NCBI GenBank assembly: GCA_002687825.1
Contig: NZBI01000017.1
Location: forward strand, 1 to 57,964
Origin: Nanobdellota archaeon
GTDB lineage: Archaea; Nanobdellota; Nanobdellia; SCGC-AAA011-G17; ARS1403
Length of the DNA stretch: 57,964 nt
Direction of reading: 5' to 3'
Shown: piece by piece, positions 1 to 57,964 of the stretch
Layout: every line of letters starts with the position of its first letter
How positions within the stretch are numbered: the first letter of the stretch is position 1
The notes under the pieces: model-generated
Database searches by the model: none
What the model was told of the DNA's origin: nothing
Seen by the model: only the letters and a program-made list of their open reading frames with translations
Made by a program: the position numbers and the translations under genes

Positions 1-630
1 GTAGAGTAAAGTAGCTGCATCGACATTTCCAGAAGCTACTGCTGCACATGTTATAGTATCTCCTATTGTTGTAACTGCTTGTCCTGCTGGACATGCAGTT
101 GGATAATCTGTAAGATTTGTCCAACCTATAGTATCTATGTTTATTGGAATTATTGTATTATTCGCTATTAAAGTGGTGTTTATTGTTTCATCTGCTATGT
201 CATCTCTTGTTATAGTTCTGTCTAGAATATGAGAAGTGTTAACATTACTTGTTTCATTATTGAATAATAAAGCAGCTGCATCGACATTTCCAGAAGATAC
301 TGCAGCACAAGTTAAAGTATCTCCTATTGTTGTAACTGCTTGTCCTGCTGGACATGCAGTTGGATAATCACTAAGATTGGTCCAACCTATAGTATCTATG
401 TTTATTGGAATTATTGTGTTGTTTGCTATATGGGAGTTGTTGATGTTTTCTGTTTCATTATTGTAGAGTAAAGCAATTGCATCTGGGTTTCCAGAAGCTA
501 CTGCTGCACATGTTATAGTATCTCCTATTGTTGTTATTGCTTGTCCTGCTGGACATGCTGCTGGATAATCTGTCAAGTTAGTCCAACCTATTGAGTCAAT
601 ATCTTCTGGGGTTATTGTATTGTTTAAAAT
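1..630 (-). repeat. Three copies of a ~168-bp coding repeat in the surface protein
   Basis: Copies lie at about 1-167, 262-429 and 463-630. Each encodes a unit with TDYP, CPAGQA, TTIGDT and a second Cys. Copies 1 and 2 are nearly identical over long stretches; copy 3 has diverged. The spacers differ in length (about 94 and 33 bp), so the array is not a simple head-to-tail tandem. Such repeats can change in number by recombination. Confidence 0.8.
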
Positions 631-1188
631 TTCTGATGTTGTTACTGCTCCAGTTACTATTAATGCACTAGTTATTGCATTGTTTGCTATTTGAGTTGTT
701 GTTATTTTGGTTAATAGATTAATTGTGTTTACAAAAATATTAGAGAAATATGTTGCGGAGGATCCTAGATTAAATGTGACATTAGCATCCGGAACTATTG
801 AAGTTGATACATTAATATTACTGAAAGAAACATTTCCTATATTGCTTTGAAATTCTTTCCTTTCATTCCCATCAAAATCAATTTCATTATCATTAACATA
901 TATTTCAATATAATAAGAATCTCCGTAAGTTAAATTTAAAGGGATTAAACCTGAACCTAACATTACGTCTACTTTTCCGGCTGTTATGTTGTTTAGGAAA
1001 TCATTTGTTGAATTATAAATTAAGTTTCCACTAGAGGCTGCATCGTAAATTTCTACTGTTAAATTTCCTGAATCTATGTCTATTCCGGATTGTTTTACAT
1101 CTAGAGAAAGACCCATTATATCTGCTGAAGCAGTTTGCAGAGTAAATAAAATTACAAATATCGATATCAATAGTAATTTATTTCTCAT
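1..1188 (-). CDS. Secreted repeat-rich surface protein, 3' part outside the window
   Basis: An open frame runs from the ATG at 1188 to the window edge without a stop, so the C-terminus is missing. The start is set by an AGGAGGT ribosome site 5 nt upstream. The first 24 residues form a signal peptide (MRNKLLLISIFVILF then a TASA-like cleavage region), so the product is exported. After about 180 residues of beta-rich, Asn/Thr-rich sequence come three copies of a roughly 56-residue unit containing IGWTNLTDYP and ACPAGQAVTTIGDT with two conserved cysteines. Stalk-like proteins with such units are typical of DPANN cell surfaces; a role in adhesion is inference. The start overlaps the end of the small gene at 1178-1351, so the two are probably co-transcribed. 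Confidence 0.82.
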   Translation of the reverse strand, partial: MRNKLLLISIFVILFTLQTASADIMGLSLDVKQSGIDIDSGNLTVEIYDAASSGNLIYNSTNDFLNNITAGKVDVMLGSGLIPLNLTYGDSYYIEIYVNDNEIDFDGNERKEFQSNIGNVSFSNINVSTSIVPDANVTFNLGSSATYFSNIFVNTINLLTKITTTQIANNAITSALIVTGAVTTSEILNNTITPEDIDSIGWTNLTDYPAACPAGQAITTIGDTITCAAVASGNPDAIALLYNNETENINNSHIANNTIIPINIDTIGWTNLSDYPTACPAGQAVTTIGDTLTCAAVSSGNVDAAALLFNNETSNVNTSHILDRTITRDDIADETINTTLIANNTIIPINIDTIGWTNLTDYPTACPAGQAVTTIGDTITCAAVASGNVDAATLLY

Positions 1189-1351
1189 TCTTTACCTCCT
1201 TTAACATACTTAATACAGATTTATCTACAAAATTTTTAACAGAAGGATAAGTAAAACGGTTTTCACCTTTAGAAATAAATTCTTCTATTCTTTCTTTTAG
1301 TTCTATATCTAACTTTACTGGAATATCTTTTTGGTTACTTTTAGTTACCAT
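1178..1351 (-). CDS. Small ribbon-helix-helix DNA-binding protein (57 aa)
   Basis: The frame starts at an ATG at 1351 and ends with TAA at 1178-1180, overlapping the surface-protein start by 11 nt. The protein has a short beta strand (DIPVKLDIE), a helix (LKERIEEFISKG) and a second helix (VKNFVDKSVLSMLKEVK), the layout of CopG/Arc-type ribbon-helix-helix regulators. Known members bind DNA as dimers on short repeated half-sites and often repress their own operon. A TATA-like TTTATAAG lies near 1400-1407 on the minus strand, and two matching GTTAC-repeat sites flank the start. I infer an autoregulator of the surface-protein operon. Family assignment is by fold pattern only. Confidence 0.7.
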   Translation of the reverse strand: MVTKSNQKDIPVKLDIELKERIEEFISKGENRFTYPSVKNFVDKSVLSMLKEVKNEK

Positions 1352-1399
1352 ATTTGTTTAAATTTTTGTTATTTTTTAATTTTGGTAACATAAAGTAAC
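1333..1399. promoter_or_regulatory. Candidate operator: two inverted sites of 10-bp phased GTTAC half-sites
   Basis: Positions 1333-1349 read GGTTACTTTTAGTTACC and 1384-1399 read GGTAACATAAAGTAAC, which is almost the reverse complement. Within each site the GTTAC (or GTAAC) half-sites repeat exactly 10 bp apart, one helical turn. One site covers the start codon of the ribbon-helix-helix gene and the other abuts its TATA region. This is the expected geometry for a ribbon-helix-helix operator, but binding is inferred. Confidence 0.5.
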
Positions 1400-1459
1400 T
1401 TATAAATCTTTCGGAGAACCTTTTTAAAAAAAAGTTTAATCAAAAATAAATTTAGAAAA

Positions 1460-2215
1460 TTATTCCTTTGATTCTTCTTTAGGAGGAGCTTCTTCACCTT
1501 CAGCTTTAGATTCAGCACCTTCTTCACCTTCAGCTGGTTCTTCACCTTCTTCACCTTCTTCAGTAGACTCTTCACCTTCAGCTGCTTCTGCTGCAGTTGC
1601 TTCTTCGATTTTCTTCTTTTCTGCTTCTTCAGCTTCTTTTTCAGCAAGTTCTTTTTCCATTTCTTTCTTGATTTCTTGTTGGATTGATTTTAGTTGTTTT
1701 TGTAATGTGGCTGCTTTTTCTTGAGATACTTCGGTAATTTCTTCGTTGATTTCTTTATCGAATTTTCCAGAATCAATATCTTTTCCAGTTTCAATGGAAT
1801 TCTTGCCTTCAACTAAAATTCCTGCTGAATTACAAGAACCTATTACGGATTTAACTGCTGATTTTAAATTATTAACTAGCATAGAATCTTGTTTCATTTT
1901 TGCAACTTTGATTACTTGTTCAATTCCCATATTTGCTATTTTGTTTTTGTTTGGTTCTCCTGAACCCTTATCAATTTTAAGTTCTGTTTTTATTAATTCG
2001 GAAATTGATGGAGAACCTACTTCAATGGTATAACTCTTATCATCTTCTACTTCAATATCTACTGGCACTTTCATTCCTTTGAAATTAGCTGTTTTTTCGT
2101 TTATTCCAGTAACTATCTCTTGGATGTTTACTCCTAGAGGTGACAAGGGCTGCGCTAAAGAAGCATTCGCCTTTGTCTGTCCTCCTTCTACAATTAGGTT
2201 TACCCTTGTTGACAT
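1460..2215 (-). CDS. rpl11: Large-subunit ribosomal protein uL11 with long acidic tail
   Basis: This is archaeal uL11, which binds 23S rRNA at the GTPase-associated centre at the base of the stalk. Residues 1 to about 160 match the family (VNLIVEGGQTKANASLAQPL, the PLGVNI segment, and the C-terminal rRNA-binding half ending near SAGILVEGK). The usual archaeal length is about 160 aa, but this protein is 251 aa. The last ~90 residues are a coiled coil followed by a Glu/Gly/Ala-rich acidic tail with repeated GEE units. The start overlaps the end of the endonuclease gene at 2200-3396 by 16 nt, so it must share that transcript or use a promoter inside it. Gene order spt5-L11 is the archaeal norm apart from that insertion. 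Confidence 0.95.
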   Translation of the reverse strand: MSTRVNLIVEGGQTKANASLAQPLSPLGVNIQEIVTGINEKTANFKGMKVPVDIEVEDDKSYTIEVGSPSISELIKTELKIDKGSGEPNKNKIANMGIEQVIKVAKMKQDSMLVNNLKSAVKSVIGSCNSAGILVEGKNSIETGKDIDSGKFDKEINEEITEVSQEKAATLQKQLKSIQQEIKKEMEKELAEKEAEEAEKKKIEEATAAEAAEGEESTEEGEEGEEPAEGEEGAESKAEGEEAPPKEESKE

Positions 2216-3396
2216 TTTCTATAATTATTTAGGTCGATTTTCTGTTTTTTTATTACTCTTAATAATAGCGGAATTTTCTCAATTGAAGGATTATTCCTTC
2301 CTTCTCTCCATTCTCTAATACTCCTATCTCCCATTTTTAAGGTTTTCGCTAAGGCTTTATGTGTATTTTTTTCCAATAATTGTGCGGTTATTTCATTCCA
2401 CTTGAATGTTTCTTTAATTTTCCAGTTTCTTAATAGCATATTATCTTCCTTTATTTTATCTTTGAATGGACTATTACTTTCTTTCCATAAAAATGGTAGG
2501 GAAATTGTTTCTAATTCTTTAGCGTTTTTTCCCTTTTTATATCGCCAAGATATGAAACTCGAAATATTTCTAACATTTGAACTTCCGATTATCTTAAAGA
2601 ATTTTAAAACTTCCTTTCTTGAATATACTCTTAGTTCTGCTCCTATTTTGTCCCACTGCAAGGAGAATTTTATGTTAATTAATTTAAGCGCATTTGACAT
2701 ATCTTCTATTAATTTTTTACATTTATTTGAGAATCTTATTCTTACAATTGGGGAATTGTCTCGAATTTCTAGATATCCATCTGTATCGAAATAACCTCTT
2801 AAGACGTGACTTAAGTATTCTTTTTTCTTGAAACACCATTTTGGAATTGTTGTTTGATTTCTTATCTTGTTTCCCGGTTTCCAACCAAATTTTTCTTCCA
2901 GGAATTTAATAAATGGCCTTGAATATGCCCTGATTTCTAATGTATCCTCATATTTTCTTAATGTTGTAGAAAGATTACACTTACATAATTTGTAGATTAG
3001 TTTCTTAACCCTTCTTTCCGCAAAATCTTTATCTAATTTCTTGTTAAGTGCTATAATTATACAAGTTCTTTGAATGCATCCATCTCCTAATAGAATGCCT
3101 GTTAATTCTGCCAAATCCTTTGAGTGGCTTAATTTTTGCGTTTTACTTTGTTCTCTCTTTTCAACTTCACCGAAATGTTCTTTACCATGAATAATTAGTT
3201 CAGAAACATTGAATTTATTCTTTTTTGTTATATCCAAAAATTTTTGCAATTTTTCTTTTCCTGGATATCTTGATGCATCTTCATATTGTCCTGTTGTTCT
3301 CCTTGGACTTCCCACTAATTTCCCTAGTTCTTTTTGTGTTATGCCTAACTTTCTTCGCAAACCATAAACTAAGAATTTAGATTCCCCTTTTTTCAT
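2200..3396 (-). CDS. Free-standing LAGLIDADG homing endonuclease with flanking HTH domains
   Basis: The 398-aa protein has an XRE-like helix-turn-helix at about residues 10-55, two LAGLIDADG motifs (LTGILLGDGCI near 99-109 and LRGYFDTDGYLE near 199-210, each with its catalytic Asp), and a second helix-turn-helix at the C-terminus (HKALAKTLKMGDRSIREW). LAGLIDADG enzymes cut long asymmetric DNA sites and spread their own gene. There are no intein splice motifs and no intron, so it is free-standing. It sits between spt5 and L11, normally neighbours, and its last 16 nt overlap the L11 start. A TATA box (3419-3426) and the 22-bp element at 3432-3453 lie upstream; the ATG is about 22 nt from the TATA box, so the mRNA is probably leaderless. 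Confidence 0.88.
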   Translation of the reverse strand: MKKGESKFLVYGLRRKLGITQKELGKLVGSPRRTTGQYEDASRYPGKEKLQKFLDITKKNKFNVSELIIHGKEHFGEVEKREQSKTQKLSHSKDLAELTGILLGDGCIQRTCIIIALNKKLDKDFAERRVKKLIYKLCKCNLSTTLRKYEDTLEIRAYSRPFIKFLEEKFGWKPGNKIRNQTTIPKWCFKKKEYLSHVLRGYFDTDGYLEIRDNSPIVRIRFSNKCKKLIEDMSNALKLINIKFSLQWDKIGAELRVYSRKEVLKFFKIIGSSNVRNISSFISWRYKKGKNAKELETISLPFLWKESNSPFKDKIKEDNMLLRNWKIKETFKWNEITAQLLEKNTHKALAKTLKMGDRSIREWREGRNNPSIEKIPLLLRVIKKQKIDLNNYRKCQQG

Positions 3397-3431
3397 TTAT
3401 AGAATTAAGAATTATTTATTTATAAAGGTCA

Positions 3432-3453
3432 CGGGGGTGTGGCGAGTATGTCG
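3432..3453 (-). promoter_or_regulatory. Shared 22-bp upstream element, copy 1 (before endonuclease 1)
   Basis: On the plus strand this reads CGGGGGTGTGGC followed by GAGTATGTCG. Relative to the minus-strand gene at 2200-3396 it lies upstream of the TATA box TTTATAAA (3419-3426), separated by 5 nt. Four further copies with the same spacing occur at 11039, 28262, 37511 and 51347. The position just upstream of TATA/BRE suggests an activator or initiation-enhancing site; the factor is unknown. Confidence 0.72.
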
Positions 3454-3460
3454 AATGAAA

Positions 3461-3928
3461 TTATGCCAATTCTTCTTCATCCTCTGTTTCTCTTCTAATA
3501 ACTCTAACGGAATCTAATTTAACTGTAATTGGGATAGGCACTGCTGCCTCTAATAGTTCAACAATAATTTCCTCTTTGTCTTTATCTATTCTTGTAACTT
3601 TTGCACTTTCTCTCTTGAATGGTCCGGAAATAATTTCAACAACATCTCCTTTTTCTATATTGACTTGTGCTGTTACTTGTTCTAACATAGGTTCTATTTC
3701 TTTGAAATCTATTGGTTTTTTTAGTAGACCTCTAGCATATGGTACTCCTGCGAAAGCTTCATTTGCGTCAGCTTCAGTTTCTGCTTCTACGAAGATATAA
3801 CCTCGCATTCCATGAGATCTTATTACCGAGTAAACATTTAAACCGCCTTTTTGGATCTTTGAGATTATAAAATCCATTACCTGGTCTTCTCTATTTGCAG
3901 TTGTTCTTAAAGCGAAAATTTGTGTCAT
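3461..3928 (-). CDS. spt5: Transcription elongation factor Spt5 (archaeal NusG homologue)
   Basis: The 155-aa protein has an N-terminal NGN domain (residues 1 to about 85, with RSHGMRGYIFVEAE) and a C-terminal KOW domain (about 90-150, with EKGDVVEIISGPFKRESAKV). Archaeal Spt5 clamps DNA in RNA polymerase for processive elongation, normally with Spt4, and links to ribosomes through KOW. Its length fits the archaeal family. It starts 4 nt inside secE (ATGA overlap), the usual secE-spt5 pair. Downstream L11 is displaced by the endonuclease insertion. Confidence 0.95.
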   Translation of the reverse strand: MTQIFALRTTANREDQVMDFIISKIQKGGLNVYSVIRSHGMRGYIFVEAETEADANEAFAGVPYARGLLKKPIDFKEIEPMLEQVTAQVNIEKGDVVEIISGPFKRESAKVTRIDKDKEEIIVELLEAAVPIPITVKLDSVRVIRRETEDEEELA

Positions 3929-4122
3929 GGTTTAACTAATATCCAAATCATATTTATTATGAATCCCACTATGCCAATTATGGCTATTCCTAGACCAGAG
4001 ATCTTCATGATTACCTTGAACTCTGTCATAGAGGGTTTTTTTGTTATTTTAAAAACACGCTTACTTTGCGTTATAAAGCTTTTAAAACGAGTAAAATAGG
4101 ATTTCTTTTCTTCGATTTCCAT
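3925..4122 (-). CDS. secE: Protein translocase subunit SecE
   Basis: A 65-aa protein with a basic amphipathic N-terminal part (SFITQSKRVFKITKKPSMTEF) followed by one membrane helix (about residues 40-63), the standard archaeal SecE/Sec61-gamma layout. SecE clamps the SecY channel in the cytoplasmic membrane. Placement directly before spt5 with a 4-nt overlap is the conserved archaeal arrangement and supports the call. Confidence 0.92.
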   Translation of the reverse strand: MEIEEKKSYFTRFKSFITQSKRVFKITKKPSMTEFKVIMKISGLGIAIIGIVGFIINMIWILVKP

Positions 4123-4158
4123 GAGAAATTTTGAGGAAAAATGAGTTTATAAAGTTTA

Positions 4159-4398
4159 TTACTTGGTTTTTTCTATTTCTTTTTTTATAGCTTCCTCTAT
4201 TATCTCTGACATATTCAATTTGCTCCTATGGCAATGTTCTCTGAACTTCTTCGCTATTTCTTTATCTATTGTGAAATTTAACCTAGTTTTTGCTACGATT
4301 TTTCCAGATTTTTCAAATTCTTCCAATGCTTTGAAGGCTCCCGGATGCTTTTCTATCATTTTCATTGCTGTTTTTAGGAATTTATTTTGTGATTGCAT
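4159..4398 (-). CDS. Putative antitoxin with ribbon-helix-helix domain
   Basis: A 79-aa protein that follows and overlaps the Doc-type toxin by 17 nt. The C-terminal half (KTRLNFTIDKEIAKKFREHC then MSEIIEEAIKKEIEK) fits a ribbon-helix-helix DNA-binding domain; the first 35 residues may be the part that binds the toxin. In Doc systems the antitoxin is usually Phd (AbrB fold) and precedes the toxin, so both the fold and the gene order here are different. The function is inferred from neighbourhood and fold pattern. Confidence 0.65.
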   Translation of the reverse strand: MQSQNKFLKTAMKMIEKHPGAFKALEEFEKSGKIVAKTRLNFTIDKEIAKKFREHCHRSKLNMSEIIEEAIKKEIEKTK

Positions 4399-4735
4399 TT
4401 TCGATCATATCCTGTATTTTTTTTATGCTATTTGTATTTTTCAATACAATATTTTTTATTATTTCTAATGATTTTTTCTCTTCTATATTATACTCTTTTA
4501 TTTCTATATAGCTGAGTAATACATTGTAAGCAGTTCTTTTATTACCATCTGTGAAAACATGATCTACTAAAATGGCCCTCACTAAATTTGCCAGTTGTTT
4601 AGTCCAGGAAATATTTTGTTTAAACATATCCAAAGCGTAATCTAAACTCGACTCGTTTTCGAAATATCCTTCTGCAAATTTTTGATTAATTGCAATTAGA
4701 TCTTTCTTTGTTAAAATCACATATTTCATACACAT
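4382..4735 (-). CDS. doc: Fic/Doc-family toxin
   Basis: A 117-aa protein with the Fic-core motif HVFTDGNKRTA (residues 59-69), matching the HxFx(D/A)GNKR signature of Doc toxins. Known Doc phosphorylates elongation factor EF-Tu and stops translation. All core residues are present, so it should be active. An alternative ATG at 4729 (MKYVILTKKDL) fits both the usual Doc N-terminus and a leaderless start about 22 nt after the TATA box at 4751-4758. A perfect 17-bp palindrome covers the start. The pair sits between ftsZ and secE, which are normally adjacent, so it is an insertion. Confidence 0.85.
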   Translation of the reverse strand: MCMKYVILTKKDLIAINQKFAEGYFENESSLDYALDMFKQNISWTKQLANLVRAILVDHVFTDGNKRTAYNVLLSYIEIKEYNIEEKKSLEIIKNIVLKNTNSIKKIQDMIENAITK

Positions 4736-4744
4736 CGTGTGTAT
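4728..4744. promoter_or_regulatory. Palindromic operator candidate at the toxin start
   Basis: ATACACA TCG TGTGTAT is a perfect inverted repeat with 7-bp arms and a 3-bp centre. It lies between the TATA box (4751-4758, minus-strand promoter) and the toxin start codon and overlaps that codon, the expected place for toxin-antitoxin autorepression. Confidence 0.6.
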
Positions 4745-4788
4745 TAATTAGTATATAAAAGTTTGTTTTTAATAAAAATCTTTTAGAA

Positions 4789-5916
4789 TTAATCTATAAA
4801 TTCTATTCCTAGCTCTTCTTCTATTTCTTTTCTCTTCTTTTCTGGCACTCTTGAAGCTGGTCCGAATATTTGTGGTGATGATACACCAGTTACGATTAAC
4901 ATAGCTCTTATTGTGTTTTCTAAATCATCTAAGATTTGAGCTCCCCAGATTATTCTTGCATCTTCATCTAATTTTTGAGATACTCCTTCAACTACTTTTC
5001 TAGCTTCGTCTAGAGACATATCTGGTCCACCTGAAACATTAATTAGAGCGCCTGTTGCTCCTGAAATGTCAACATCTAATAAAGGATTTGAGATTGCTTT
5101 TTCTACTGCTTCTATAGCTCTATTTTCAGTGTCTGATTCTCCGACACCTATCATAGCTACCCCTCCATCTCCCATTACAGCTTTAATATCTGCGAAATCT
5201 AAATTAACCAAACCTGTTTTTGTTACTAGTTCTGCTATACCCTTTACGGAATTAGTTAAGATTTCGTCTGCTACTTTGAAAGCAGTTTGTAAAGGTAAAT
5301 CTGGAGCTAGTTCTAATAATTTATCATTAGGTATTACAATTAAAGTATCTACAATTCTTTCTAATTTTTCTAAACCAATAACTGCGTTTTCATAACGTCT
5401 TTGTCCTTCCATTATGAAAGGTAGTGTAACTATTCCTACTGTTAAGCATCCTACTTTTTTCGCAATTTCTGCTACTACTGGAGCTGAGCCAGTACCTGTT
5501 CCTCCACCTAAGCCACATGTAATGAAAACCATATCTGCGCCTTGTAGTTTTTTCTTAACTTCTTGTTCAGATTCTCTTGCTGCTTCTTCTCCAACTTTTG
5601 GTATAGAACCTGCTCCTAAGCCACCTGTAATTTCTTTTCCGATTAGAACTTTGTGATCTGCATTAGTATAAAGTAAATCTTGAGCGTCAGTATTAATAGC
5701 CATTGTTTCGGCTCCGGTTATTCCAACTTCTTTAACTCTATTGATAGTGTTGTTTCCTCCACCACCGGCACCGATGACTTTTATTTTTGCTTTTTGTTTG
5801 GACAATAATTGTTCTAGTTCTCTATCAACATCACTTCCCTCTTCCGAATCTGGATCGAAGCTTTCAGAAAAAGTTTCCTCTTCTTGTTCTTCTCCCTCTC
5901 TAATTATTGTATCCAT
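4789..5916 (-). CDS. ftsZ: Cell division GTPase FtsZ
   Basis: A 375-aa tubulin-family GTPase that polymerises into the division ring. The GTP-binding tubulin signature [10 protein letters not shown] lies at residues 137-146, preceded by the N-terminal [12 protein letters not shown] loop (49-60). The T7-loop segment [11 protein letters not shown], which supplies the catalytic Asp residues, is intact. The first ~42 residues are acidic and poorly conserved. There is no long C-terminal tail; it ends LGIEFID, as in many archaeal FtsZ1 proteins. It leads the ftsZ-secE-spt5-L11 cluster, here with a toxin-antitoxin pair inserted behind it. Confidence 0.97.
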
Positions 5917-5967
5917 TTATTACTTTTAACCCCTAACAAATAGAAAAAGCTACTTTCTATATAAACA

Positions 5968-6591
5968 TTATTCTTTTACAACATTTATTTTCTTAATTAT
6001 AGGTACTAGCTCTAGTATTTTTTTTTGGATTTCTTTATCTATCTCTTTTTTTATTGTCAGTTCAGAATTTTCAATTTTCAATTTTAAATTATGTTGATGA
6101 TAAGAATCTAAAATTGAAGTTACTTGTTCTTTTGTATCTGTAATCTTTCTTAAAATTTTTACTTTATATTCTATAGTTCTTCCAGATAATGGGTGGTTGA
6201 AGTCAACAATAACTCTTCCTGGAGAAACTGTTCTTACGATTCCCATAGCATTATCTAAATTAATATGTAGCCCTGGATAAGGGTTAATATTTTGAGATTT
6301 GAAATGAGACATAGAAACTAGTTGTAGCAATTTAGGATTTTTCTTACCAAATGCTTCTTCGGGAGGTAGAATAATTGTATATTCTTTATTTAGTTCTTTA
6401 CCTTCTAATTCTTTTTCTAAAGAAGGAAGTATTTGTTCTTGTCCTATGCAAATTATTTTTGGAGTATATTTTTCTTGAGGGTTGAAAATATCATTTTCTT
6501 TGGCTATTTTTTCACTTGTGGTGTCTACTACTTTAGAAGTATCTTTGATCTTTAATGTGTATTCTATTTCTATGAAATCATTCTTTTTCAT
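5968..6591 (-). CDS. FKBP-type peptidyl-prolyl isomerase, SlyD-like
   Basis: About 207 aa from the ATG at 6591 (MKKNDFIEIEYTLKI); an upstream ATG at 6609 would add six residues but lies too near the TATA box. The FKBP core (ExxYTLK, LPPEEAFGKKNP) is split by an insert-in-flap segment and resumes with VIVDFNHPLSGRTIEYKVKI, typical of archaeal short/long FKBPs that fold proline-containing proteins. The last ~70 residues form a C-terminal extension of unknown role. It diverges from aIF5A across a 52-bp gap with back-to-back TATA boxes. Confidence 0.88.
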   Translation of the reverse strand: MKKNDFIEIEYTLKIKDTSKVVDTTSEKIAKENDIFNPQEKYTPKIICIGQEQILPSLEKELEGKELNKEYTIILPPEEAFGKKNPKLLQLVSMSHFKSQNINPYPGLHINLDNAMGIVRTVSPGRVIVDFNHPLSGRTIEYKVKILRKITDTKEQVTSILDSYHQHNLKLKIENSELTIKKEIDKEIQKKILELVPIIKKINVVKE

Positions 6592-6643
6592 GATTATTAG
6601 GTTAAACATAAATTTTATAAATCTATCATAATTGTTTCTCTTA
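6592..6643. promoter_or_regulatory. Divergent promoter for FKBP and aIF5A
   Basis: The gap holds a self-complementary AT stretch, AAATTTTATAAATC, near 6610-6622 that reads as a TATA box on both strands. It is about 22 nt from the aIF5A ATG (6644) and about 22 nt from the FKBP ATG (6591), so both mRNAs are probably leaderless. Confidence 0.55.
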
Positions 6644-7042
6644 ATGGCAGGAACAAAACAAGGAAGTGTAAGCGGTTTAAGACCAGGAAGTTATATTGTA
6701 ATTGAAGGAGTTGCTTGTAAAGTTAATAAAATTGAGACTTCTAGACCTGGAAAACATGGACATGCTAAATGTAGAATAGATGCTAGTAGTTTAATTGATG
6801 GAAATAAAAAAGTTATAGTTTTACCTGGACATGACAAAATTGATGTGCCTATAATCGATAAGAAATCTGCACAAGTTTTAAGTGTTAGTGGAGATAATGC
6901 AAATGTTATGGATGAGGAGAGTTATGAAACATTCGACATTAAAATTTCTGATGAGTTTAAAGGAAAAATCTCTGAAGGAATTACAATTGTGTATTGGGAT
7001 ATTTTAGGAGATAAAGTTTTGAAGGAGATTAAAAGTGGCTAA
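6644..7042 (+). CDS. eif5a: Translation factor aIF5A (hypusine-containing)
   Basis: A 132-aa protein matching archaeal/eukaryotic IF5A. The N-terminal SH3-like domain contains the modified-lysine loop SRPGKHGHAKC (the Lys in PGKHG is the one converted to deoxyhypusine), followed by the OB-fold C-terminal domain. It aids peptide-bond formation at difficult sequences such as polyproline. The start at 6644 (MAGTKQG) fits homologues better than a TTG at 6632. Its stop overlaps the start of eL40 by 8 nt, so the two genes are co-transcribed. Confidence 0.95.
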   Translation: MAGTKQGSVSGLRPGSYIVIEGVACKVNKIETSRPGKHGHAKCRIDASSLIDGNKKVIVLPGHDKIDVPIIDKKSAQVLSVSGDNANVMDEESYETFDIKISDEFKGKISEGITIVYWDILGDKVLKEIKSG

Positions 7043-7199
7043 ATTCCCAGAGGCAGCAGCAAGATTATTTCACAATGTATTCGTGTGTAAAAAATGTAAA
7101 AGTAAGAGAAAGGGAGATATTAGAAAAGTTTTAGATAAGAAGATTACATGTAGAAAATGTGGTGGAACTGCATTTAGATCAATTAAAAGTAAAAAATAA
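7035..7199 (+). CDS. rpl40e: Ribosomal protein eL40
   Basis: A 54-aa protein starting with GTG inside the end of aIF5A. The N-terminus MAKFPEAAARLF is diagnostic of archaeal eL40, and two CxxC pairs (CKKC, CRKC) form the zinc site. It is basic throughout. eL40 sits near the GTPase centre of the large subunit. Length and motifs fit the family; the inter-cysteine part differs somewhat from well-known homologues. Confidence 0.92.
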   Translation: MAKFPEAAARLFHNVFVCKKCKSKRKGDIRKVLDKKITCRKCGGTAFRSIKSKK

Positions 7200-7211
7200 A
7201 GAGGATGATTA

Positions 7212-8453
7212 ATGGTAAATATTGATTTATTGTTGTTATTAGTGTTTGCGATAGTTCTTGGAATCGTAATGTACTTTAATAGAGACAAAGTAAAATTAGA
7301 GAAAATTGCTTTTCCTTTGATTTATGTTTTAATGTATAAAACTAAAATTGGATTAGAATTAATGGATAAAATTGCTAAGAAATTTCCTAAATCTACAGCT
7401 GTTTTTGGTTTTTTAGGCATTGTATTTGGATATTTGTCTATGGCTTTGATTTTTATTGTGTTAACTGTTAAAGTTTTTGATTTCTTATTTAGGGGAGATC
7501 CTACACCAATTGCTCCATTATTACCTGGGATACAAACAGTTCCTGGAATTCCTGTTTTAAGTTTTTGGCATTGGATAATTTCTATCTTTATTTTGGCTGG
7601 AATTCATGAATTTAGTCATGGGTTATTAGCTAGGTTGCATGATATAAAATTAAAATCTAGTGGGTTTGCAGTTTTGAGTGTTATATTGCCCGTTGTTCCT
7701 GCTGCTTTTGTTGAACCAGATGAAGAACAATTGAATAAAAGAAGTACCAGACAACAACTAGAAGTGCTTGCTGCTGGAAGCTTTTCAAATTATGTAACTG
7801 CTGCTGTTTTCTTATTATTATTTATTTTTGTAGTTGCTCCTGTTTCTAGTATGACTGTTGAAAGTGAAGGAGTTTTAATTGCTGGAGTTCATGAAGGTTT
7901 TCCTGCTAATTTAAGTGGATTAAATGCTGGAGAGGAAGTTTTGAATGTTAATAATATTGTAATAGAAGATATTGAAGGGTTTTTAAAAACTTTAGAAGGT
8001 GTTAAGCCTGGAGATGATATTAATATTATAACAAATGTTTCTTCTTATTCTATAACTGCTGCTGCCAGACCTATAAGTGCTACTGATAAACTTCAATTTT
8101 GGAAAGAAGAGAGAGGTTACTTGGGAGTTGTTCCAACAATTGTTTCTTCTGGATATAAAGAGGGATTTGGAGCTGTTGGCGGAGTGTTAGCTTGGATTAA
8201 TTTATTATTTTATTGGATATTCACAATTAATTTGGCTGTTGGTATGTTTAATATGTTACCTTTAGGTCCAATTGATGGCGGTAGAATGTTTTATTTAGCT
8301 GCGTTATTTTTTGTAAAAAATGAAAGAAAGGCAAAAAAGATTTGGACAGTTGTTAGTGTGTTTTGTTTAGGTTTGATTGTTGCAGGACTCATGCCGTTCA
8401 TTTTAAAATTACTTGGATTTGTTTTTAGCCCTGTAATCAGATTAGTTTTTTAA
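7212..8453 (+). CDS. Site-2 protease family membrane metalloprotease
   Basis: A 413-aa polytopic membrane protein. The zinc motif HEFSH is at residues 132-136 in a membrane helix, and the second metal-binding segment LGPIDGGRMF lies near the C-terminus. A PDZ-like domain occupies roughly residues 210-290 (GVHEGFPANLSGLNAGEEVLNV). Such enzymes cut membrane-embedded substrates in regulated proteolysis. An AGAGGATG ribosome site precedes the ATG, and it follows eL40 by 12 nt, so it may be in the same operon. The substrate cannot be told from sequence. Confidence 0.92.
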   Translation: MVNIDLLLLLVFAIVLGIVMYFNRDKVKLEKIAFPLIYVLMYKTKIGLELMDKIAKKFPKSTAVFGFLGIVFGYLSMALIFIVLTVKVFDFLFRGDPTPIAPLLPGIQTVPGIPVLSFWHWIISIFILAGIHEFSHGLLARLHDIKLKSSGFAVLSVILPVVPAAFVEPDEEQLNKRSTRQQLEVLAAGSFSNYVTAAVFLLLFIFVVAPVSSMTVESEGVLIAGVHEGFPANLSGLNAGEEVLNVNNIVIEDIEGFLKTLEGVKPGDDINIITNVSSYSITAAARPISATDKLQFWKEERGYLGVVPTIVSSGYKEGFGAVGGVLAWINLLFYWIFTINLAVGMFNMLPLGPIDGGRMFYLAALFFVKNERKAKKIWTVVSVFCLGLIVAGLMPFILKLLGFVFSPVIRLVF

Positions 8454-8454
8454 C

Positions 8455-8616
8455 CTATTCGTCTTCCTCCATATAACCTTCCATGAATAGAGCATCTTCT
8501 GCTTCCATTTCATCATCATCAACTGCTTTTTCTAATTTCTTTTTTGAGCCGTAGGCGGGGTCTAAATCTTCGTCTAATAATTCTTCATCGTCTAAAATGT
8601 CGTCTATTTTAATCAC
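8455..8616 (-). CDS. Small acidic protein (53 aa), leaderless GTG start
   Basis: The GTG start at 8616 is supported by a TATA box (TTTTTATATATAAA, about 8641-8652) 25 nt upstream. The product is very acidic (DDILDDEELLDED, DDDEMEAED) with a central SKKKLEKAV. Its C-terminus EMEAEDALFMEGY aligns with the tail of the tiny protein at 10674-10775 (EIEGLDEAFMQGF), and both share SKK and an acidic middle, so they look like one small family. The function is unknown. It is transcribed divergently from the AbrB/PhoU regulator. Confidence 0.7.
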   Translation of the reverse strand: MIKIDDILDDEELLDEDLDPAYGSKKKLEKAVDDDEMEAEDALFMEGYMEEDE

Positions 8617-8658
8617 CTCTTTGGGTTTGTGAGAAATCTTTATATATAAAAACTTGTT

Positions 8659-8675
8659 CTATATACAGTATATAG
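8659..8675. promoter_or_regulatory. Palindrome upstream of the PhoU-like regulator
   Basis: CTATATAC A GTATATAG is a perfect inverted repeat with 8-bp arms, 10 bp before the regulator's ATG (8686) and just downstream of the AT-rich TATA region 8638-8652. The location suits an operator for the encoded DNA-binding protein or another repressor. AT-rich palindromes also arise by chance, so this is tentative. Confidence 0.45.
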
Positions 8676-8685
8676 TGGGGTGTTT

Positions 8686-9627
8686 ATGGAATTTCGAAAA
8701 CTTATAAAGTTTGGAAACTCTTCTTACATTATTAGTGTGCCAGGAAGTTGGTTGAAGAGAAATCAATTAAGTAAAGGGGATGTGGTTTGTTTAGAGGAAG
8801 AAGGGAATTCTAAACTAATCGTATATTCTAAACTAGAAAAAGAAAAAAAAGAGAAGAAAATTCTAATAGATACAAGTGGTAAAAATCTTGATGTTATTAT
8901 TGAAGAAATATATAGAGCATATACGGATGGGGTAGATATTCTTAGTTTAACTGGAAATAATATTATAGGATTGTCTGAGGGAATAAGGAGAACGATAAAT
9001 AATTTTGTTGCTGTGGAAATAATTGAACAGACAAGTGATAAGATTGTTGCTAAAAATTTTTTGAATGTCGATGACGTTAAAGTTAAAGATGTTATTAGGA
9101 GAATTGATATTATTTTAAGGAGTATGTTGAGAGATTCTATTGGATGTGTTGGTACTAATAGTTGTAGTGCGGTTGTGCAGAGAGATGTTGATGTTAATAG
9201 ACTTTGTTTTATGTTGGAGAGGATATTAAAAAATGCAATGAACAATCCAGAAATATCTAGAAAAGTTGAATTGAGTGGAATTAGGTTATTACATACTTGG
9301 TATATAGTTATGAATTTAGAGAGCATTGGAGATGAAGTTAAAAGAATTGCTAGGTTTTTAGATGCTATTGATTTTAATAAAAAACAGAAAGAGGAGTTAT
9401 GTAATTTGTATATAGATATAGAGAAATCTTATTTGGATGTTATGAAGGCTTATTATAAAAGTGATAAGAAATTGGCTTTCGATGTTAATTTTAGAAAAGA
9501 TGAATTGCATGAAAGATGTAATAAATTTGTGGAAAATAGTGAACTTGCTTTAGTTGGTGGTATGATGGAAAAGATGAAAGCTATGGTGTCTTGGATTAAG
9601 ACAATTTCTTTAGTTGCTTATGAGTGA
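8686..9627 (+). CDS. phoU: AbrB/SpoVT-PhoU phosphate uptake regulator
   Basis: About 313 aa from the ATG at 8686 (MEFRKLIKFGNSSYIISVP). Residues 1 to about 45 form a SpoVT/AbrB-type DNA-binding domain (swapped-hairpin fold). From about 110 onward come two three-helix PhoU repeats with acidic metal-binding stretches (for example WYIVMNLESIGDEVKRIARF). Archaeal proteins of this layout are thought to couple phosphate status to transcription. No phosphate transporter gene is nearby. The palindrome at 8659-8675 could be its own operator. Confidence 0.88.
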   Translation: MEFRKLIKFGNSSYIISVPGSWLKRNQLSKGDVVCLEEEGNSKLIVYSKLEKEKKEKKILIDTSGKNLDVIIEEIYRAYTDGVDILSLTGNNIIGLSEGIRRTINNFVAVEIIEQTSDKIVAKNFLNVDDVKVKDVIRRIDIILRSMLRDSIGCVGTNSCSAVVQRDVDVNRLCFMLERILKNAMNNPEISRKVELSGIRLLHTWYIVMNLESIGDEVKRIARFLDAIDFNKKQKEELCNLYIDIEKSYLDVMKAYYKSDKKLAFDVNFRKDELHERCNKFVENSELALVGGMMEKMKAMVSWIKTISLVAYE

Positions 9628-10227
9628 TTAGATTTCAATTATTTTTCCTTTTCCTGGGTTTAAAATTATAGTTTCTTTTATTTTATCTATTTTGTTTTCG
9701 TTTTCATGTAAATGCCCACAGATACTTAAAATTGGTTTTGTTAAATTTATGAATTTTCTTATAGAATTATTTCCATGGTGATCTTTAGTTGTTTCTAGGT
9801 AATCTAATTTTGTTTTATAAGGTGGGGCGTGTGTTACTAGAATCACTTTCGAATCTTTTTTTATTTCTTTTTTGAAACTTTTTGCTAAGTGTTCAAATTC
9901 TTTATCTTCTTTTACGAATCCTTCTTCCCCATAACCCATGAATAAATATTTTCCTAGCTGATAAATTCCTTTATGAATTGAAATTGCGAATTTTGTTTTT
10001 TTGCAAGCGTTTTTTACTTGGTCTCCTGTTTCATGGTTTCCTGGGATAATTAATAATCTAGTTTTTGCTTTTTTGAATTCCAATAATAATTTTTTAAAAT
10101 TAGTTCCAAAATTAGATAAATCTCCTGCACAAATTAAAATATCTGGATTTTCTTCTTTAGCATCTTTGATAATTTTCTTAATTGCTTTTTTATTATCATG
10201 TAGATCTGTAAAAGCTAATATCTTCAT
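9628..10227 (-). CDS. Calcineurin-like metallophosphoesterase
   Basis: A 199-aa protein with all the metal-ligand blocks of the family: TDLHDN (residues 7-12), GDLSNF (near 35), IPGNHET (near 60), THAPPYK (near 135) and GHLHEN (near 170). These bind two metal ions and hydrolyse phosphoesters; the substrate is unknown. The protein is the compact single-domain YfcE/Mre11-like type without extra domains. It converges with the PhoU gene with no gap between the stops. Confidence 0.9.
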   Translation of the reverse strand: MKILAFTDLHDNKKAIKKIIKDAKEENPDILICAGDLSNFGTNFKKLLLEFKKAKTRLLIIPGNHETGDQVKNACKKTKFAISIHKGIYQLGKYLFMGYGEEGFVKEDKEFEHLAKSFKKEIKKDSKVILVTHAPPYKTKLDYLETTKDHHGNNSIRKFINLTKPILSICGHLHENENKIDKIKETIILNPGKGKIIEI

Positions 10228-10264
10228 AGATAGAAGTTAGATTAGTTGGTTTAAATGTTTTTCT

Positions 10265-10360
10265 TCATGCTTTTATGATTATATACGCTATGTAACTAAT
10301 AAGTATTATTACAACTATTATTTCCCAATTGTGTTTCGTCCAATTTTTTATTTTATTCAT
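10265..10360 (-). CDS. Tiny membrane protein (31 aa), sixth gene of the tiny-protein operon
   Basis: The product has a basic tryptophan-rich start (MNKIKNWTKHNWE) followed by a single membrane helix (IIVVIILISYIAYIII). It begins 14 nt after the stop of the gene at 10375-10461. No strong ribosome site is visible, so it is less certain than the others. No family is recognised. Confidence 0.45.
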   Translation of the reverse strand: MNKIKNWTKHNWEIIVVIILISYIAYIIIKA

Positions 10361-10374
10361 TGCAATGGATTGAA

Positions 10375-10461
10375 TTACCACCAATTGAAAATTCTTCCCA
10401 CAATAGCTAGGATAAATAGGAAGAGCATTACGTCCGCTAAACTTATCTCTCTCTTTTTCAT
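10375..10461 (-). CDS. Tiny membrane protein (28 aa), fifth gene of the tiny-protein operon
   Basis: The ATG overlaps the previous gene's stop (ATGA), and an AGAGGTG ribosome site lies 5 nt upstream, which strongly supports translation. It has a charged start (MKKREIS), one membrane helix (ADVMLFLFILAIVGRIF) and ends in NWW. No family is recognised. The tight coupling to the 67-aa membrane protein suggests they act together. Confidence 0.58.
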   Translation of the reverse strand: MKKREISLADVMLFLFILAIVGRIFNWW

Positions 10462-10661
10462 TTGAACACCTCTTCTTTGTAACTAACTATGTAAATTAAT
10501 ATAATAGAGAAAGATATCAAAGTTAATAAAACTACCCCATTATTTTCTTCTATATAGTCAAAAAGTTGTATGATGTTATTTACAAATAAGACTGCTATTC
10601 CTATAGACAAAATTATTGAATATACAAATGGATTTTTCTTGAATGATTCTAAAAATGTCAT
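10458..10661 (-). CDS. Small two-helix membrane protein (67 aa), fourth gene of the tiny-protein operon
   Basis: Two predicted membrane helices (about residues 13-33 and 43-60), separated by a short acidic loop (DYIEENNG) and followed by a basic tail (SYKEEVFK). The ATG lies 12 nt after the previous stop. It overlaps the next gene by 4 nt. No homologous family is recognised. Small two-helix proteins in such operons are sometimes holin- or toxin-like, but nothing here proves that. Confidence 0.62.
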   Translation of the reverse strand: MTFLESFKKNPFVYSIILSIGIAVLFVNNIIQLFDYIEENNGVVLLTLISFSIILIYIVSYKEEVFK

Positions 10662-10673
10662 GGAAAATGAAAA

Positions 10674-10775
10674 TCAAGAGGCTTGGAAAAACCCTTGCAT
10701 AAAAGCCTCGTCTAAACCCTCTATTTCATCATTTTCTAATGCTTGATCAACCGATTTTTTTGAATAAATGTTCAT
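10674..10775 (-). CDS. Tiny acidic protein (33 aa), third gene of the tiny-protein operon
   Basis: A GAGAGGTG ribosome site stands 6 nt before the ATG. The sequence MNIYSKKSVDQALEND then EIEGLDEAFMQGF aligns with the C-terminal half of the 53-aa protein at 8455-8616: both have SKK, an acidic helix, and an (A/L)FM(Q/E)G(F/Y) end. I infer a small conserved family. The role is unknown. Confidence 0.62.
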   Translation of the reverse strand: MNIYSKKSVDQALENDEIEGLDEAFMQGFFQAS

Positions 10776-10779
10776 TTTT

Positions 10780-10854
10780 TCACCTCTCTTTTGGTAAGTT
10801 TTGTATCTGACGACTGAATAATTGCTCTATTGTTTCATGATCGAGGGCTACCAT
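10780..10854 (-). CDS. Tiny protein (24 aa), second gene of the tiny-protein operon
   Basis: The ATG follows an excellent AGGGAGGG ribosome site and overlaps the end of the first gene by 7 nt. The product MVALDHETIEQLFSRQIQNL plus four residues is a single amphipathic helix. Coupled translation and the strong ribosome site are the main support. No family is recognised. Confidence 0.5.
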   Translation of the reverse strand: MVALDHETIEQLFSRQIQNLPKER

Positions 10855-10988
10855 TTTTTACCCTCCCTTTGCCAATGATTATTTACGGCTTGTTTTGTTG
10901 TTAATGTCATGAACATCAAGTTCTCGATTTTAGAAATTCGATCCTTGTATTCTGACCAATTTAAATAACGTTTTTTTTTGAAAAACAT
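10848..10988 (-). CDS. Small basic protein (46 aa), first gene of the tiny-protein operon
   Basis: The ATG is preceded by GGAGGTGG at ideal spacing. A TATA-like CTTTTAAAG (11025-11033) sits 37 nt upstream, and behind that is the shared 22-bp element (11039-11060). The protein starts with a basic run (MFFKKKRYLNW) and continues as a helix (SEYKDRISKIENLMFM). No family is recognised. It leads an operon of six very small genes (46, 24, 33, 67, 28 and 31 aa) with overlapping or nearly touching ends. Confidence 0.6.
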   Translation of the reverse strand: MFFKKKRYLNWSEYKDRISKIENLMFMTLTTKQAVNNHWQREGKKW

Positions 10989-11038
10989 TAACACCACCTC
11001 CATAACTATTATTCAATTTGGGGGCTTTAAAAGGGCCA

Positions 11039-11060
11039 CGGGGGTATGGCGAGTATGTCG
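11039..11060 (-). promoter_or_regulatory. Shared 22-bp upstream element, copy 2 (before the tiny-protein operon)
   Basis: On the plus strand this reads CGGGGGTATGGC followed by GAGTATGTCG. It lies 5-6 nt upstream of the TATA-like box at 11025-11033 that drives the minus-strand tiny-protein operon. Orientation and spacing match copies 1, 3, 4 and 5. It also lies just beyond the 3' end of orc1/cdc6. Confidence 0.7.
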
Positions 11061-11093
11061 TTTGAATGTAAAATATATTTTAGAGTATATGCT

Positions 11094-12143
11094 TTAGAAT
11101 TCGTTTAAGGGTTTTATTTTAAAAGAACGGCCTTGAATGTTCTCTATTTCATCTACTTTGATTAATTTCGACTTTTCTAGACTTTTTATCTTCCTTTGGA
11201 AAGTTCTTTCTGATTTAAAGCCGTTATTCTTTTTATAAATTTCATATAATTCTGGTGTTAGTTTATTTGGGTTTGTTTTAACTAGATCTAAGATTAATTT
11301 TTCATCTTCATCTAATTCTACTGGTTTTTGGAAATTACTTATTTTAGAAATTGCTTTGTCTACATGTTCAGAATCTATGGTTTTTGAAGAAAGAGATTCT
11401 GCTATCTCTGCGGATTCTCTTAGTAAGAATAAACCTGCTCTTAAATCTTTAGAATTAAATGTTGAGGAAGCTATTTTTTCTAAATCTTCTGAAGAAATTG
11501 TATTTGTGTGAAAAGCGTAATTAATTCTTTGTTTTAATATTTCTTTTGTTTCTTCTAAAGTATAAGGTTTGAATTCTATTTGGTCAGGCATTAATCTGGA
11601 TCTTATTCTTTGGTCTAATCCAAATAACCAGTCTTGTTCGTTAGTTATTAGAATTATAGTTTTTCTATATAAATTTTCAATTAGGTTATATAGTATGTCT
11701 AGTTCTTGGATTTTATCTATTTCATCAAAGATTAAAACTGAGGAAGTTCTATTTAATTTTTCAACTACGATGGAAATTAATTCATCTGTTCTTTTGTTTT
11801 GTGTGAATTTATAATCTAGGGCTTTGCAGAATTCTAAAATTATTTGATATGTTGAGTTTTTTTTCCAGCAATTAATGTAAACTGGGACTATGTCATCTGT
11901 TTCTTCTTCTAATTCTTTTAAAACATTTTTAGTCGCTAAAGTTTTTCCTATGCCTGGAAGACCGTGAATGATTAAATTTTTACCATTTCTTTTTTGAAAT
12001 AAAGGTTTTATACAAGTTGCAACATATTGATTTTCAGATTCTCTAAATGGAATTATTTTAGGAGTGAACTCTGGATCTAGAGCTACTTCATTTTTGAATA
12101 ACGATTCTGAATCTTTTAGAATATCTTTGAATAAATCTGACAT
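11094..12143 (-). CDS. cdc6: Replication initiator Orc1/Cdc6
   Basis: A 349-aa AAA+ ATPase that marks and melts replication origins. Walker A GLPGIGKT is at residues 61-68, Walker B LIFDEIDK at 137-144, sensor-1 region IILITNEQDW near 163-172, and sensor-2-type arginines lie within DLRAGLFLLR. The last ~80 residues are a winged helix (LTPELYEIYKKNNG through RTFQRKIKSLEKSKLI). Size and order are standard. Archaeal orc genes often sit beside an origin, but I see no recognisable origin-recognition boxes or AT-rich unwinding repeat nearby. Confidence 0.93.
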   Translation of the reverse strand: MSDLFKDILKDSESLFKNEVALDPEFTPKIIPFRESENQYVATCIKPLFQKRNGKNLIIHGLPGIGKTLATKNVLKELEEETDDIVPVYINCWKKNSTYQIILEFCKALDYKFTQNKRTDELISIVVEKLNRTSSVLIFDEIDKIQELDILYNLIENLYRKTIILITNEQDWLFGLDQRIRSRLMPDQIEFKPYTLEETKEILKQRINYAFHTNTISSEDLEKIASSTFNSKDLRAGLFLLRESAEIAESLSSKTIDSEHVDKAISKISNFQKPVELDEDEKLILDLVKTNPNKLTPELYEIYKKNNGFKSERTFQRKIKSLEKSKLIKVDEIENIQGRSFKIKPLNEF

Positions 12144-12178
12144 GTTAAAATAAAATATTTGAAAGGATATAAATTTTA

Positions 12179-12535
12179 TTATACTTCTCCAACACCTTCT
12201 TTATTTACAGCAACTAAATTAATCCCTAAACCTAGTTTTAATAATGCGGATAGTAAAGCCATGTGTTCTTTTCCTGAACCAGAAACTATATTTAACGAGA
12301 CTTCTAAGTCCTTTATTAATTCTTTTAGTTTTGTTTGAATATCATTTTGTAATTCTTTAATATTTTGATTTGGATCTATAACAACTAACTCTGTTCTATC
12401 GTTTTTTGTAAAGTTTTCTTTTCCGAATTCATTTGTAACTAAGATTATTTTTTCAAAACTTTCGTCTTTTAATAATTGGGAAACATGGCCCCAAGTTCCT
12501 TTTCCAGTTGATAAACATGCAATTAAAGTTGTCAT
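12179..12535 (-). CDS. Small Rossmann-like protein, possibly CARF-related
   Basis: A 118-aa alpha/beta protein. It begins with a hydrophobic strand and glycine loop (TLIACLSTGKGTWGHVSQLL), has a middle strand (EKIILVTNEFG), and ends with SLNIVSGSGKEHMALLSALL then GLGINLVAV. The late glycine loop followed by a helix resembles the position of the (T/S)GGTK.M motif in CARF domains, which bind cyclic oligoadenylates in CRISPR signalling. There is no effector or helix-turn-helix domain and no CRISPR array in the window, so this could be another Rossmann family. It lies directly upstream of orc1/cdc6. Confidence 0.4.
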   Translation of the reverse strand: MTTLIACLSTGKGTWGHVSQLLKDESFEKIILVTNEFGKENFTKNDRTELVVIDPNQNIKELQNDIQTKLKELIKDLEVSLNIVSGSGKEHMALLSALLKLGLGINLVAVNKEGVGEV

Positions 12536-12629
12536 AAAATAATTTTATTTTAAATAATTTATAAAGATTTATGAGTTTGAAAACATTTTCTAGGAAAAGC
12601 TTAAATAAATTTGTTAATTCTTAATTTTT

Positions 12630-12794
12630 GTGGAAAAAGATATTATTAGAATAATGAAAGGATTTGAGAAAGAGTTTTTAGGGGAAAATAGAGACTTATA
12701 TTCTAGTGATAGGATGGAATTTTTAAAACAGAGAGAAGAGTTTGTTGACAAAAAATTAGAGGAGATGAAAAAAGAGGATGGAAGTGAAGAGTAA
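12630..12794 (+). CDS. Small charged helical protein (54 aa)
   Basis: A GTG start at 12630 lies about 22 nt after a TATA box (CTTAAATAAAT near 12599-12609), which suggests a leaderless mRNA. The protein is almost entirely helical and charged (RIMKGFEKEFLGEN, MEFLKQREEFVDKKLEEMKK). Its last 17 nt overlap the start of the next gene. No family is recognised; the overlap suggests a partner of the downstream winged-helix protein. Confidence 0.6.
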   Translation: MEKDIIRIMKGFEKEFLGENRDLYSSDRMEFLKQREEFVDKKLEEMKKEDGSEE

Positions 12795-13242
12795 TGTTTC
12801 AAAAAGTATTCCTTTAGCGGAAATAACTTTGAGAAAATATGAAAGGCCATATGATATGGATAAAAGGGAGTTAGTAAAAAAGTTATGTTTGAGTGTTGGA
12901 CTATTACAACCAGGAGATTCTAGAGATGTTATTGTTGATGTTTTTTGTGTTCTTTTAGATAATGAAGAAATTGATGGAAATTCTGTTCCGGATAAGGTTA
13001 TAGAGTGTAGGAAGGAGAATAATTTGGATTTAAAGGGTATTGCTGGAAGTAATGTTAGAAGACAATTAAAAAGATTAAAGGATTTGTTTTTAATTGAGAA
13101 AAGTGGCAATATTTATAGGATTACAGAGAATGAAAAATTGCTAAATTTGTTTGAAGAGAAGATTGAGAGGTTCTATTTGAAGAGTATTGTTTCTAGAGTA
13201 AAGGAGTATTTTGAACATTTAGACAACCTTAAAAAGGGTTAA
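12778..13242 (+). CDS. Winged-helix-like protein of unknown function
   Basis: A 154-aa protein. The N-terminal segment PLAEITLRKYERPYDMDKRE is followed by helices and a winged-helix-like stretch (VRRQLKRLKDLFLIEKSGNIYRIT, about residues 90-120), suggesting DNA binding. The last 30 residues form a helix (FYLKSIVSRVKEYFEHLDNL). It overlaps the 54-aa gene by 17 nt. The precise family was not recognised; a transcription regulator is the most likely role. Confidence 0.6.
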   Translation: MEVKSNVSKSIPLAEITLRKYERPYDMDKRELVKKLCLSVGLLQPGDSRDVIVDVFCVLLDNEEIDGNSVPDKVIECRKENNLDLKGIAGSNVRRQLKRLKDLFLIEKSGNIYRITENEKLLNLFEEKIERFYLKSIVSRVKEYFEHLDNLKKG

Positions 13243-13257
13243 ATCTACTTTTATGGT

Positions 13258-13782
13258 ATGATGTATGAACCAAGAGAAGATACCCAATTACTAGGTAAAT
13301 ATGTAAAGAAATTCGCTAGAGATAAGGTCTTAGAGATAGGTTGTGGTAGCGGGGCTCTTATGAAAATAGCTTTAGATAACACTTCTAGAGTAGAGGGTGT
13401 TGATATAGACAGAGAAGCTGTTGATTTTTGTAGAGAGCAGAAATTAGATGTTAAAAGAGGAGACTTATTTAATGATATTTTTAGAAAATTTGATATTATA
13501 ATCTTTAATCCTCCTTATTTACCTCAAGATCCTAAATTAAGCTTTGAGGATAATAGAGACTTATTTGGTGGTAAAAAGGGTTGGGAAACTATTGAAAGAT
13601 TCTTTAGTGAAGTTAATTGTTTTTTAGAAGAAAAAGGTAGTATTTTGTTATTATTTAGTAGCTTAACTGATAAGAAAAAAGTTGATTCTATAATTAAGAA
13701 AAATAAGTTTAATTTTGAAGAATTAGAAGCGCAAAAAATTAGTTCTAAAGAGACACTTTATGTTTATAGGTGTTATAGATAG
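13258..13782 (+). CDS. HemK/PrmC-type N5-glutamine methyltransferase
   Basis: A 174-aa SAM-dependent methyltransferase. Motif I VLEIGCGSG (residues 24-32), the acidic SAM-binding EGVDIDREAV (46-55) and the catalytic NPPY (84-87) are intact. The short form without an N-terminal domain matches archaeal/eukaryotic HemK2/Mtq2, which methylates the GGQ glutamine of release factor 1. It starts 15 nt after the winged-helix gene. The substrate is inferred from the family. Confidence 0.87.
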   Translation: MMYEPREDTQLLGKYVKKFARDKVLEIGCGSGALMKIALDNTSRVEGVDIDREAVDFCREQKLDVKRGDLFNDIFRKFDIIIFNPPYLPQDPKLSFEDNRDLFGGKKGWETIERFFSEVNCFLEEKGSILLLFSSLTDKKKVDSIIKKNKFNFEELEAQKISSKETLYVYRCYR

Positions 13783-13814
13783 GTTTAAAAAGCATAAATT
13801 TCCTAATTTGTAAA

Positions 13815-14144
13815 ATGGATGCGTTACAAGAAGTTCCTGGAAGTACAGCAATCTTTAATGGTTGGACAGGTGGGGTTATAAGAAGAGAAGGAAAGCATTT
13901 CGTAACAGCTAGTATTGGCCTTATTTTAGAGGAATCAGAAGATGGAATGAGAAGAGAATTTGGAAGGCAAGATCTTGAAGTAGAAATAAGTTCTGAAGAA
14001 GCTCTTCGATATGAAACTGTTGATGGGGATAATAAGTTTGAGAGTATAGATAGAAAAACATATAGGGCAATGGTTGAATCTTACCCTGGTGAAAATTCTG
14101 AATTTTTCTTGGCTTGGTATTCTGGAAATCCTGATTTAAATTAA
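13815..14144 (+). CDS. Hypothetical protein (109 aa)
   Basis: The product is soluble, acidic and beta-rich (STAIFNGWTGGVIRREGKHFV, FFLAWYSGN) with no signal peptide or membrane segment. Codon use matches its neighbours. An upstream AT-rich stretch (AGGTTTAAAAAGC, 13782-13794) could serve as a TATA box with the ATG about 22 nt on. No family is recognised. Confidence 0.6.
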   Translation: MDALQEVPGSTAIFNGWTGGVIRREGKHFVTASIGLILEESEDGMRREFGRQDLEVEISSEEALRYETVDGDNKFESIDRKTYRAMVESYPGENSEFFLAWYSGNPDLN

Positions 14145-14219
14145 ACTATAGATAATTTTATAAACGCTTATTTTAACAAAATATTATTCCGTTATACTAC
14201 ATAAAGTAGGAGGAGTTAA

Positions 14220-14984
14220 ATGGTTAACAAAGATCAAGTAAAAAAAACTTTAGAACAAGTAAAGAAGAATTCTAAGAAAAGGAAGTTTGCTCAAGCTGTT
14301 GACTTAATTATTAATTTTAAGAATATTGATTTAAAGAAAAATCCTATTGATTTGTTTATTACATTACCTAATAGCTTTACTAAGAAACCTAAGATTTGTG
14401 CTATTGTTGGAGATGAATTTATTAAGAAATCTGAGGGAGATTGTGACAAAGTAATTGGTAAAACTGAGTTGGAAAAATGGAATGACGTTAGACAAGTTAA
14501 AAAATTAGGAAGAGAATATAGTTTTTTTGTTGCTCAAGCTAATTTAATGGGATTAATAGCTACTAAGTTTGGTAGAACTTTAGGTCCGTTAGCGAAAATG
14601 CCTAATCCTAAATTTGGAGGAGTTATTCCACCGGGCGCAGAATTAAAACCTGTAGTTGATAAATTTAGAAAGAGTGTTAGAATTATGTGTAAGAACGAAC
14701 TTATAATTAAAACTAAAGTTGCTTATGAAGATATGGAAGATGATCAAATTACTAATAATATAATGCATATTTACGATACAATTTCTAATTCTTTACCGCA
14801 TCATGAACATAATGTTAAATCTACTATTTTGAAATTGACTATGGGGAAACCTCTATTGATTGGTGCTAAAAAAACAAGTGAAGAAGAACCTAGTGAGGAA
14901 AAGAAAGTAGAAGAGAAGAAACCAAAAGAAGAGAAGCTTTTAGAAAAACCTTCATCAAAAGATGAGGAGAAGAAAGATGAGTGA
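14220..14984 (+). CDS. rpl1: Ribosomal protein uL1 with acidic tail
   Basis: A 254-aa protein. Residues 1 to about 212 match archaeal uL1 (FITLPNS, KFGRTLGPLAKMPNPKFG and the IPPGAELKPVV segment), which forms the mobile L1 stalk at the ribosomal E site. The last ~38 residues are a Lys/Glu tail (EEEPSEEKKVEEKK) not found in typical uL1. An AGGAGGAG ribosome site precedes the ATG. It opens the L1-L10-L12 operon and overlaps L10 by 8 nt. In methanogens uL1 represses its own operon; no clear site for that was identified here. Confidence 0.95.
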   Translation: MVNKDQVKKTLEQVKKNSKKRKFAQAVDLIINFKNIDLKKNPIDLFITLPNSFTKKPKICAIVGDEFIKKSEGDCDKVIGKTELEKWNDVRQVKKLGREYSFFVAQANLMGLIATKFGRTLGPLAKMPNPKFGGVIPPGAELKPVVDKFRKSVRIMCKNELIIKTKVAYEDMEDDQITNNIMHIYDTISNSLPHHEHNVKSTILKLTMGKPLLIGAKKTSEEEPSEEKKVEEKKPKEEKLLEKPSSKDEEKKDE

Positions 14985-16266
14985 AATTGTTGAAAAAGTG
15001 GAAATCGAAGAGAACCTTTTAGAAAAAGATTCAGCAAAAACAGAAAAGAAAGAATCTATGCCTAAAATAGAAGAGAAGCCTTCACCAAAAAGAGAAGCTC
15101 ATGTTTCTGATGAAAAGAAGAAAGAGGTTGCGGAATTAAAAAAATTATTTACCGAATATAATACTATTGCTTTAGTTGATCTAACAAACTTACCTAGTCC
15201 TCAATTACAAATTATGAGGAAGAAATTAGATGGTAGTTTAATTAAAGTTTCTAAAAAAAGATTAATAAGGATTGCGTTACAAAATTTAAAAGAAAAGAAA
15301 GGTATTCAAGATTTCATTCCACATTTAGAAAAAGTTATGCCTGCGTTAATATTCTCTAAAGACAATTCGTTTAAGTTGTCAAGTTTTTTGAGAAAAAATA
15401 AATCTAAAGTTGCTGCTAAACCTGGGCAGATTGCACCTAAAGATTTACAAATTAATGCTGGACCTACCCCATTTGCTCCTGGACCTATGATTGGAGAGCT
15501 AGGGAGTTTAGGAATTAAAGCCACTGTTGAAGAAGGTAAGATTGTTGTTAAGCAAGATGCAGTTGTTGTTAAAGAGGGAGAAGAGGTTAACGATAAAGTT
15601 GCAGATTTGTTAACTAAGTTGGACATAAAACCTATGGAAATAGGATTAAATTTAGTTGCAGCTTATGAAGATGGATTGATTTTAGATAAAGATATTTTAG
15701 ATTTCGATGAAAGTTTATATGTTGATGAGATTAAGAGAATTGCAGGAGATGCGTTTAAATTAACTATTGGAATTGGATATGTAACTAAAGACAATATTCA
15801 AATGTTATTAAGTAAGGCTGAGAGCGAAGCTAAATCATTAGTAGATAAAGCTGGAATCATAACCAATGATAGTGTTAAAGGCATGGTTGCAAAGGCGGAG
15901 AATGAAGCTGGAAATGTTAAAAATTTGGTAAAGGACGTTCCTGATGAATCTAAAGAAGAGAAGAAGGAAGAACCTAAAAAAGAGGAAAGTTTAAAAGAGC
16001 AAAATTCTACAGAAAATGACGAAGGAGATGAGAAGAAAATGGATACTACAGAAGAAATACCTACGGCTGAAGAATTGGCTGAGAAGAAGAAATTAAAGGA
16101 AGAAGAAGAAACAAATAAAGAGAATCTTGAAGAAAAGAAAGAAGAAGAAAAAGCACCTAGTGTGCATGAATTAGCAGAGAAAAAAGAAGAAACTAAAACA
16201 GATGATGTTCCTAGTATACATGAATTAGTAGAAAAGAAGAAAGATAATGATCAAGGAGGACAATAA
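14977..16266 (+). CDS. rpl10: Ribosomal stalk protein uL10 (aP0) with long acidic extensions
   Basis: The start chosen is the ATG at 14977 (MSEIVEKVE), overlapping the L1 stop, with GGAG upstream; this gives 429 aa. The first ~45 residues are an acidic extension absent from most uL10. The rRNA-binding domain follows (FTEYNTIALVDLTNLPSPQL through the AGPTPFAPGPMIGEL segment), then the L12-binding helices (SKAESEAKSLVDKAGI). The last ~110 residues are Glu/Lys-rich with three related copies of a P-(T/S)-x-x-EL-(A/V)-EKK unit. The usual C-terminal GFGLF-type factor-binding motif is missing. Confidence 0.93.
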   Translation: MSEIVEKVEIEENLLEKDSAKTEKKESMPKIEEKPSPKREAHVSDEKKKEVAELKKLFTEYNTIALVDLTNLPSPQLQIMRKKLDGSLIKVSKKRLIRIALQNLKEKKGIQDFIPHLEKVMPALIFSKDNSFKLSSFLRKNKSKVAAKPGQIAPKDLQINAGPTPFAPGPMIGELGSLGIKATVEEGKIVVKQDAVVVKEGEEVNDKVADLLTKLDIKPMEIGLNLVAAYEDGLILDKDILDFDESLYVDEIKRIAGDAFKLTIGIGYVTKDNIQMLLSKAESEAKSLVDKAGIITNDSVKGMVAKAENEAGNVKNLVKDVPDESKEEKKEEPKKEESLKEQNSTENDEGDEKKMDTTEEIPTAEELAEKKKLKEEEETNKENLEEKKEEEKAPSVHELAEKKEETKTDDVPSIHELVEKKKDNDQGGQ

Positions 16267-16268
16267 AA

Positions 16269-16583
16269 ATGGAAGAAGTATATGCTGCTATGTTATTACA
16301 TAAAGCTGGAAAAGAAATTAATGAAGATAGTGTTAAGAAGATCTTACAAGCTGCTGGTGGAGAAGTAAATGATGCTAAAATTAAAGCTCTTGTCGCTTCT
16401 TTAGATGGTGTAGATATTGAAGCTGCTATAAAAGAAGCTGTTGTTGCACCTGTTGCTGCTGGTGCTCCAAGTGGAGATGCTGGTGGAGAAGCTAAAGAAG
16501 AGGCTAAAGAAGAAAAGAAAGAAGAAGATGACAAAAAGAGTCAAGAAGAAGCTGCAGCTGGATTAGGCGCCTTATTTGGCTAA
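16269..16583 (+). CDS. rpl12: Ribosomal stalk protein L12 (P1 type)
   Basis: A 104-aa archaeal P1/L12. The N-terminal dimerisation and uL10-binding domain (MEEVYAAMLLHKAGKEINED) is followed by an Ala/Gly hinge, an acidic stretch, and the factor-binding end AAAGLGALFG. Several dimers bind uL10 and recruit translation GTPases. It starts 2 nt after the L10 stop with an AAGGAGG site. It is the last gene of the stalk operon, followed by a T-run. Confidence 0.96.
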   Translation: MEEVYAAMLLHKAGKEINEDSVKKILQAAGGEVNDAKIKALVASLDGVDIEAAIKEAVVAPVAAGAPSGDAGGEAKEEAKEEKKEEDDKKSQEEAAAGLGALFG

Positions 16584-16600
16584 CCTTCTCTTTTTTTAAT
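16584..16600 (+). terminator. T-rich terminator after the stalk operon
   Basis: CCTTCTCTTTTTTTAATT directly follows the L12 stop. A run of T residues on the coding strand is the usual archaeal termination signal, and the next gene seems to have its own start region. Confidence 0.5.
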
Positions 16601-16624
16601 TATCAGACGTATCGTAACAATAAA

Positions 16625-17470
16625 ATGTCAAAAAGTGCAAGTAAAAAAACATCAAAAGATTTTAGTTCTTTGAGTAGAGACATTTCTAATTTAAGAAGTG
16701 AATTAAATAAAATTAACGTTGAAAAAGAAAAGTGGTTTAAGAGAAAAGAGGATTTGAAAGGTGAAGTTCTAAAACTTATAAACGAAGTTAAGAAGTTAAG
16801 GGATAAAAAAGAAATAGCTACTAAAGAAATCAAAAAATTAAAACAAGAAAGAGATAGAAATAATAAAGAAGTTAAAGAAAATATTAGCAAAATAAAGAAA
16901 TTAGATAGTCCTAAAGATAATGTGGATAATAAATTTGTTAAGAGTCAAATCGAAAAATTGGAAACTAGTATTGAAACTGAAGCTTTAAGTTTGACTAAAG
17001 AAAAGCAAATTATGAAGCAAATTAATAAATTAAAGAAAGAGTATAAAGTTGTTAAAAATAATTCTGATAGTTCTTCTAAAGTTTCTGTGGATATTAAAAG
17101 ATATAAAACAAAAGCTGAAATTTTTCATAAAAAAATACAAGAAATAGCTAAAAAAAGTCAGAATGATTACAAAAAATTAACAGAACTCTCTAAGAAGATA
17201 AAAGAAATAAATACTGAACAAGAAGATGCCTTTGCTAATTTTTTAAAATTTAAGAATGAGTTTGTTAAGAAAGGGAGCCTCTTGGAAAGTAAATTAAAAA
17301 GCGCTGGAGAAGCTAGGAGAAAACTTGATAGAGTTCAGAAAGACAGAAGTAAGAAGAAAAAATTAAGAGAAGATAAATTTATTCAAAATAAAGTTAAGAA
17401 AGTTGAAGAGAAACTAAAAGAAGGTAAAAAATTAACGAAAGAGGACATTATGGTGTTTCAGAAAGAATAA
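16625..17470 (+). CDS. Archaeal long coiled-coil protein (COG1340-like)
   Basis: A 281-aa protein that is almost entirely heptad-repeat coiled coil rich in Lys and Glu, with a break near residues 100-115. The C-terminal KEGKKLTKEDIMVFQK matches the short conserved tail of the widespread archaeal coiled-coil family COG1340, whose function is unknown. It lies 42 nt after the stalk operon. It has no membrane segment, so it should be cytoplasmic. Confidence 0.75.
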   Translation: MSKSASKKTSKDFSSLSRDISNLRSELNKINVEKEKWFKRKEDLKGEVLKLINEVKKLRDKKEIATKEIKKLKQERDRNNKEVKENISKIKKLDSPKDNVDNKFVKSQIEKLETSIETEALSLTKEKQIMKQINKLKKEYKVVKNNSDSSSKVSVDIKRYKTKAEIFHKKIQEIAKKSQNDYKKLTELSKKIKEINTEQEDAFANFLKFKNEFVKKGSLLESKLKSAGEARRKLDRVQKDRSKKKKLREDKFIQNKVKKVEEKLKEGKKLTKEDIMVFQKE

Positions 17471-17502
17471 CTTATTAAACATTTTCTTAATTCTTTAATC
17501 CT

Positions 17503-18096
17503 ATGGCGATTGTTAGTAATTTAATAAAATGGACTCATGATACTTTTGGTAGTTTGGGAAGTTTTGGATTGTTTTTAGTTGCTTTTATGGAATCAAGCTT
17601 TTTTCCAGTCCCTCCTGATCTATTGTTGATAGCTTTTGCTTTAGCCGAACCGGATAAGGCTTTGTGGTTTGCTTTTGTAACTACAATGGGTAGTGTTGTT
17701 GGTGGAAGTTTTGGCTATTTGGTAGGGTATGTTGGAGAACATGCTGTTTTGAGTAAATATTTTTCGAAAGAGAAAATTGAGAGAGTTCATAGATTATACA
17801 ATAAATACGAGTTTGGAACTATATTCATAGCAGGGTTTACGCCTCTTCCTTATAAATTATTTGCAATATCTGCTGGAGTTTTTTATATTAATTTTAAGAA
17901 ATTTGTTATTGCTTCTTTTTTTAGTAGGGGATTAAGATTTTCTTTGGAAGCTATTATTATAATTTATTTTGGTGATTTAATGATAGATTTTTTTGATACA
18001 CATTTTAGTTTACTAACTTTTCTAATAGGATTATTGATTATATTGTTAGTTTATTTATTTAAAAAAAGAAAATCAAATAGAACTAGAGCTTTGTAA
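17503..18096 (+). CDS. DedA/YqaA-family membrane protein
   Basis: A 197-aa protein with about five membrane helices. FMESSFFPVPPDLLL, the GSVVGGSFGYLVGY segment and FTPLPYKLFAISAG are typical of the SNARE-associated (DedA/VTT) family, whose members act as lipid scramblases or proton-linked transporters. The FIAGFTPLPYK segment holds the conserved reentrant Pro. It overlaps the 3' end of the convergent gene at 18073-18555 by 24 nt. Confidence 0.85.
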   Translation: MAIVSNLIKWTHDTFGSLGSFGLFLVAFMESSFFPVPPDLLLIAFALAEPDKALWFAFVTTMGSVVGGSFGYLVGYVGEHAVLSKYFSKEKIERVHRLYNKYEFGTIFIAGFTPLPYKLFAISAGVFYINFKKFVIASFFSRGLRFSLEAIIIIYFGDLMIDFFDTHFSLLTFLIGLLIILLVYLFKKRKSNRTRAL

Positions 18097-18555
18097 TTCA
18101 TTCACTAGCTTTCTAGTTTCTTCTTCATTTATGCTTTTATCTTTAGCTAAATTAATGATATCTTGCATTTGAATTGGATTTCCACTGTTTCTATCTTTTA
18201 ATGTCTGGATTATATTTTTAACAATAGATTTATTGTCTTGTTGAGGTGCACTAGGTTGTGGAGTTGGTGCTGTATCCATAGATCTGTTTTCAACCCTTTC
18301 TCCGTAATCTGAAGTTGCTAGAGCAGATAAATCAACTGAAGGAGCTTCTGTTTTTGGAGCTTCTTGTTGAGGTTCCTCGTGGGAAGTTTGTTCTGGTTCT
18401 TCGGAAGGTTGTTCCATATGTTGTGTTAATGGTTGTTCCTCTTCAGAACTTTCTTCACCAGCATTTTCTCTTCTTTTTATTGCATCTTCTATGATTGCGA
18501 TTGAAGCTCTTAATTCAGCTATCTCTTCTAGTTCAGTATCAATAGATAATTTCAT
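18073..18555 (-). CDS. Hypothetical protein with helical N-terminus and disordered middle
   Basis: A 160-aa protein. Residues 1-32 form an amphipathic helix (ELEEIAELRASIAIIEDAIKRR). Residues about 33-110 are Glu/Gln/Pro-rich and probably disordered. The last ~45 residues look like a small helical domain (KSIVKNIIQTLKDRNSGN to ETRKLVNELQ). No family is recognised. The layout suggests a linker or adaptor protein. Confidence 0.6.
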   Translation of the reverse strand: MKLSIDTELEEIAELRASIAIIEDAIKRRENAGEESSEEEQPLTQHMEQPSEEPEQTSHEEPQQEAPKTEAPSVDLSALATSDYGERVENRSMDTAPTPQPSAPQQDNKSIVKNIIQTLKDRNSGNPIQMQDIINLAKDKSINEEETRKLVNELQSSSSI

Positions 18556-18574
18556 GTTTTCATTGAAACTGTTT

Positions 18575-19093
18575 TTATTTATATAGATTTGTCTTCTTTA
18601 TTAGATATTTTAAATCAGAGTAAACAGGGATCGATCGTATTCTATACAATTTTGTTAAGAATATCCAAATTATTGCCACTAATGCAGAAGCTATTATTGA
18701 CCAGAAAAATAAATGTAATGTGTTAAATAAATTATAAGAAAACTTATCAAGAACTATAACTAGTAAAATGATTCTTAGCAAATTTGTAATAAATATTATT
18801 AGAGATCCTAGGAAAAATATTTTTAATCCTGTCTTTAATTTAATGTCTTTTGTGAATACTGTTAGGAATAGTAATAAGAAGTATGCTGAAGCTGCTGCAC
18901 AAGCTGGAATTAATTTAATATAAGTTTCATTGAAAGAAAGAAAATCTCCTATTAAGAAAGTATTTGGATTGAAGAACTTTAGGGTTAAATGAGTTGCGTT
19001 TATTGTTAAATATAAAGCTATTTCTTGTATGATTTCGTATGAAATAATGAAAGGGATTAAAATTCTAAAAATTAGATTTCGATAATAATTCAT
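18575..19093 (-). CDS. Archaeosortase/exosortase-family membrane transpeptidase
   Basis: A 172-aa protein with about five membrane helices and the three signature residues of the family: Cys65 in LIPACAAASAY, Arg107 in TNLLRIILL and His127 in TLHLFFW. Known archaeosortases cut a C-terminal sorting signal on surface proteins and attach them to a membrane lipid. Genes for giant secreted proteins follow nearby (19940 and 25514), which fits. It diverges from the PAP2 phosphatase gene at 19144. Confidence 0.82.
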   Translation of the reverse strand: MNYYRNLIFRILIPFIISYEIIQEIALYLTINATHLTLKFFNPNTFLIGDFLSFNETYIKLIPACAAASAYFLLLFLTVFTKDIKLKTGLKIFFLGSLIIFITNLLRIILLVIVLDKFSYNLFNTLHLFFWSIIASALVAIIWIFLTKLYRIRSIPVYSDLKYLIKKTNLYK

Positions 19094-19143
19094 AAGAGGA
19101 TATAAAGAATAATTATTTAAATAAATGCTTGTTGTTGAGTTAT

Positions 19144-19767
19144 ATGAGAAAAGAGATTTGGATTTTTGGGTTACTCTTATTGGTCCTGAGTTTTATTTTT
19201 GATTCTAGGATTTTAAATTTTGTTAATCTGCTTAAAACTGATTTCTTTGTTGAGTTTTTTAAGATAGTTTCTTATTCTTGGATGATAGCACTGGGGATTT
19301 ACTTATTTGTATTAGTGAAATCAAAAAAAAAGAGTGTTATTTTGTTGGTTATTGCTACTATTTTAACTTATTTGATTAGTGTTGGACTTAAATTCTTAAT
19401 AATGAGGGAAAGACCAGAAGGAGGAGTTTTGAGTGAAGGAAGCTATAGTTTTGTTGCTGCCGTTTTGAATTCTTTGTCTGGTTCTATTACTGGGCAAGAA
19501 ACCAATTTTTGGAGTTTTGGAGATAAATATGGATTTCCAAGTATTCATGCTAGCCTCGCTTTTTCTGCAGTTGCATTTATGAATAGGGAATTTCCGAATT
19601 TAAAATGGGTTTTTGTTTTAATAGCTTCGATGGTTGCTTTTTCTAGACTTTATTTAGGAGTACATTACACGAGTGATTTGGTTGCTGGTGGCTTTTTAGG
19701 CTTTGGAATTGGTTTGGTAATCTTGGAATGGAAGAAAGTAAAGGCTAAAATTAAGAGTTTGATATAA
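19144..19767 (+). CDS. PAP2-family membrane phosphatase
   Basis: About 207 aa from the ATG at 19144, which lies some 22 nt after a TATA box. All three phosphatase motifs are present: KFLIMRERP, PSIHA and SRLYLGVHYTSD. There are five or six membrane helices. Members hydrolyse lipid phosphates such as undecaprenyl or dolichyl diphosphate, so a role in recycling a glycan-carrier lipid for surface glycoproteins is likely given the neighbours. An ~60-residue stretch between motifs 1 and 2 is longer than usual. Confidence 0.9.
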   Translation: MRKEIWIFGLLLLVLSFIFDSRILNFVNLLKTDFFVEFFKIVSYSWMIALGIYLFVLVKSKKKSVILLVIATILTYLISVGLKFLIMRERPEGGVLSEGSYSFVAAVLNSLSGSITGQETNFWSFGDKYGFPSIHASLAFSAVAFMNREFPNLKWVFVLIASMVAFSRLYLGVHYTSDLVAGGFLGFGIGLVILEWKKVKAKIKSLI

Positions 19768-19939
19768 TCTAATATAAGAAATAATTTCCTATTTTAAAAG
19801 AGACATTGTATTCATTCTATTGCTTTGGATTTTAGAGAAAAGTAACTAATCTTTTTTATTCGGTATTTTCTTTTTTGAATATTACATCATAATAATCCTT
19901 AAATAAGATTTAGGATTTTATTTTTCTAAGGGGGAACTA
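19768..19939 (+). promoter_or_regulatory. Intergenic region with promoter of the giant surface protein
   Basis: 172 bp of AT-rich DNA. A BRE/TATA-like CCTTAAATAAG lies near 19896-19906, and a strong AAGGGGG ribosome site stands 5 nt before the ATG at 19940. The mRNA should therefore have a short leader of 10-20 nt. Nothing else is evident. Confidence 0.45.
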
Positions 19940-22900
19940 ATGGGGTGCTTCAAAAAAATAGAGGATAAAATTAATTTTAAGTTGTTAGTTCTTACTTTTC
20001 TAAGTTTCTTCGCTGTAGTTTCTGTTATGGCTATCCCAAATGATCCAAGTAATTTAGTTACAAATTCTACTGTTTTTGATGGAGGAAATTTTACTAATCA
20101 ATCTATTAATTTGAATTTTTTATATTTGGATAGTGATGGAGTTAATGGAAGTGCTTCTATTATTCTGTATAATAATTCTGTGGTCATGTTCCAACTAGAT
20201 ATTAGTAATATTAGTAATGGCACTTACCAAACAGTTTTTGTTGACCAAAATAATTTTACGGGGGATAATATTGGAGATAATATTACTTGGAGTGTTAATT
20301 TTACAAACGGAACTGATTTTAATTCTGGGGGAGATATTTTTGTTGGGGAAAATTATGTTTTTGAGAACTCTATTCCTCACTTTGAAGATATTTTCAACTT
20401 TAGTTTGAGTGAAGATTTTGGAGTTTTAAATTTAAGTTCTTTACAAAATAACGTAACAGATTTAGAAACTTTAGATGCCAATTTAGTTTATGATTTTAAT
20501 AATTCTGATTCTTCTAAAATTAGCTTAAGTTTGGATAATTCTACGGGAATTATTACTTTAACTTCTTTAACAAATCAAACGGGAGATGTTTCGATTAATA
20601 TTACTGTAAGAGATGAAAATGGAGGACAGGATTCAGAACAATTTGTTTTAACTTTAAATTCTGTTAATGATAATCCTTGGTGGGATAATATTACTGATCA
20701 AGTTGGAAGTGAAGATATTCAAGGGGAGTTTAATTTAAGTGGATTTGCTTGGGATGTTGAAACTAATAAAGATAATTTTACTTATGATTATATTAACAAT
20801 AACACTAATTTAGTTTCTTTAGAATTAGATAATAATACTGGTAATCTCTCTTGGATAGGGGTCGTTAATCAGTTTGGAGATGCGAATGTTTCAATTATAG
20901 TTTATGATGAGGATGGAGGAATTTCACAAGATGAATTTAATTTACATCTTAATTCTGTTAACGATGACCCTAATAATGCAAATAGTTTGAAGATAAATTC
21001 TAGTAGTGATGATAATGTTACTTTGAATAATTTAGTTGCTGAATTTACAATTGGAAGCGACATTGAGGGAGATGAAGTTGTTTATAACATTTCATGGTTT
21101 AAAGATGGAATTGAACAGTTTACATTTGGAAATTTAACTAATTCTAGTTCAATCTCTTTGGAAGTATTAAACGCTAGTAATACAACTAAAGGAGAGAATT
21201 GGAGTTTTAGTGTAGATGTTTGCGATATTCCTAATTATGCTTGTAGTGGGAGTATTTTTAGTGACAATTTAACTATTTTAAACTCTGTTCCTAGTACTCC
21301 TGTTTTGAATTTATTATTAAACAATTCTCAGGTTAGTTTAGATGATCTTAATCTTGAATTGAATTGGAGTAATGTTACAGATAGTGATATAGATAACATT
21401 ACTTATTCTTTAGAAGTTTGGAATGAATCTTCTTTGAGCAATATAATGTTTGTTAACGCTTCTATTTTTGAAACTGATAATATAACTGGAGGTATAGTAA
21501 CATTTCCTAATGAAAGTAGAAGTTATTTTTGGAGAGTTTTGGCTAATGATGGAGAAATAAATAGCAGTGGATCTGAGATAAGAAAATTTTCAATTGATGT
21601 TGGACCACCTTTAATTTCTAACTTACAAAAAACTCCTGGAACTAGTTATAATAATGATACTGTTTATTTGAATGCGACTATAACCGATGTGTTTTTAGAC
21701 GCCGTTATTTTTGAGAGTGATTTTAATGGAAGTTTAGAAAATTATACAAAAGGGATTAATAATGATAGCAATGTGTTTTATTTTTTTATAGATGATGGCA
21801 ATTTTTCTAACCAACAAAATGTTACTTATAGATGGAGGGCTAATGATTCTAGTGGTAGAAGTAGTTTAAGTTCCTTCCAGAGTTTTATTGTTCAGAATAG
21901 GGCGCCAGATTTATCAATCTCCTTACCAATTACTTTTAATGAAGATGATTCTGTTGAAGTTAATTTAACTTCTGTAGATCCAGATGGGGATACTCTAGTT
22001 TACACTTTGGATAGTTTTAGTTTAAGTAATAAAATTAATGTTAGTATAGTTAATGATATAATGAATATTACAAGTTTGGAAGAGAATTTTAATGGCAATC
22101 TTACTTTTGATTTATTTTTAAGAGATCCTTATTTACAATTTGATTTTCAACAAGTAAGTGTTAATGTTTCTGCTATTAATGATGTTCCTGTTTTAAGTTT
22201 GGGTAATCAGATAATTGTTGAAGATTCTGGGACTAATGTGATAAACCTAACTCAATTTACGACAGATATTGAAATTTTAGATGTTGTTAATTTTACCTAC
22301 AATGCTACTTCTGAAAATGTTACCAATGTTAATTTTTCAATTAGTGGAAATAATTTAACTTATATTCCTGGAGCTGATTGGTTTGGAAGCACTTATGTTA
22401 ATTTGACTACTAATGATGGAAATAATGATTCTGAGATTTGGCAAGTGATTTTTAATGTAACTAATGTTAATGATGCACCCAATATAACAAGTGAGGTTAT
22501 TGTTAATGCTACTGAAGATTCTCCGTATAGTTATCAAGTTAGTGCAACAGACAAAGACAATGAAGTTTCTAGTGGAACTGATGTTTTGACTTACTCTTTA
22601 GCTGCAAGCCCCACAGGAATGGGAATTGATTCCTCTAGTGGATTGATTGTTTGGTTGCCTGGAAATAGTGATATTGGAAATAATACGGTTATTGTTTCAA
22701 TTAGTGATGGAAATGGGGGGAATACAACTCAGACTTTTGGAATTTTTGTTAACAATACAAATGATTTACCTTCTCTACCTACATTAAATAGTCCAAGTAA
22801 CGGAACTACTGTAACTATCAATTCTGCAATACTTAATTGGAGTGCTTCTAGTGATGATGACAATGATAGTATAACTTACTTTGTTCATTTTTCTAATAGT

Positions 22901-25426
22901 TCAAGTCCGAGCTTTAATACTTCTACAACTAGTACAAGTTTGAATGTTAGTTTAGTTGATAGTGTTTTACATTATTGGTATGTTATTGCAGGAGATGGAA
23001 CTGGAAACCAATCTAAAACTGAAACTAGGGTCTTTAATGTTTCTTTGAATAATTTTCCTGTAATAAATTCATCTTCCCCAAGTTCCAGTGTTACAATTTT
23101 AGAGAATGGTTCTCAGGAATTTAATGTAACTGCAACTGATAGTGCTGGAGATGTTTTGACATATACTTGGTCTTTAGACGGAGCTAGTGTTGGGAGTAAT
23201 AGCGATAGTTTTACCTATAGTCCTAATTTTACAGATGCTGGTGGACACACTTTAATTGTTAATGTTACTGACCAATTGAATTTGTTAGTTGCTAACACAT
23301 GGAGTGTGACAGTTTCTAATAGCAATAGAGCTCCTGTTTTATCAAGTATTGGTGCTAAGTCTGTTAATGAAGATACTGTTTTAACATTTGATATGGTTGT
23401 GGATGATTTAGATGGAGAAAGTTTGACTTATTCTTCTAATGATTCCATAGCAAGTGTTAGTAAGGTGAATGATACAACAGCAACAGTTTCTTTTACTCCG
23501 CCAAGTAATTTCTTTGGAACATATAGTATTGATCTTAGTGTTAGTGATGGAGGATTAAGTGATTCTGAGGTTGTTTTGATTACTGTTGGAGGAACTAATG
23601 ATAACCCTGTCTTATCAAGTTTTAGTCCTTCTTTGAGTCAAATTTTGAAAGTTGGAAATTCTAGAGATTTTAATCTTGTTTTAAATGATAATGGAGATGG
23701 AGATATTTTAACTACAACCTGGAAAGTTAATGGAGTTGAAATTGAGAATGATACTGGGTTGAGCCCTGAATATACATATTTACCAAGTTCTTCTGGAACT
23801 TTTTCTTTAACGGCTAGTGTTGTGGATAATAATACTGGCATAAGTTCTGGATTACCTACTTGGACTATTATTGTTAGTAATAGAACTGTTACAACATCTT
23901 TCTTAGGAAGTGGATCTACTGATTTTTCTACTATAGGCGATTTAAGTAGTGTAAAAAATATAGTTTTCGCTAAGAGTGAGGGAAAGATTGATTTTGGTAA
24001 TACTGCTCTTGATTTAACATATGTTATTGATGTAGATAGTGGTGTTAAAATTGAAAGTAATGTTGTGGCAATAAATTCTTCTAAATTTAGTCAATTGAAC
24101 AAGCCTGCAACAATTACTCTGAGTGGACTTAGTTATAATAGTATACCTCAGATTTTCCAAAATAGTGGATTTACTTCTAATGTCAATGAAATTACTTCAA
24201 GTTGTGACTTTTGTAATGTGGTTAGCTATAGTGATTTTCCTACTTCTAGTGGAGTTGTGGTGTTTAATGTTGATCATTTTAGTTCTTTTAAAGTTGGAGA
24301 AAGCGGACAAACATTTAATCTTACAAGTTTAGATGATTTAGATGTTTGTGATGAAGGTATTGTGGGCAATTTGGCTATAAATATTAAAGAACCTAATGAT
24401 GGAGATGAACTTGATCTGGGTGAGACTTTTGATATTGAAGTTGAAGTAGACAATGAAGGAAGTGATGAAATTGATGTTGTTGTTGAGGCTTTCTTATATA
24501 ATTTAGATGAGGAGGATGAAGTTGAAGATATTGAAGTTGATGAGAAGAGTATAGATGATAAAGATAGTGAAACTTTTGAATCTGAATTGGAGATTGCAGA
24601 AGATGAAGATGATAGAGACGATTATATTTTATTTGTTAAAGCTTATGAGGATGGAGATGAAGACGAACAATGTATTCAAAGTAGTGTTTCTTTGGATTTG
24701 AATAGAGAGAAGCATAATGTTGTTATAGATAGCATCAAAACTGGTCCTTCTTTTGTTCAATGTGGTGGAAACGCTGAATTAATTGTTAAAGTTGAGAACG
24801 AAGGTAAAGAGGATGAAGATGAAGTTTATATTAGGGTTAGAAATGACGAATTAGGATTGGATTTAGAGAGTGAGGTTTTTGACTTAGATGACTATAAAGG
24901 GAAAGATGATGATAAGAGTAAAAGATTTAGTTTAACTATTCCTGAGAATGTTGCTGCTAAAACTTATTCTATAGATGTTGATGTTTTCTTTGATGATGGT
25001 GATGAAAGTAATTCTAAATCTGGATCTTTGAAAGTTAGTGGTTGTGATGAATTTGGAGTTCAAGAGAACCTTGAGAGATCTGAACTTGATGTATTTGGAC
25101 AAACTAGTGTTACAGGGGAATTTGCTAGAGCTCATTTAATTGTTAATAATTTAAGAAGAGAAGATGTAAGGGCTAATGTGAATGTGGTCTATATAGGTAA
25201 TTGGGCACAAAACCTTCCTGAAAGATCTGTTGTTTTGCATTCTGGTGAAAATAACATTTATTTAGATTCTAGGATTATGGATTTTAGAGAGGGGAAATAT
25301 AATGCAATTGTTGAGATAAAACCCCTTAGTGGTATGGAAACTAAAAGAACTACTTTGTTATATAGTATAGTCAAAAAAGAAGAAGTTGGATTTTTTGATT
25401 TTATTTTAGAGAAAATCTTTGGATAG
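19940..25426 (+). CDS. Giant secreted cell-surface protein with Ig/cadherin-like repeats (1828 aa)
   Basis: A signal peptide covers about residues 1-40 (LLVLTFLSFFAVVSVMA). From there to about residue 1350 run many beta-sandwich repeats of the cadherin/Ig-like type, with motifs such as NEDS.. and DPDGDTLVYTL and repeated (V/A)NDxP linkers that bind calcium in relatives. The sequence is extremely rich in Asn/Ser/Thr, with dozens of N-glycosylation sequons. Residues about 1480-1690 are very acidic and followed by CARDB-like domains. No membrane helix is seen at the C-terminus (ends FFDFILEKIFG). Its C-terminal ~350 residues resemble the protein at 25514-27094. The likely role is adhesion or surface layer. 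Confidence 0.88.
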   Translation: MGCFKKIEDKINFKLLVLTFLSFFAVVSVMAIPNDPSNLVTNSTVFDGGNFTNQSINLNFLYLDSDGVNGSASIILYNNSVVMFQLDISNISNGTYQTVFVDQNNFTGDNIGDNITWSVNFTNGTDFNSGGDIFVGENYVFENSIPHFEDIFNFSLSEDFGVLNLSSLQNNVTDLETLDANLVYDFNNSDSSKISLSLDNSTGIITLTSLTNQTGDVSINITVRDENGGQDSEQFVLTLNSVNDNPWWDNITDQVGSEDIQGEFNLSGFAWDVETNKDNFTYDYINNNTNLVSLELDNNTGNLSWIGVVNQFGDANVSIIVYDEDGGISQDEFNLHLNSVNDDPNNANSLKINSSSDDNVTLNNLVAEFTIGSDIEGDEVVYNISWFKDGIEQFTFGNLTNSSSISLEVLNASNTTKGENWSFSVDVCDIPNYACSGSIFSDNLTILNSVPSTPVLNLLLNNSQVSLDDLNLELNWSNVTDSDIDNITYSLEVWNESSLSNIMFVNASIFETDNITGGIVTFPNESRSYFWRVLANDGEINSSGSEIRKFSIDVGPPLISNLQKTPGTSYNNDTVYLNATITDVFLDAVIFESDFNGSLENYTKGINNDSNVFYFFIDDGNFSNQQNVTYRWRANDSSGRSSLSSFQSFIVQNRAPDLSISLPITFNEDDSVEVNLTSVDPDGDTLVYTLDSFSLSNKINVSIVNDIMNITSLEENFNGNLTFDLFLRDPYLQFDFQQVSVNVSAINDVPVLSLGNQIIVEDSGTNVINLTQFTTDIEILDVVNFTYNATSENVTNVNFSISGNNLTYIPGADWFGSTYVNLTTNDGNNDSEIWQVIFNVTNVNDAPNITSEVIVNATEDSPYSYQVSATDKDNEVSSGTDVLTYSLAASPTGMGIDSSSGLIVWLPGNSDIGNNTVIVSISDGNGGNTTQTFGIFVNNTNDLPSLPTLNSPSNGTTVTINSAILNWSASSDDDNDSITYFVHFSNSSSPSFNTSTTSTSLNVSLVDSVLHYWYVIAGDGTGNQSKTETRVFNVSLNNFPVINSSSPSSSVTILENGSQEFNVTATDSAGDVLTYTWSLDGASVGSNSDSFTYSPNFTDAGGHTLIVNVTDQLNLLVANTWSVTVSNSNRAPVLSSIGAKSVNEDTVLTFDMVVDDLDGESLTYSSNDSIASVSKVNDTTATVSFTPPSNFFGTYSIDLSVSDGGLSDSEVVLITVGGTNDNPVLSSFSPSLSQILKVGNSRDFNLVLNDNGDGDILTTTWKVNGVEIENDTGLSPEYTYLPSSSGTFSLTASVVDNNTGISSGLPTWTIIVSNRTVTTSFLGSGSTDFSTIGDLSSVKNIVFAKSEGKIDFGNTALDLTYVIDVDSGVKIESNVVAINSSKFSQLNKPATITLSGLSYNSIPQIFQNSGFTSNVNEITSSCDFCNVVSYSDFPTSSGVVVFNVDHFSSFKVGESGQTFNLTSLDDLDVCDEGIVGNLAINIKEPNDGDELDLGETFDIEVEVDNEGSDEIDVVVEAFLYNLDEEDEVEDIEVDEKSIDDKDSETFESELEIAEDEDDRDDYILFVKAYEDGDEDEQCIQSSVSLDLNREKHNVVIDSIKTGPSFVQCGGNAELIVKVENEGKEDEDEVYIRVRNDELGLDLESEVFDLDDYKGKDDDKSKRFSLTIPENVAAKTYSIDVDVFFDDGDESNSKSGSLKVSGCDEFGVQENLERSELDVFGQTSVTGEFARAHLIVNNLRREDVRANVNVVYIGNWAQNLPERSVVLHSGENNIYLDSRIMDFREGKYNAIVEIKPLSGMETKRTTLLYSIVKKEEVGFFDFILEKIFG

Positions 25427-25513
25427 TTGTTATTATTTTAGAGTAGCTATTAATCGAAAGCTTTAAATACTTATTTTTGGTGATAATTGAGTATTACCTT
25501 TGGGGGTTAAAAA

Positions 25514-27094
25514 ATGAATAAAAAGTTTTTTATGAGTGGCATGTTAATTGCCGTATTTTTATTGCTAGCTAATGCTGTTTTTGCTGCAGCACCTAATGCT
25601 ACTACTATTCCTACTCAGACTTGGAATGGGGATTTTCCATGGACTTTAGATGTTAGTTCATATTTTACAGATCCTGAGAGCAATCCTTTGACGTACTCTT
25701 TCGCTAGAGCTGATAATAAGAGTGATATTACTGTTACTTTAAGTGGTAGTGTTGCTACATTTACTTTTGTTGATGAAGATTTTGATGGAACTAATGTTCT
25801 TACTTTTACAGCTACAGACAATGAAACTACTCCTTTATCTGTTACTAGTGGTAGTGTTTCTATTACTAAAGATAGACCTGCTTATTGTGAAGTGGGAGAT
25901 GGAACAAAAATTAAAATAGGAGACCTAGATTTTGATGATGATAATTACAACATAGGAGACACTGTTACGATTGATGTTAAAGATGTTGAAGCTACTACAG
26001 AAGATTTAGATGATGTACAAGTTGAAATTTGTCTATATAATCAAGATGAAGATAAACAAATTGATTGTTGGGATGCTGATGGAACACAAGATATAAATGA
26101 AGACGATCAGGAAGATTATGATCTTGAGTTTGATATTCCTAATGATGAAGATATAGGTAAAGATGATAATTATTTATTATTAGTTAATGTTAAAGCTGAT
26201 GATGAAAGTGGGGATAATCAATGTGTTCAAGATAGTGATAGTATAGATATTGAGAGAGAAACACGTGACGTTATTATAGATAGTTTTAGTATAACACCAA
26301 GTACTATCTCTGCAGGAGAAACTGCACAAGTTTCTATTAGAACTGAAAACATTGGAACTAAGAATGAAAAAGATGTTTATGTTCTTTTGAGAGATGACTC
26401 TTTAGAAATCGATTATGAATCAAATAGATATGATTTAGATGACTATAAGGATAGCGACAATGATCATACACTAAGATTCAGCGTTACAATTTCTGCTGAC
26501 GCTAAAGCTGGAGATTATGTTTTACAACCTATTGTCTATTTTGATGATGAGGATGAAACTAACTCTAATAAATTTGTAACTTTAAGAGTTAAGGAAGGTG
26601 TTGGTGGTACTACAACTACAACTGAAACAACTGTTGCTAGCCTAAGTTTGAGTACAGATACTCAAATTGATGCAGGTAGGGATTCTGCTAATTTGCATTT
26701 AATTGTTACAAATGATGGAAATAGAGATTTAACAGGAACTTTGAGCTTTACTCCAATTGGAAGTTGGGCACAAGGTATTGTTGGACAACCAGTTAGTTTA
26801 CATCCTGGTGCTAATAATCTTTATTTTACAGCTAGCTTAAATGAAATTGAAGCTGGAACAACAAATAGCGCTACAGTTACTATTAATCCTGCTGGAAGAA
26901 GCAACTTTGATTCTAAGCAATTTACTTTGAATTTTAATGTTCAAGGTGAAGAAAATGGAAGTAGTGTTGGCAGCGGTAATTTTGGTTTCTTGAAAGGTAG
27001 AGGAACTGGATTTTGGGTTGTTGTTGATATAATTTTAGTTATAATTGGACTATTGTTCTTGAAGGCAGTTTTCGGTAAGAAAACTGTTGCTTAA
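25514..27094 (+). CDS. Secreted membrane-anchored protein with CARDB-like domains (526 aa)
   Basis: A signal peptide (residues 1-25, LLLANAVFAAA), a cadherin-like domain, an acidic region, then CARDB-like domains (RDVIIDSFSITPSTISAGET) and a C-terminal membrane helix (VVVDIILVIIGLLFLKAVF) with a short basic tail GKKTVA. It matches the C-terminal third of the upstream giant protein, including paired YDLDDYK/FDLDDYK segments, so the two are paralogues. Promoter and ribosome site (TTTGGGGG) are its own. It is probably a major surface protein or an anchor for the giant protein. Confidence 0.85.
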   Translation: MNKKFFMSGMLIAVFLLLANAVFAAAPNATTIPTQTWNGDFPWTLDVSSYFTDPESNPLTYSFARADNKSDITVTLSGSVATFTFVDEDFDGTNVLTFTATDNETTPLSVTSGSVSITKDRPAYCEVGDGTKIKIGDLDFDDDNYNIGDTVTIDVKDVEATTEDLDDVQVEICLYNQDEDKQIDCWDADGTQDINEDDQEDYDLEFDIPNDEDIGKDDNYLLLVNVKADDESGDNQCVQDSDSIDIERETRDVIIDSFSITPSTISAGETAQVSIRTENIGTKNEKDVYVLLRDDSLEIDYESNRYDLDDYKDSDNDHTLRFSVTISADAKAGDYVLQPIVYFDDEDETNSNKFVTLRVKEGVGGTTTTTETTVASLSLSTDTQIDAGRDSANLHLIVTNDGNRDLTGTLSFTPIGSWAQGIVGQPVSLHPGANNLYFTASLNEIEAGTTNSATVTINPAGRSNFDSKQFTLNFNVQGEENGSSVGSGNFGFLKGRGTGFWVVVDIILVIIGLLFLKAVFGKKTVA

Positions 27095-27108
27095 TTTCTT
27101 TTTTTAAA

Positions 27109-27390
27109 ATGGAATTAGATAGAATAAAAGCATTAGATCTTAAAAAAAATGAAATTGTTGAGGCTAGAGTTGATGATGCTGAATTGAGTAAGAGAATTGA
27201 TACTTTCTATTTTGATGGAATTGTTGAGAGCTTACCTGAACAATATAGAGAAGGACATAGAGAACCTCCTTATGTTGTTTTAGTGGGACATAAAGATAAG
27301 AATGGGTGTTTTAGGGATTTTCAAGAATATAAACCTGAAGAAATTCACCATATAAAAAGAATTGGACCGAGTTCTTTTGCGTATTTTTAA
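27109..27390 (+). CDS. Hypothetical protein (93 aa)
   Basis: A soluble, charged protein (MELDRIKALDLKKNEIVEAR...) with a beta-rich centre (EPPYVVLVGHKDKNGCF) and no signal peptide. It lies 14 nt after the surface-protein gene with no ribosome site, preceded by a T-run. No family is recognised. The layout suggests a small OB or SH3-like fold, without firm support. Confidence 0.55.
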   Translation: MELDRIKALDLKKNEIVEARVDDAELSKRIDTFYFDGIVESLPEQYREGHREPPYVVLVGHKDKNGCFRDFQEYKPEEIHHIKRIGPSSFAYF

Positions 27391-27391
27391 A

Positions 27392-27523
27392 AGGGCCCGA
27401 TGGGATTTGAACCCATGATCGCCGCTTGCTACAAATCCAACTGCAGGTTCAGCTATCCTTTTTAGGAATATCGACTGCCTTGCCGGAGTGCCATGAAACG
27501 AATTTCATCTTGGCCACGAGCCC
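27392..27523 (-). tRNA. tRNA-Cys(GCA) with three bulge-helix-bulge introns
   Basis: The 132-nt gene reduces to a standard 73-nt tRNA-Cys after removing three introns: 27488-27508 (21 nt, D-loop after position 15), 27448-27471 (24 nt, position 30/31) and 27427-27440 (14 nt, canonical 37/38). Each boundary shows a 4-bp helix with two 3-nt bulges (GCCA/TGGC, CAGT/GCTG and CTGC/GTAG), cut after the second bulge base. The mature form has a GGGCTCG/CGGGCCC acceptor, D-loop with G18-G19, anticodon stem GTCGC/GCGGC, anticodon GCA (27442-27444), TTCAAAT T-loop and U73, the usual discriminator for Cys. CCA is not encoded. Confidence 0.88.
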
Positions 27524-27539
27524 CTGTAGCTAAAGAACC

Positions 27540-28226
27540 CTAAATATAATTTAAAAGCCTTTCTCTTTCCTTTAATGTAGTTTTTGGGATATAATAACCG
27601 TTGGTTTTCCAGAATAAAAATTTGCTAATATTCTTTGGACTACTGAATCCTATCTCTTTTATCCATTTTTCTAGCATCTTTTCTCCTGAAATGTATATTT
27701 TTATGGTCTTTCTGGAATCTGAGTTTATTGTTTGTACTTTGAATGATTTTTTTCTTAATATTTCTACCAATTGTACTGATAGATTTTTACTTGATGTTAC
27801 TATCTCTATTCTAGGATATGTTGGATACTTTGACTTTGGTTTGCTTCTTGAAAAATAAATGGAACCATCTGCTTCAAAAATTCCTCTTATTACATGTTTT
27901 GAGTATTTCCATGTAAGAAATTGATTTGGTATCCTAATAGTGAAGGTTTTCTTCCCAAATGGAAGTTTAAATTCGTTTATAAGAAACTCTACAAATTTTT
28001 TATTATCCGAATACAAAGTTATACCCTTACCTTTTTTATGCTGTCTGAACCTTATTTTGGGTTCTTTTTTAGATAATTTAAATATTGTTTTGCTTAACAT
28101 TGAAAAATATCTAGGATCTTCGGTTGCATTACCCGCTATTTCTAATCTGTACGTTCTATTTTTTGAATTGTAGATTATAGAACCATCACCAATAATAACT
28201 CCTATTAATTCACACACATCCTTCAT
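27540..28226 (-). CDS. Free-standing LAGLIDADG homing endonuclease 2
   Basis: A 228-aa single-chain enzyme with two LAGLIDADG motifs: ELIGVIIGDGSII (residues ~6-18) and VIRGIFEADGSIYF (~112-125); catalytic Asp/acidic residues are intact. It lacks intein motifs and helix-turn-helix extensions. It lies between tRNA-Arg(TCT) and tRNA-Cys, all on the minus strand, and stops 16 nt before the tRNA-Cys 5' end. A TATA-like TTTAATAA (28248-28255) is 21 nt from the ATG and the shared 22-bp element (28262-28283) lies just upstream, so it has its own, probably leaderless, promoter. Confidence 0.87.
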   Translation of the reverse strand: MKDVCELIGVIIGDGSIIYNSKNRTYRLEIAGNATEDPRYFSMLSKTIFKLSKKEPKIRFRQHKKGKGITLYSDNKKFVEFLINEFKLPFGKKTFTIRIPNQFLTWKYSKHVIRGIFEADGSIYFSRSKPKSKYPTYPRIEIVTSSKNLSVQLVEILRKKSFKVQTINSDSRKTIKIYISGEKMLEKWIKEIGFSSPKNISKFLFWKTNGYYIPKTTLKERERLLNYI

Positions 28227-28261
28227 AGAATCATTTAATGAATTTACTTATTAAAGCCTTA

Positions 28262-28283
28262 CGGAGGTATGGCGAGTATGTCG
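28262..28283 (-). promoter_or_regulatory. Shared 22-bp upstream element, copy 3 (before endonuclease 2)
   Basis: On the plus strand this reads CGGAGGTATGGC followed by GAGTATGTCG, then AGTGAAATTTAG, a flank also found in copy 5. It lies 6 nt upstream of the TATA-like box at 28248-28255 of the minus-strand endonuclease gene. Confidence 0.72.
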
Positions 28284-28303
28284 AGTGAAATTTAGAATAT
28301 AAA

Positions 28304-28410
28304 CGGGCCCGAAGGGATTTGAACCCTCGACCCCTAGCTTACTCCTCTTAAAATAGAAGGTTCACCACATATATTGTTCTAGTGCTCTATCCAAGCTGAG
28401 CTACAGGCCC
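28304..28410 (-). tRNA. tRNA-Arg(TCT) with two bulge-helix-bulge introns
   Basis: The 107-nt gene reduces to 75 nt after removing introns at 28361-28378 (18 nt, position 30/31) and 28340-28353 (14 nt, canonical 37/38). Each site has a 4-bp central helix (CACT/GGTG and CTTC/GGAG) and 3-nt bulges. The spliced anticodon arm is CTAGC-CTTCTAA-GCTAG with anticodon TCT (28355-28357). The D-loop has GGATA with A20, an arginine identity base; acceptor GGGCCTG/CGGGCCC; G73. A lysine reading (TTT) is possible only with a weaker stem. Confidence 0.83.
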
Positions 28411-28612
28411 ATATTTAAATTGAAAGTATTTCTCTTTAAAAAGTTAACTTTATATATTCTTTTTACTTCTGTTATTTTATGAAGGATAACTTTACAAAAA
28501 GAATTGAAAGTTTTCCTAGTTTGACTCTTCTAATTTTATTACAATAACGCGAGGCTATTCTTTAGTTTCGCATTTTGGATAAGATAGAAGGATCTATAAA
28601 TTGGAGGTAAAA
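28411..28612. other. Intergenic stretch of about 200 bp
   Basis: This holds a TATA-like CTTTATATATTC (28448-28459), a possible 22-codon leader ORF at 28479-28547, and an isolated GC-richer patch ACGCGAGGCT (28547-28556). A GGAGGTAAAA ribosome site ends it. No RNA gene is recognised. Confidence 0.4.
28479..28547 (+). CDS. Possible leaderless 22-aa peptide
   Basis: The ATG lies about 25 nt after the TATA box CTTTATATATTC, where a leaderless mRNA would begin. The product MKDNFTKRIESFPSLTLLILLQ is short and ends before the next gene. It may be a leader peptide or chance. Confidence 0.22.
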   Translation: MKDNFTKRIESFPSLTLLILLQ

Positions 28613-28843
28613 ATGAATGGGAATGTAAAGGGTGCTGTTGTTGGTAGAAGTAGAGATGGACGTAATGGATATGATGCGACTATATATTACAAAAGTGGTC
28701 GACCTACTAGAGGAGAGGATATAGGAATTAATAGGATAAGAAATTATTTTCTCTCTAGAGAAGTTAGTTTAGATAGAATTACTATCAATGGAGATAGGAT
28801 GAAATCTAAAGAAAGAAGAAACTTAGAAAAGGAGTTGTCTTAA
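28613..28843 (+). CDS. Hypothetical protein (76 aa)
   Basis: The start at ATG 28613 is set by a GGAGGTAAAA ribosome site. The protein is small and basic ([20 protein letters not shown], then [20 protein letters not shown]) with no membrane segment and a beta-rich first half. No family is recognised. A TATA box at 28448-28459 could drive it with a leader of about 130 nt. Confidence 0.6.
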
Positions 28844-28878
28844 CAACATTTTTAAACTATTTTATTTTTATTTTAAAG

Positions 28879-31506
28879 ATGGGTAAATTTACTGAAATTG
28901 GGAAAAAATGGCAAGAAAAATGGGACAAGTACAAGGTCTTTAAGGTAGATAACAATTCTAAGAAAGAGAAATGCTATGTTTTAGAGATGTTTCCTTATCC
29001 TAGTGGAAAGGGATTGCATGTGGGTCATTCTAGGAATTATGCTATTGGTGATGTTTATGCTAGATTTAAAAGATTAAAGGGATTTAATGTGTTGTACCCT
29101 ATGGGTTTTGATGCTTTTGGTTTACCTGCTGAGAATGCTGCTATAAAAGCTAATGTTCATCCAAAAGAATATACAGAAAAGGCTGTTAAGAATTTTACTT
29201 CTCAATTAAAATCATTGGGTAATAGTTATGATTGGGATAGAGAAGTTAGAACTTGTGACGTTAGTTATTACAAATGGAATCAATGGATTTTTTTGAAACT
29301 TTTTAATGCTGGTCTCATTGAGAGAAAGGAAGCCCCTGTTAATTGGTGTAATTCTTGTGGAACAGTTTTGGCTAATGAACAAGTTGAAGATGGAAGTTGT
29401 TGGAAATGCCATAATGAAGTTGAGATAAAAAATTTAGAGCAATGGTTTTTGAAAATAACAGACTATGCAGATGAGTTATTAGAGAGTATTAAAGAACTAG
29501 AAGGATGGCCTGGGAAAATTAAAACAATGCAAGAAAATTGGATTGGAAGAAGTGAAGGAACTTTAGTTAATTTTAAATTAAAGGATTCTGAGGAAGAAAT
29601 ACAAATATTTACAACTAGACCGGACACTTTATGGGGAGTTACTTACATGGTTTATGCTCCTGAACATCCAAAAGTTATGGAATTAGTTGAAGGTACTGAA
29701 TATGAAGATAAAGTTAAAAAATTTGTTGATAATGTAGCTTTAGGGGATAGGTATTCGAGAACAGATGATGATAAAGAGAAAATGGGGATGTTTATTGGTA
29801 GATATGGGATAAATCCTGTTAATAATGAAATTATTCCGATATATATTGCTAATTTTGTTTTGCCAGATTATGGTACTGGTGTTGTGATGGCAGTTCCTGC
29901 GCATGATCAAAGAGATTTCGAATTCGCTAAGAAATATAATATTCCAATTAAAATTGTTATTGAACCAGAGGAATATAGTTTAGATGCTGAAACTATGATT
30001 AAAGCTTATGTTGAAGAAGGTAAGATTGTTAATTCTGATGAGAAATTTAATGGAAGTACTAATTTAGAAGCTATTGGAGGAATAAATCATTATTTAGAAG
30101 AGTTAAAAATTGGAGAGGTAACAACACAATATAAATTAAGAGATTGGTTGATTTCTAGACAGAGATATTGGGGAACCCCTATTCCTATGATTAAATGTGA
30201 TGAATGTGGGTATGTTCCTGTAGATGAAGAAGATTTGCCAGTTAAATTACCACTAGATGTTAAATTTACTGGAGAGGGGAATCCTCTTTTGGGAAGTAAA
30301 GAATTTGTTGATGTTAAATGTAGTAAATGTGGGAAAGATGCTAAAAGAGAAACAGATACTATGGATACCTTTTTTGATTCAAGTTGGTATTTTTTGAGAT
30401 ATTGTAACAATAAGTTTGAAGAAGGAGCTTTTGATAGAAAAGATATGGATTACTGGATGCCTGTTGATCAATATATTGGTGGAGCAGAACATGCTGTTTT
30501 ACATTTACTTTATGCTAGATTTTTTATTAAAGCTTTTAGAGATTTGAAACTATTAAATTTTGATGAGCCTTTTTCAAAATTGTTTACTCAAGGAATGGTG
30601 TATAAAGATGGAGCTAAGATGAGCAAGAGTGAAGGTAATGTTGTTAATCAAGATGATATGGTTGAGAAATATGGTGTGGATAGTGTTAGGGTGTTTCTTT
30701 TAGGTTTGGCTCATCCTAGTAAAACTGTGGAATGGGGTGATGAGGGAATTGAAGCTAGTTTTAGATTTTTGAGCAGAGTTTATGGTCTTAAAGATAAAGT
30801 AAAAGAGGAAAGTAAAGATTATGAGAAACATTTAGAGAGTAAAATAAATAAATTAATTAAAGAAGTTGAAGAAAATATTGAAGAATTTAATTATAATATC
30901 GCTTTGATAAAAATAATGGAGTTTGTTAACTATTTGTCTAAAATTAAAGGGAATGTTAGTTTGGAAATCTATAATGATGCTTTTAAGAAATTTTTAGTTG
31001 TGTTTAGTTGCTTTGCTCCGCATTTGTGTGAAGAATTATATGAGCATCATGATGAAGGTTATGTTTCTTTAGCTAAATGGCCTGAAGTTATAGAGAATAA
31101 AATAGATTTGAGTTTGGAGAAAGAGGAGGATTTTATTTCTGGGATTGTTAGTGATGTGCATGCTGTTTTGAAATTAGTTAAAATTGAACCTAAGAAAATA
31201 AAATTGATAGTTGCAGATAGTTGGAAATATGAACTTTTTAAAAATTTTAAAGAAGTTGGAAGTAGAGATATGAAAGAAGTTATGGGTAAAGTTTTGATTG
31301 AAGGCCGTGAAAAGGAAATTAGTAAATTAGTTCCTTCTTTGATAAAAAAGGGTATTGATGAAGTTTTATTAGAAAGAGAGAAAGAAGTTGAGTTGCTTGA
31401 AAGAAATAAAAGAATGTTGGAAAAGGAATTTAAATTAGAAGTTGAGGTTTTAGAAGATGATAATGGGAAAGCTTTACCCTTGAAGCCTGCGATAATAATT
31501 GAATAA
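28879..31506 (+). CDS. leuS: Leucyl-tRNA synthetase, bacterial type
   Basis: An 875-aa class I synthetase charging tRNA-Leu. HVGH-type HIGH motif at residues 47-50 ([14 protein letters not shown]), KMSKS near 580-584, and a CP1 editing domain with [10 protein letters not shown] and [18 protein letters not shown]. The sequence [11 protein letters not shown] and [13 protein letters not shown], the insertion pattern, and the ending are bacterial-like rather than archaeal (archaeal LeuRS is longer, with YPNGPLHAGH-type motifs). A zinc ribbon ([13 protein letters not shown] ... CWKC) is present. This implies transfer from bacteria. Bacterial-type AlaRS lies 0.6 kb downstream. Confidence 0.95.
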
Positions 31507-31539
31507 ACTTTATATATTATTAAATAAATATTTTCTAGT

Positions 31540-32100
31540 ATGAAGAAAGTGGATATATTTTTTGTTATTTTATTAGCAATAGGATTAGTTAGTTTTTACA
31601 ATGTGGAATTTAAGAACTCTACTGGAAATTATATTAGTAGTTGTTTTGATAGTGATGGAGGAATTGAACCTATGGTTGGAGGAAATGTTATTGGATTTGA
31701 TGAATCTGTTAAAAGAGATTTTTGTTTTGATGATAATACATTATATGAATATTTTTGTTTAGATGGAACTAGTAAGGGGTTAGTAGATGTTATTAAATGT
31801 GAGAATGGATGTGTTGATGAAGAAGGAAAAGCTAGATGTTTAGAGAAAGGAGAGGTAACATTGGGAGAACTTAAATTTAATGAATGTGATAATGGTTGTT
31901 ATTCTAAAGGAGTTTGCATTGATGTTGGTGTGAGAATTAACAATGGATTTTATTGTGATATTGATGAAGAATTAAATGTATTTGTTTTAGATGGTGATAC
32001 TTGTACTAATAATTTCGAGTGTAAAAGTAACTTATGTATAGCTAGTCAGTGTATTTCTGAGGAAGTTTTTGTTAAATTTTTAGAAAGCATTTCTGAGTAA
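31540..32100 (+). CDS. Secreted cysteine-rich protein (186 aa)
   Basis: An N-terminal membrane helix or signal (VDIFFVILLAIGLVSFY) is followed by an extracellular part with about 16 Cys residues arranged in short loops (CENGCVDEEGKARC, NECDNGCYSKGVC, TCTNNFECKSNLC), probably forming disulfides. No catalytic motif is seen. It resembles the small Cys-rich exported proteins common in DPANN genomes. The role is unknown. Confidence 0.7.
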   Translation: MKKVDIFFVILLAIGLVSFYNVEFKNSTGNYISSCFDSDGGIEPMVGGNVIGFDESVKRDFCFDDNTLYEYFCLDGTSKGLVDVIKCENGCVDEEGKARCLEKGEVTLGELKFNECDNGCYSKGVCIDVGVRINNGFYCDIDEELNVFVLDGDTCTNNFECKSNLCIASQCISEEVFVKFLESISE

Positions 32101-32132
32101 CTTTTTTAAACTTTGTCTTTAATAATTAAACT

Positions 32133-33878
32133 ATGGAATCTGAAGAGATAAGAAAAGGATTTATTGAGTTTTTTAAGAAGAAAAAACATAAAGAGATTAA
32201 AAACTCTAGTCTGATTCCTGAGAATGATCCTACAGTCTTGTTTACTACGGCTGGTATGCATCCTTTAGTGCCTTATTTGCTTGGAGAAAAACATCCTTTA
32301 GGGAAAAGACTTGTTAATATTCAGAGATGTATAAGAACTGGGGATATTGAAGATGTTGGTGATGAAACACATTTAACTTTCTTTGAAATGATGGGTAATT
32401 GGAGTTTAGGTGATTATTTTAAAGAAGAATCTATTAAAATGAGTTATGAATTTTTAGTAGATGTTTTAAAATTTGATAAAAATAAACTGGCTGTTAGTTG
32501 TTTTGAGGGAGATAAAGATGCTCCTAAAGATGAAGAAGCTGCAGATGCTTGGAGAAGAATAGGTATTTCTGAGAAGAGAATTGCTTTCTTGGATAAAAAT
32601 GAAAATTGGTGGGGCCCTGCTGGAGAAACTGGACCTTGTGGACCTGATTCTGAAATATTTTATTGGGTGGGAGATGAAGAAGTGCCTGAAGAATTTGATG
32701 TTAAAAATCCTAAATGGGTCGAAGTTTGGAATAATGTTTTTATGCAATATAATAAATTAAAAAGTGGAGAATTTGAGCCTTTAAAACAAAAAAATGTCGA
32801 TACTGGAATTGGTGTTGAGAGAACTGCAATGGTTTTGCAAAATAAAAAAATTATTTTTGATACGGATTTGTTTTTACCCATTTTAGAAATTATTAGAGAA
32901 AATTCTAAAAAAGATGACTTAAAATCTGAAAGAATTATTGCAGATCATTTGAAAGCTTCTGTATTTATATTAAATGAGAAAATAACTCCGAGTAATTTGG
33001 GACAGGGTTATGTTTTGAGAAGATTAATTAGGAGAGCTTTGAGATATTGTAAATTGATTGATGCTAAAGAAGATATTTGTGAAGAAATTGCTAAAATTGT
33101 TATTGAAATGTATAAAGATAGTTATGGACTGAAGAAGAATGAGATTTTTATTTTGAATGAATTAAAAAAAGAACAGGAGAAATTTAAGAAAACTTTAAAT
33201 AATGGATTAAAAGTTTTTGAAAGGGAAGTTAACAATTTGAAAGAGAAGTTTTTACCTGGTAAAATTGCTTTTACTTTATTCGCTAGTTACGGATTTCCTT
33301 TAGAGATGACTGTTGAATTGGCTGAAGAGAAAAAATTAGATGTTGATGAAGATGGTTTTTGGGATGAATTTAAGAAACATCAAGATTTGAGTAGAAAAGC
33401 TACTAAAGGAGTTTTTAAAAGTGGATTGGCAGATAAAAGTGATGAGACAACACAATTGCATACGGTTACTCATTTATTATTACAAGCTTTAAGAAATCAT
33501 ATAAACAATAAAATAGAACAGAGAGGGAGTAATATAACTTCTGAAAGATTAAGATTTGATTTTAATTTTGATAGGAAATTAACTGATGATGAACTTAGAA
33601 AATTAGAGAATGAAGTTAATGAAAAAATTCATGAAAAATTAGATGTTAAGAAAGAAGAGATGAGTATTGAGGAAGCTAAAGAAAAAGGAGCTACTGGAAT
33701 TTTTGAAGATAAATATGGAGAAGTTGTTAGCGTTTATTTTGTCGGAGATTATTCAAAAGAAATATGTGCTGGACCTCATGTTGAAAATACTTCTAAGATC
33801 AAAGGTAAATTTAAAATTGTTAAAGAAGAAAGTAGTAGTGCTGGAGTTAGAAGGATAAAAGGAATTTTAGAGAATTAA
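32133..33878 (+). CDS. alaS: Alanyl-tRNA synthetase, bacterial-like, lacking C-terminal domain
   Basis: A 581-aa class II synthetase. The N-terminus SEEIRKGFIEFFKKKKHKE starts directly in the catalytic core as in bacteria; archaeal AlaRS has an extra N-terminal domain. Motif 2/3 regions (GDETHLTFFEMMGNWSLGDY, DTGIGVERTAMVLQ) are intact, and the editing site is complete: HTVTH at 443-447 and C545-AGP-H549. It ends after the editing domain, so the C-Ala oligomerisation domain (about 250-300 residues) is absent and no separate gene for it is seen here. Confidence 0.93.
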   Translation: MESEEIRKGFIEFFKKKKHKEIKNSSLIPENDPTVLFTTAGMHPLVPYLLGEKHPLGKRLVNIQRCIRTGDIEDVGDETHLTFFEMMGNWSLGDYFKEESIKMSYEFLVDVLKFDKNKLAVSCFEGDKDAPKDEEAADAWRRIGISEKRIAFLDKNENWWGPAGETGPCGPDSEIFYWVGDEEVPEEFDVKNPKWVEVWNNVFMQYNKLKSGEFEPLKQKNVDTGIGVERTAMVLQNKKIIFDTDLFLPILEIIRENSKKDDLKSERIIADHLKASVFILNEKITPSNLGQGYVLRRLIRRALRYCKLIDAKEDICEEIAKIVIEMYKDSYGLKKNEIFILNELKKEQEKFKKTLNNGLKVFEREVNNLKEKFLPGKIAFTLFASYGFPLEMTVELAEEKKLDVDEDGFWDEFKKHQDLSRKATKGVFKSGLADKSDETTQLHTVTHLLLQALRNHINNKIEQRGSNITSERLRFDFNFDRKLTDDELRKLENEVNEKIHEKLDVKKEEMSIEEAKEKGATGIFEDKYGEVVSVYFVGDYSKEICAGPHVENTSKIKGKFKIVKEESSSAGVRRIKGILEN

Positions 33879-34330
33879 AGTTTACCCATTTTTTCTTTTA
33901 GTTTTTCTATATCAAAGTCGAATTCATCTTTTTGTTCAAATGGGTTTTCATTTTGTTCTGTTGTTCTCACCATTTTCTTTTCTTGTTCTTGCACTTTTTC
34001 GATTTCTGTTTTAACTGTTCTTCTTAATTGTTTTTCAGATTCTTTTTGAACATGTATTCCAATTTCACTTGGGTGTGGCATCACATCTTCTAAATGAACT
34101 ATGTGTTCTCTCATTTCTTTGCACATTTTTCTTAAATCTACTTTTAATTTATTTTTTCTCTTTTTTAAGTGTCTAATGTTATTTAGAATTTTTAAATTTT
34201 CAATAGATAGTATGCTTGTCTCTAGAATAGTTTTTCTTACTAGTACTGGAGATTTAACTTGAGCATGAACTATCTTAGGTTTCCTTCGTACTGGAGTAGC
34301 TCTTTTTCTTGTTTGTTTTTTCCGCGGCAT
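33875..34330 (-). CDS. Hypothetical coiled-coil protein with basic N-terminus
   Basis: A 151-aa protein beginning with a strongly basic stretch (MPRKKQTRKRATPVRRKPK), then helices predicted as coiled coil (IENLKILNNIRHLKKRKNKL), then an acidic end (FEQKDEFDFDIEKLKEKMGK). It abuts the gene at 34331-34723 with no gap, so they are an operon and probably partners. It overlaps the alaS stop by 4 nt on the other strand. No family is recognised. Confidence 0.6.
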   Translation of the reverse strand: MPRKKQTRKRATPVRRKPKIVHAQVKSPVLVRKTILETSILSIENLKILNNIRHLKKRKNKLKVDLRKMCKEMREHIVHLEDVMPHPSEIGIHVQKESEKQLRRTVKTEIEKVQEQEKKMVRTTEQNENPFEQKDEFDFDIEKLKEKMGKL

Positions 34331-34723
34331 TTAAACCTCAAATAGATTGTTGTCTACTACAGATAGTTTTTCTTTTACTTCTTCTATGTTAGATTGCCAC
34401 TCTGCGAATTCTGCATCTTCTTGCTTTTTTAATTCGTTTAATTCGTTTAGAATTGCTTGAGAAGTTTTTAATTTCTCTTTGATCATATCTAAAGTATCTA
34501 TAGCTTCTTTGTATTTGTCTATTTGTACAAAAATTGCTTTATCTTCTTCCATTGCTGGTTTTGACTCTGGAAACAGAGGTTTTGAAACAGCGCTTTTTAT
34601 GCTATCTGAGGAAGAAGGAAATGATGGTTCATAACTAGGAAACGACGGTTCTGATAAGCCTGGAAATGTAGGCGGTTTAATTTTTTCTTTAAAATCTTCT
34701 TTCTTTTTACCAAATAATCCCAT
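34331..34723 (-). CDS. Hypothetical protein with MGLFGKKK start and coiled coil
   Basis: About 130 aa from the ATG at 34723; an AGGAGG ribosome site 9 nt upstream favours this over a GTG three codons earlier. The first 60 residues are Pro/Ser/Phe-rich with SEPSFPSYEPSFPSS, probably disordered. Residues about 65-130 form a coiled coil. No family is recognised; it is translated with the preceding coiled-coil partner. Confidence 0.6.
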   Translation of the reverse strand: MGLFGKKKEDFKEKIKPPTFPGLSEPSFPSYEPSFPSSSDSIKSAVSKPLFPESKPAMEEDKAIFVQIDKYKEAIDTLDMIKEKLKTSQAILNELNELKKQEDAEFAEWQSNIEEVKEKLSVVDNNLFEV

Positions 34724-34788
34724 TACGGACACCTCCTCTTTTTATGTGTAAATAATCACTTTAGTATAAAAATGTTTTCTTATTATTC

Positions 34789-35577
34789 TTGTGTAGTAAA
34801 ATAGCAAAATCGAAAGTTTTTTTAAGGCATATGTTAAAAATTAAAGGAATGGGTTTAGATACAGAGACAGTTGCAGACTTAGTTGAAGAGATTGCAGGAA
34901 AGGATGTTATAGAACTAGTTGAATTGATTAAGGGTAAAGAGCATGTTAGTGAGTTCAAAATTGCTGATAAACTAGGAGTTACTGTTAATCAAGTTCGAAA
35001 TATGTTATATAGATTATATTCTTATAATTTAGTTTCTTTTATTCGTAAAAAAGATAAGAAGAAAGGTTGGTATATTTATTATTGGACTTTCGATCAAAAA
35101 AAAGGTTATGATTTATTTTTAAAAATTAAGAAAGAGAAGTTGGAACTTTTGAAAAAAAGACTAGAAAACGAAACCCAAAAAAGTTATTTTGCATGTCCAA
35201 ATGAATGTATTAGATTAAATTTGGAAAATTCTATGGAATATGATTTTAAATGTCCCGATTGTGGAAATGTTTTGGATCAAGAGGATAATTCTAGAAGAGT
35301 TTCTGCTTTGGAAAGAGAAATTACTGAGACAAATAGACAAATAGAGAAACCTTATGTTGAAGATAAACCCAAAAGGAAACCTAGGAAAAAACCAGTTAAA
35401 AGAAAACCTGCAAAAAAGAAAGCTACTCCTAAAAGAAAACCAGCTAAAAAGAAAGCAGTTAAGAGAAAACCTCCTAGAAAAAAGCCTGTTAAAAAAGCTA
35501 CTTCTAAATCTAAAACACCTAAGAAAAAACCTAAAACGAAAAGAAAGCCAGCTAAAAGAAAATCAAGATCCAAATAA
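34789..35577 (+). CDS. tfe: Transcription factor E (TFE-alpha) with histone-H1-like tail
   Basis: A 262-aa protein. A winged helix (about residues 35-95, with KIADKLGVTVNQVRNMLYRL) and a zinc ribbon (CPNEC ... CPDC, about 140-166) match archaeal TFE, which stabilises the open promoter complex. After residue ~190 it continues with ~70 residues that are almost only Lys, Pro, Arg, Ala and Thr (KRKPAKKKA-type repeats), resembling histone H1 tails; typical TFE ends before this. The TTG at 34789 is about 22 nt after a TATA box (AGTATAAAA, 34763-34771), which suggests a leaderless start; an ATG at 34831 is the alternative. Confidence 0.9.
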   Translation: MCSKIAKSKVFLRHMLKIKGMGLDTETVADLVEEIAGKDVIELVELIKGKEHVSEFKIADKLGVTVNQVRNMLYRLYSYNLVSFIRKKDKKKGWYIYYWTFDQKKGYDLFLKIKKEKLELLKKRLENETQKSYFACPNECIRLNLENSMEYDFKCPDCGNVLDQEDNSRRVSALEREITETNRQIEKPYVEDKPKRKPRKKPVKRKPAKKKATPKRKPAKKKAVKRKPPRKKPVKKATSKSKTPKKKPKTKRKPAKRKSRSK

Positions 35578-36093
35578 TACTTTTGCTCCATCTAATGGAC
35601 CGAAGGGAATCATGTTGAAAGCTAATAAAATTAAATTTATTCTTTTTGTTAAATGAAGAACTATTAATTGTCTTTCACTTAAGTTTTTAATTTTTTTTAG
35701 TAAAATTGTTGCTATTAAGAACAATAATAAATTAGCTAAAGGTCCTGCGAATGCTATCAATCTAAATTGGAAATCATTAGCTATTGGTGGGATTGAGACA
35801 AAACCTGGAGCTATGATTAAAAAGGGAGAGTTGATTAGTTTTAAGAAAACTCCAATTAATAGTCCTGGGGTGAAGATATGAAATGTTGCTTCGTGTCCAA
35901 AAGACATTGCGAAGATTTTATGGAATAACTCATGGAAAAAAACTGCAGGAGATGTTGCTAGTAATGATGTTTTAAAATTTCCAAAATTAAATCTAGAATA
36001 TAAAGTTCTTGGTGAAAAATTTGAAGTGAATATATATGCTATTGCGATTATTAGAATTATAAAATCAATTACTTCTCTTAGAGTAAGGATCAT
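35563..36093 (-). CDS. M50-type membrane zinc metalloprotease
   Basis: A 176-aa polytopic membrane protein with the zinc motif HELFH (in AVFFHELFHKIFAM, near residues 54-58) and a second metal-binding segment IPFGPLDGAKV close to the C-terminus. It lacks a PDZ domain and is much shorter than the site-2 protease at 7212-8453. It overlaps the end of tfe by 15 nt and the next gene by 4 nt. The substrate is unknown. Confidence 0.85.
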   Translation of the reverse strand: MILTLREVIDFIILIIAIAYIFTSNFSPRTLYSRFNFGNFKTSLLATSPAVFFHELFHKIFAMSFGHEATFHIFTPGLLIGVFLKLINSPFLIIAPGFVSIPPIANDFQFRLIAFAGPLANLLLFLIATILLKKIKNLSERQLIVLHLTKRINLILLAFNMIPFGPLDGAKVLFGS

Positions 36094-36464
36094 TTTTTAG
36101 AGTAAATTGTTATCATCTGGCTAGAAATTAGATGCAAGTCTATCATATATAGTGCCATTAGTTTAGATGTTACCGCAATCGCTATTAAGAAAATTGTTGA
36201 CCCTATCAGGCTTGATAATTTTATGATATTTGCTGAAAAACTTTCAAATCCAGGAACTACTGAGATAACTGCGGACGTAATAGAAGAATATAATAAAACC
36301 AATGAAATTATTCTTACTGTTTCTATAGATCTTAATTTGTAACCTGTGAATTTTAGTTTTTTGTGTAGTTCCTTTATCTTTTTGGTATTTTTTCTTGGGT
36401 TTTCTTCTTCTAATTTTTCTATGTATTTGAGAACTCTTTGGTATCTACTAAGTCCCTTTATCAT
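36090..36464 (-). CDS. Hypothetical membrane protein (124 aa)
   Basis: A basic, helical N-terminal segment (about residues 1-47, RYQRVLKYIEKLEEENPRKN) precedes two membrane helices (about 50-70 and 78-105). It overlaps the M50 protease start by 4 nt (ATGA), so the two are translated together. It may be a partner or substrate adaptor of that protease. No family is recognised. Confidence 0.6.
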   Translation of the reverse strand: MIKGLSRYQRVLKYIEKLEEENPRKNTKKIKELHKKLKFTGYKLRSIETVRIISLVLLYSSITSAVISVVPGFESFSANIIKLSSLIGSTIFLIAIAVTSKLMALYMIDLHLISSQMITIYSKK

Positions 36465-36506
36465 ATTTCCATATTATATTATTTTATATAAAAGACTTTT
36501 GGAAAA

Positions 36507-37469
36507 CTATATGTTTTCTAATAAATCAGAAATTGCTTTTTTTGGTTCTTTGTTCTTATAAAGGATTAAATAGACTTGTTCTGTTAATGGCATCTTTAAG
36601 TTTCTTTCCTTACTGATTTCGTAAATTGCTTTTGTTGTTGTGATTCCTTCTGCTATCATATTTTCTATTTTTATGTCTTGTAATTTTTTATTTCTTGCTA
36701 ATTGTAACCCTACAGATCTATTTCTGCTATGTTTACTGCTACATGTTGTTATTAAATCTCCAATTCCAGCTAGGCCGTAGCAAGTTGAACTTTCTGCTCC
36801 AAATAGGTTTCCAAATTCTTTTAGTTCTTCTAAACCTAGAGTTATTATTGCGCTCTTTGCATTCTCTCCTAGATCTAATCCCTTGCAAATTCCTACTGCT
36901 ATTGCTGTTGTGTTCTTTAAAGCTCCGCATGTTTCAGTGCCTGCTATGTCTTCACTTGGGAAAACTTTTAGATAACTTGTTGAGAATAGATTCGATAGTT
37001 CTTTGGCTAATTTTAAATCTTTAGAAGCTAAAGTTGTGGCTGCTGGGAGTTCTTTTACTATCTCTTCAGAATGATTTGGTCCGGATAAAACTGCAAAAGG
37101 TAAAGATCCAAGTTCTTCTTTTACCACTTCACTCATTCTTTTGTAAGTATTTAATTCTAGACCTTTTGATACACTTAAAATAGGAATTGTTATTTTTGGA
37201 AGTTTTTTTATTACATCTCGGAAATATGCACTTGGTACTGCAACTATGATTAAAGAAGAGTCTTCTATAACTTTGGATATTTCATTTGAGGGAATTATGT
37301 TTTCTGGAAGTTTTACATTTGGCACATAAGCTTTATTTTCTCTTTCCCTTTCTATTTCTTCTGCTAGTTCTTTTCTTCTGCACCACAAAGAAACTTCATA
37401 ACCCTTTTTTCCTAATAGGATTGCAATTGTTGTTCCCCAACTTCCTGCCCCTAAAATTGATATCTTCAT
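36507..37469 (-). CDS. gpsA: NAD(P)-dependent glycerol-3-phosphate dehydrogenase
   Basis: A 320-aa enzyme of the bacterial/eukaryotic GpsA family reducing dihydroxyacetone phosphate to sn-glycerol-3-phosphate. The Rossmann loop GAGSWGT is at residues 7-13, substrate-binding segments VSKGLE and LSGPNHSEEI follow, and the catalytic Lys lies in TCGALKNTTAIAVG. Archaea normally make their lipids from glycerol-1-phosphate, so this gene is unusual and probably acquired from bacteria. It diverges from the Nre gene across the shared 22-bp element. Confidence 0.95.
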   Translation of the reverse strand: MKISILGAGSWGTTIAILLGKKGYEVSLWCRRKELAEEIERERENKAYVPNVKLPENIIPSNEISKVIEDSSLIIVAVPSAYFRDVIKKLPKITIPILSVSKGLELNTYKRMSEVVKEELGSLPFAVLSGPNHSEEIVKELPAATTLASKDLKLAKELSNLFSTSYLKVFPSEDIAGTETCGALKNTTAIAVGICKGLDLGENAKSAIITLGLEELKEFGNLFGAESSTCYGLAGIGDLITTCSSKHSRNRSVGLQLARNKKLQDIKIENMIAEGITTTKAIYEISKERNLKMPLTEQVYLILYKNKEPKKAISDLLENI

Positions 37470-37510
37470 GCTTAGTTTTTGGATTATTTTCCTTTATAAA
37501 TTCTTTTACT

Positions 37511-37532
37511 CGACATACTCGCCATACCCCCG
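37511..37532 (+). promoter_or_regulatory. Shared 22-bp upstream element, copy 4 (before the Nre repair gene)
   Basis: Here the element is read from the minus strand (plus strand CGACATACTC then GCCATACCCCCG), because its gene lies on the plus strand. It is 7 nt upstream of the TATA-like TTTATAG (37540-37546), which is 21 nt from the ATG at 37568. Orientation relative to the gene is the same as in the other four copies. Confidence 0.74.
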
Positions 37533-37567
37533 TAAAGCATTTATAGTGTGGTTTGGTGATATTTAGT

Positions 37568-38767
37568 ATGGAGGGATATTATTGTAAATCTTGTAAAGGT
37601 TGGCATCCTAGGTTTTATGGTAGTGATTACTGCCCTTTGCAGAAACAGTTTAAACTATTTCAAACTAAAGATATTAATGTGAGTTTTTCAGGGGCAAGTC
37701 CGCCAGATATTTTCGTTGGTAAATGGGGTTATCCTAATGTTTTTAGTGGAATATTAAGTCCTGTGGGACATGATGAAAATTCTAAAGGTATGAGTGATCC
37801 TGAAGAATGGTTTAAGAATAAATTAAGTTCTGATGATATTTTGCTTAGAAGAAGTAGTTTAGTTTATTCTAGGTTTGAGAATAGTATTAAAAATCCTAAT
37901 TCTAAATTGAATGATGTGATGCAAGAAGTTTCTATGGCTTCTAAAGCTTGTGATGTCGAATTTAATTTGAAAAAGGCTCCTAAGATAAGAGTTAACACTA
38001 GTGTTGTTACTAATCCTTTGGGGAATGTTGCTCCTTTGAGAAAGGCTAAGATTAGTGGAAATGTTAAAGTTGCTAAGAAAGTTGATTATTTTGTTGATGA
38101 TCATCATTTGAAAGCTGAAAATGCAATTGTTGATTTACATAAGTTTGGATTTAGTGTTAGTTCTATGATTAAATTGTTAAGTTCTGGTTTATTGGGGATA
38201 AAAAAACAAAGGAAATTAGTTCCTTCACGTTGGAGTACTACTGCTGTGGATGATATGGTTTCTAAGAATTTGCTTAAGAAAGTAAAAGAATATAATTGGA
38301 TTAATGACTTTTATGTTTTTAGTGACGAATATTTAGGAAACCATTATGAAATATTATTATTGCCTAGAAGTTGGAGTTTTGAGGTTATAGAAAGTAAAGT
38401 TGGAGTGGATAAATATTGGCAGGATTCTGAAATTAATTTTAAAAGAAAAAAATATGCTAGTGATGTAACTGGAGCATATTATGCGAATAGATTAGCTGTT
38501 GTTGAATTTTTAAATAAAATAAAAAAACAAGCTAGTGTTATATTTTTTAGAGAGATTAAAGATTATGAAGTTCCTTTAGGAATTGGTATTTTAAGAGAAG
38601 TTTCAAGAAATGCTTTTACTCAAAGAGTAAGAAGATTTAATAATTTGAAAGAAGCTTTGGAAGATATGCAAAGTAGACTTAAAACCCATATTAGTAAATA
38701 TACTGCTAGAAGTAATGTGATAGAAGAATATAAAAAACAAAGTAGCTTAAGGGAATTTATTCTGTAA
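37568..38767 (+). CDS. nreA: DNA-repair protein of the archaeal Nre family
   Basis: About 399 aa from the ATG at 37568, which sits 21 nt after its TATA box. An N-terminal zinc knuckle (CKSCKGWHP ... CPL), the central KLVPSRWSTTAVDD (from residue ~216) typical of NreA/NreB, and a C-terminal PCNA-interacting motif QSSLREFIL at the very end support the call. In Haloferax, NreA is needed for resistance to mitomycin C and acts with PCNA. It follows the shared 22-bp element, so it may be co-regulated with the three endonucleases. The gene symbol rests on family resemblance only. Confidence 0.85.
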   Translation: MEGYYCKSCKGWHPRFYGSDYCPLQKQFKLFQTKDINVSFSGASPPDIFVGKWGYPNVFSGILSPVGHDENSKGMSDPEEWFKNKLSSDDILLRRSSLVYSRFENSIKNPNSKLNDVMQEVSMASKACDVEFNLKKAPKIRVNTSVVTNPLGNVAPLRKAKISGNVKVAKKVDYFVDDHHLKAENAIVDLHKFGFSVSSMIKLLSSGLLGIKKQRKLVPSRWSTTAVDDMVSKNLLKKVKEYNWINDFYVFSDEYLGNHYEILLLPRSWSFEVIESKVGVDKYWQDSEINFKRKKYASDVTGAYYANRLAVVEFLNKIKKQASVIFFREIKDYEVPLGIGILREVSRNAFTQRVRRFNNLKEALEDMQSRLKTHISKYTARSNVIEEYKKQSSLREFIL

Positions 38768-38930
38768 ATCCTAATAAGATGAATATTAATCCAACAAAGA
38801 TTACACCTAGGCCGAATGAACCTTTAATTATTGTCCATAAAGATGTTAAGTTGCTTGGCCAAGCTATGTATGTATAAAGTCCTATTAGTACTATTAATAA
38901 TCCTAAAATTAATTTTAAGTATTTATCCAT
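38757..38930 (-). CDS. Small two-helix membrane protein (57 aa)
   Basis: ATG at 38930, TAA at 38757-38759, overlapping the end of the Nre gene by 11 nt. Two membrane helices (LKLILGLLIVLIGLYTYIAW and GLGVIFVGLIFILLGF) are joined by the loop PSNLTSLWTIIKG. The compact hairpin with a Trp-Pro turn looks like a conserved small DPANN membrane protein. The function is unknown. Confidence 0.65.
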   Translation of the reverse strand: MDKYLKLILGLLIVLIGLYTYIAWPSNLTSLWTIIKGSFGLGVIFVGLIFILLGFTE

Positions 38931-39033
38931 TTTAGTTAAAAATTAGAATATAAATTTATAAACATTATTGTGATTGAAAGAAACTTTTGTAGCATTTACT
39001 AACTAAAAATTTATATAATCCTGATAGTTCTTA

Positions 39034-39885
39034 ATGGTCATGATAGTAATTGGGATGAGTAATTCTAAATTGTTGGCTAGAGATATTGCTAGAAAATTAA
39101 ATGTAGAGTATTTTGATTTAGATTTGAGGCATAGTGTTGATGGAGAGATGCATATGAAGTTTAGCGAAAATGTTGAAGGTAGGAGAGTATTATTAGTTCA
39201 GAGTTTTTATCCTCATCAGAATAATGCTTTAGTTGAAGTTCTATTTGCTGCGAACCATGCTAGGGATTTAAATGCTAAAGAAATAATTTTAGTTGCTCCT
39301 TATTTGTCTTATTTAAGAGAAGATGTTAGGAAAGAGAAAAATGAATGTGTTAGCATTACAATTTTAGGTGAAATTTTAAGCGGTGCTGTGGATTCTATTA
39401 TTAGCGTGGATCCTCATGTTAGAGATTTAAATAAACATTTTTCAATACCTGTTTATTCAGTAAATGCTGGTGAATTGATAAAAGCGTATGTTAAAAATAA
39501 TTATAATGGGGTTGTTGTAGTAGGACCTGATGAGAATTCTAGAAACTTAGTTACTGGATTAGGAGAGAGATTTTTTGTTTTGGATAAGAAAAGAAAAGAT
39601 GAGTTTAATGTTAAATTTAGTAAAGGGTATAACTTAGAAAATAAAAAAGTTGTTTTAATTGATGATGTGGCTATTACTGGTGGAACTTTAATACAAGCAA
39701 TTAAATATTTGGATTTAAAAGATGTTGATTGTTTTGTTATACATCCTGTTTTTTCAGGTGGTGCTTTGAAAGAATTAGAGAAACATGCTAATGTGATTAG
39801 TTGTAATACAATTGATAATGATAGTAATAAAATTGATGTAAGTGGAATAATTGCAAGGAAGATAAAAGATGAATGGGGATCATGA
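39034..39885 (+). CDS. prs: Ribose-phosphate pyrophosphokinase (PRPP synthetase)
   Basis: A 283-aa archaeal class enzyme making PRPP for nucleotide synthesis. It has the HSVDGEMHMKF region, the flexible-loop segment YLSYLREDVRKEK, the ribose-phosphate/PRPP loop VVLIDDVAITGGT, and the metal-binding SVDPHV. All are intact. The ATG at 39040 is equally possible, given the TATA box at 39010-39019. Its last 17 nt overlap the MFS transporter gene. Confidence 0.92.
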   Translation: MVMIVIGMSNSKLLARDIARKLNVEYFDLDLRHSVDGEMHMKFSENVEGRRVLLVQSFYPHQNNALVEVLFAANHARDLNAKEIILVAPYLSYLREDVRKEKNECVSITILGEILSGAVDSIISVDPHVRDLNKHFSIPVYSVNAGELIKAYVKNNYNGVVVVGPDENSRNLVTGLGERFFVLDKKRKDEFNVKFSKGYNLENKKVVLIDDVAITGGTLIQAIKYLDLKDVDCFVIHPVFSGGALKELEKHANVISCNTIDNDSNKIDVSGIIARKIKDEWGS

Positions 39886-40990
39886 TCATATATTAAAATA
39901 CGTTGTGAATAAGAAAGAACTAACTGAGTTATACGTTAGCGCAGTTTTGAGGGTTCTTGCTTTTTCTATGATTGGAATTTTTGTTCCTTTATTTTTATTT
40001 AAAGAATTGGATTATAGTTTAAATTATGTTATTTTTTATTATTTAATTTATTCTTTGGCTTTTGCTGTTTTTACCCCTATTGGGGCTAAGCTGACAAGTA
40101 AAATTGGAGTTAAGCACGTAATGTTATCTAGTATGCCTTTGTATGTTGGTTATTTTGGATTACTATATTTGTTAAGATTTAATCCCAATATTTTTATTTT
40201 TGTTCCTTTGATTTATGGAATGGCCGAAGGCATGTTTTGGATTGCTTTCCATGTTGATTTTTCTATGTTTAGTGAAAAAAGTAAGAGAGGAACGCAGTTA
40301 AGTAGGTTTTATTCTTTTGCTTTGTTAGCTGGATTAGTAGGTCCCATGGCTGGAGGAGTTGTTTTAACATTTTCTAGTTTCAATTTATTATTTGTTTTAG
40401 TTTCTATTTTATTAATTGGTTCTGCAATTCCTTTATTGTTTACTAAGGATGTTAAAAGAAATTATAAGATGAGTTGGAATTTTTTGAAGGCTGGAAGTCT
40501 TAAAGATTTATTTGCTTACATAGCATTAGGAGTTAAGATAATGGTTAGTATTGTTTTCTGGCCCATATTTGTTTTTTCAATTTTGAATTTATACCTCTCT
40601 ATGGGAAGTTTATTTACGTTTTTGGGAGTTTTGAGTTTGGTAGTTGTTAATATTGTTGGTAAATTAAGTGATGTTTTTGATAAAAGACAATTAATAAAAT
40701 GGTTTAGTAGTGGTAATTTTGTCACTTGGATTGTTTTTATTTTTGTTAGAACTAAATTAGAATTGATAGCTGTTAGTGTATTTGCATCTCTAACGAATAT
40801 GGGAGCTAGTGTTCCCTTTAATGCATTAGCTTATAACAAATCTAAGAAAAGTATTGAATATTTTGTATTTAGAGAAATGGGGATTAGTATTGGTAGAGTT
40901 TTAGTATTATCCTTTGTATTATTTACTGGTAGTTTGATTAGTAGTTTCTTAATTGCAGGAATTGCAAGTTTGGGTTATATGTTGTTATAG
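39869..40990 (+). CDS. MFS transporter
   Basis: A 373-aa protein with about 11-12 membrane helices. GAKLTSKIGVKHV between helices 2 and 3 is the MFS motif-A equivalent, and KRGTQLSRFYSFALLAGLVG is a typical mid-protein segment. It overlaps prs by 17 nt. The substrate is unknown. Confidence 0.85.
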   Translation: MNGDHDHILKYVVNKKELTELYVSAVLRVLAFSMIGIFVPLFLFKELDYSLNYVIFYYLIYSLAFAVFTPIGAKLTSKIGVKHVMLSSMPLYVGYFGLLYLLRFNPNIFIFVPLIYGMAEGMFWIAFHVDFSMFSEKSKRGTQLSRFYSFALLAGLVGPMAGGVVLTFSSFNLLFVLVSILLIGSAIPLLFTKDVKRNYKMSWNFLKAGSLKDLFAYIALGVKIMVSIVFWPIFVFSILNLYLSMGSLFTFLGVLSLVVVNIVGKLSDVFDKRQLIKWFSSGNFVTWIVFIFVRTKLELIAVSVFASLTNMGASVPFNALAYNKSKKSIEYFVFREMGISIGRVLVLSFVLFTGSLISSFLIAGIASLGYMLL

Positions 40991-41062
40991 AAAGCAAGAT
41001 TTAAATATAAGCGATGTTTTTAATTTAATATAACTCAACAAATTTAATATGGAGGTGTTGAA

Positions 41063-41149
41063 ATGAAATTTTGTGATTTTATGGATGATACTGCTATTGA
41101 TGAAGTTATAGATCAAATTGATCACGTTATCGATGAGGTAAATCGTTAA
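41063..41149 (+). CDS. Tiny acidic protein (28 aa)
   Basis: A GGAGGTG ribosome site stands 6 nt before the ATG, and a TATA-like TTTAAATATAA (41001-41011) lies further upstream. The product MKFCDFMDDTAIDEVIDQID plus HVIDEVNR is one acidic amphipathic helix with a single Cys. The strong ribosome site and lack of another use for the gap argue for a real gene. No family is recognised. Confidence 0.5.
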   Translation: MKFCDFMDDTAIDEVIDQIDHVIDEVNR

Positions 41150-41159
41150 CATTTATTAT

Positions 41160-41531
41160 TCATTTTTTTACTTTTTTTTGCATTTCTAAATTTTTTCTTA
41201 TTTTCTTAAGTAAATTTGTTAATTCCTTTTTTTTCAATGTTTCTAATGTTTCCTTACTGAAATAAAGCCCCATTATTGTACCCAAAAACCCGACAACAAT
41301 TGTTAAAAAAAGACTTAGAACTGGAACTGTTTCATCAGAACCAAAGAATAGATAATATCCTAAGATCAATCCAAATGTTCCCCAACACTCAAGAAGAAAA
41401 ATGATTTGTATAAATTTAATTAGCCCATCTACACCTTTACATATACTTCTTATTTCTTTTACTATAAAATAAATTATGATGGATGAAGGTATTAGGAGTA
41501 TTAATAAAATTATAACCATTTCAAAATTCAT
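41160..41531 (-). CDS. Hypothetical membrane protein (123 aa)
   Basis: Three predicted membrane helices (about residues 4-22, 38-63 and 70-92) precede a basic coiled-coil tail (ETLKKKELTNLLKKIRKNLE). A signature is not recognised. The cytoplasmic basic tail could contact nucleic acid or acidic lipids. It converges with the tiny gene at 41063-41149, 10 nt apart. Confidence 0.6.
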   Translation of the reverse strand: MNFEMVIILLILLIPSSIIIYFIVKEIRSICKGVDGLIKFIQIIFLLECWGTFGLILGYYLFFGSDETVPVLSLFLTIVVGFLGTIMGLYFSKETLETLKKKELTNLLKKIRKNLEMQKKVKK

Positions 41532-41639
41532 AGTATTACAATGTTTATTGATTTTAAAATAATTTATGTGCTAAAATGCAATATTTTCTGAAGAACCATA
41601 TAGAAAGGTTTAAAAATAGTTTTTGTTAAAAATTCTATT

Positions 41640-42242
41640 ATGTTATATCAGAGAATTAGAGATTTATGGAAAGGAACTCCTTCAAAAGAAATGAAGCAAT
41701 TAAGGTTTGAGAGATTGATTCAATGGAGAAGAGAAGGGGCTGTTATTAGAATTCAAAGACCTACTAGATTAGATAGGGCTAGAAATCTAGGTTATAGGGC
41801 TAAACAAGGTATTATTTTAGCTAGAGTTAGAGTTTCTCGAGGTGGAAGGAAAAGGAGAGGTAGTTTGAAAACAGGTAGAAGAAGTAAGAATGCGACTGCT
41901 AGGAAAATTGTTAATAAAAATTATCAACAAATAGCTGAGGAAAGAGCTAATAGAAATTTTAAAAATTGTGAAATTTTAAATTCTTATGAAGTTGGAAAAG
42001 ATGGGATGCATTTATTTTATGAAATTATTTTAATTGATAGAGATCATCCTCAAATTAAGAAAGATTCTCAATTAAGTGGATTAAGTGAGAGAAGAGGAAA
42101 AGCTTTTAGAGGTTTAACTTCAAGTGGTAGAAAATCTAGAGGTTTAAGACATAAAGGTGTTGGTGCTGAGAAATTAAGACCTAGTAGAAATGCTCACTTT
42201 AAGAGAAAAGATGCTAAACAAAGGAAAATAGATAAGCTATAG
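41640..42242 (+). CDS. rpl15e: Ribosomal protein eL15
   Basis: A 200-aa protein with the strongly conserved eL15 sequence: WRREGAVIRIQRPTRLDRAR, GVARVRVSRGGRKR-like ILARVRVSRGGRKRRGSLKT, and SSGRKSRGLRHKGVGAEKLR. It lies in the large subunit near the E site. Its length is close to other archaeal members (about 195 aa). A TATA box (GGTTTAAAAATAG near 41608-41620) lies some 20-25 nt upstream, so the mRNA is leaderless. Confidence 0.97.
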   Translation: MLYQRIRDLWKGTPSKEMKQLRFERLIQWRREGAVIRIQRPTRLDRARNLGYRAKQGIILARVRVSRGGRKRRGSLKTGRRSKNATARKIVNKNYQQIAEERANRNFKNCEILNSYEVGKDGMHLFYEIILIDRDHPQIKKDSQLSGLSERRGKAFRGLTSSGRKSRGLRHKGVGAEKLRPSRNAHFKRKDAKQRKIDKL

Positions 42243-42278
42243 GTTAATTTTTTATATCCTTTAATGTTCTGATATTTT

Positions 42279-43655
42279 ATGAAAAGAGGTTTAATCGTAA
42301 TTATTTTTTTATTTAGCATTTTTAATGTTTTAGCTGATTCTACTGAAATTGATTTTTCTAATATTCCTACTTTAAATTTAACAACTGGGATTAATAAAGA
42401 ATTAATTGATTTAGATGATTATTATAATGGTACTGCTTTAGAATATAAATTTAAAGCGGGTAGTAAAGGTTTGGAAGGGATTCAAATTGCTATAAATTCT
42501 GATGGTGAGGTTGATATGACTGCTAATTCTCCTGGAGAAAGATCTGTTATATTTATTGCTGATAATGATACAGATGATAGAGAGAGTAACGATGTTGAAT
42601 TGACAATTTCTGGAGATGCTATTGTTGTTCCACAGAGTTCAAGCCATGATTTTTTTCCTGTTGAAAGTTCTATTAGTGTTAGTGTTGGGGAGAAGAAAAC
42701 TTTTACAGTTAGTGGAGAGAATGTAACTGCTGAATGGTTCTTGAATGGACTTAAGTTACCTGAGAATGATGGGAGTTTTGAGTTTGATGCTGCTTTTGAA
42801 GGAGATAATACTATAAAAGTTGTTGTTGGTAGTCAAGAAAAAATTTGGACAGTTGTTGTTGGATCTGTTTCTAGTCCTGTCAGTAGTAATGTAACTAGTC
42901 CTGAAGTTGTTGATAGCAATGGAAGTATTGAAACTCCTGAGACTGTTGGTAGTGGAAGTGAAAGTAGTCAAGTTGAGGTAAAAAGAATTGCTCAATGTGG
43001 AAATAGCGTTAAGGAAAAAGGTGAGAATTGTGGTAACTGCCCTAGCGATGTTAGGTGTTCTAGTGGTTCTAAATGTAGTAATAATATTTGTGTTAGGGAT
43101 GATGGTGGAGTTGGTAGTACTGTTATAATGTTTGGTGTTTTGGGAGTTGTTTTAATTGGGTTAGTTGGAGGAATTGTTTTTGCTAAGAAAAAAGGATTGT
43201 TAGATAAATTAAATTTTGATTTTTTAAAGAAAAAAGATGAAGAACCTAAAGAAGAAAAAGAGGAAAAGAAAGGATTTATGGATAAGATTAAAGGAATTTT
43301 CTCCAAGAAAAAAACCGAAGAAAAACCTTCATCAAAGGAAGAAGTTAAAGAAGAAAAATCTGTAGAAAAGAAAGAAGAAAAACCTGAAGAAGATTTGAGT
43401 GGGTTGAAAAGTTATTTGTTTGATAATTTAAAAAAAGGTTTTAAGAAAGAAGATTTAATTAAACAAGCTTTAGGTCAAGGTTGGAAACAGAATCAAATTG
43501 ATAAAGTTTTGGAAGTTAAAGAGGAATTGAAACCGCTTTATAATTATATTAATGACAATTTAAAAAAAGGTTTTAAGAAAGAAGATTTAGTTAAACAAGC
43601 ACTAGGTCAAGGTTGGAAGCAAGAAGAAGTTGATGAAGTGGCTAGTAAGTTATAG
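42279..43655 (+). CDS. Membrane-anchored protein with extracellular domain and cytoplasmic repeats
   Basis: A 458-aa protein. A signal peptide (residues 1-20) is followed by beta-rich extracellular domains, a Cys-rich knot (CGNSVKEKGENCGNCPSDVRC), one membrane helix (about 283-305), a Lys/Glu linker, and two ~40-residue cytoplasmic repeats, each with NLKKGFKKEDL(I/V)KQALGQGW. Similar C-terminal repeats appear in many DPANN membrane proteins. The role is unknown; the domain layout suggests a receptor-like or anchoring protein. Confidence 0.75.
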   Translation: MKRGLIVIIFLFSIFNVLADSTEIDFSNIPTLNLTTGINKELIDLDDYYNGTALEYKFKAGSKGLEGIQIAINSDGEVDMTANSPGERSVIFIADNDTDDRESNDVELTISGDAIVVPQSSSHDFFPVESSISVSVGEKKTFTVSGENVTAEWFLNGLKLPENDGSFEFDAAFEGDNTIKVVVGSQEKIWTVVVGSVSSPVSSNVTSPEVVDSNGSIETPETVGSGSESSQVEVKRIAQCGNSVKEKGENCGNCPSDVRCSSGSKCSNNICVRDDGGVGSTVIMFGVLGVVLIGLVGGIVFAKKKGLLDKLNFDFLKKKDEEPKEEKEEKKGFMDKIKGIFSKKKTEEKPSSKEEVKEEKSVEKKEEKPEEDLSGLKSYLFDNLKKGFKKEDLIKQALGQGWKQNQIDKVLEVKEELKPLYNYINDNLKKGFKKEDLVKQALGQGWKQEEVDEVASKL

Positions 43656-43690
43656 TAAGACTTTTATATATTCTAGACAATAGATTTTTT

Positions 43691-44227
43691 ATGTTTAGCA
43701 GTAAAAAAAGAGGTTTGTTTTTGTTAGTGATTAGTATATTGTTTTTAGTAGAAACTTCTTCTAGTCAGAATTCGTTTTTTTGTGGAAATTTAAAGGCCGT
43801 CAGTTTTTCTTCTTGTAATCAAGGTTTACAGTTTTGTGGAGATAATAATTTAATTTTAAATGGAGGATTTGAGGAAGTTGAAGATAATCAACCTGTTGGA
43901 TTTGATAGAACTGAACATGGTGTTAGTTTAAGTGATGGTTATTCTGGAGATAATTCAATGCTTTTACGTAGTAGATTTAATTCCTATCTTTATTCTATAG
44001 ATTTGGATGTTGATAAAGAATATTTATTTTCTGCTTATGTTAAAGGTCAATGTGGTGGGTTGAGAGTATATTATGGTCCCGAGGGAAATAATCAAGAATT
44101 GACAAAAAGTAATTTAGGAAGTATAAATAGTCAGGAATGGAGAAAGATAAATGCTAGATTTACACCTGAAAATGGAGAGGGAAATATAAGGGTTGAGTGT
44201 AATGAAAGTGAAAATTTACGGTCCTGA
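43691..44227 (+). CDS. Secreted protein with carbohydrate-binding-like domain, 5' part of probable frameshifted gene
   Basis: A signal peptide (LFLLVISILFLVETSSS) is followed by a domain with LILNGGFEEVEDNQPVGFD and LFSAYVKGQCGGLRVYYG, matching CBM4/9-type jelly-roll modules. It stops abruptly after IRVECNESENLRS. The next frame (44193-44639) starts inside it, continues in a second frame and ends in a membrane helix this part lacks. I infer one original gene broken by a frameshift near 44195-44225, although two overlapping genes cannot be excluded. Confidence 0.7.
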   Translation: MFSSKKRGLFLLVISILFLVETSSSQNSFFCGNLKAVSFSSCNQGLQFCGDNNLILNGGFEEVEDNQPVGFDRTEHGVSLSDGYSGDNSMLLRSRFNSYLYSIDLDVDKEYLFSAYVKGQCGGLRVYYGPEGNNQELTKSNLGSINSQEWRKINARFTPENGEGNIRVECNESENLRS

Positions 44228-44639
44228 AAGAGATGTTAAAAATATTATTGTTCCTTCTGTTATGTCTTCTGAGAGAGAAGGCATTTATGAGATTAGAATG
44301 ACTTCTTCTAGTGATGGACTTAAAACAAAATCTTTATCTAAACAATTTGCGATAATAGAAAAAAACCCTGAAATAAAGACTATGCAAATATGTAATTCTA
44401 ATGGAAAATGTGAGGATAAAGAGAGTTATCAGAATTGTCCCTCGGATTGTTTATATGAGGAAATTTCTGAAAAACCATTTAAGCCTAAGGGGGGATACAA
44501 CAAAAATTATTATTTCTTAGGAATCCTAATTATTATAGCTTTAATCTTTTTAATCTATAAAAATAGAGGCAAATCCAAAAGAAGTTCAACTTCAAAATCC
44601 CAATCATCAATACCAACACTTAAAATAAAAAACACTTAA
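44202..44639 (+). CDS. 3' part of probable frameshifted secreted protein, with C-terminal membrane anchor
   Basis: From the ATG at 44202 (MKVKIYGPERD) this gives about 145 aa. It has an Ig-like strand segment (GIYEIRMTSSSDGLKT), a Cys knot (ICNSNGKCEDKESYQNCPSDC) like that of the protein at 42279-43655, a membrane helix (YYFLGILIIIALIFLIY) and a basic Ser-rich tail. It has no signal peptide of its own, although the Cys knot needs export, which supports its being the end of the upstream gene. Confidence 0.6.
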   Translation: MKVKIYGPERDVKNIIVPSVMSSEREGIYEIRMTSSSDGLKTKSLSKQFAIIEKNPEIKTMQICNSNGKCEDKESYQNCPSDCLYEEISEKPFKPKGGYNKNYYFLGILIIIALIFLIYKNRGKSKRSSTSKSQSSIPTLKIKNT

Positions 44640-44665
44640 AAACTCTAATATTCTTAAAAAATTGA

Positions 44666-45694
44666 ATGATAACTTTAAAACAAATTCATAAATTAATTGA
44701 AAAAAGTGAAAATCCTTTAATATTCTATGATGATGATCCTGATGGGTTAGTTAGTTATTTATTAGTAAAAAAACATTTTGATAAAGGAAATGGTGTTGCA
44801 GTTAAAGGTAAACCTATGTTAGGTACTGATTATTTGTTAAGTGTTGACAAATATAATCCAGATTTGGTAATAGTATTAGATAAACCTATTATTGAGCAAG
44901 ATTTTGTGGATAAAGTTAATGTTCCTATAATTTGGATTGATCACCATCCAATTGTGGAGATAAAAGGTGTAAAATACTATAATCCTAGATTTAAAGATAA
45001 AAATGATAATAGGTGTGTTAGTCATTGGTGTTATCAATTAACTAAAGAAAATATGTGGTTAGCTGCAATTGGTATTATTTCAGACTATCAGAAACCTAGT
45101 TTTGTTAAAACATTTATTAAAAAATACCCTGAATTATTGAAAGAATTTAAAAATCAAAAGGAAGCTATGTTTAATACTAATGTTGGGAAATTAATAAAGA
45201 TATTTGGTTATTCTTTAAAGGGATTTACTAAAGATGTTAATAAAAATATTGAAATTTTAAGTAAAGTAAAAGATCCTAATGATTTATTGCAGGGTAGAAC
45301 TGAGAATACTAAACTATTATTAAATAGAATTGAAAAAGTAAAAAAGGAATATGATAAATTATTAGAAAAAGCTGTTGAAGAAAATAAAGGTAAAAAAATG
45401 GTTGTTTTTGTTTATCCTTCTGGTAAATATAGTTTTAGTGGAGAGTTGAGTAATGAGTTAATGTACAAATTTCCTGGAAAAGTAATTTTAGTTGGAAGAA
45501 GGAAAGAGGGTAAAGTTATGATGAGTTTAAGGGCCCCTGAGGAAAAAAGGATTAAATTACCTCCAATATTGGAAAAAGCCTTAACTGGAGTTGAAGGTTA
45601 TGGTGGTGGACATGATTATGCTGTTGGTGCCAGTATCATAGAAGATGATTTTGATCAATTTTTTAGTGTAATTAAAGCTGAAGTGTTGAAGTAA
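44666..45694 (+). CDS. DHH-family phosphoesterase
   Basis: A 342-aa protein with the DHH motifs: YDDDPDG (residues 21-27), VIVLDKP, WIDHHP, and the DHHA1-type glycine signature GYGGGHDYAVGAS near the C-terminus. These bind two metal ions in RecJ-like nucleases and NrnA-like nanoRNA or cyclic-dinucleotide phosphodiesterases. Archaeal forms of this size include the GAN/RecJ-like proteins. The exact substrate cannot be assigned. Transcription follows the frameshifted gene after 26 nt. Confidence 0.88.
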   Translation: MITLKQIHKLIEKSENPLIFYDDDPDGLVSYLLVKKHFDKGNGVAVKGKPMLGTDYLLSVDKYNPDLVIVLDKPIIEQDFVDKVNVPIIWIDHHPIVEIKGVKYYNPRFKDKNDNRCVSHWCYQLTKENMWLAAIGIISDYQKPSFVKTFIKKYPELLKEFKNQKEAMFNTNVGKLIKIFGYSLKGFTKDVNKNIEILSKVKDPNDLLQGRTENTKLLLNRIEKVKKEYDKLLEKAVEENKGKKMVVFVYPSGKYSFSGELSNELMYKFPGKVILVGRRKEGKVMMSLRAPEEKRIKLPPILEKALTGVEGYGGGHDYAVGASIIEDDFDQFFSVIKAEVLK

Positions 45695-45727
45695 AAGTTT
45701 TTATATTTTAGATATTCTATAAAGATA

Positions 45728-47638
45728 ATGTTGAAAAAGATATTTTTAGTATTTTTATTGTTAGTGATAGCTGTAAATGCTGAAAATCTAGCTCCTTATA
45801 CTTCTATTACGGCTAATGTGGAAATAGAAGGGGAAATAAATTTAGAATATTTAAGTACACAAAGCGAATTAGATTATTTTGAGGCTAGTTTATATTTTCA
45901 TCCATTAGAATTTCAAGGTCAAGAAGTTAGTAGATTAGATTTAGAATCTGATGGAGAAACGAGAAACGATAAAGAAAATCAAGTTAATTTTAGATGGACT
46001 GAAAATAATGAGAAGTTAATTTATGGATTAGATGCCGATGTTACTACTAGTAATATCTTTAGAAAAATTGACAAAACAATTCCTTTTCCTTTTACAGAAT
46101 TTAAAACTGAACATTTCGAATATATTGAGGAAAAAGAGTTTATTGATATTAATAGAGATATAAGAGATAAAGCTAATGAAATTGTTGAAGGAGAGGATGA
46201 TTATTATGAGGCTATTTATAAAATAGCTGAATGGGTTAGAAGTAACATAGAATATGATCTGAATACTTTAACTGAAAAAACTGTACAGAAAAGTAGTTGG
46301 GTTTTGGAAAACAGATTTGGAGTTTGCGATGAATTAACTAATTTATTTACTAGTATGTTAAGATCTATAAAAATCCCTGTGAGATATGTAACCGGATTAG
46401 CTCATAGTGATGTAATTGGGGGATGGAGTCCACATGCTTGGAGTGAAGTTTATTTTCCTGGATATGGATGGGTGCCGTTTGATGTTACCTTTGGACAATA
46501 TGGATGGGTGGATGCTGGTCATATAAAAATGATGGAAGGAGATGATGCTAATCAGCCAAGTGTTGAGTATTTTTGGAGAAGTGTTAAGATTGGTATAAAA
46601 GATAAAGAATTTGAAGTTAATGCTAGCTTGATTGAAAAAGGTGAAAAATTTAATTCTTTTTTAGATTTAGATGTTAAAGTTTTGGAGAATAATGTTGGAG
46701 AAGGGAGTTATGTTCCTATAGAAGTTAGTATTGAGAATACTCAATCATTTTATGTTTCTAGTCTAGTTTATGTTAGTTCTGCTCCAGGATTAGATGGGGA
46801 TAATGCTAGAGGTGTTTTGTTAAAGCCTTTACAAAAGAAAAAAATATATTGGTTAGTTGATGTTCCCGGAGATATTGAAGAAGGTTTTCAATATAATGCT
46901 CCTGTAATTATTCAAGATTCTTTAGGAGCTACTGCTGAAGATGAAGTTGTTTTTGCTAAAGGTTTTGATATAATTGATTATAATGAAGCTAAAGAAAAAA
47001 TGGATAGTTTAGTTGTGGAAGAAGGTAAAATTTTATCTCATGAATTAGGATTAAATTGTGCTAGTGAGAGAAAGGATTATTATAAAGATGAAGATGTTAA
47101 AATTACTTGCGATTCTATAAATAAAGGTAATGTTCCATTAGAGTTTGAACTGTGTGTTTTTAGCGATTGCAAATCTTTGAAATTAGGAATTAATGAGATG
47201 AAAAGAGAGGATTTTATTTTTGATCTGGATAATTTTGATGAAAGATTATTTGTTAAAGCTACAGGTGATGGAATAGTGGTTAGTAGTTTTATTAATATTA
47301 AAGTTCACGATTCTCCTGAATTAATAATTAATAGTATTGAAGTTCTAGATCCTAAATATAGTTCTAAAGGTAGGATTAGAGTCAATGTTAATGCAATCCC
47401 CGAAATTAATAATTTAGAAGTTTTTATTGATGGAAAAAGCTTAGATAAATTCGAGAGTTTATCTGGAAATAACATTTTGAATATTGATTTGAATGGATGG
47501 GATTTTAGTATTGGAGAGAATATAGTTAATTTGGAATTTGTTTATAATAATGATAGGATTAGTGAAGAGATTCATTTTAAGGTTTTAGATGTTGGATTTT
47601 TAGAGAAATTTATAGCTAATTTGAGAAAATTGTTTTAG
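45728..47638 (+). CDS. Exported transglutaminase-like cysteine protease-fold protein
   Basis: A 636-aa protein. A signal peptide (residues 1-20) is followed by the transglutaminase-like domain with the triad C200 (RFGVCDELT), H236 (SPHAW) and D252 (PFDVTFG). The C-terminal ~350 residues are beta-sandwich domains. Prokaryotic members are usually peptidases or cross-linking enzymes acting on surface proteins. No C-terminal anchor is evident. Regulation is not visible; it starts 33 nt after the DHH gene. Confidence 0.87.
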   Translation: MLKKIFLVFLLLVIAVNAENLAPYTSITANVEIEGEINLEYLSTQSELDYFEASLYFHPLEFQGQEVSRLDLESDGETRNDKENQVNFRWTENNEKLIYGLDADVTTSNIFRKIDKTIPFPFTEFKTEHFEYIEEKEFIDINRDIRDKANEIVEGEDDYYEAIYKIAEWVRSNIEYDLNTLTEKTVQKSSWVLENRFGVCDELTNLFTSMLRSIKIPVRYVTGLAHSDVIGGWSPHAWSEVYFPGYGWVPFDVTFGQYGWVDAGHIKMMEGDDANQPSVEYFWRSVKIGIKDKEFEVNASLIEKGEKFNSFLDLDVKVLENNVGEGSYVPIEVSIENTQSFYVSSLVYVSSAPGLDGDNARGVLLKPLQKKKIYWLVDVPGDIEEGFQYNAPVIIQDSLGATAEDEVVFAKGFDIIDYNEAKEKMDSLVVEEGKILSHELGLNCASERKDYYKDEDVKITCDSINKGNVPLEFELCVFSDCKSLKLGINEMKREDFIFDLDNFDERLFVKATGDGIVVSSFINIKVHDSPELIINSIEVLDPKYSSKGRIRVNVNAIPEINNLEVFIDGKSLDKFESLSGNNILNIDLNGWDFSIGENIVNLEFVYNNDRISEEIHFKVLDVGFLEKFIANLRKLF

Positions 47639-47674
47639 TAAGATTTTTATAGTTTTTTTGTTTTAATATATAAA

Positions 47675-47872
47675 ATGAATTACAAAACTTTAGGGAATGG
47701 ATTGAAAGTTGTTGCAGCTGCTGGTTTTCTCTCTCCTGTTTATACTGATTTAGAATTAAATGCCTATGTTGCTATATGTGCTGCTTCTGGTGCACTACTT
47801 GCCGCTGGAATGGATTTTGTAAAAAAAGATAAGGATAGAGAACTAGAACAGATATTAGTTAATAACTCTTAG
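47675..47872 (+). CDS. Small hypothetical membrane protein (65 aa)
   Basis: It has one or two hydrophobic segments (GLKVVAAAGFLSPVY and AYVAICAASGALLAAGM) and a charged end (DFVKKDKDRELEQIL). It overlaps the proS 3' end by 14 nt. No family is recognised; the codon use matches the neighbours. Confidence 0.5.
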   Translation: MNYKTLGNGLKVVAAAGFLSPVYTDLELNAYVAICAASGALLAAGMDFVKKDKDRELEQILVNNS

Positions 47873-49289
47873 CGAATCTACAAATAAAGTTTGCTTTTTC
47901 TTTACATTGGATACAAGGTTCTTTGATTTCTTTTGGTTGTTTGAATGGAATGTTGATACTCTTTGCTCCATCTGTTTTTTCTCTGATTTGTTCTTCGCAG
48001 TTTTTTTCTCCACAAAAAGGAGCTAGAACTAATTTTCTATTTTTAATGTCTTTTTTGAAATCTTGCCAATGGCTCACTTCTACTGTATTTTTTTCTAAAT
48101 GTTTCTTAGCTTTTTTTAGTAAGTTTTTTTGTATGTCTACTAAAGTCTTTTCTATTTCTTTGGATAGACTTGTAAGTTTAACATGTTTTTTCTCATTTAA
48201 GTCTCTTCTAACTAAGACTACTTGTTTTTTCTGTAAATCTCTTGGGCCTAATTCAATTCTAATAGGAATGCCTTTTAACTCCCATTCGTTGAATTTCCAT
48301 CCTGGAGAGTAGTCGTCTCTATCATCAACAAGTGGGTTGTGTGCTTTTAATTTAGTTTTAAGTTCGTTGGCTTTTTTTAGAACTTTTTTCTTTGAATCTT
48401 CGAATAAAATTGGGACAATTGCTACTTGATGATATGCTACTTTTGGAGGTAAAACTAAGCCACGATCATCTCCATGTATCATTGCTAATGCACCAATTAG
48501 TCTTGTTGAAACTCCCCAAGAATTTTGCCAAGGAGTGTCTACTTGTTCTTTTTTGTTTAAGTATTTAATTTTGAATGATTTAGCGAAACCTTGTCCTAAA
48601 TTGTGAGAAGTTCCCATTTGTAATGCCTTTCCGTCTGGCATTAAAGATTCTATGCTTAAGGTGTATAGAGCACCTGCGAACTTTTCTTTTTCTGTTTTTG
48701 TTCCTGTTAAAACTGGGATTGATAATAATTCTTCACATAACTTTTCATATTCATCTAAATAAATTCTTGTTTCTTTATCACAATCTTTTTTTGTTTCATA
48801 AACACAATGACCTTCTTGCCATAGAAATTCTCTTGTTCTTAGAAATAATCTAGTGGCTTTTGTTTCCCATCTGACTACATTTGCCCATTGATTTATTCTT
48901 AAGGGTAAATCTTTCCATGACCTTACCCATTTTGAATATGAATCATACATTACTGTTTCTGATGTTGGTCTAATTGCTAGAAGTTCCTCTCCTGAATTTT
49001 GTATCCATGCTACTTCTGGTTTGAAGCCTTTTGCGTGTTCTGCTTCTTTTTTGAAGAAAGATTCTGGGATGAATAAAGGAAAATAAGCATTTCTAACTTC
49101 TAGAGTTTTTATTCTTTCATTGAAATAGTCTTGAATATGCTCCCAAATTGAGTAAGCGTTAGGTCTTATTACCATACAACCTTTAACTGTCGAATAATCA
49201 GCTAATTCGGCTTTCTGAACTATCTGAGTATACCATTCTGAGAAGTTCTCGCTTTTTTTTACTGAAATTCCTAAGGTTTTTTTTGCCAT
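47859..49289 (-). CDS. proS: Prolyl-tRNA synthetase, archaeal/eukaryotic type
   Basis: A 476-aa class II synthetase of the archaeal form: it begins at the SENFSEWYTQIVQKAELADY segment, shows RPTSETVMYDSYSKWVRSWKDLPLRINQW, the GLVLPPKVAYHQVAIVPI anticodon-domain start, and ends with the C-terminal zinc-binding domain (CGEKNC ... CIQCK) and final Tyr. Unlike LeuRS, AlaRS and AspRS in this window it is archaeal in type. All expected motifs are present. Confidence 0.96.
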   Translation of the reverse strand: MAKKTLGISVKKSENFSEWYTQIVQKAELADYSTVKGCMVIRPNAYSIWEHIQDYFNERIKTLEVRNAYFPLFIPESFFKKEAEHAKGFKPEVAWIQNSGEELLAIRPTSETVMYDSYSKWVRSWKDLPLRINQWANVVRWETKATRLFLRTREFLWQEGHCVYETKKDCDKETRIYLDEYEKLCEELLSIPVLTGTKTEKEKFAGALYTLSIESLMPDGKALQMGTSHNLGQGFAKSFKIKYLNKKEQVDTPWQNSWGVSTRLIGALAMIHGDDRGLVLPPKVAYHQVAIVPILFEDSKKKVLKKANELKTKLKAHNPLVDDRDDYSPGWKFNEWELKGIPIRIELGPRDLQKKQVVLVRRDLNEKKHVKLTSLSKEIEKTLVDIQKNLLKKAKKHLEKNTVEVSHWQDFKKDIKNRKLVLAPFCGEKNCEEQIREKTDGAKSINIPFKQPKEIKEPCIQCKEKANFICRFAKSY

Positions 49290-49325
49290 AGTATTAGCAG
49301 GAATAGGGTTTTTATAAATTTATTG

Positions 49326-49883
49326 CTAAAACATTAAATGGATTAGTATTGAGAATATAATTAATCCTCCTAGATCTGCTATGGAAGTTGATAAAGCGAT
49401 CAACCTATTATCTGGATCTTGTTTGATATGGTAATAGTAAAAACCTGCTGAGACTGAAATTAAAGAAATTAAAGTTACTAATATTGCTGTACAGATCATG
49501 ACTATTATTAAAACTTTAAAAAATATTTCACTTGTTAAGGGGAAACCTTTGTAGAATGCGATTAGAGATGCTAATACTGTTAAAAATAATGATGAGAAGA
49601 ATGCAGTTGTGAATAAAGTGTGTAATAATTGTTTTAATTTTTTAGATTTCCATTTTGCTCTTAGCTGATTAGTGAATAGTAAAGTTGTGAAGTTAGCTGA
49701 TACTATTGTTCCGAAATTTCCAATCATATTGTTTAATGCTGGAAAGACTATTAGTAAAGGTAGGACTGCTATTAGCTTTTCATTGATTAATTCTAAACCT
49801 ATTCCTCCTATAGAACTTAGGATTGAAGCTAAGATAATCATTCTAAAGCTTTCTTTTATTATTGTTCCTGTTAATTTTTTCAT
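49326..49883 (-). CDS. MgtE/SLC41-like half-transporter, second half
   Basis: A 185-aa protein with about five membrane helices. PALNNMIGNFGTIVSAN and the late DPDNRLIALSTSIADLGG correspond to the conserved stretches of the MgtE/SLC41 divalent-cation channel domain. The upstream gene, overlapping by 4 nt, encodes a related domain, so the two probably pair as one transporter. Mg2+ is the expected cation. Confidence 0.75.
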   Translation of the reverse strand: MKKLTGTIIKESFRMIILASILSSIGGIGLELINEKLIAVLPLLIVFPALNNMIGNFGTIVSANFTTLLFTNQLRAKWKSKKLKQLLHTLFTTAFFSSLFLTVLASLIAFYKGFPLTSEIFFKVLIIVMICTAILVTLISLISVSAGFYYYHIKQDPDNRLIALSTSIADLGGLIIFSILIHLMF

Positions 49884-50464
49884 GTTAATATTACAATAGA
49901 GATTAAAATTGCTCCAATATTGATTATGTCTCCTAAAGTTGTTGAGGATGCTCCGATTAAATTGTCTGGGTCGTCATGATGATGATATAACCATAAAACT
50001 ATTTTTGAGGTTAATGGTAATAAAATTAAACCTGAGATTATTGATGCTATTATTGGGATGAAGATGATAGTTACGCTGTTTATATTGAAAAAAAACTTTG
50101 AGATTAAATAAGCTAAAATTCCTAAGAAAGTACTACTTATTAAAATTAGAATAAAAGATGCTGTTATGTTTTGGTTTAAAATTGAATGAGTAAACTTTCT
50201 TTGATATAATCTTGAAGATAACCTTGAAGATAAAGAACCTGAGATTGCGTTTCCCATTTCTAAGAACCCTGGGAGTAAAATGAATAATCCTGGGATTAAT
50301 AAAATTTTATCTATGTAAATTGCTAGAATTGTTCCAGCAGTTAAACCACCTATTATAGAGAAAGCTTGTGAGAAGATTATTTCTTCTATGTTTTTTATTT
50401 TCTTCTTCTTTTCTAATGTTTTCTCTAATTTTCTATTTCTTTTTAGAAGGACCTCTTTTTTCAT
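49880..50464 (-). CDS. MgtE/SLC41-like half-transporter, first half
   Basis: A 194-aa protein: a basic coiled N-terminal segment (about residues 1-30), then about five membrane helices with FLEMGNAISGSLSSRLSSRL and HHDDPDNLIGASSTTLGDI, the two conserved stretches of MgtE/SLC41 channels. SLC41 proteins carry two such domains in one chain; here they are two genes with a 4-nt ATGA overlap. The cytoplasmic regulatory N and CBS domains of bacterial MgtE are absent. Confidence 0.78.
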   Translation of the reverse strand: MKKEVLLKRNRKLEKTLEKKKKIKNIEEIIFSQAFSIIGGLTAGTILAIYIDKILLIPGLFILLPGFLEMGNAISGSLSSRLSSRLYQRKFTHSILNQNITASFILILISSTFLGILAYLISKFFFNINSVTIIFIPIIASIISGLILLPLTSKIVLWLYHHHDDPDNLIGASSTTLGDIINIGAILISIVILT

Positions 50465-50504
50465 CTAGTTTAGAAATAGTGTTTTTGAATATAAATGTTT
50501 TTAT

Positions 50505-50578
50505 TGGGCCTGCGAGGATTTGAACCCCGATCGCTCGGTCCGAAGCCGAGTACACTATCCAGATTATGTTACAGGCCC
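50505..50578 (-). tRNA. tRNA-Arg(TCG)
   Basis: A 74-nt tRNA without introns: acceptor GGGCCTG/CAGGCCC, anticodon arm CTCGG-CTTCGGA-CCGAG with anticodon TCG, T-arm CGGGG-TTCAAAT-CCTCG, and discriminator A. The D-loop has GGATA including A20, an arginine identity base. CCA is not encoded. The first 15 nt overlap the coding end of the endonuclease gene at 50564-51310. Confidence 0.93.
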
Positions 50579-51310
50579 ATTAAGTGAATTTGGATTTAAT
50601 GTACCTTTTAGTATATTTAATCTTTGCGAGTAAGTTGTATTAGTTGGACAAAAACCAAATTTTTCCCATATCAAAATTCTTGAGTTTTTTGTGGGGTTCT
50701 TAACACCAACTGTTTTTAACCATTTTTTAAGATTTGGTACACCACTGATTTGAATATTATAACTTAAGTTTTCAGTTTTCTTTTTTGGGTTGTATTTATA
50801 GAGTGTGAAATTAAAATTAAGACATTTTAGTATATTTGAAATTTCTTTTGATAATTCTTGGGATACTGTTGCACATGATATTCTGGGATAATAATCTTTA
50901 TTTTTTTTAAAATGAGAAGAATTATTTATTTTTTTGGTGAATCCTATGTGTCCATCTGTATCAAAGTAACCTCTTAAAAAAGAAGGTATTAAGAATTTTT
51001 TTTTAATTATAAAATCTGGAATTTTGATTATTGTTGATTTTTTCCCATAAGGAAATTGTAATTTTTCATGTGCGAATTCTATTACTTCTTTTTTTCTTAT
51101 TACAAAACCGTACGTATTTCTTCCTTTAAAGAATCTACCCTTGATATCTAGATCGAAAATTTTGTTGAATAAAGGGATTACATGTTTATTATAATAACTT
51201 TTTTCTTCTATATTGCCGCTAATATCCCATTCTCTTCTTCTACCATCATTTCTAAGATATCCATCACCTACATGAATCCCACAAATTTCTGCTATTTCAT
51301 TCGAAAGCAT
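50564..51310 (-). CDS. Free-standing LAGLIDADG homing endonuclease 3
   Basis: A 248-aa single-chain enzyme with motifs IAEICGIHVGDGYL (residues ~6-19) and FLRGYFDTDGHIGF (~111-124); both acidic residues are present. No intein or intron signs. The last four sense codons and the stop are formed by the first 15 nt of tRNA-Arg(TCG). A TATA box (TTTATAA, 51334-51340) lies about 22 nt from the ATG, and the shared 22-bp element (51347-51368) lies just upstream. Sequence and size resemble endonuclease 2 (27540-28226). Confidence 0.88.
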   Translation of the reverse strand: MLSNEIAEICGIHVGDGYLRNDGRRREWDISGNIEEKSYYNKHVIPLFNKIFDLDIKGRFFKGRNTYGFVIRKKEVIEFAHEKLQFPYGKKSTIIKIPDFIIKKKFLIPSFLRGYFDTDGHIGFTKKINNSSHFKKNKDYYPRISCATVSQELSKEISNILKCLNFNFTLYKYNPKKKTENLSYNIQISGVPNLKKWLKTVGVKNPTKNSRILIWEKFGFCPTNTTYSQRLNILKGTLNPNSLNGPVT

Positions 51311-51346
51311 GTTTTAATTTATAGGTTTTTTTATTTATAAGGGCTG

Positions 51347-51368
51347 CGGAGATATGGCGAGTATGTCG
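51347..51368 (-). promoter_or_regulatory. Shared 22-bp upstream element, copy 5 (before endonuclease 3)
   Basis: On the plus strand this reads CGGAGATATGGC followed by GAGTATGTCG, then AGTGAAATTTAGG, as in copy 3. It lies 6 nt upstream of the TATA box TTTATAA (51334-51340) of the minus-strand endonuclease gene. On its other side starts the permease gene, with a separate TATA box near 51386. Confidence 0.72.
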
Positions 51369-51418
51369 AGTGAAATTTAGGAAGGTATATAAATCTGAAC
51401 CTATAAAACGTTTTTAGC

Positions 51419-52540
51419 ATGCCAAAAAATGAGGTGTATAAAGCGGTAGCGGTTTTAGTTGGAACTATAATCGGTGCTGGAGTTTTGGGGATACCTTATG
51501 TTGTTTCTCAGGCTGGATTTTTAACAGGACTTTTAGATATTGTAATTTTAGGGATTGTGATATTATTAGTCAATTTAGCTGTTGGTGAAATTATTTTGAG
51601 GACAAAAGGAGTTCATCAGTTGACTGGATATGCTGAGAAATATTTAGGTAAGAATGGTAAAAGATTGATGACCTTTAGTATGGTCTTTGGTATTTATGGC
51701 GCTTTATTAGCTTATATAATTGGAGTAGGACAGGCATTGAGCACTATTTTTAGTTATAATGCGTTTTGGTTTAGTTTAGGATTTTTTATTGTGGTTGCCT
51801 CAATAATTTATTTTGGAATTAAAAGTGTAGCTAGCTCTGAGATGGTTTTGAGTAGTATTGTTATTTTATTAATTTTAGCGATAAGTGTTGTTGCGTTTCT
51901 ATCTGGAAGACTTGATATTAATAATTTGAATGATTTTAATTTCGCTAAGATTTTTATTCCTTATGGGGTAATTTTATTTGCTTTTATTGGAGCTGCTTCT
52001 ATTCCTGAAGTTCATGAAGTTTTGATAAAAAAGAAGAAAAGTATGAGGAAAGTTATTATCATTGGGAGTTTGATTCCTTTGATTTTATATGCACTTTTTT
52101 CATTTGCTATCGTTGGAGTAATGGGATTGGAAGTTACGGAAATAGCTACCGTTGGATTGGGATTAGTGTTTGGTAAATGGGTTGTTATTGCTGCTAATTT
52201 GTTTGCTGTTTTTGCTATGACTACTAGCTTTTTGGCTTTAGGTTTGGCGTTAAGAGAAATGTACAATTATGATTATAAAATAAGCAAATTTTCTTCTTGG
52301 GCTATGACTATATTCTTACCTTTTATTTTATTTTTATTTGGATTTAAGAGTTTTATTAATGTGATTGGGACTGCCGGAGTTATTGCTGGAGGTTTGGAAG
52401 GAGCTTTGATTTTGTTAATTTTGTTAAAGGCTAAGAAAAAAAGTGAAAGAAAACCTGAGTATACGATTAAAATTGGTAAGATTTTGGCAGGAGTTTTAAT
52501 TGCTGTTTTTGGTTTAGGTGTTGTTTTGAATTTTATTTAA
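51419..52540 (+). CDS. Amino-acid permease (APC superfamily, HAAAP/Tyr-Trp-like)
   Basis: A 373-aa protein with about 11 membrane helices. GTIIGAGVLGIPYVVSQAGF in helix 1 is the hallmark unwound substrate-binding segment of APC transporters, and the set of helices matches the aromatic amino-acid permease family. It has its own TATA box (GTATATAAATC, 51385-51395). The exact amino acid is not predictable. Its stop overlaps gatB by 8 nt on the opposite strand. Confidence 0.85.
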   Translation: MPKNEVYKAVAVLVGTIIGAGVLGIPYVVSQAGFLTGLLDIVILGIVILLVNLAVGEIILRTKGVHQLTGYAEKYLGKNGKRLMTFSMVFGIYGALLAYIIGVGQALSTIFSYNAFWFSLGFFIVVASIIYFGIKSVASSEMVLSSIVILLILAISVVAFLSGRLDINNLNDFNFAKIFIPYGVILFAFIGAASIPEVHEVLIKKKKSMRKVIIIGSLIPLILYALFSFAIVGVMGLEVTEIATVGLGLVFGKWVVIAANLFAVFAMTTSFLALGLALREMYNYDYKISKFSSWAMTIFLPFILFLFGFKSFINVIGTAGVIAGGLEGALILLILLKAKKKSERKPEYTIKIGKILAGVLIAVFGLGVVLNFI

Positions 52541-53873
52541 TTAATTCTTTTAATATTTTTTCAACTTCCTTTGGATTTGCTGTTCCTTTAGCTTTTCTCA
52601 TTACCATTCCTGTTAAGAAATTGATTGATTTTTCGTTTCCAGATTTGTAATCTTCAACAGCTTTTTTGTTTTCTTTTATTACTTCTTCACAGAATTTTTC
52701 TAAATTTGAAGAATCTAGTTCCAAATGATGTTTTTTTACATATTCTTTTGGAGAGAATGATTCTTGAGTTAGTTTAATTAGTAAATCTTTGGTTGTTTTA
52801 TCATTAATTTTGTTATTTTGGAATAAATCCAATAATTCTATTACATGTTTTACTTCTAAAGTAATATCTTTAAATGTTAATTTGGAATAGTTTAATATTT
52901 TTCTTAAGTCTCTTATTAACCATTTTGCTGCTAGTTCTGGATCTATTTTTTCTGCAACTTTTTCAAATATTTCTGCTAGTTTCTTTTCAGAGGATAAAAC
53001 TTCTGCGTCTTCTTTTTTTAATTTATATTCTGATTCTAATCTTGACATTTTATCTAAACTTAATTCAGGAATTTCTTTTTTTAGTAATGAAACTAATTCT
53101 TTTGAGAGTTCTATTTTAGTTAAATCTGGTTCGAAAATGTAACCATAGTCATCTTCGGATTCTTTTGTTCTCATGGTTTGTGTTTTTTGATTATCTGGAT
53201 CCCATCTTTTTGTTTCTTGTTTACTAGCTGGAGTTTTCTCTTGTAATCTTGCTTCGTAATCTAAAGCGCTTTCTATTTCTTTTAATCCAGTTATATTTTT
53301 TATTTCAACTTTTTCTCCTGTTGTTGAAATATTTGCGTCTGCCTTTAATGTTGCTTCTGATTTTCTATCGTAAACTTCTAAATACTCTAAAATTGTTATT
53401 AATTTCCTTAAAAATAATCTAACTTCATTTGGGGATTTGAAATCTGGTTCTGTTACAATTTCTATTAAAGGGATACCTGCTCTATTATAGTCGATTAAGC
53501 AAGTTGATCCTTTGTGGATTAAAGCTCCTGGATCTTCTTCCAAATGGATTCTTCTTAAATTTATATTTTCTAATTTTCCTTTAGATGCGAATGGGATTTC
53601 ATATTGAGTTATTTGGAAATCTTTTGTCATGTCCGGATAGAAGTATGATTTTCTTGAGAAGAAAGTTGTTTTTGCTATTTTTGAATTTAGAGCTAATGCT
53701 ACTTTTATTCCTTGGTGTAGGGCTTCTTTGTTTAGAACTGGCTTTGATCCTGGTGCTCCTGAGCAAATTTCACATGTTTTCGTATTTGGTTCTGTAGAAG
53801 TGGATGTAGAACAACCACAGAAAATTTTACTTTTTGTGTTTAACTGTACATGTATTTCTAAACCTATCTTCAT
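52533..53873 (-). CDS. gatB: Asp-tRNA(Asn)/Glu-tRNA(Gln) amidotransferase subunit B
   Basis: A 446-aa protein beginning IGLEIHVQLNTKSKIFCGCS with the zinc site CxC...CxxC (CGCSTSTST ... CEICSGAPG), the catalytic EDPGALIH segment and RAGIPLIEIVTEPD. A tail of the YqeY-like domain runs to the end. GatB is the kinase and tRNA-binding subunit of GatCAB. It follows the ASCH-domain gene with a 4-nt overlap, in an operon with AspRS, GatC and GatA. Confidence 0.95.
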   Translation of the reverse strand: MKIGLEIHVQLNTKSKIFCGCSTSTSTEPNTKTCEICSGAPGSKPVLNKEALHQGIKVALALNSKIAKTTFFSRKSYFYPDMTKDFQITQYEIPFASKGKLENINLRRIHLEEDPGALIHKGSTCLIDYNRAGIPLIEIVTEPDFKSPNEVRLFLRKLITILEYLEVYDRKSEATLKADANISTTGEKVEIKNITGLKEIESALDYEARLQEKTPASKQETKRWDPDNQKTQTMRTKESEDDYGYIFEPDLTKIELSKELVSLLKKEIPELSLDKMSRLESEYKLKKEDAEVLSSEKKLAEIFEKVAEKIDPELAAKWLIRDLRKILNYSKLTFKDITLEVKHVIELLDLFQNNKINDKTTKDLLIKLTQESFSPKEYVKKHHLELDSSNLEKFCEEVIKENKKAVEDYKSGNEKSINFLTGMVMRKAKGTANPKEVEKILKELIK

Positions 53874-54145
53874 TCTCTCTCCATTTGAATTATATGGAAT
53901 CCATATTCATCTATTTCTTTTTTGGAATGCATTTCTTCCATTTTTTTTGTGCTTGAAATGTAAGTTACCTTTCTTTTGATACTTCTTCCAGTATGTTGTT
54001 TTGAAATTGGGTTGAATTCTTCTAAAATTAAGATGTCTCCTTTTTCTACATCAAAGTCTGCCAATCTAATTTCGAATTTCTTTTCTTCTTTTAAGATTTT
54101 TTCAAAATACTCTGGCCATACTTTTTTTCTAATTTCTCTGTTCAA
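53870..54145 (-). CDS. ASCH/DUF3850-like RNA-binding-fold protein
   Basis: A 91-aa protein with WPEYFEKILKEEKKFEIRLADF, then VEKGDILILEEFNP, then TGRSIKRKVTYISS: the layout of the PUA-like ASCH domain. Members bind RNA or modified nucleosides. It is embedded in the gat operon, overlapping gatA by 17 nt upstream and gatB by 4 nt downstream, so it is translated with them. A role in Asp-tRNA handling is suggestive only. Confidence 0.72.
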   Translation of the reverse strand: MNREIRKKVWPEYFEKILKEEKKFEIRLADFDVEKGDILILEEFNPISKQHTGRSIKRKVTYISSTKKMEEMHSKKEIDEYGFHIIQMERE

Positions 54146-55487
54146 TTTGTTCTCCGAAATTTATTATTTTTTCTTCCTCTAGGTGATTGGAAGTAAGCAT
54201 TGTTCCAATTGGTAGTTTTCCTATAAATCCTGAAGGGACTGATAAATGTGGAAGTCCGGATAAATTTGGACCTACTGTTAAAGTATCCATTTGATATTGT
54301 TCTAATGGAGATAGCTTATCTATTTCTGAAAATTTTGGTGGTAAGATTGGCATTGTTGGAGATATTAGAACATCATATTTTTTGAAAGCTTTTTTGTATT
54401 CGTTTATTAGTAATGTTCTAGTTTTCATAGCTTTTAGATAATAAGCATCTCTGAATCCTGCCATTCTTGTGAAAGTTCCCAGAATAATTCTTCTTTTAGC
54501 TTCTTTTGTGAAATATTTACTTCTAACTTCTGAGAAGAAATCATTAAAACTTCCTTGTAATGGTAGGGTTTGTCCGTATCTTAATCCACAGTATTTTGCT
54601 AAGTTTGTAGAAGCTTCTGCCATTGCTATTATGTAATAAGTCGGGATTGAATATTTTTTGTTTAATGGTAATGAGATAACATCATAGTCTTCTAAGTTTG
54701 CTAAAGTTTGATTTTTTATTTCTGGATTTATTTCAAAAGCTTCTTTTATTATTGCTATTTTTTTTACTTTATTATCGTTTGAAGGTTTTTCGTTTAAAGA
54801 AGTTGAATCTTTTTTGTCATGACCCTTTATTACATTAAAAATTGGGAATAATTCTTCTGTAGTTTTTGTCATTACTCCTATTTTATCTAATGAATTAGCG
54901 TAATCAATTAAACCATATCTTGAGACTAAGCCGTATGTTGGAGTTAATCCTGAAACTGAACAGAAAGAAGCTGGATTTGCAATTGAGCCGCCGGTAGATT
55001 CTGATATAGAAGCATGTGGATTTTTTGTTAATTGAGTGAAGCAAGCTGAGCCTCCACTAGAACCTCCGCACGAAACTTTTTCATCAAAGGGATTTTTTGG
55101 AATGTTATCTGTATTTGTTGAGAAACCTCCAAAACCAAATTCATCTTGAGAAGTTTTTCCAATAATTATTGCTCCTTCATCTACTAATTTTTGAATTACA
55201 GTTGCGTTGAAAGTTGGTTCGTAATCTTTTAAAATTTTTGAACCTGCTCTTGATTCTACATTTTTAACACAAATGCAATCTTTTATAGAAATTGGTAAAC
55301 CTGCTAATCTGCCAGATGGAGATTTTTCTTGTTCCTCGGCTTGTTCTAAGGCTAAATCTTCTGTTATAATATTGAAACAATTATGTTTTTTGTTTAGGGT
55401 TTTTGCTTCTCTTAAGATAGACTTTATTGTCTTAGTTATAGAAATGTTTTTTTCTTTAACATCCTTTAGGTAATGTTGGATTATCAT
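54129..55487 (-). CDS. gatA: Asp-tRNA(Asn)/Glu-tRNA(Gln) amidotransferase subunit A
   Basis: A 452-aa amidase-signature protein that frees ammonia from glutamine or asparagine for transamidation. The Ser-cisSer-Lys triad is intact: K69 in PISIKD, cis-Ser144 in GGSSGGSA and the nucleophile S168 in STGGSIANPAS. Length is normal. It overlaps gatC by 4 nt and the ASCH gene by 17 nt. Confidence 0.95.
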   Translation of the reverse strand: MIIQHYLKDVKEKNISITKTIKSILREAKTLNKKHNCFNIITEDLALEQAEEQEKSPSGRLAGLPISIKDCICVKNVESRAGSKILKDYEPTFNATVIQKLVDEGAIIIGKTSQDEFGFGGFSTNTDNIPKNPFDEKVSCGGSSGGSACFTQLTKNPHASISESTGGSIANPASFCSVSGLTPTYGLVSRYGLIDYANSLDKIGVMTKTTEELFPIFNVIKGHDKKDSTSLNEKPSNDNKVKKIAIIKEAFEINPEIKNQTLANLEDYDVISLPLNKKYSIPTYYIIAMAEASTNLAKYCGLRYGQTLPLQGSFNDFFSEVRSKYFTKEAKRRIILGTFTRMAGFRDAYYLKAMKTRTLLINEYKKAFKKYDVLISPTMPILPPKFSEIDKLSPLEQYQMDTLTVGPNLSGLPHLSVPSGFIGKLPIGTMLTSNHLEEEKIINFGEQIEQRN

Positions 55488-55768
55488 ATTGCTTTTGGTC
55501 CTTTGATATAACCGTTTGATTTATGTTTAGCATTTTTTATTGAATCTTCTTGAGTTAGACAAGCTTCTACTTTGTCTTCCCTTGTTATATTTTTAATTTC
55601 TAAAGGTTGGAATGAAGGTTCTAAGTTTTTAGTTGGAGCTTTTTGTATTGTGTCAAAATCTTTTAGAACTTCTTTTAGTTGAGGTAAGAATTCTCTTATT
55701 TCTGATTCTGTTAGTTTTAATCTTGCGTTAGTTGCAACTTTTTTTATTAATTCTTTGTCAACTTTCAT
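55484..55768 (-). CDS. gatC: Asp-tRNA(Asn)/Glu-tRNA(Gln) amidotransferase subunit C
   Basis: A 94-aa GatC with the usual ATNARLKLTESEIREFLPQL helix and the C-terminal extended region that wraps between GatA and GatB. It links the subunits. It overlaps the aspS stop and gatA start by 4 nt each, so the operon is tightly coupled. Confidence 0.92.
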   Translation of the reverse strand: MKVDKELIKKVATNARLKLTESEIREFLPQLKEVLKDFDTIQKAPTKNLEPSFQPLEIKNITREDKVEACLTQEDSIKNAKHKSNGYIKGPKAI

Positions 55769-57534
55769 TTTTTCTTATCTAGTTTAATGTGCAAGTCAGA
55801 TAATTGTAATGGAGTAACTTCACTTGGAGAAGAATCCATTGGATTTTGGGCGGCTTTGTTTTTTGGGAAAGCAATTACTTCTCTGATATCATTAGTTCCT
55901 AATAATAGAGCTACAACTCTGTCAAAACCTATGCCCATCCCTCCATGGATTGGAGAGCTAGAAGTTTCATATGCGTGTAATAAGAATCCAAATTTAGAAT
56001 CTGCTTCTTCTTTGTCTATGTTAATAACTTTCATTACCCTTTTTTGTAGTTCTGGGTCTGAGATTCTTATTGATCCAGAAGCTAATTCTGTTCCATTTAA
56101 TACTAGGTCAAATAAGTTTCCTAAAACTTTTTCTGGATCTTTTTCTAAATATTGAATACATTCTGGTTTTGGTGAAGAGAAAATATGATGCATTGCATCC
56201 CACTTTTGTTCATCTTCGTTCCACTCAAATAATGGGAAATCTGTAATCCAAGCAAACTTTAATTCATCTTTTTTTATTAAATCTAATTTTTTTGCTATTG
56301 TTCTTCTTAAAACATCTAGAACACGATTACATATGTTGGAGTTGTCTGCCATGAAGAATAAATGTCCTTTTTTTATTTTTGAAACTTCTAATAAAGATTT
56401 ATGAGTTTTTCCTGGGAAGAATTTAGCGATATTTCCTTCTAGTTTGTTTTGAGATACTTTTAGGTATGCTAAACCTTTAGCTCCTTCTTTTGTTGCTAAA
56501 TCTGTTAAATCTTCTATTTCTCCTCTACTAAAATCATGTTCAACAGCTAACATTTTAACCATTCCTTTATTTTCTAATGCATTATGGAAAACTTTGAATT
56601 CTGTTTCTTTAGCTATGTTTGTAACATCTTTCAATTCTAGTTCATATCTTAAATCTGGTTTATCGGTACCATATTTAGACATTGATTCTTCGTAAGTTAG
56701 TTTGGTGAATTTTTCTTTTATTGTTTTATTTTTGACTTCCTTTACTATGTGTTTGAATAGTTTTTCTACTAAATCCATTATGTCATTTTCATTTACGAAA
56801 GAAATCTCGAAATCCAATTGAGTATGTTCTGGTTGTCTGTCTGTTCTTAGGTCTTCATCTCTTAAACACCAAGCAGGTAATTGAAAGTATCTGTCTACTC
56901 CGGCTATCATTAACAATTGTTTGTATAATTGAGGAGATTGTGGTAAAGCATAAAAATTTCCTGGATTTACTCTGGATGGAACAATGAAATCTCTCGCACC
57001 TTCTGGAGTGGATTTAACTAATAAAGGGGTTTGAATTTCTAAGAATTTTTGACTTTCAAAAAAATCTCTTGCTGCCTTTGTTACTTCTTGTCTGAACTCT
57101 AAGTTTTTTTGCATTATTGGTCTTCTTAGATCTAAATAACGGTATTTCAATCTTAATTCTTCACTTGCTACAATTCTGTCTTCAATTTCTATTGGTGGGG
57201 TTTCAGATTTACTTATGATGTTTATTTTATCTACTACAACTTCAATTTGACCCGTGTGCATCTCTTTATTTTCCATTCCTTTAGGTCTGTTAGTAACTAT
57301 ACCTTTAACTTGGATCACATCTTCTCTTTTTAGAGATTCAGCTGTCTTGAATAAAGATTTATTTTTTGGGTCGAAAACTACTTGTGTAACCCCGTATCTA
57401 TCTCTTAGATCAATAAAAATTAAACCTCCGTGATCCCTAGAGGATTGACAGAATCCACATAATTCTACCTTTTTTTTAAGATCTTTCTCGGATAAATCAT
57501 TGCAGGAATGTGTTCTTAGGCTTGTTTTTAGCAT
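55765..57534 (-). CDS. aspS: Aspartyl-tRNA synthetase, bacterial type (probably non-discriminating)
   Basis: A 589-aa class II synthetase: OB-fold anticodon domain (FIDLRDRYGVTQVVFD), motif 2 FRDED-like CLRDEDLRTDRQPEHTQLD, a bacterial GAD insertion (roughly residues 285-420), and motif 3 GIGFDRVVALL. Archaeal AspRS is about 430 aa and lacks GAD, so this is a bacterial import. Because GatCAB follows directly and no AsnRS is seen in the window, it probably also charges tRNA-Asn with Asp for later amidation. It overlaps gatC by 4 nt and has a TATA box (CTTTTATAAG) about 25 nt upstream. Confidence 0.95.
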   Translation of the reverse strand: MLKTSLRTHSCNDLSEKDLKKKVELCGFCQSSRDHGGLIFIDLRDRYGVTQVVFDPKNKSLFKTAESLKREDVIQVKGIVTNRPKGMENKEMHTGQIEVVVDKINIISKSETPPIEIEDRIVASEELRLKYRYLDLRRPIMQKNLEFRQEVTKAARDFFESQKFLEIQTPLLVKSTPEGARDFIVPSRVNPGNFYALPQSPQLYKQLLMIAGVDRYFQLPAWCLRDEDLRTDRQPEHTQLDFEISFVNENDIMDLVEKLFKHIVKEVKNKTIKEKFTKLTYEESMSKYGTDKPDLRYELELKDVTNIAKETEFKVFHNALENKGMVKMLAVEHDFSRGEIEDLTDLATKEGAKGLAYLKVSQNKLEGNIAKFFPGKTHKSLLEVSKIKKGHLFFMADNSNICNRVLDVLRRTIAKKLDLIKKDELKFAWITDFPLFEWNEDEQKWDAMHHIFSSPKPECIQYLEKDPEKVLGNLFDLVLNGTELASGSIRISDPELQKRVMKVINIDKEEADSKFGFLLHAYETSSSPIHGGMGIGFDRVVALLLGTNDIREVIAFPKNKAAQNPMDSSPSEVTPLQLSDLHIKLDKKK

Positions 57535-57587
57535 ATTTAGTTATTAAAGGGAGAATCTTATAAAAGTTTTTGTTTTAAGCTTTTTTT

Positions 57588-57964
57588 ATGTTTAACGTTA
57601 AATTTGAGGATAATGAAGCTAGAATTGGAGTTTTTGAGACTAGACATGGAAAAATAGAAACTCCTTTTTTTATGCCTGTAGCTACTAAGTTGAATGTTAA
57701 ATTAATTGCTCCACATGAATTAAAAAAATTAAATGTGGATGCTGTTATTTCTAATGCACTTTTATTATATTTGAAGCCAGGATTAGATTATGTTGAGAAA
57801 TTTAAAGGGATTCATAAGATTATGAATTATAATGGCGTAATATTTACAGATTCTGGTGGATTTCAGATGATTAGTGATGATTTTTTAGTTGATATTAATG
57901 AGAAGAAAGCTAGATTTAAAGATCCTCATTCTGGGAAATTAATTGACATGTATCCTGAGAAAAA
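57588..57964 (+). CDS. tgtA: tRNA-guanine transglycosylase, 5' part (cut by window end)
   Basis: The frame begins MFNVKFEDNEARIGVFETRH and continues KIETPFFMPVATKLNVK and FTDSGGFQMIS, the substrate-binding start of the archaeal transglycosylase that inserts preQ0 at tRNA position 15 on the way to archaeosine. The DSGGFQ motif contains the catalytic Asp. About 125 residues are in the window. A shared divergent promoter region with aspS holds CTTATAAAAG (57557-57566), placing the ATG about 22 nt downstream. Confidence 0.92.
   Translation, partial: MFNVKFEDNEARIGVFETRHGKIETPFFMPVATKLNVKLIAPHELKKLNVDAVISNALLLYLKPGLDYVEKFKGIHKIMNYNGVIFTDSGGFQMISDDFLVDINEKKARFKDPHSGKLIDMYPEK

Follow-up and report, generated by a model that had tools for sequence, protein, structure and literature searches.

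A LAGLIDADG homing endonuclease gene beside a three-intron tRNA-Cys gene in a DPANN archaeon: possible collaborative homing of archaeal tRNA introns

Described systems and the present locus

Transfer RNA genes carrying several introns of the bulge-helix-bulge (BHB) type, with signs of intron mobility, are described in Thermoproteales, as far as the original studies (Sugahara 2008; Fujishima 2010) are represented in two later papers (PMC4090602, PMC8450103). According to a published account (PMC4090602), the mode of archaeal tRNA intron movement, including transposition in Thermoproteales, was not known. The tRNA-Cys gene considered here, which lies in a 57,964-nt contig analyzed as a whole (hereafter, the window), resembles the Thermoproteales genes in its multiple BHB introns and in the signs of their mobility but differs from them in the DPANN host, the single alpha4-type splicing endonuclease gene, the adjacent LAGLIDADG gene, and the presence of four introns in two relatives. 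Taken alone, this tRNA gene is of an already known kind; the novelty comes with the adjacent endonuclease.

In cyanophage S-PM2, the endonuclease F-CphI and the group I intron of psbA engage in collaborative homing (PMC6083498, Zeng 2009). As in the present case, a freestanding endonuclease is encoded beside an intron-bearing gene; there, the intron prevents self-cleavage and becomes mobile as well. That system consists of a phage, a group I intron, and an Endo VII-type nuclease, whereas the candidate system described here combines an archaeal chromosome, protein-spliced BHB introns, and a LAGLIDADG protein. The SegB protein of phage T4 is likewise a freestanding homing endonuclease encoded between tRNA genes (those for tRNA-Arg and tRNA-Ile), and the tRNA region is targeted there (PMC2988022), but it is a phage enzyme of the GIY-YIG family, and tRNA introns are absent. 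The closest solved relative of the endonuclease by sequence profile is I-DmoI, a two-motif monomer that is also, together with I-Tsp061I, among the closest by fold. The genes for I-DmoI and I-Tsp061I are located inside archaeal introns, whereas here the gene is outside the tRNA gene, whose introns are 14 to 24 nt long. The integrase-driven model of tRNA disruption in Caldiarchaeum also makes a mobile element the cause of intron gain, but it invokes an integrase instead of a homing endonuclease and concerns a single locus (PMC3293823).

The open-access literature yielded no earlier account linking LAGLIDADG genes to tRNA genes of archaea, and, to our knowledge, collaborative homing of archaeal tRNA introns is so far unreported there. 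The present locus offers a candidate agent of intron movement right beside the introns, with endonucleases that follow individual tRNA isotypes from family to family and beyond the order and with existing empty sites. This linkage of endonucleases to tRNA genes hints at a way in which tRNA introns could spread in archaea.

The three-intron tRNA-Cys gene and its splicing

The sequence-only reading described a tRNA-Cys gene in a DPANN-like genome, with introns of 21, 24, and 14 nt located after position 15 and at positions 30/31 and 37/38. These assignments have held up (Table 1). The genome (775 kb in 25 contigs, 87% complete) belongs to a Woesearchaeota-type DPANN archaeon, and two same-order relatives carrying the same endonuclease are Candidatus Woesearchaeota. 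The splice junctions are independently fixed by an automatic spliced alignment and by the intronless 73-nt tRNA-Cys gene of a same-genus genome, G001 (locus L021), which is found in the same place with the same neighbors and is collinear with the spliced 73-mer at every junction; sliding of the boundaries is impossible at all three introns. The joined exons make up a regular tRNA-Cys(GCA) with U73, as had been predicted, and the spliced 73-mer is called tRNA-Cys(gca) by ARAGORN.

Table 1. Coordinates of the features discussed; positions refer to the window unless a locus is named
Feature	Position	Strand	Description
tRNA-Cys(GCA) gene, three introns	27392..27523	minus	132 nt; spliced 73-mer compared with intronless same-genus gene
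tRNA-Cys exon 1	27509..27523	minus	15 nt, positions 1-15
tRNA-Cys intron 1	27488..27508	minus	21 nt, position 15/16, D-loop
tRNA-Cys exon 2	27472..27487	minus	16 nt
tRNA-Cys intron 2	27448..27471	minus	24 nt, position 30/31, full BHB
tRNA-Cys exon 3	27441..27447	minus	7 nt, positions 31-37, holds anticodon GCA
tRNA-Cys intron 3	27427..27440	minus	14 nt, position 37/38, relaxed bulge-helix-loop
tRNA-Cys exon 4	27392..27426	minus	35 nt, positions 38-73, discriminator U73
Spacer with endonuclease gene	27524..28303	minus	780 nt; 14 nt in G001
Freestanding two-motif LAGLIDADG homing endonuclease (predicted)	27540..28226	minus	228 aa; Pfam LAGLIDADG_2/3, alignment, AlphaFold model
tRNA-Arg(UCU), two introns	28304..28410	minus	Intronless orthologue in G001
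tRNA-Arg(UCU) intron, 30/31	28361-28378	minus	18 nt
tRNA-Arg(UCU) intron, 37/38	28340-28353	minus	14 nt
tRNA-Arg(UCG), intronless	50504..50579	minus	Neighbor of second LAGLIDADG gene
Second tRNA-linked LAGLIDADG gene	50564..51310	minus	Arg-UCG clade of endonuclease tree
Splicing endonuclease, alpha4-type by alignment	L001 1474-2034	minus	Single gene, 186 aa
Four-intron tRNA-Cys (G022)	L114 1430-1567		
Four-intron tRNA-Cys (G080)	L111 1427-1566		

The unspliced locus received no call by ARAGORN in the window and none at the Rfam cut-off, so that a custom spliced aligner was required; the intron survey relied on this aligner, whose scores had a ceiling of about 11 on reversed sequence and control loci. 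Failure of both programs to see the unspliced gene is what could be expected of a decaying pseudogene or an assembly artefact, but the junctions are all collinear with those of the intronless orthologue, the splice-site helices of relatives show compensatory changes, and no other tRNA-Cys gene has been found, which together leave this explanation a negligible probability. A second, intact copy would have made the gene a likely pseudogene, as the sequence-only reading pointed out; the search of the 87%-complete genome revealed none, which makes this situation unlikely, with a reservation for the missing 13%. The gene is probably functional and matured by excision of three BHB-type introns; this view forms part of the collaborative-homing reading set out below and shares its rough probability of 0.6.

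A 4-bp central helix can be drawn at all three junctions; its chance of arising with a shuffled intron is P = 0.006 at 15/16, 0.010 at 30/31, and 0.017-0.019 at 37/38. In introns 1 and 2, an inner helix of 5 bp is present as well (0 of 20,000 shuffles). In intron 1, the central helix is formed with the 5' strand of the D-stem, the outer helix is just 1 bp long, and the 5-bp inner helix ends in a UUCG loop, the capped stem already recognized in the sequence-only reading. That reading also assigned two 3-nt bulges flanking the 4-bp helix to each site. This description is valid for the 15/16 and 30/31 sites, where it is accompanied by covariation, but not for the 37/38 site, in which the four central pairs are present, the inner helix is absent, and the 5' bulge belongs to a loop of 10 nt. 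Lacking the inner helix, this site is a relaxed bulge-helix-loop, a recognized sub-type of BHB, and not a two-bulge motif.

All four central pairs are kept, through compensatory changes, in the introns of relatives at 15/16 (3 of 3), 30/31 (11 of 11), and 59/60 (9 of 9). The 30/31 introns, 11 among the 42 tRNA-Cys genes of the order, all retain four pairs in the central helix and five or more in the inner helix, with helix pairs changed on both sides (CG to GC, AT to GC, and TA to AT), whereas at 37/38 the central helix consists of just 3 pairs in 11 of the order's 17 introns. The 5-bp outer helix of the 37/38 site is present only once the 30/31 intron has been removed. Splicing is therefore probably ordered: the 30/31 intron would be excised before the 37/38 intron, both presumably by the single alpha4-type splicing endonuclease.

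The type of this enzyme, which the sequence-only reading singled out as worth checking, is alpha4, judging from the sequence of the only such gene in the window's genome. The product aligns without gaps with 149 residues of the M. jannaschii alpha4 enzyme (1a79), leaving its N-terminal 37 residues unaligned; the loop insertion associated with broad specificity is absent, and the expected Tyr/His/Lys are present, as read from the alignment. A single splicing endonuclease gene is the rule in the order, judging from 61 sampled genomes (one in 57, two in one, and none found in three). According to a review, relaxed introns are efficiently removed only by (alpha-beta)2 and epsilon2 enzymes (PMC6379350), and by these published specificity rules the combination of relaxed bulge-helix-loop introns with a lone alpha4-type enzyme is unexpected. 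An alpha4 enzyme would be expected to be strict, and the locus prompts the question of how it deals with relaxed motifs.

Three introns in one tRNA of a DPANN genome were initially taken to be unusual, a judgment that the relatives of the host do not bear out. Introns are found in 20 of the 42 tRNA-Cys genes of the order, at least five of which have three or more, and the genes of G022 and G080 have four each (15/16, 30/31, 37/38, and 59/60), exceeding the archaeal maximum of three per tRNA given in the tRNAscan-SE 2.0 paper (PMC8450103). The D-loop intron at 15/16 was detected in the window's genome, G022, and G080 only, all other genomes of the window's family lacking it; the 30/31 intron is near-identical in the window, G005, G022, and G080. 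The neighboring tRNA-Arg(UCU) gene in the window has two introns.

Isotypes assigned by ARAGORN, often wrong for intron-bearing tRNAs, were reassigned from the spliced sequences; one locus (L066), first called with anticodon UCA, turned out to be Arg-UCG. One pattern match (L105 in G028) was a false positive in coding sequence, with a score of 11, and was dropped. Part of the acceptor stem is missing from the tRNA-Cys genes of two genomes that share a genus (L122 in G044 and L123 in G017), namely the 3' end in one and the 5' end with some of the D-arm in the other; these could be split or permuted genes, products of decay, or assembly errors.

The neighboring endonuclease and its tRNA-linked relatives

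What we consider the important part of the locus was absent from the sequence-only reading: a LAGLIDADG gene whose stop codon is 16 nt upstream of the tRNA-Cys gene. By its motifs, acidic residues (the catalytic Asp14 and Asp120 are conserved in the alignment), and predicted fold (AlphaFold mean pLDDT of 89, with matches to I-Tsp061I, I-DmoI, and others), the encoded protein is predicted to be a LAGLIDADG homing endonuclease. The same-genus genome G001 provides an empty site, in which tRNA-Arg(UCU) is followed after 14 nt by tRNA-Cys, with the endonuclease and the introns absent; the window has, instead of these 14 nt, 780 nt with the endonuclease gene, and introns in both flanking tRNA genes. 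The endonuclease is thus freestanding next to an intron-bearing gene, and both it and the introns are missing from the empty allele. Endonucleases of this type are absent from all other genomes of the window's family. Orthologues, the closest homologues of this protein, are found in two other families (in G022, with 62% amino acid identity, and in G036, with 53%), each in the same tRNA-Arg/tRNA-Cys spacer, 14 to 15 nt before a tRNA-Cys gene with 30/31 and 37/38 introns; they were the only two Cys-type endonucleases in the scan of genome contigs.

Proximity to tRNA genes is typical of these proteins. Among all 28 LAGLIDADG matches with E values up to 1e-5 in eight genomes of the window's family, taken without selection, 21 are within 150 nt of a tRNA gene (L061, with a score of 26 and unconfirmed by ARAGORN, was left out of this count), versus ∼6% expected if 45 tRNAs are assumed per 775 kb. 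The same scan at 11 control loci encoding splicing endonucleases yielded none. In a tree of 57 endonucleases, the sequences of different families group according to tRNA isotype (Cys, Phe, Ala, Ile, Tyr, and Arg-UCG), with additional Pro and Gly groups within the window's own family; the tree has 19 isotype changes, compared with 30 to 38 in 500 shuffles (46 labelled rows, 15 states). The second tRNA-linked LAGLIDADG gene of the window, which at its 3' end overlaps the beginning (5' end) of the tRNA-Arg(UCG) gene, was added as a test, and its product joined the Arg-UCG clade (100/99 support), as had been predicted; this clade is also represented in another family. For the Ala-type endonuclease of G000, identity is 76% with the counterpart in another family and 68% with that in its own, the window's family, whereas the respective values for LeuRS are 55% and 66%; an enzyme that is closer between families than within them is indicative of horizontal transfer. 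Sporadic presence, empty sites, and a pattern of horizontal transfer have thus all been observed for the LAGLIDADG endonucleases.

These observations bear on the most ordinary explanation, in which multiple BHB introns are inherited vertically and endonuclease genes are found near tRNA genes only because the flanks are permissive. Multiple BHB introns, up to three per tRNA, are known in archaea (PMC8450103), and tRNA flanks are common insertion sites, but isotype-specific endonuclease clades spanning families, together with the absence of both the endonuclease and the D-loop intron from the family's other genomes, make this account very improbable.

The window also encodes, at 2200-3396 (-), a 398-aa LAGLIDADG protein with a helix-turn-helix-like N-terminus, which has no tRNA linkage and is located between genes resembling those for ribosomal protein L11 (1460-2215) and NusG (3461-3928).

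Collaborative homing and its alternatives

The connection between endonucleases and introns is specific, not general, being confined to the Cys/Phe clade and to 30/31 introns, with exceptions. In the order's 42 tRNA-Cys genes, the 30/31 intron is present in 4 of 4 with the endonuclease and in 7 of 38 without it (Fisher P of 0.003, relatedness ignored); inclusion of G009, an intronless case found outside the search pattern, weakens the P value to 0.011, also with relatedness ignored. The corresponding fractions for 35 tRNA-Phe genes are 3 of 6 and 0 of 29 (P of 0.003, relatedness ignored); each of the six tRNA-Phe genes with the endonuclease contains at least one intron, and no endonuclease adjoins any of the 16 that are intronless. 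Introns are found in all endonuclease-positive members of the pattern-selected sets (4 of 4 tRNA-Cys and 6 of 6 tRNA-Phe), and the exceptions, in which the endonuclease is beside an intronless tRNA-Cys, are G009 (at 115 nt) and L249 (at 100 nt). As predicted, the ten best homologues outside the order include nine located beside tRNA-Phe or tRNA-Cys genes, seven of which have a 30/31 intron; the other two are L249, which is intronless, and L253.

Based on the observed intron structure, empty site, tRNA linkage, isotype clades, transfer pattern, and 30/31 association, the best explanation of the tRNA-Cys locus appears to be collaborative homing of BHB introns, to which we assign a rough probability of 0.6. 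The locus would be the seat of a mobile pair, consisting of the introns and an adjacent freestanding LAGLIDADG endonuclease dedicated to the tRNA-Cys gene. The endonuclease would cut an intronless tRNA-Cys allele within the anticodon arm or close to it, and repair of the double-strand break from the donor would copy the endonuclease gene and the introns together. The 30/31 intron, by splitting the target, would protect the donor.

Many tRNA-linked endonucleases adjoin intronless tRNAs, including most of the Ala and several of the Ile, Gly, and Pro genes. A general rule by which an endonuclease neighbor means an intron was rejected on these cases; endonucleases can evidently reside beside a tRNA gene that lacks an intron, where the donor must be protected by other means. 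Such intronless neighbors (Ala, Ile, Gly), as well as the location of SegB between tRNA-Arg and tRNA-Ile and its targeting of the tRNA intergenic region (PMC2988022), fit a scheme in which the endonuclease cuts tRNA DNA, its own insertion or co-converted flanks protect the donor, and the introns are passengers or independent. By analogy with SegB, homing of this kind may serve as a model for the Ala-type clades. As an account of the present locus it is rather unlikely, given that the Cys/Phe clade is tied to 30/31 introns in two isotypes and also in other orders of the class.

Another possibility is that the introns were selected or retained because they destroy the sequence targeted by an invading endonuclease or integrase, and were not carried by that enzyme. 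Seven tRNA-Cys genes have a 30/31 intron without the endonuclease, in line with such resistance, and a comparable proposal concerning integrating elements is cited in PMC3293823. However, near-identical 30/31 introns and the D-loop intron are found jointly with the endonuclease in different families, which is better explained by joint transfer; resistance is accordingly improbable.

Collaborative homing might extend beyond this locus, with class-wide, isotype-dedicated lineages of freestanding LAGLIDADG endonucleases driving the gain and spread of BHB introns. We regard this extension as tentative, with somewhat less than an even chance of being correct. If true, the class-wide family would be the missing DNA-level mechanism of tRNA intron transposition and would explain tRNAs with three and four introns.

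Several LAGLIDADG genes were encountered next to tRNA genes of other isotypes. In other orders of the class, a LAGLIDADG group is found beside tRNA-Thr genes (L261, L262, L263, L265, and L266), some of which have introns and whose 5' ends are often overlapped. At L259 (G191), a LAGLIDADG gene has a tRNA gene with a CAU anticodon (Met-type) on one side and an apparent copy of a tRNA 3' end on the other. In G001, a probable tRNA-Gln(UUG) gene with introns of 24, 30, and 15 nt (L050 1022-1163) adjoins a LAGLIDADG gene.
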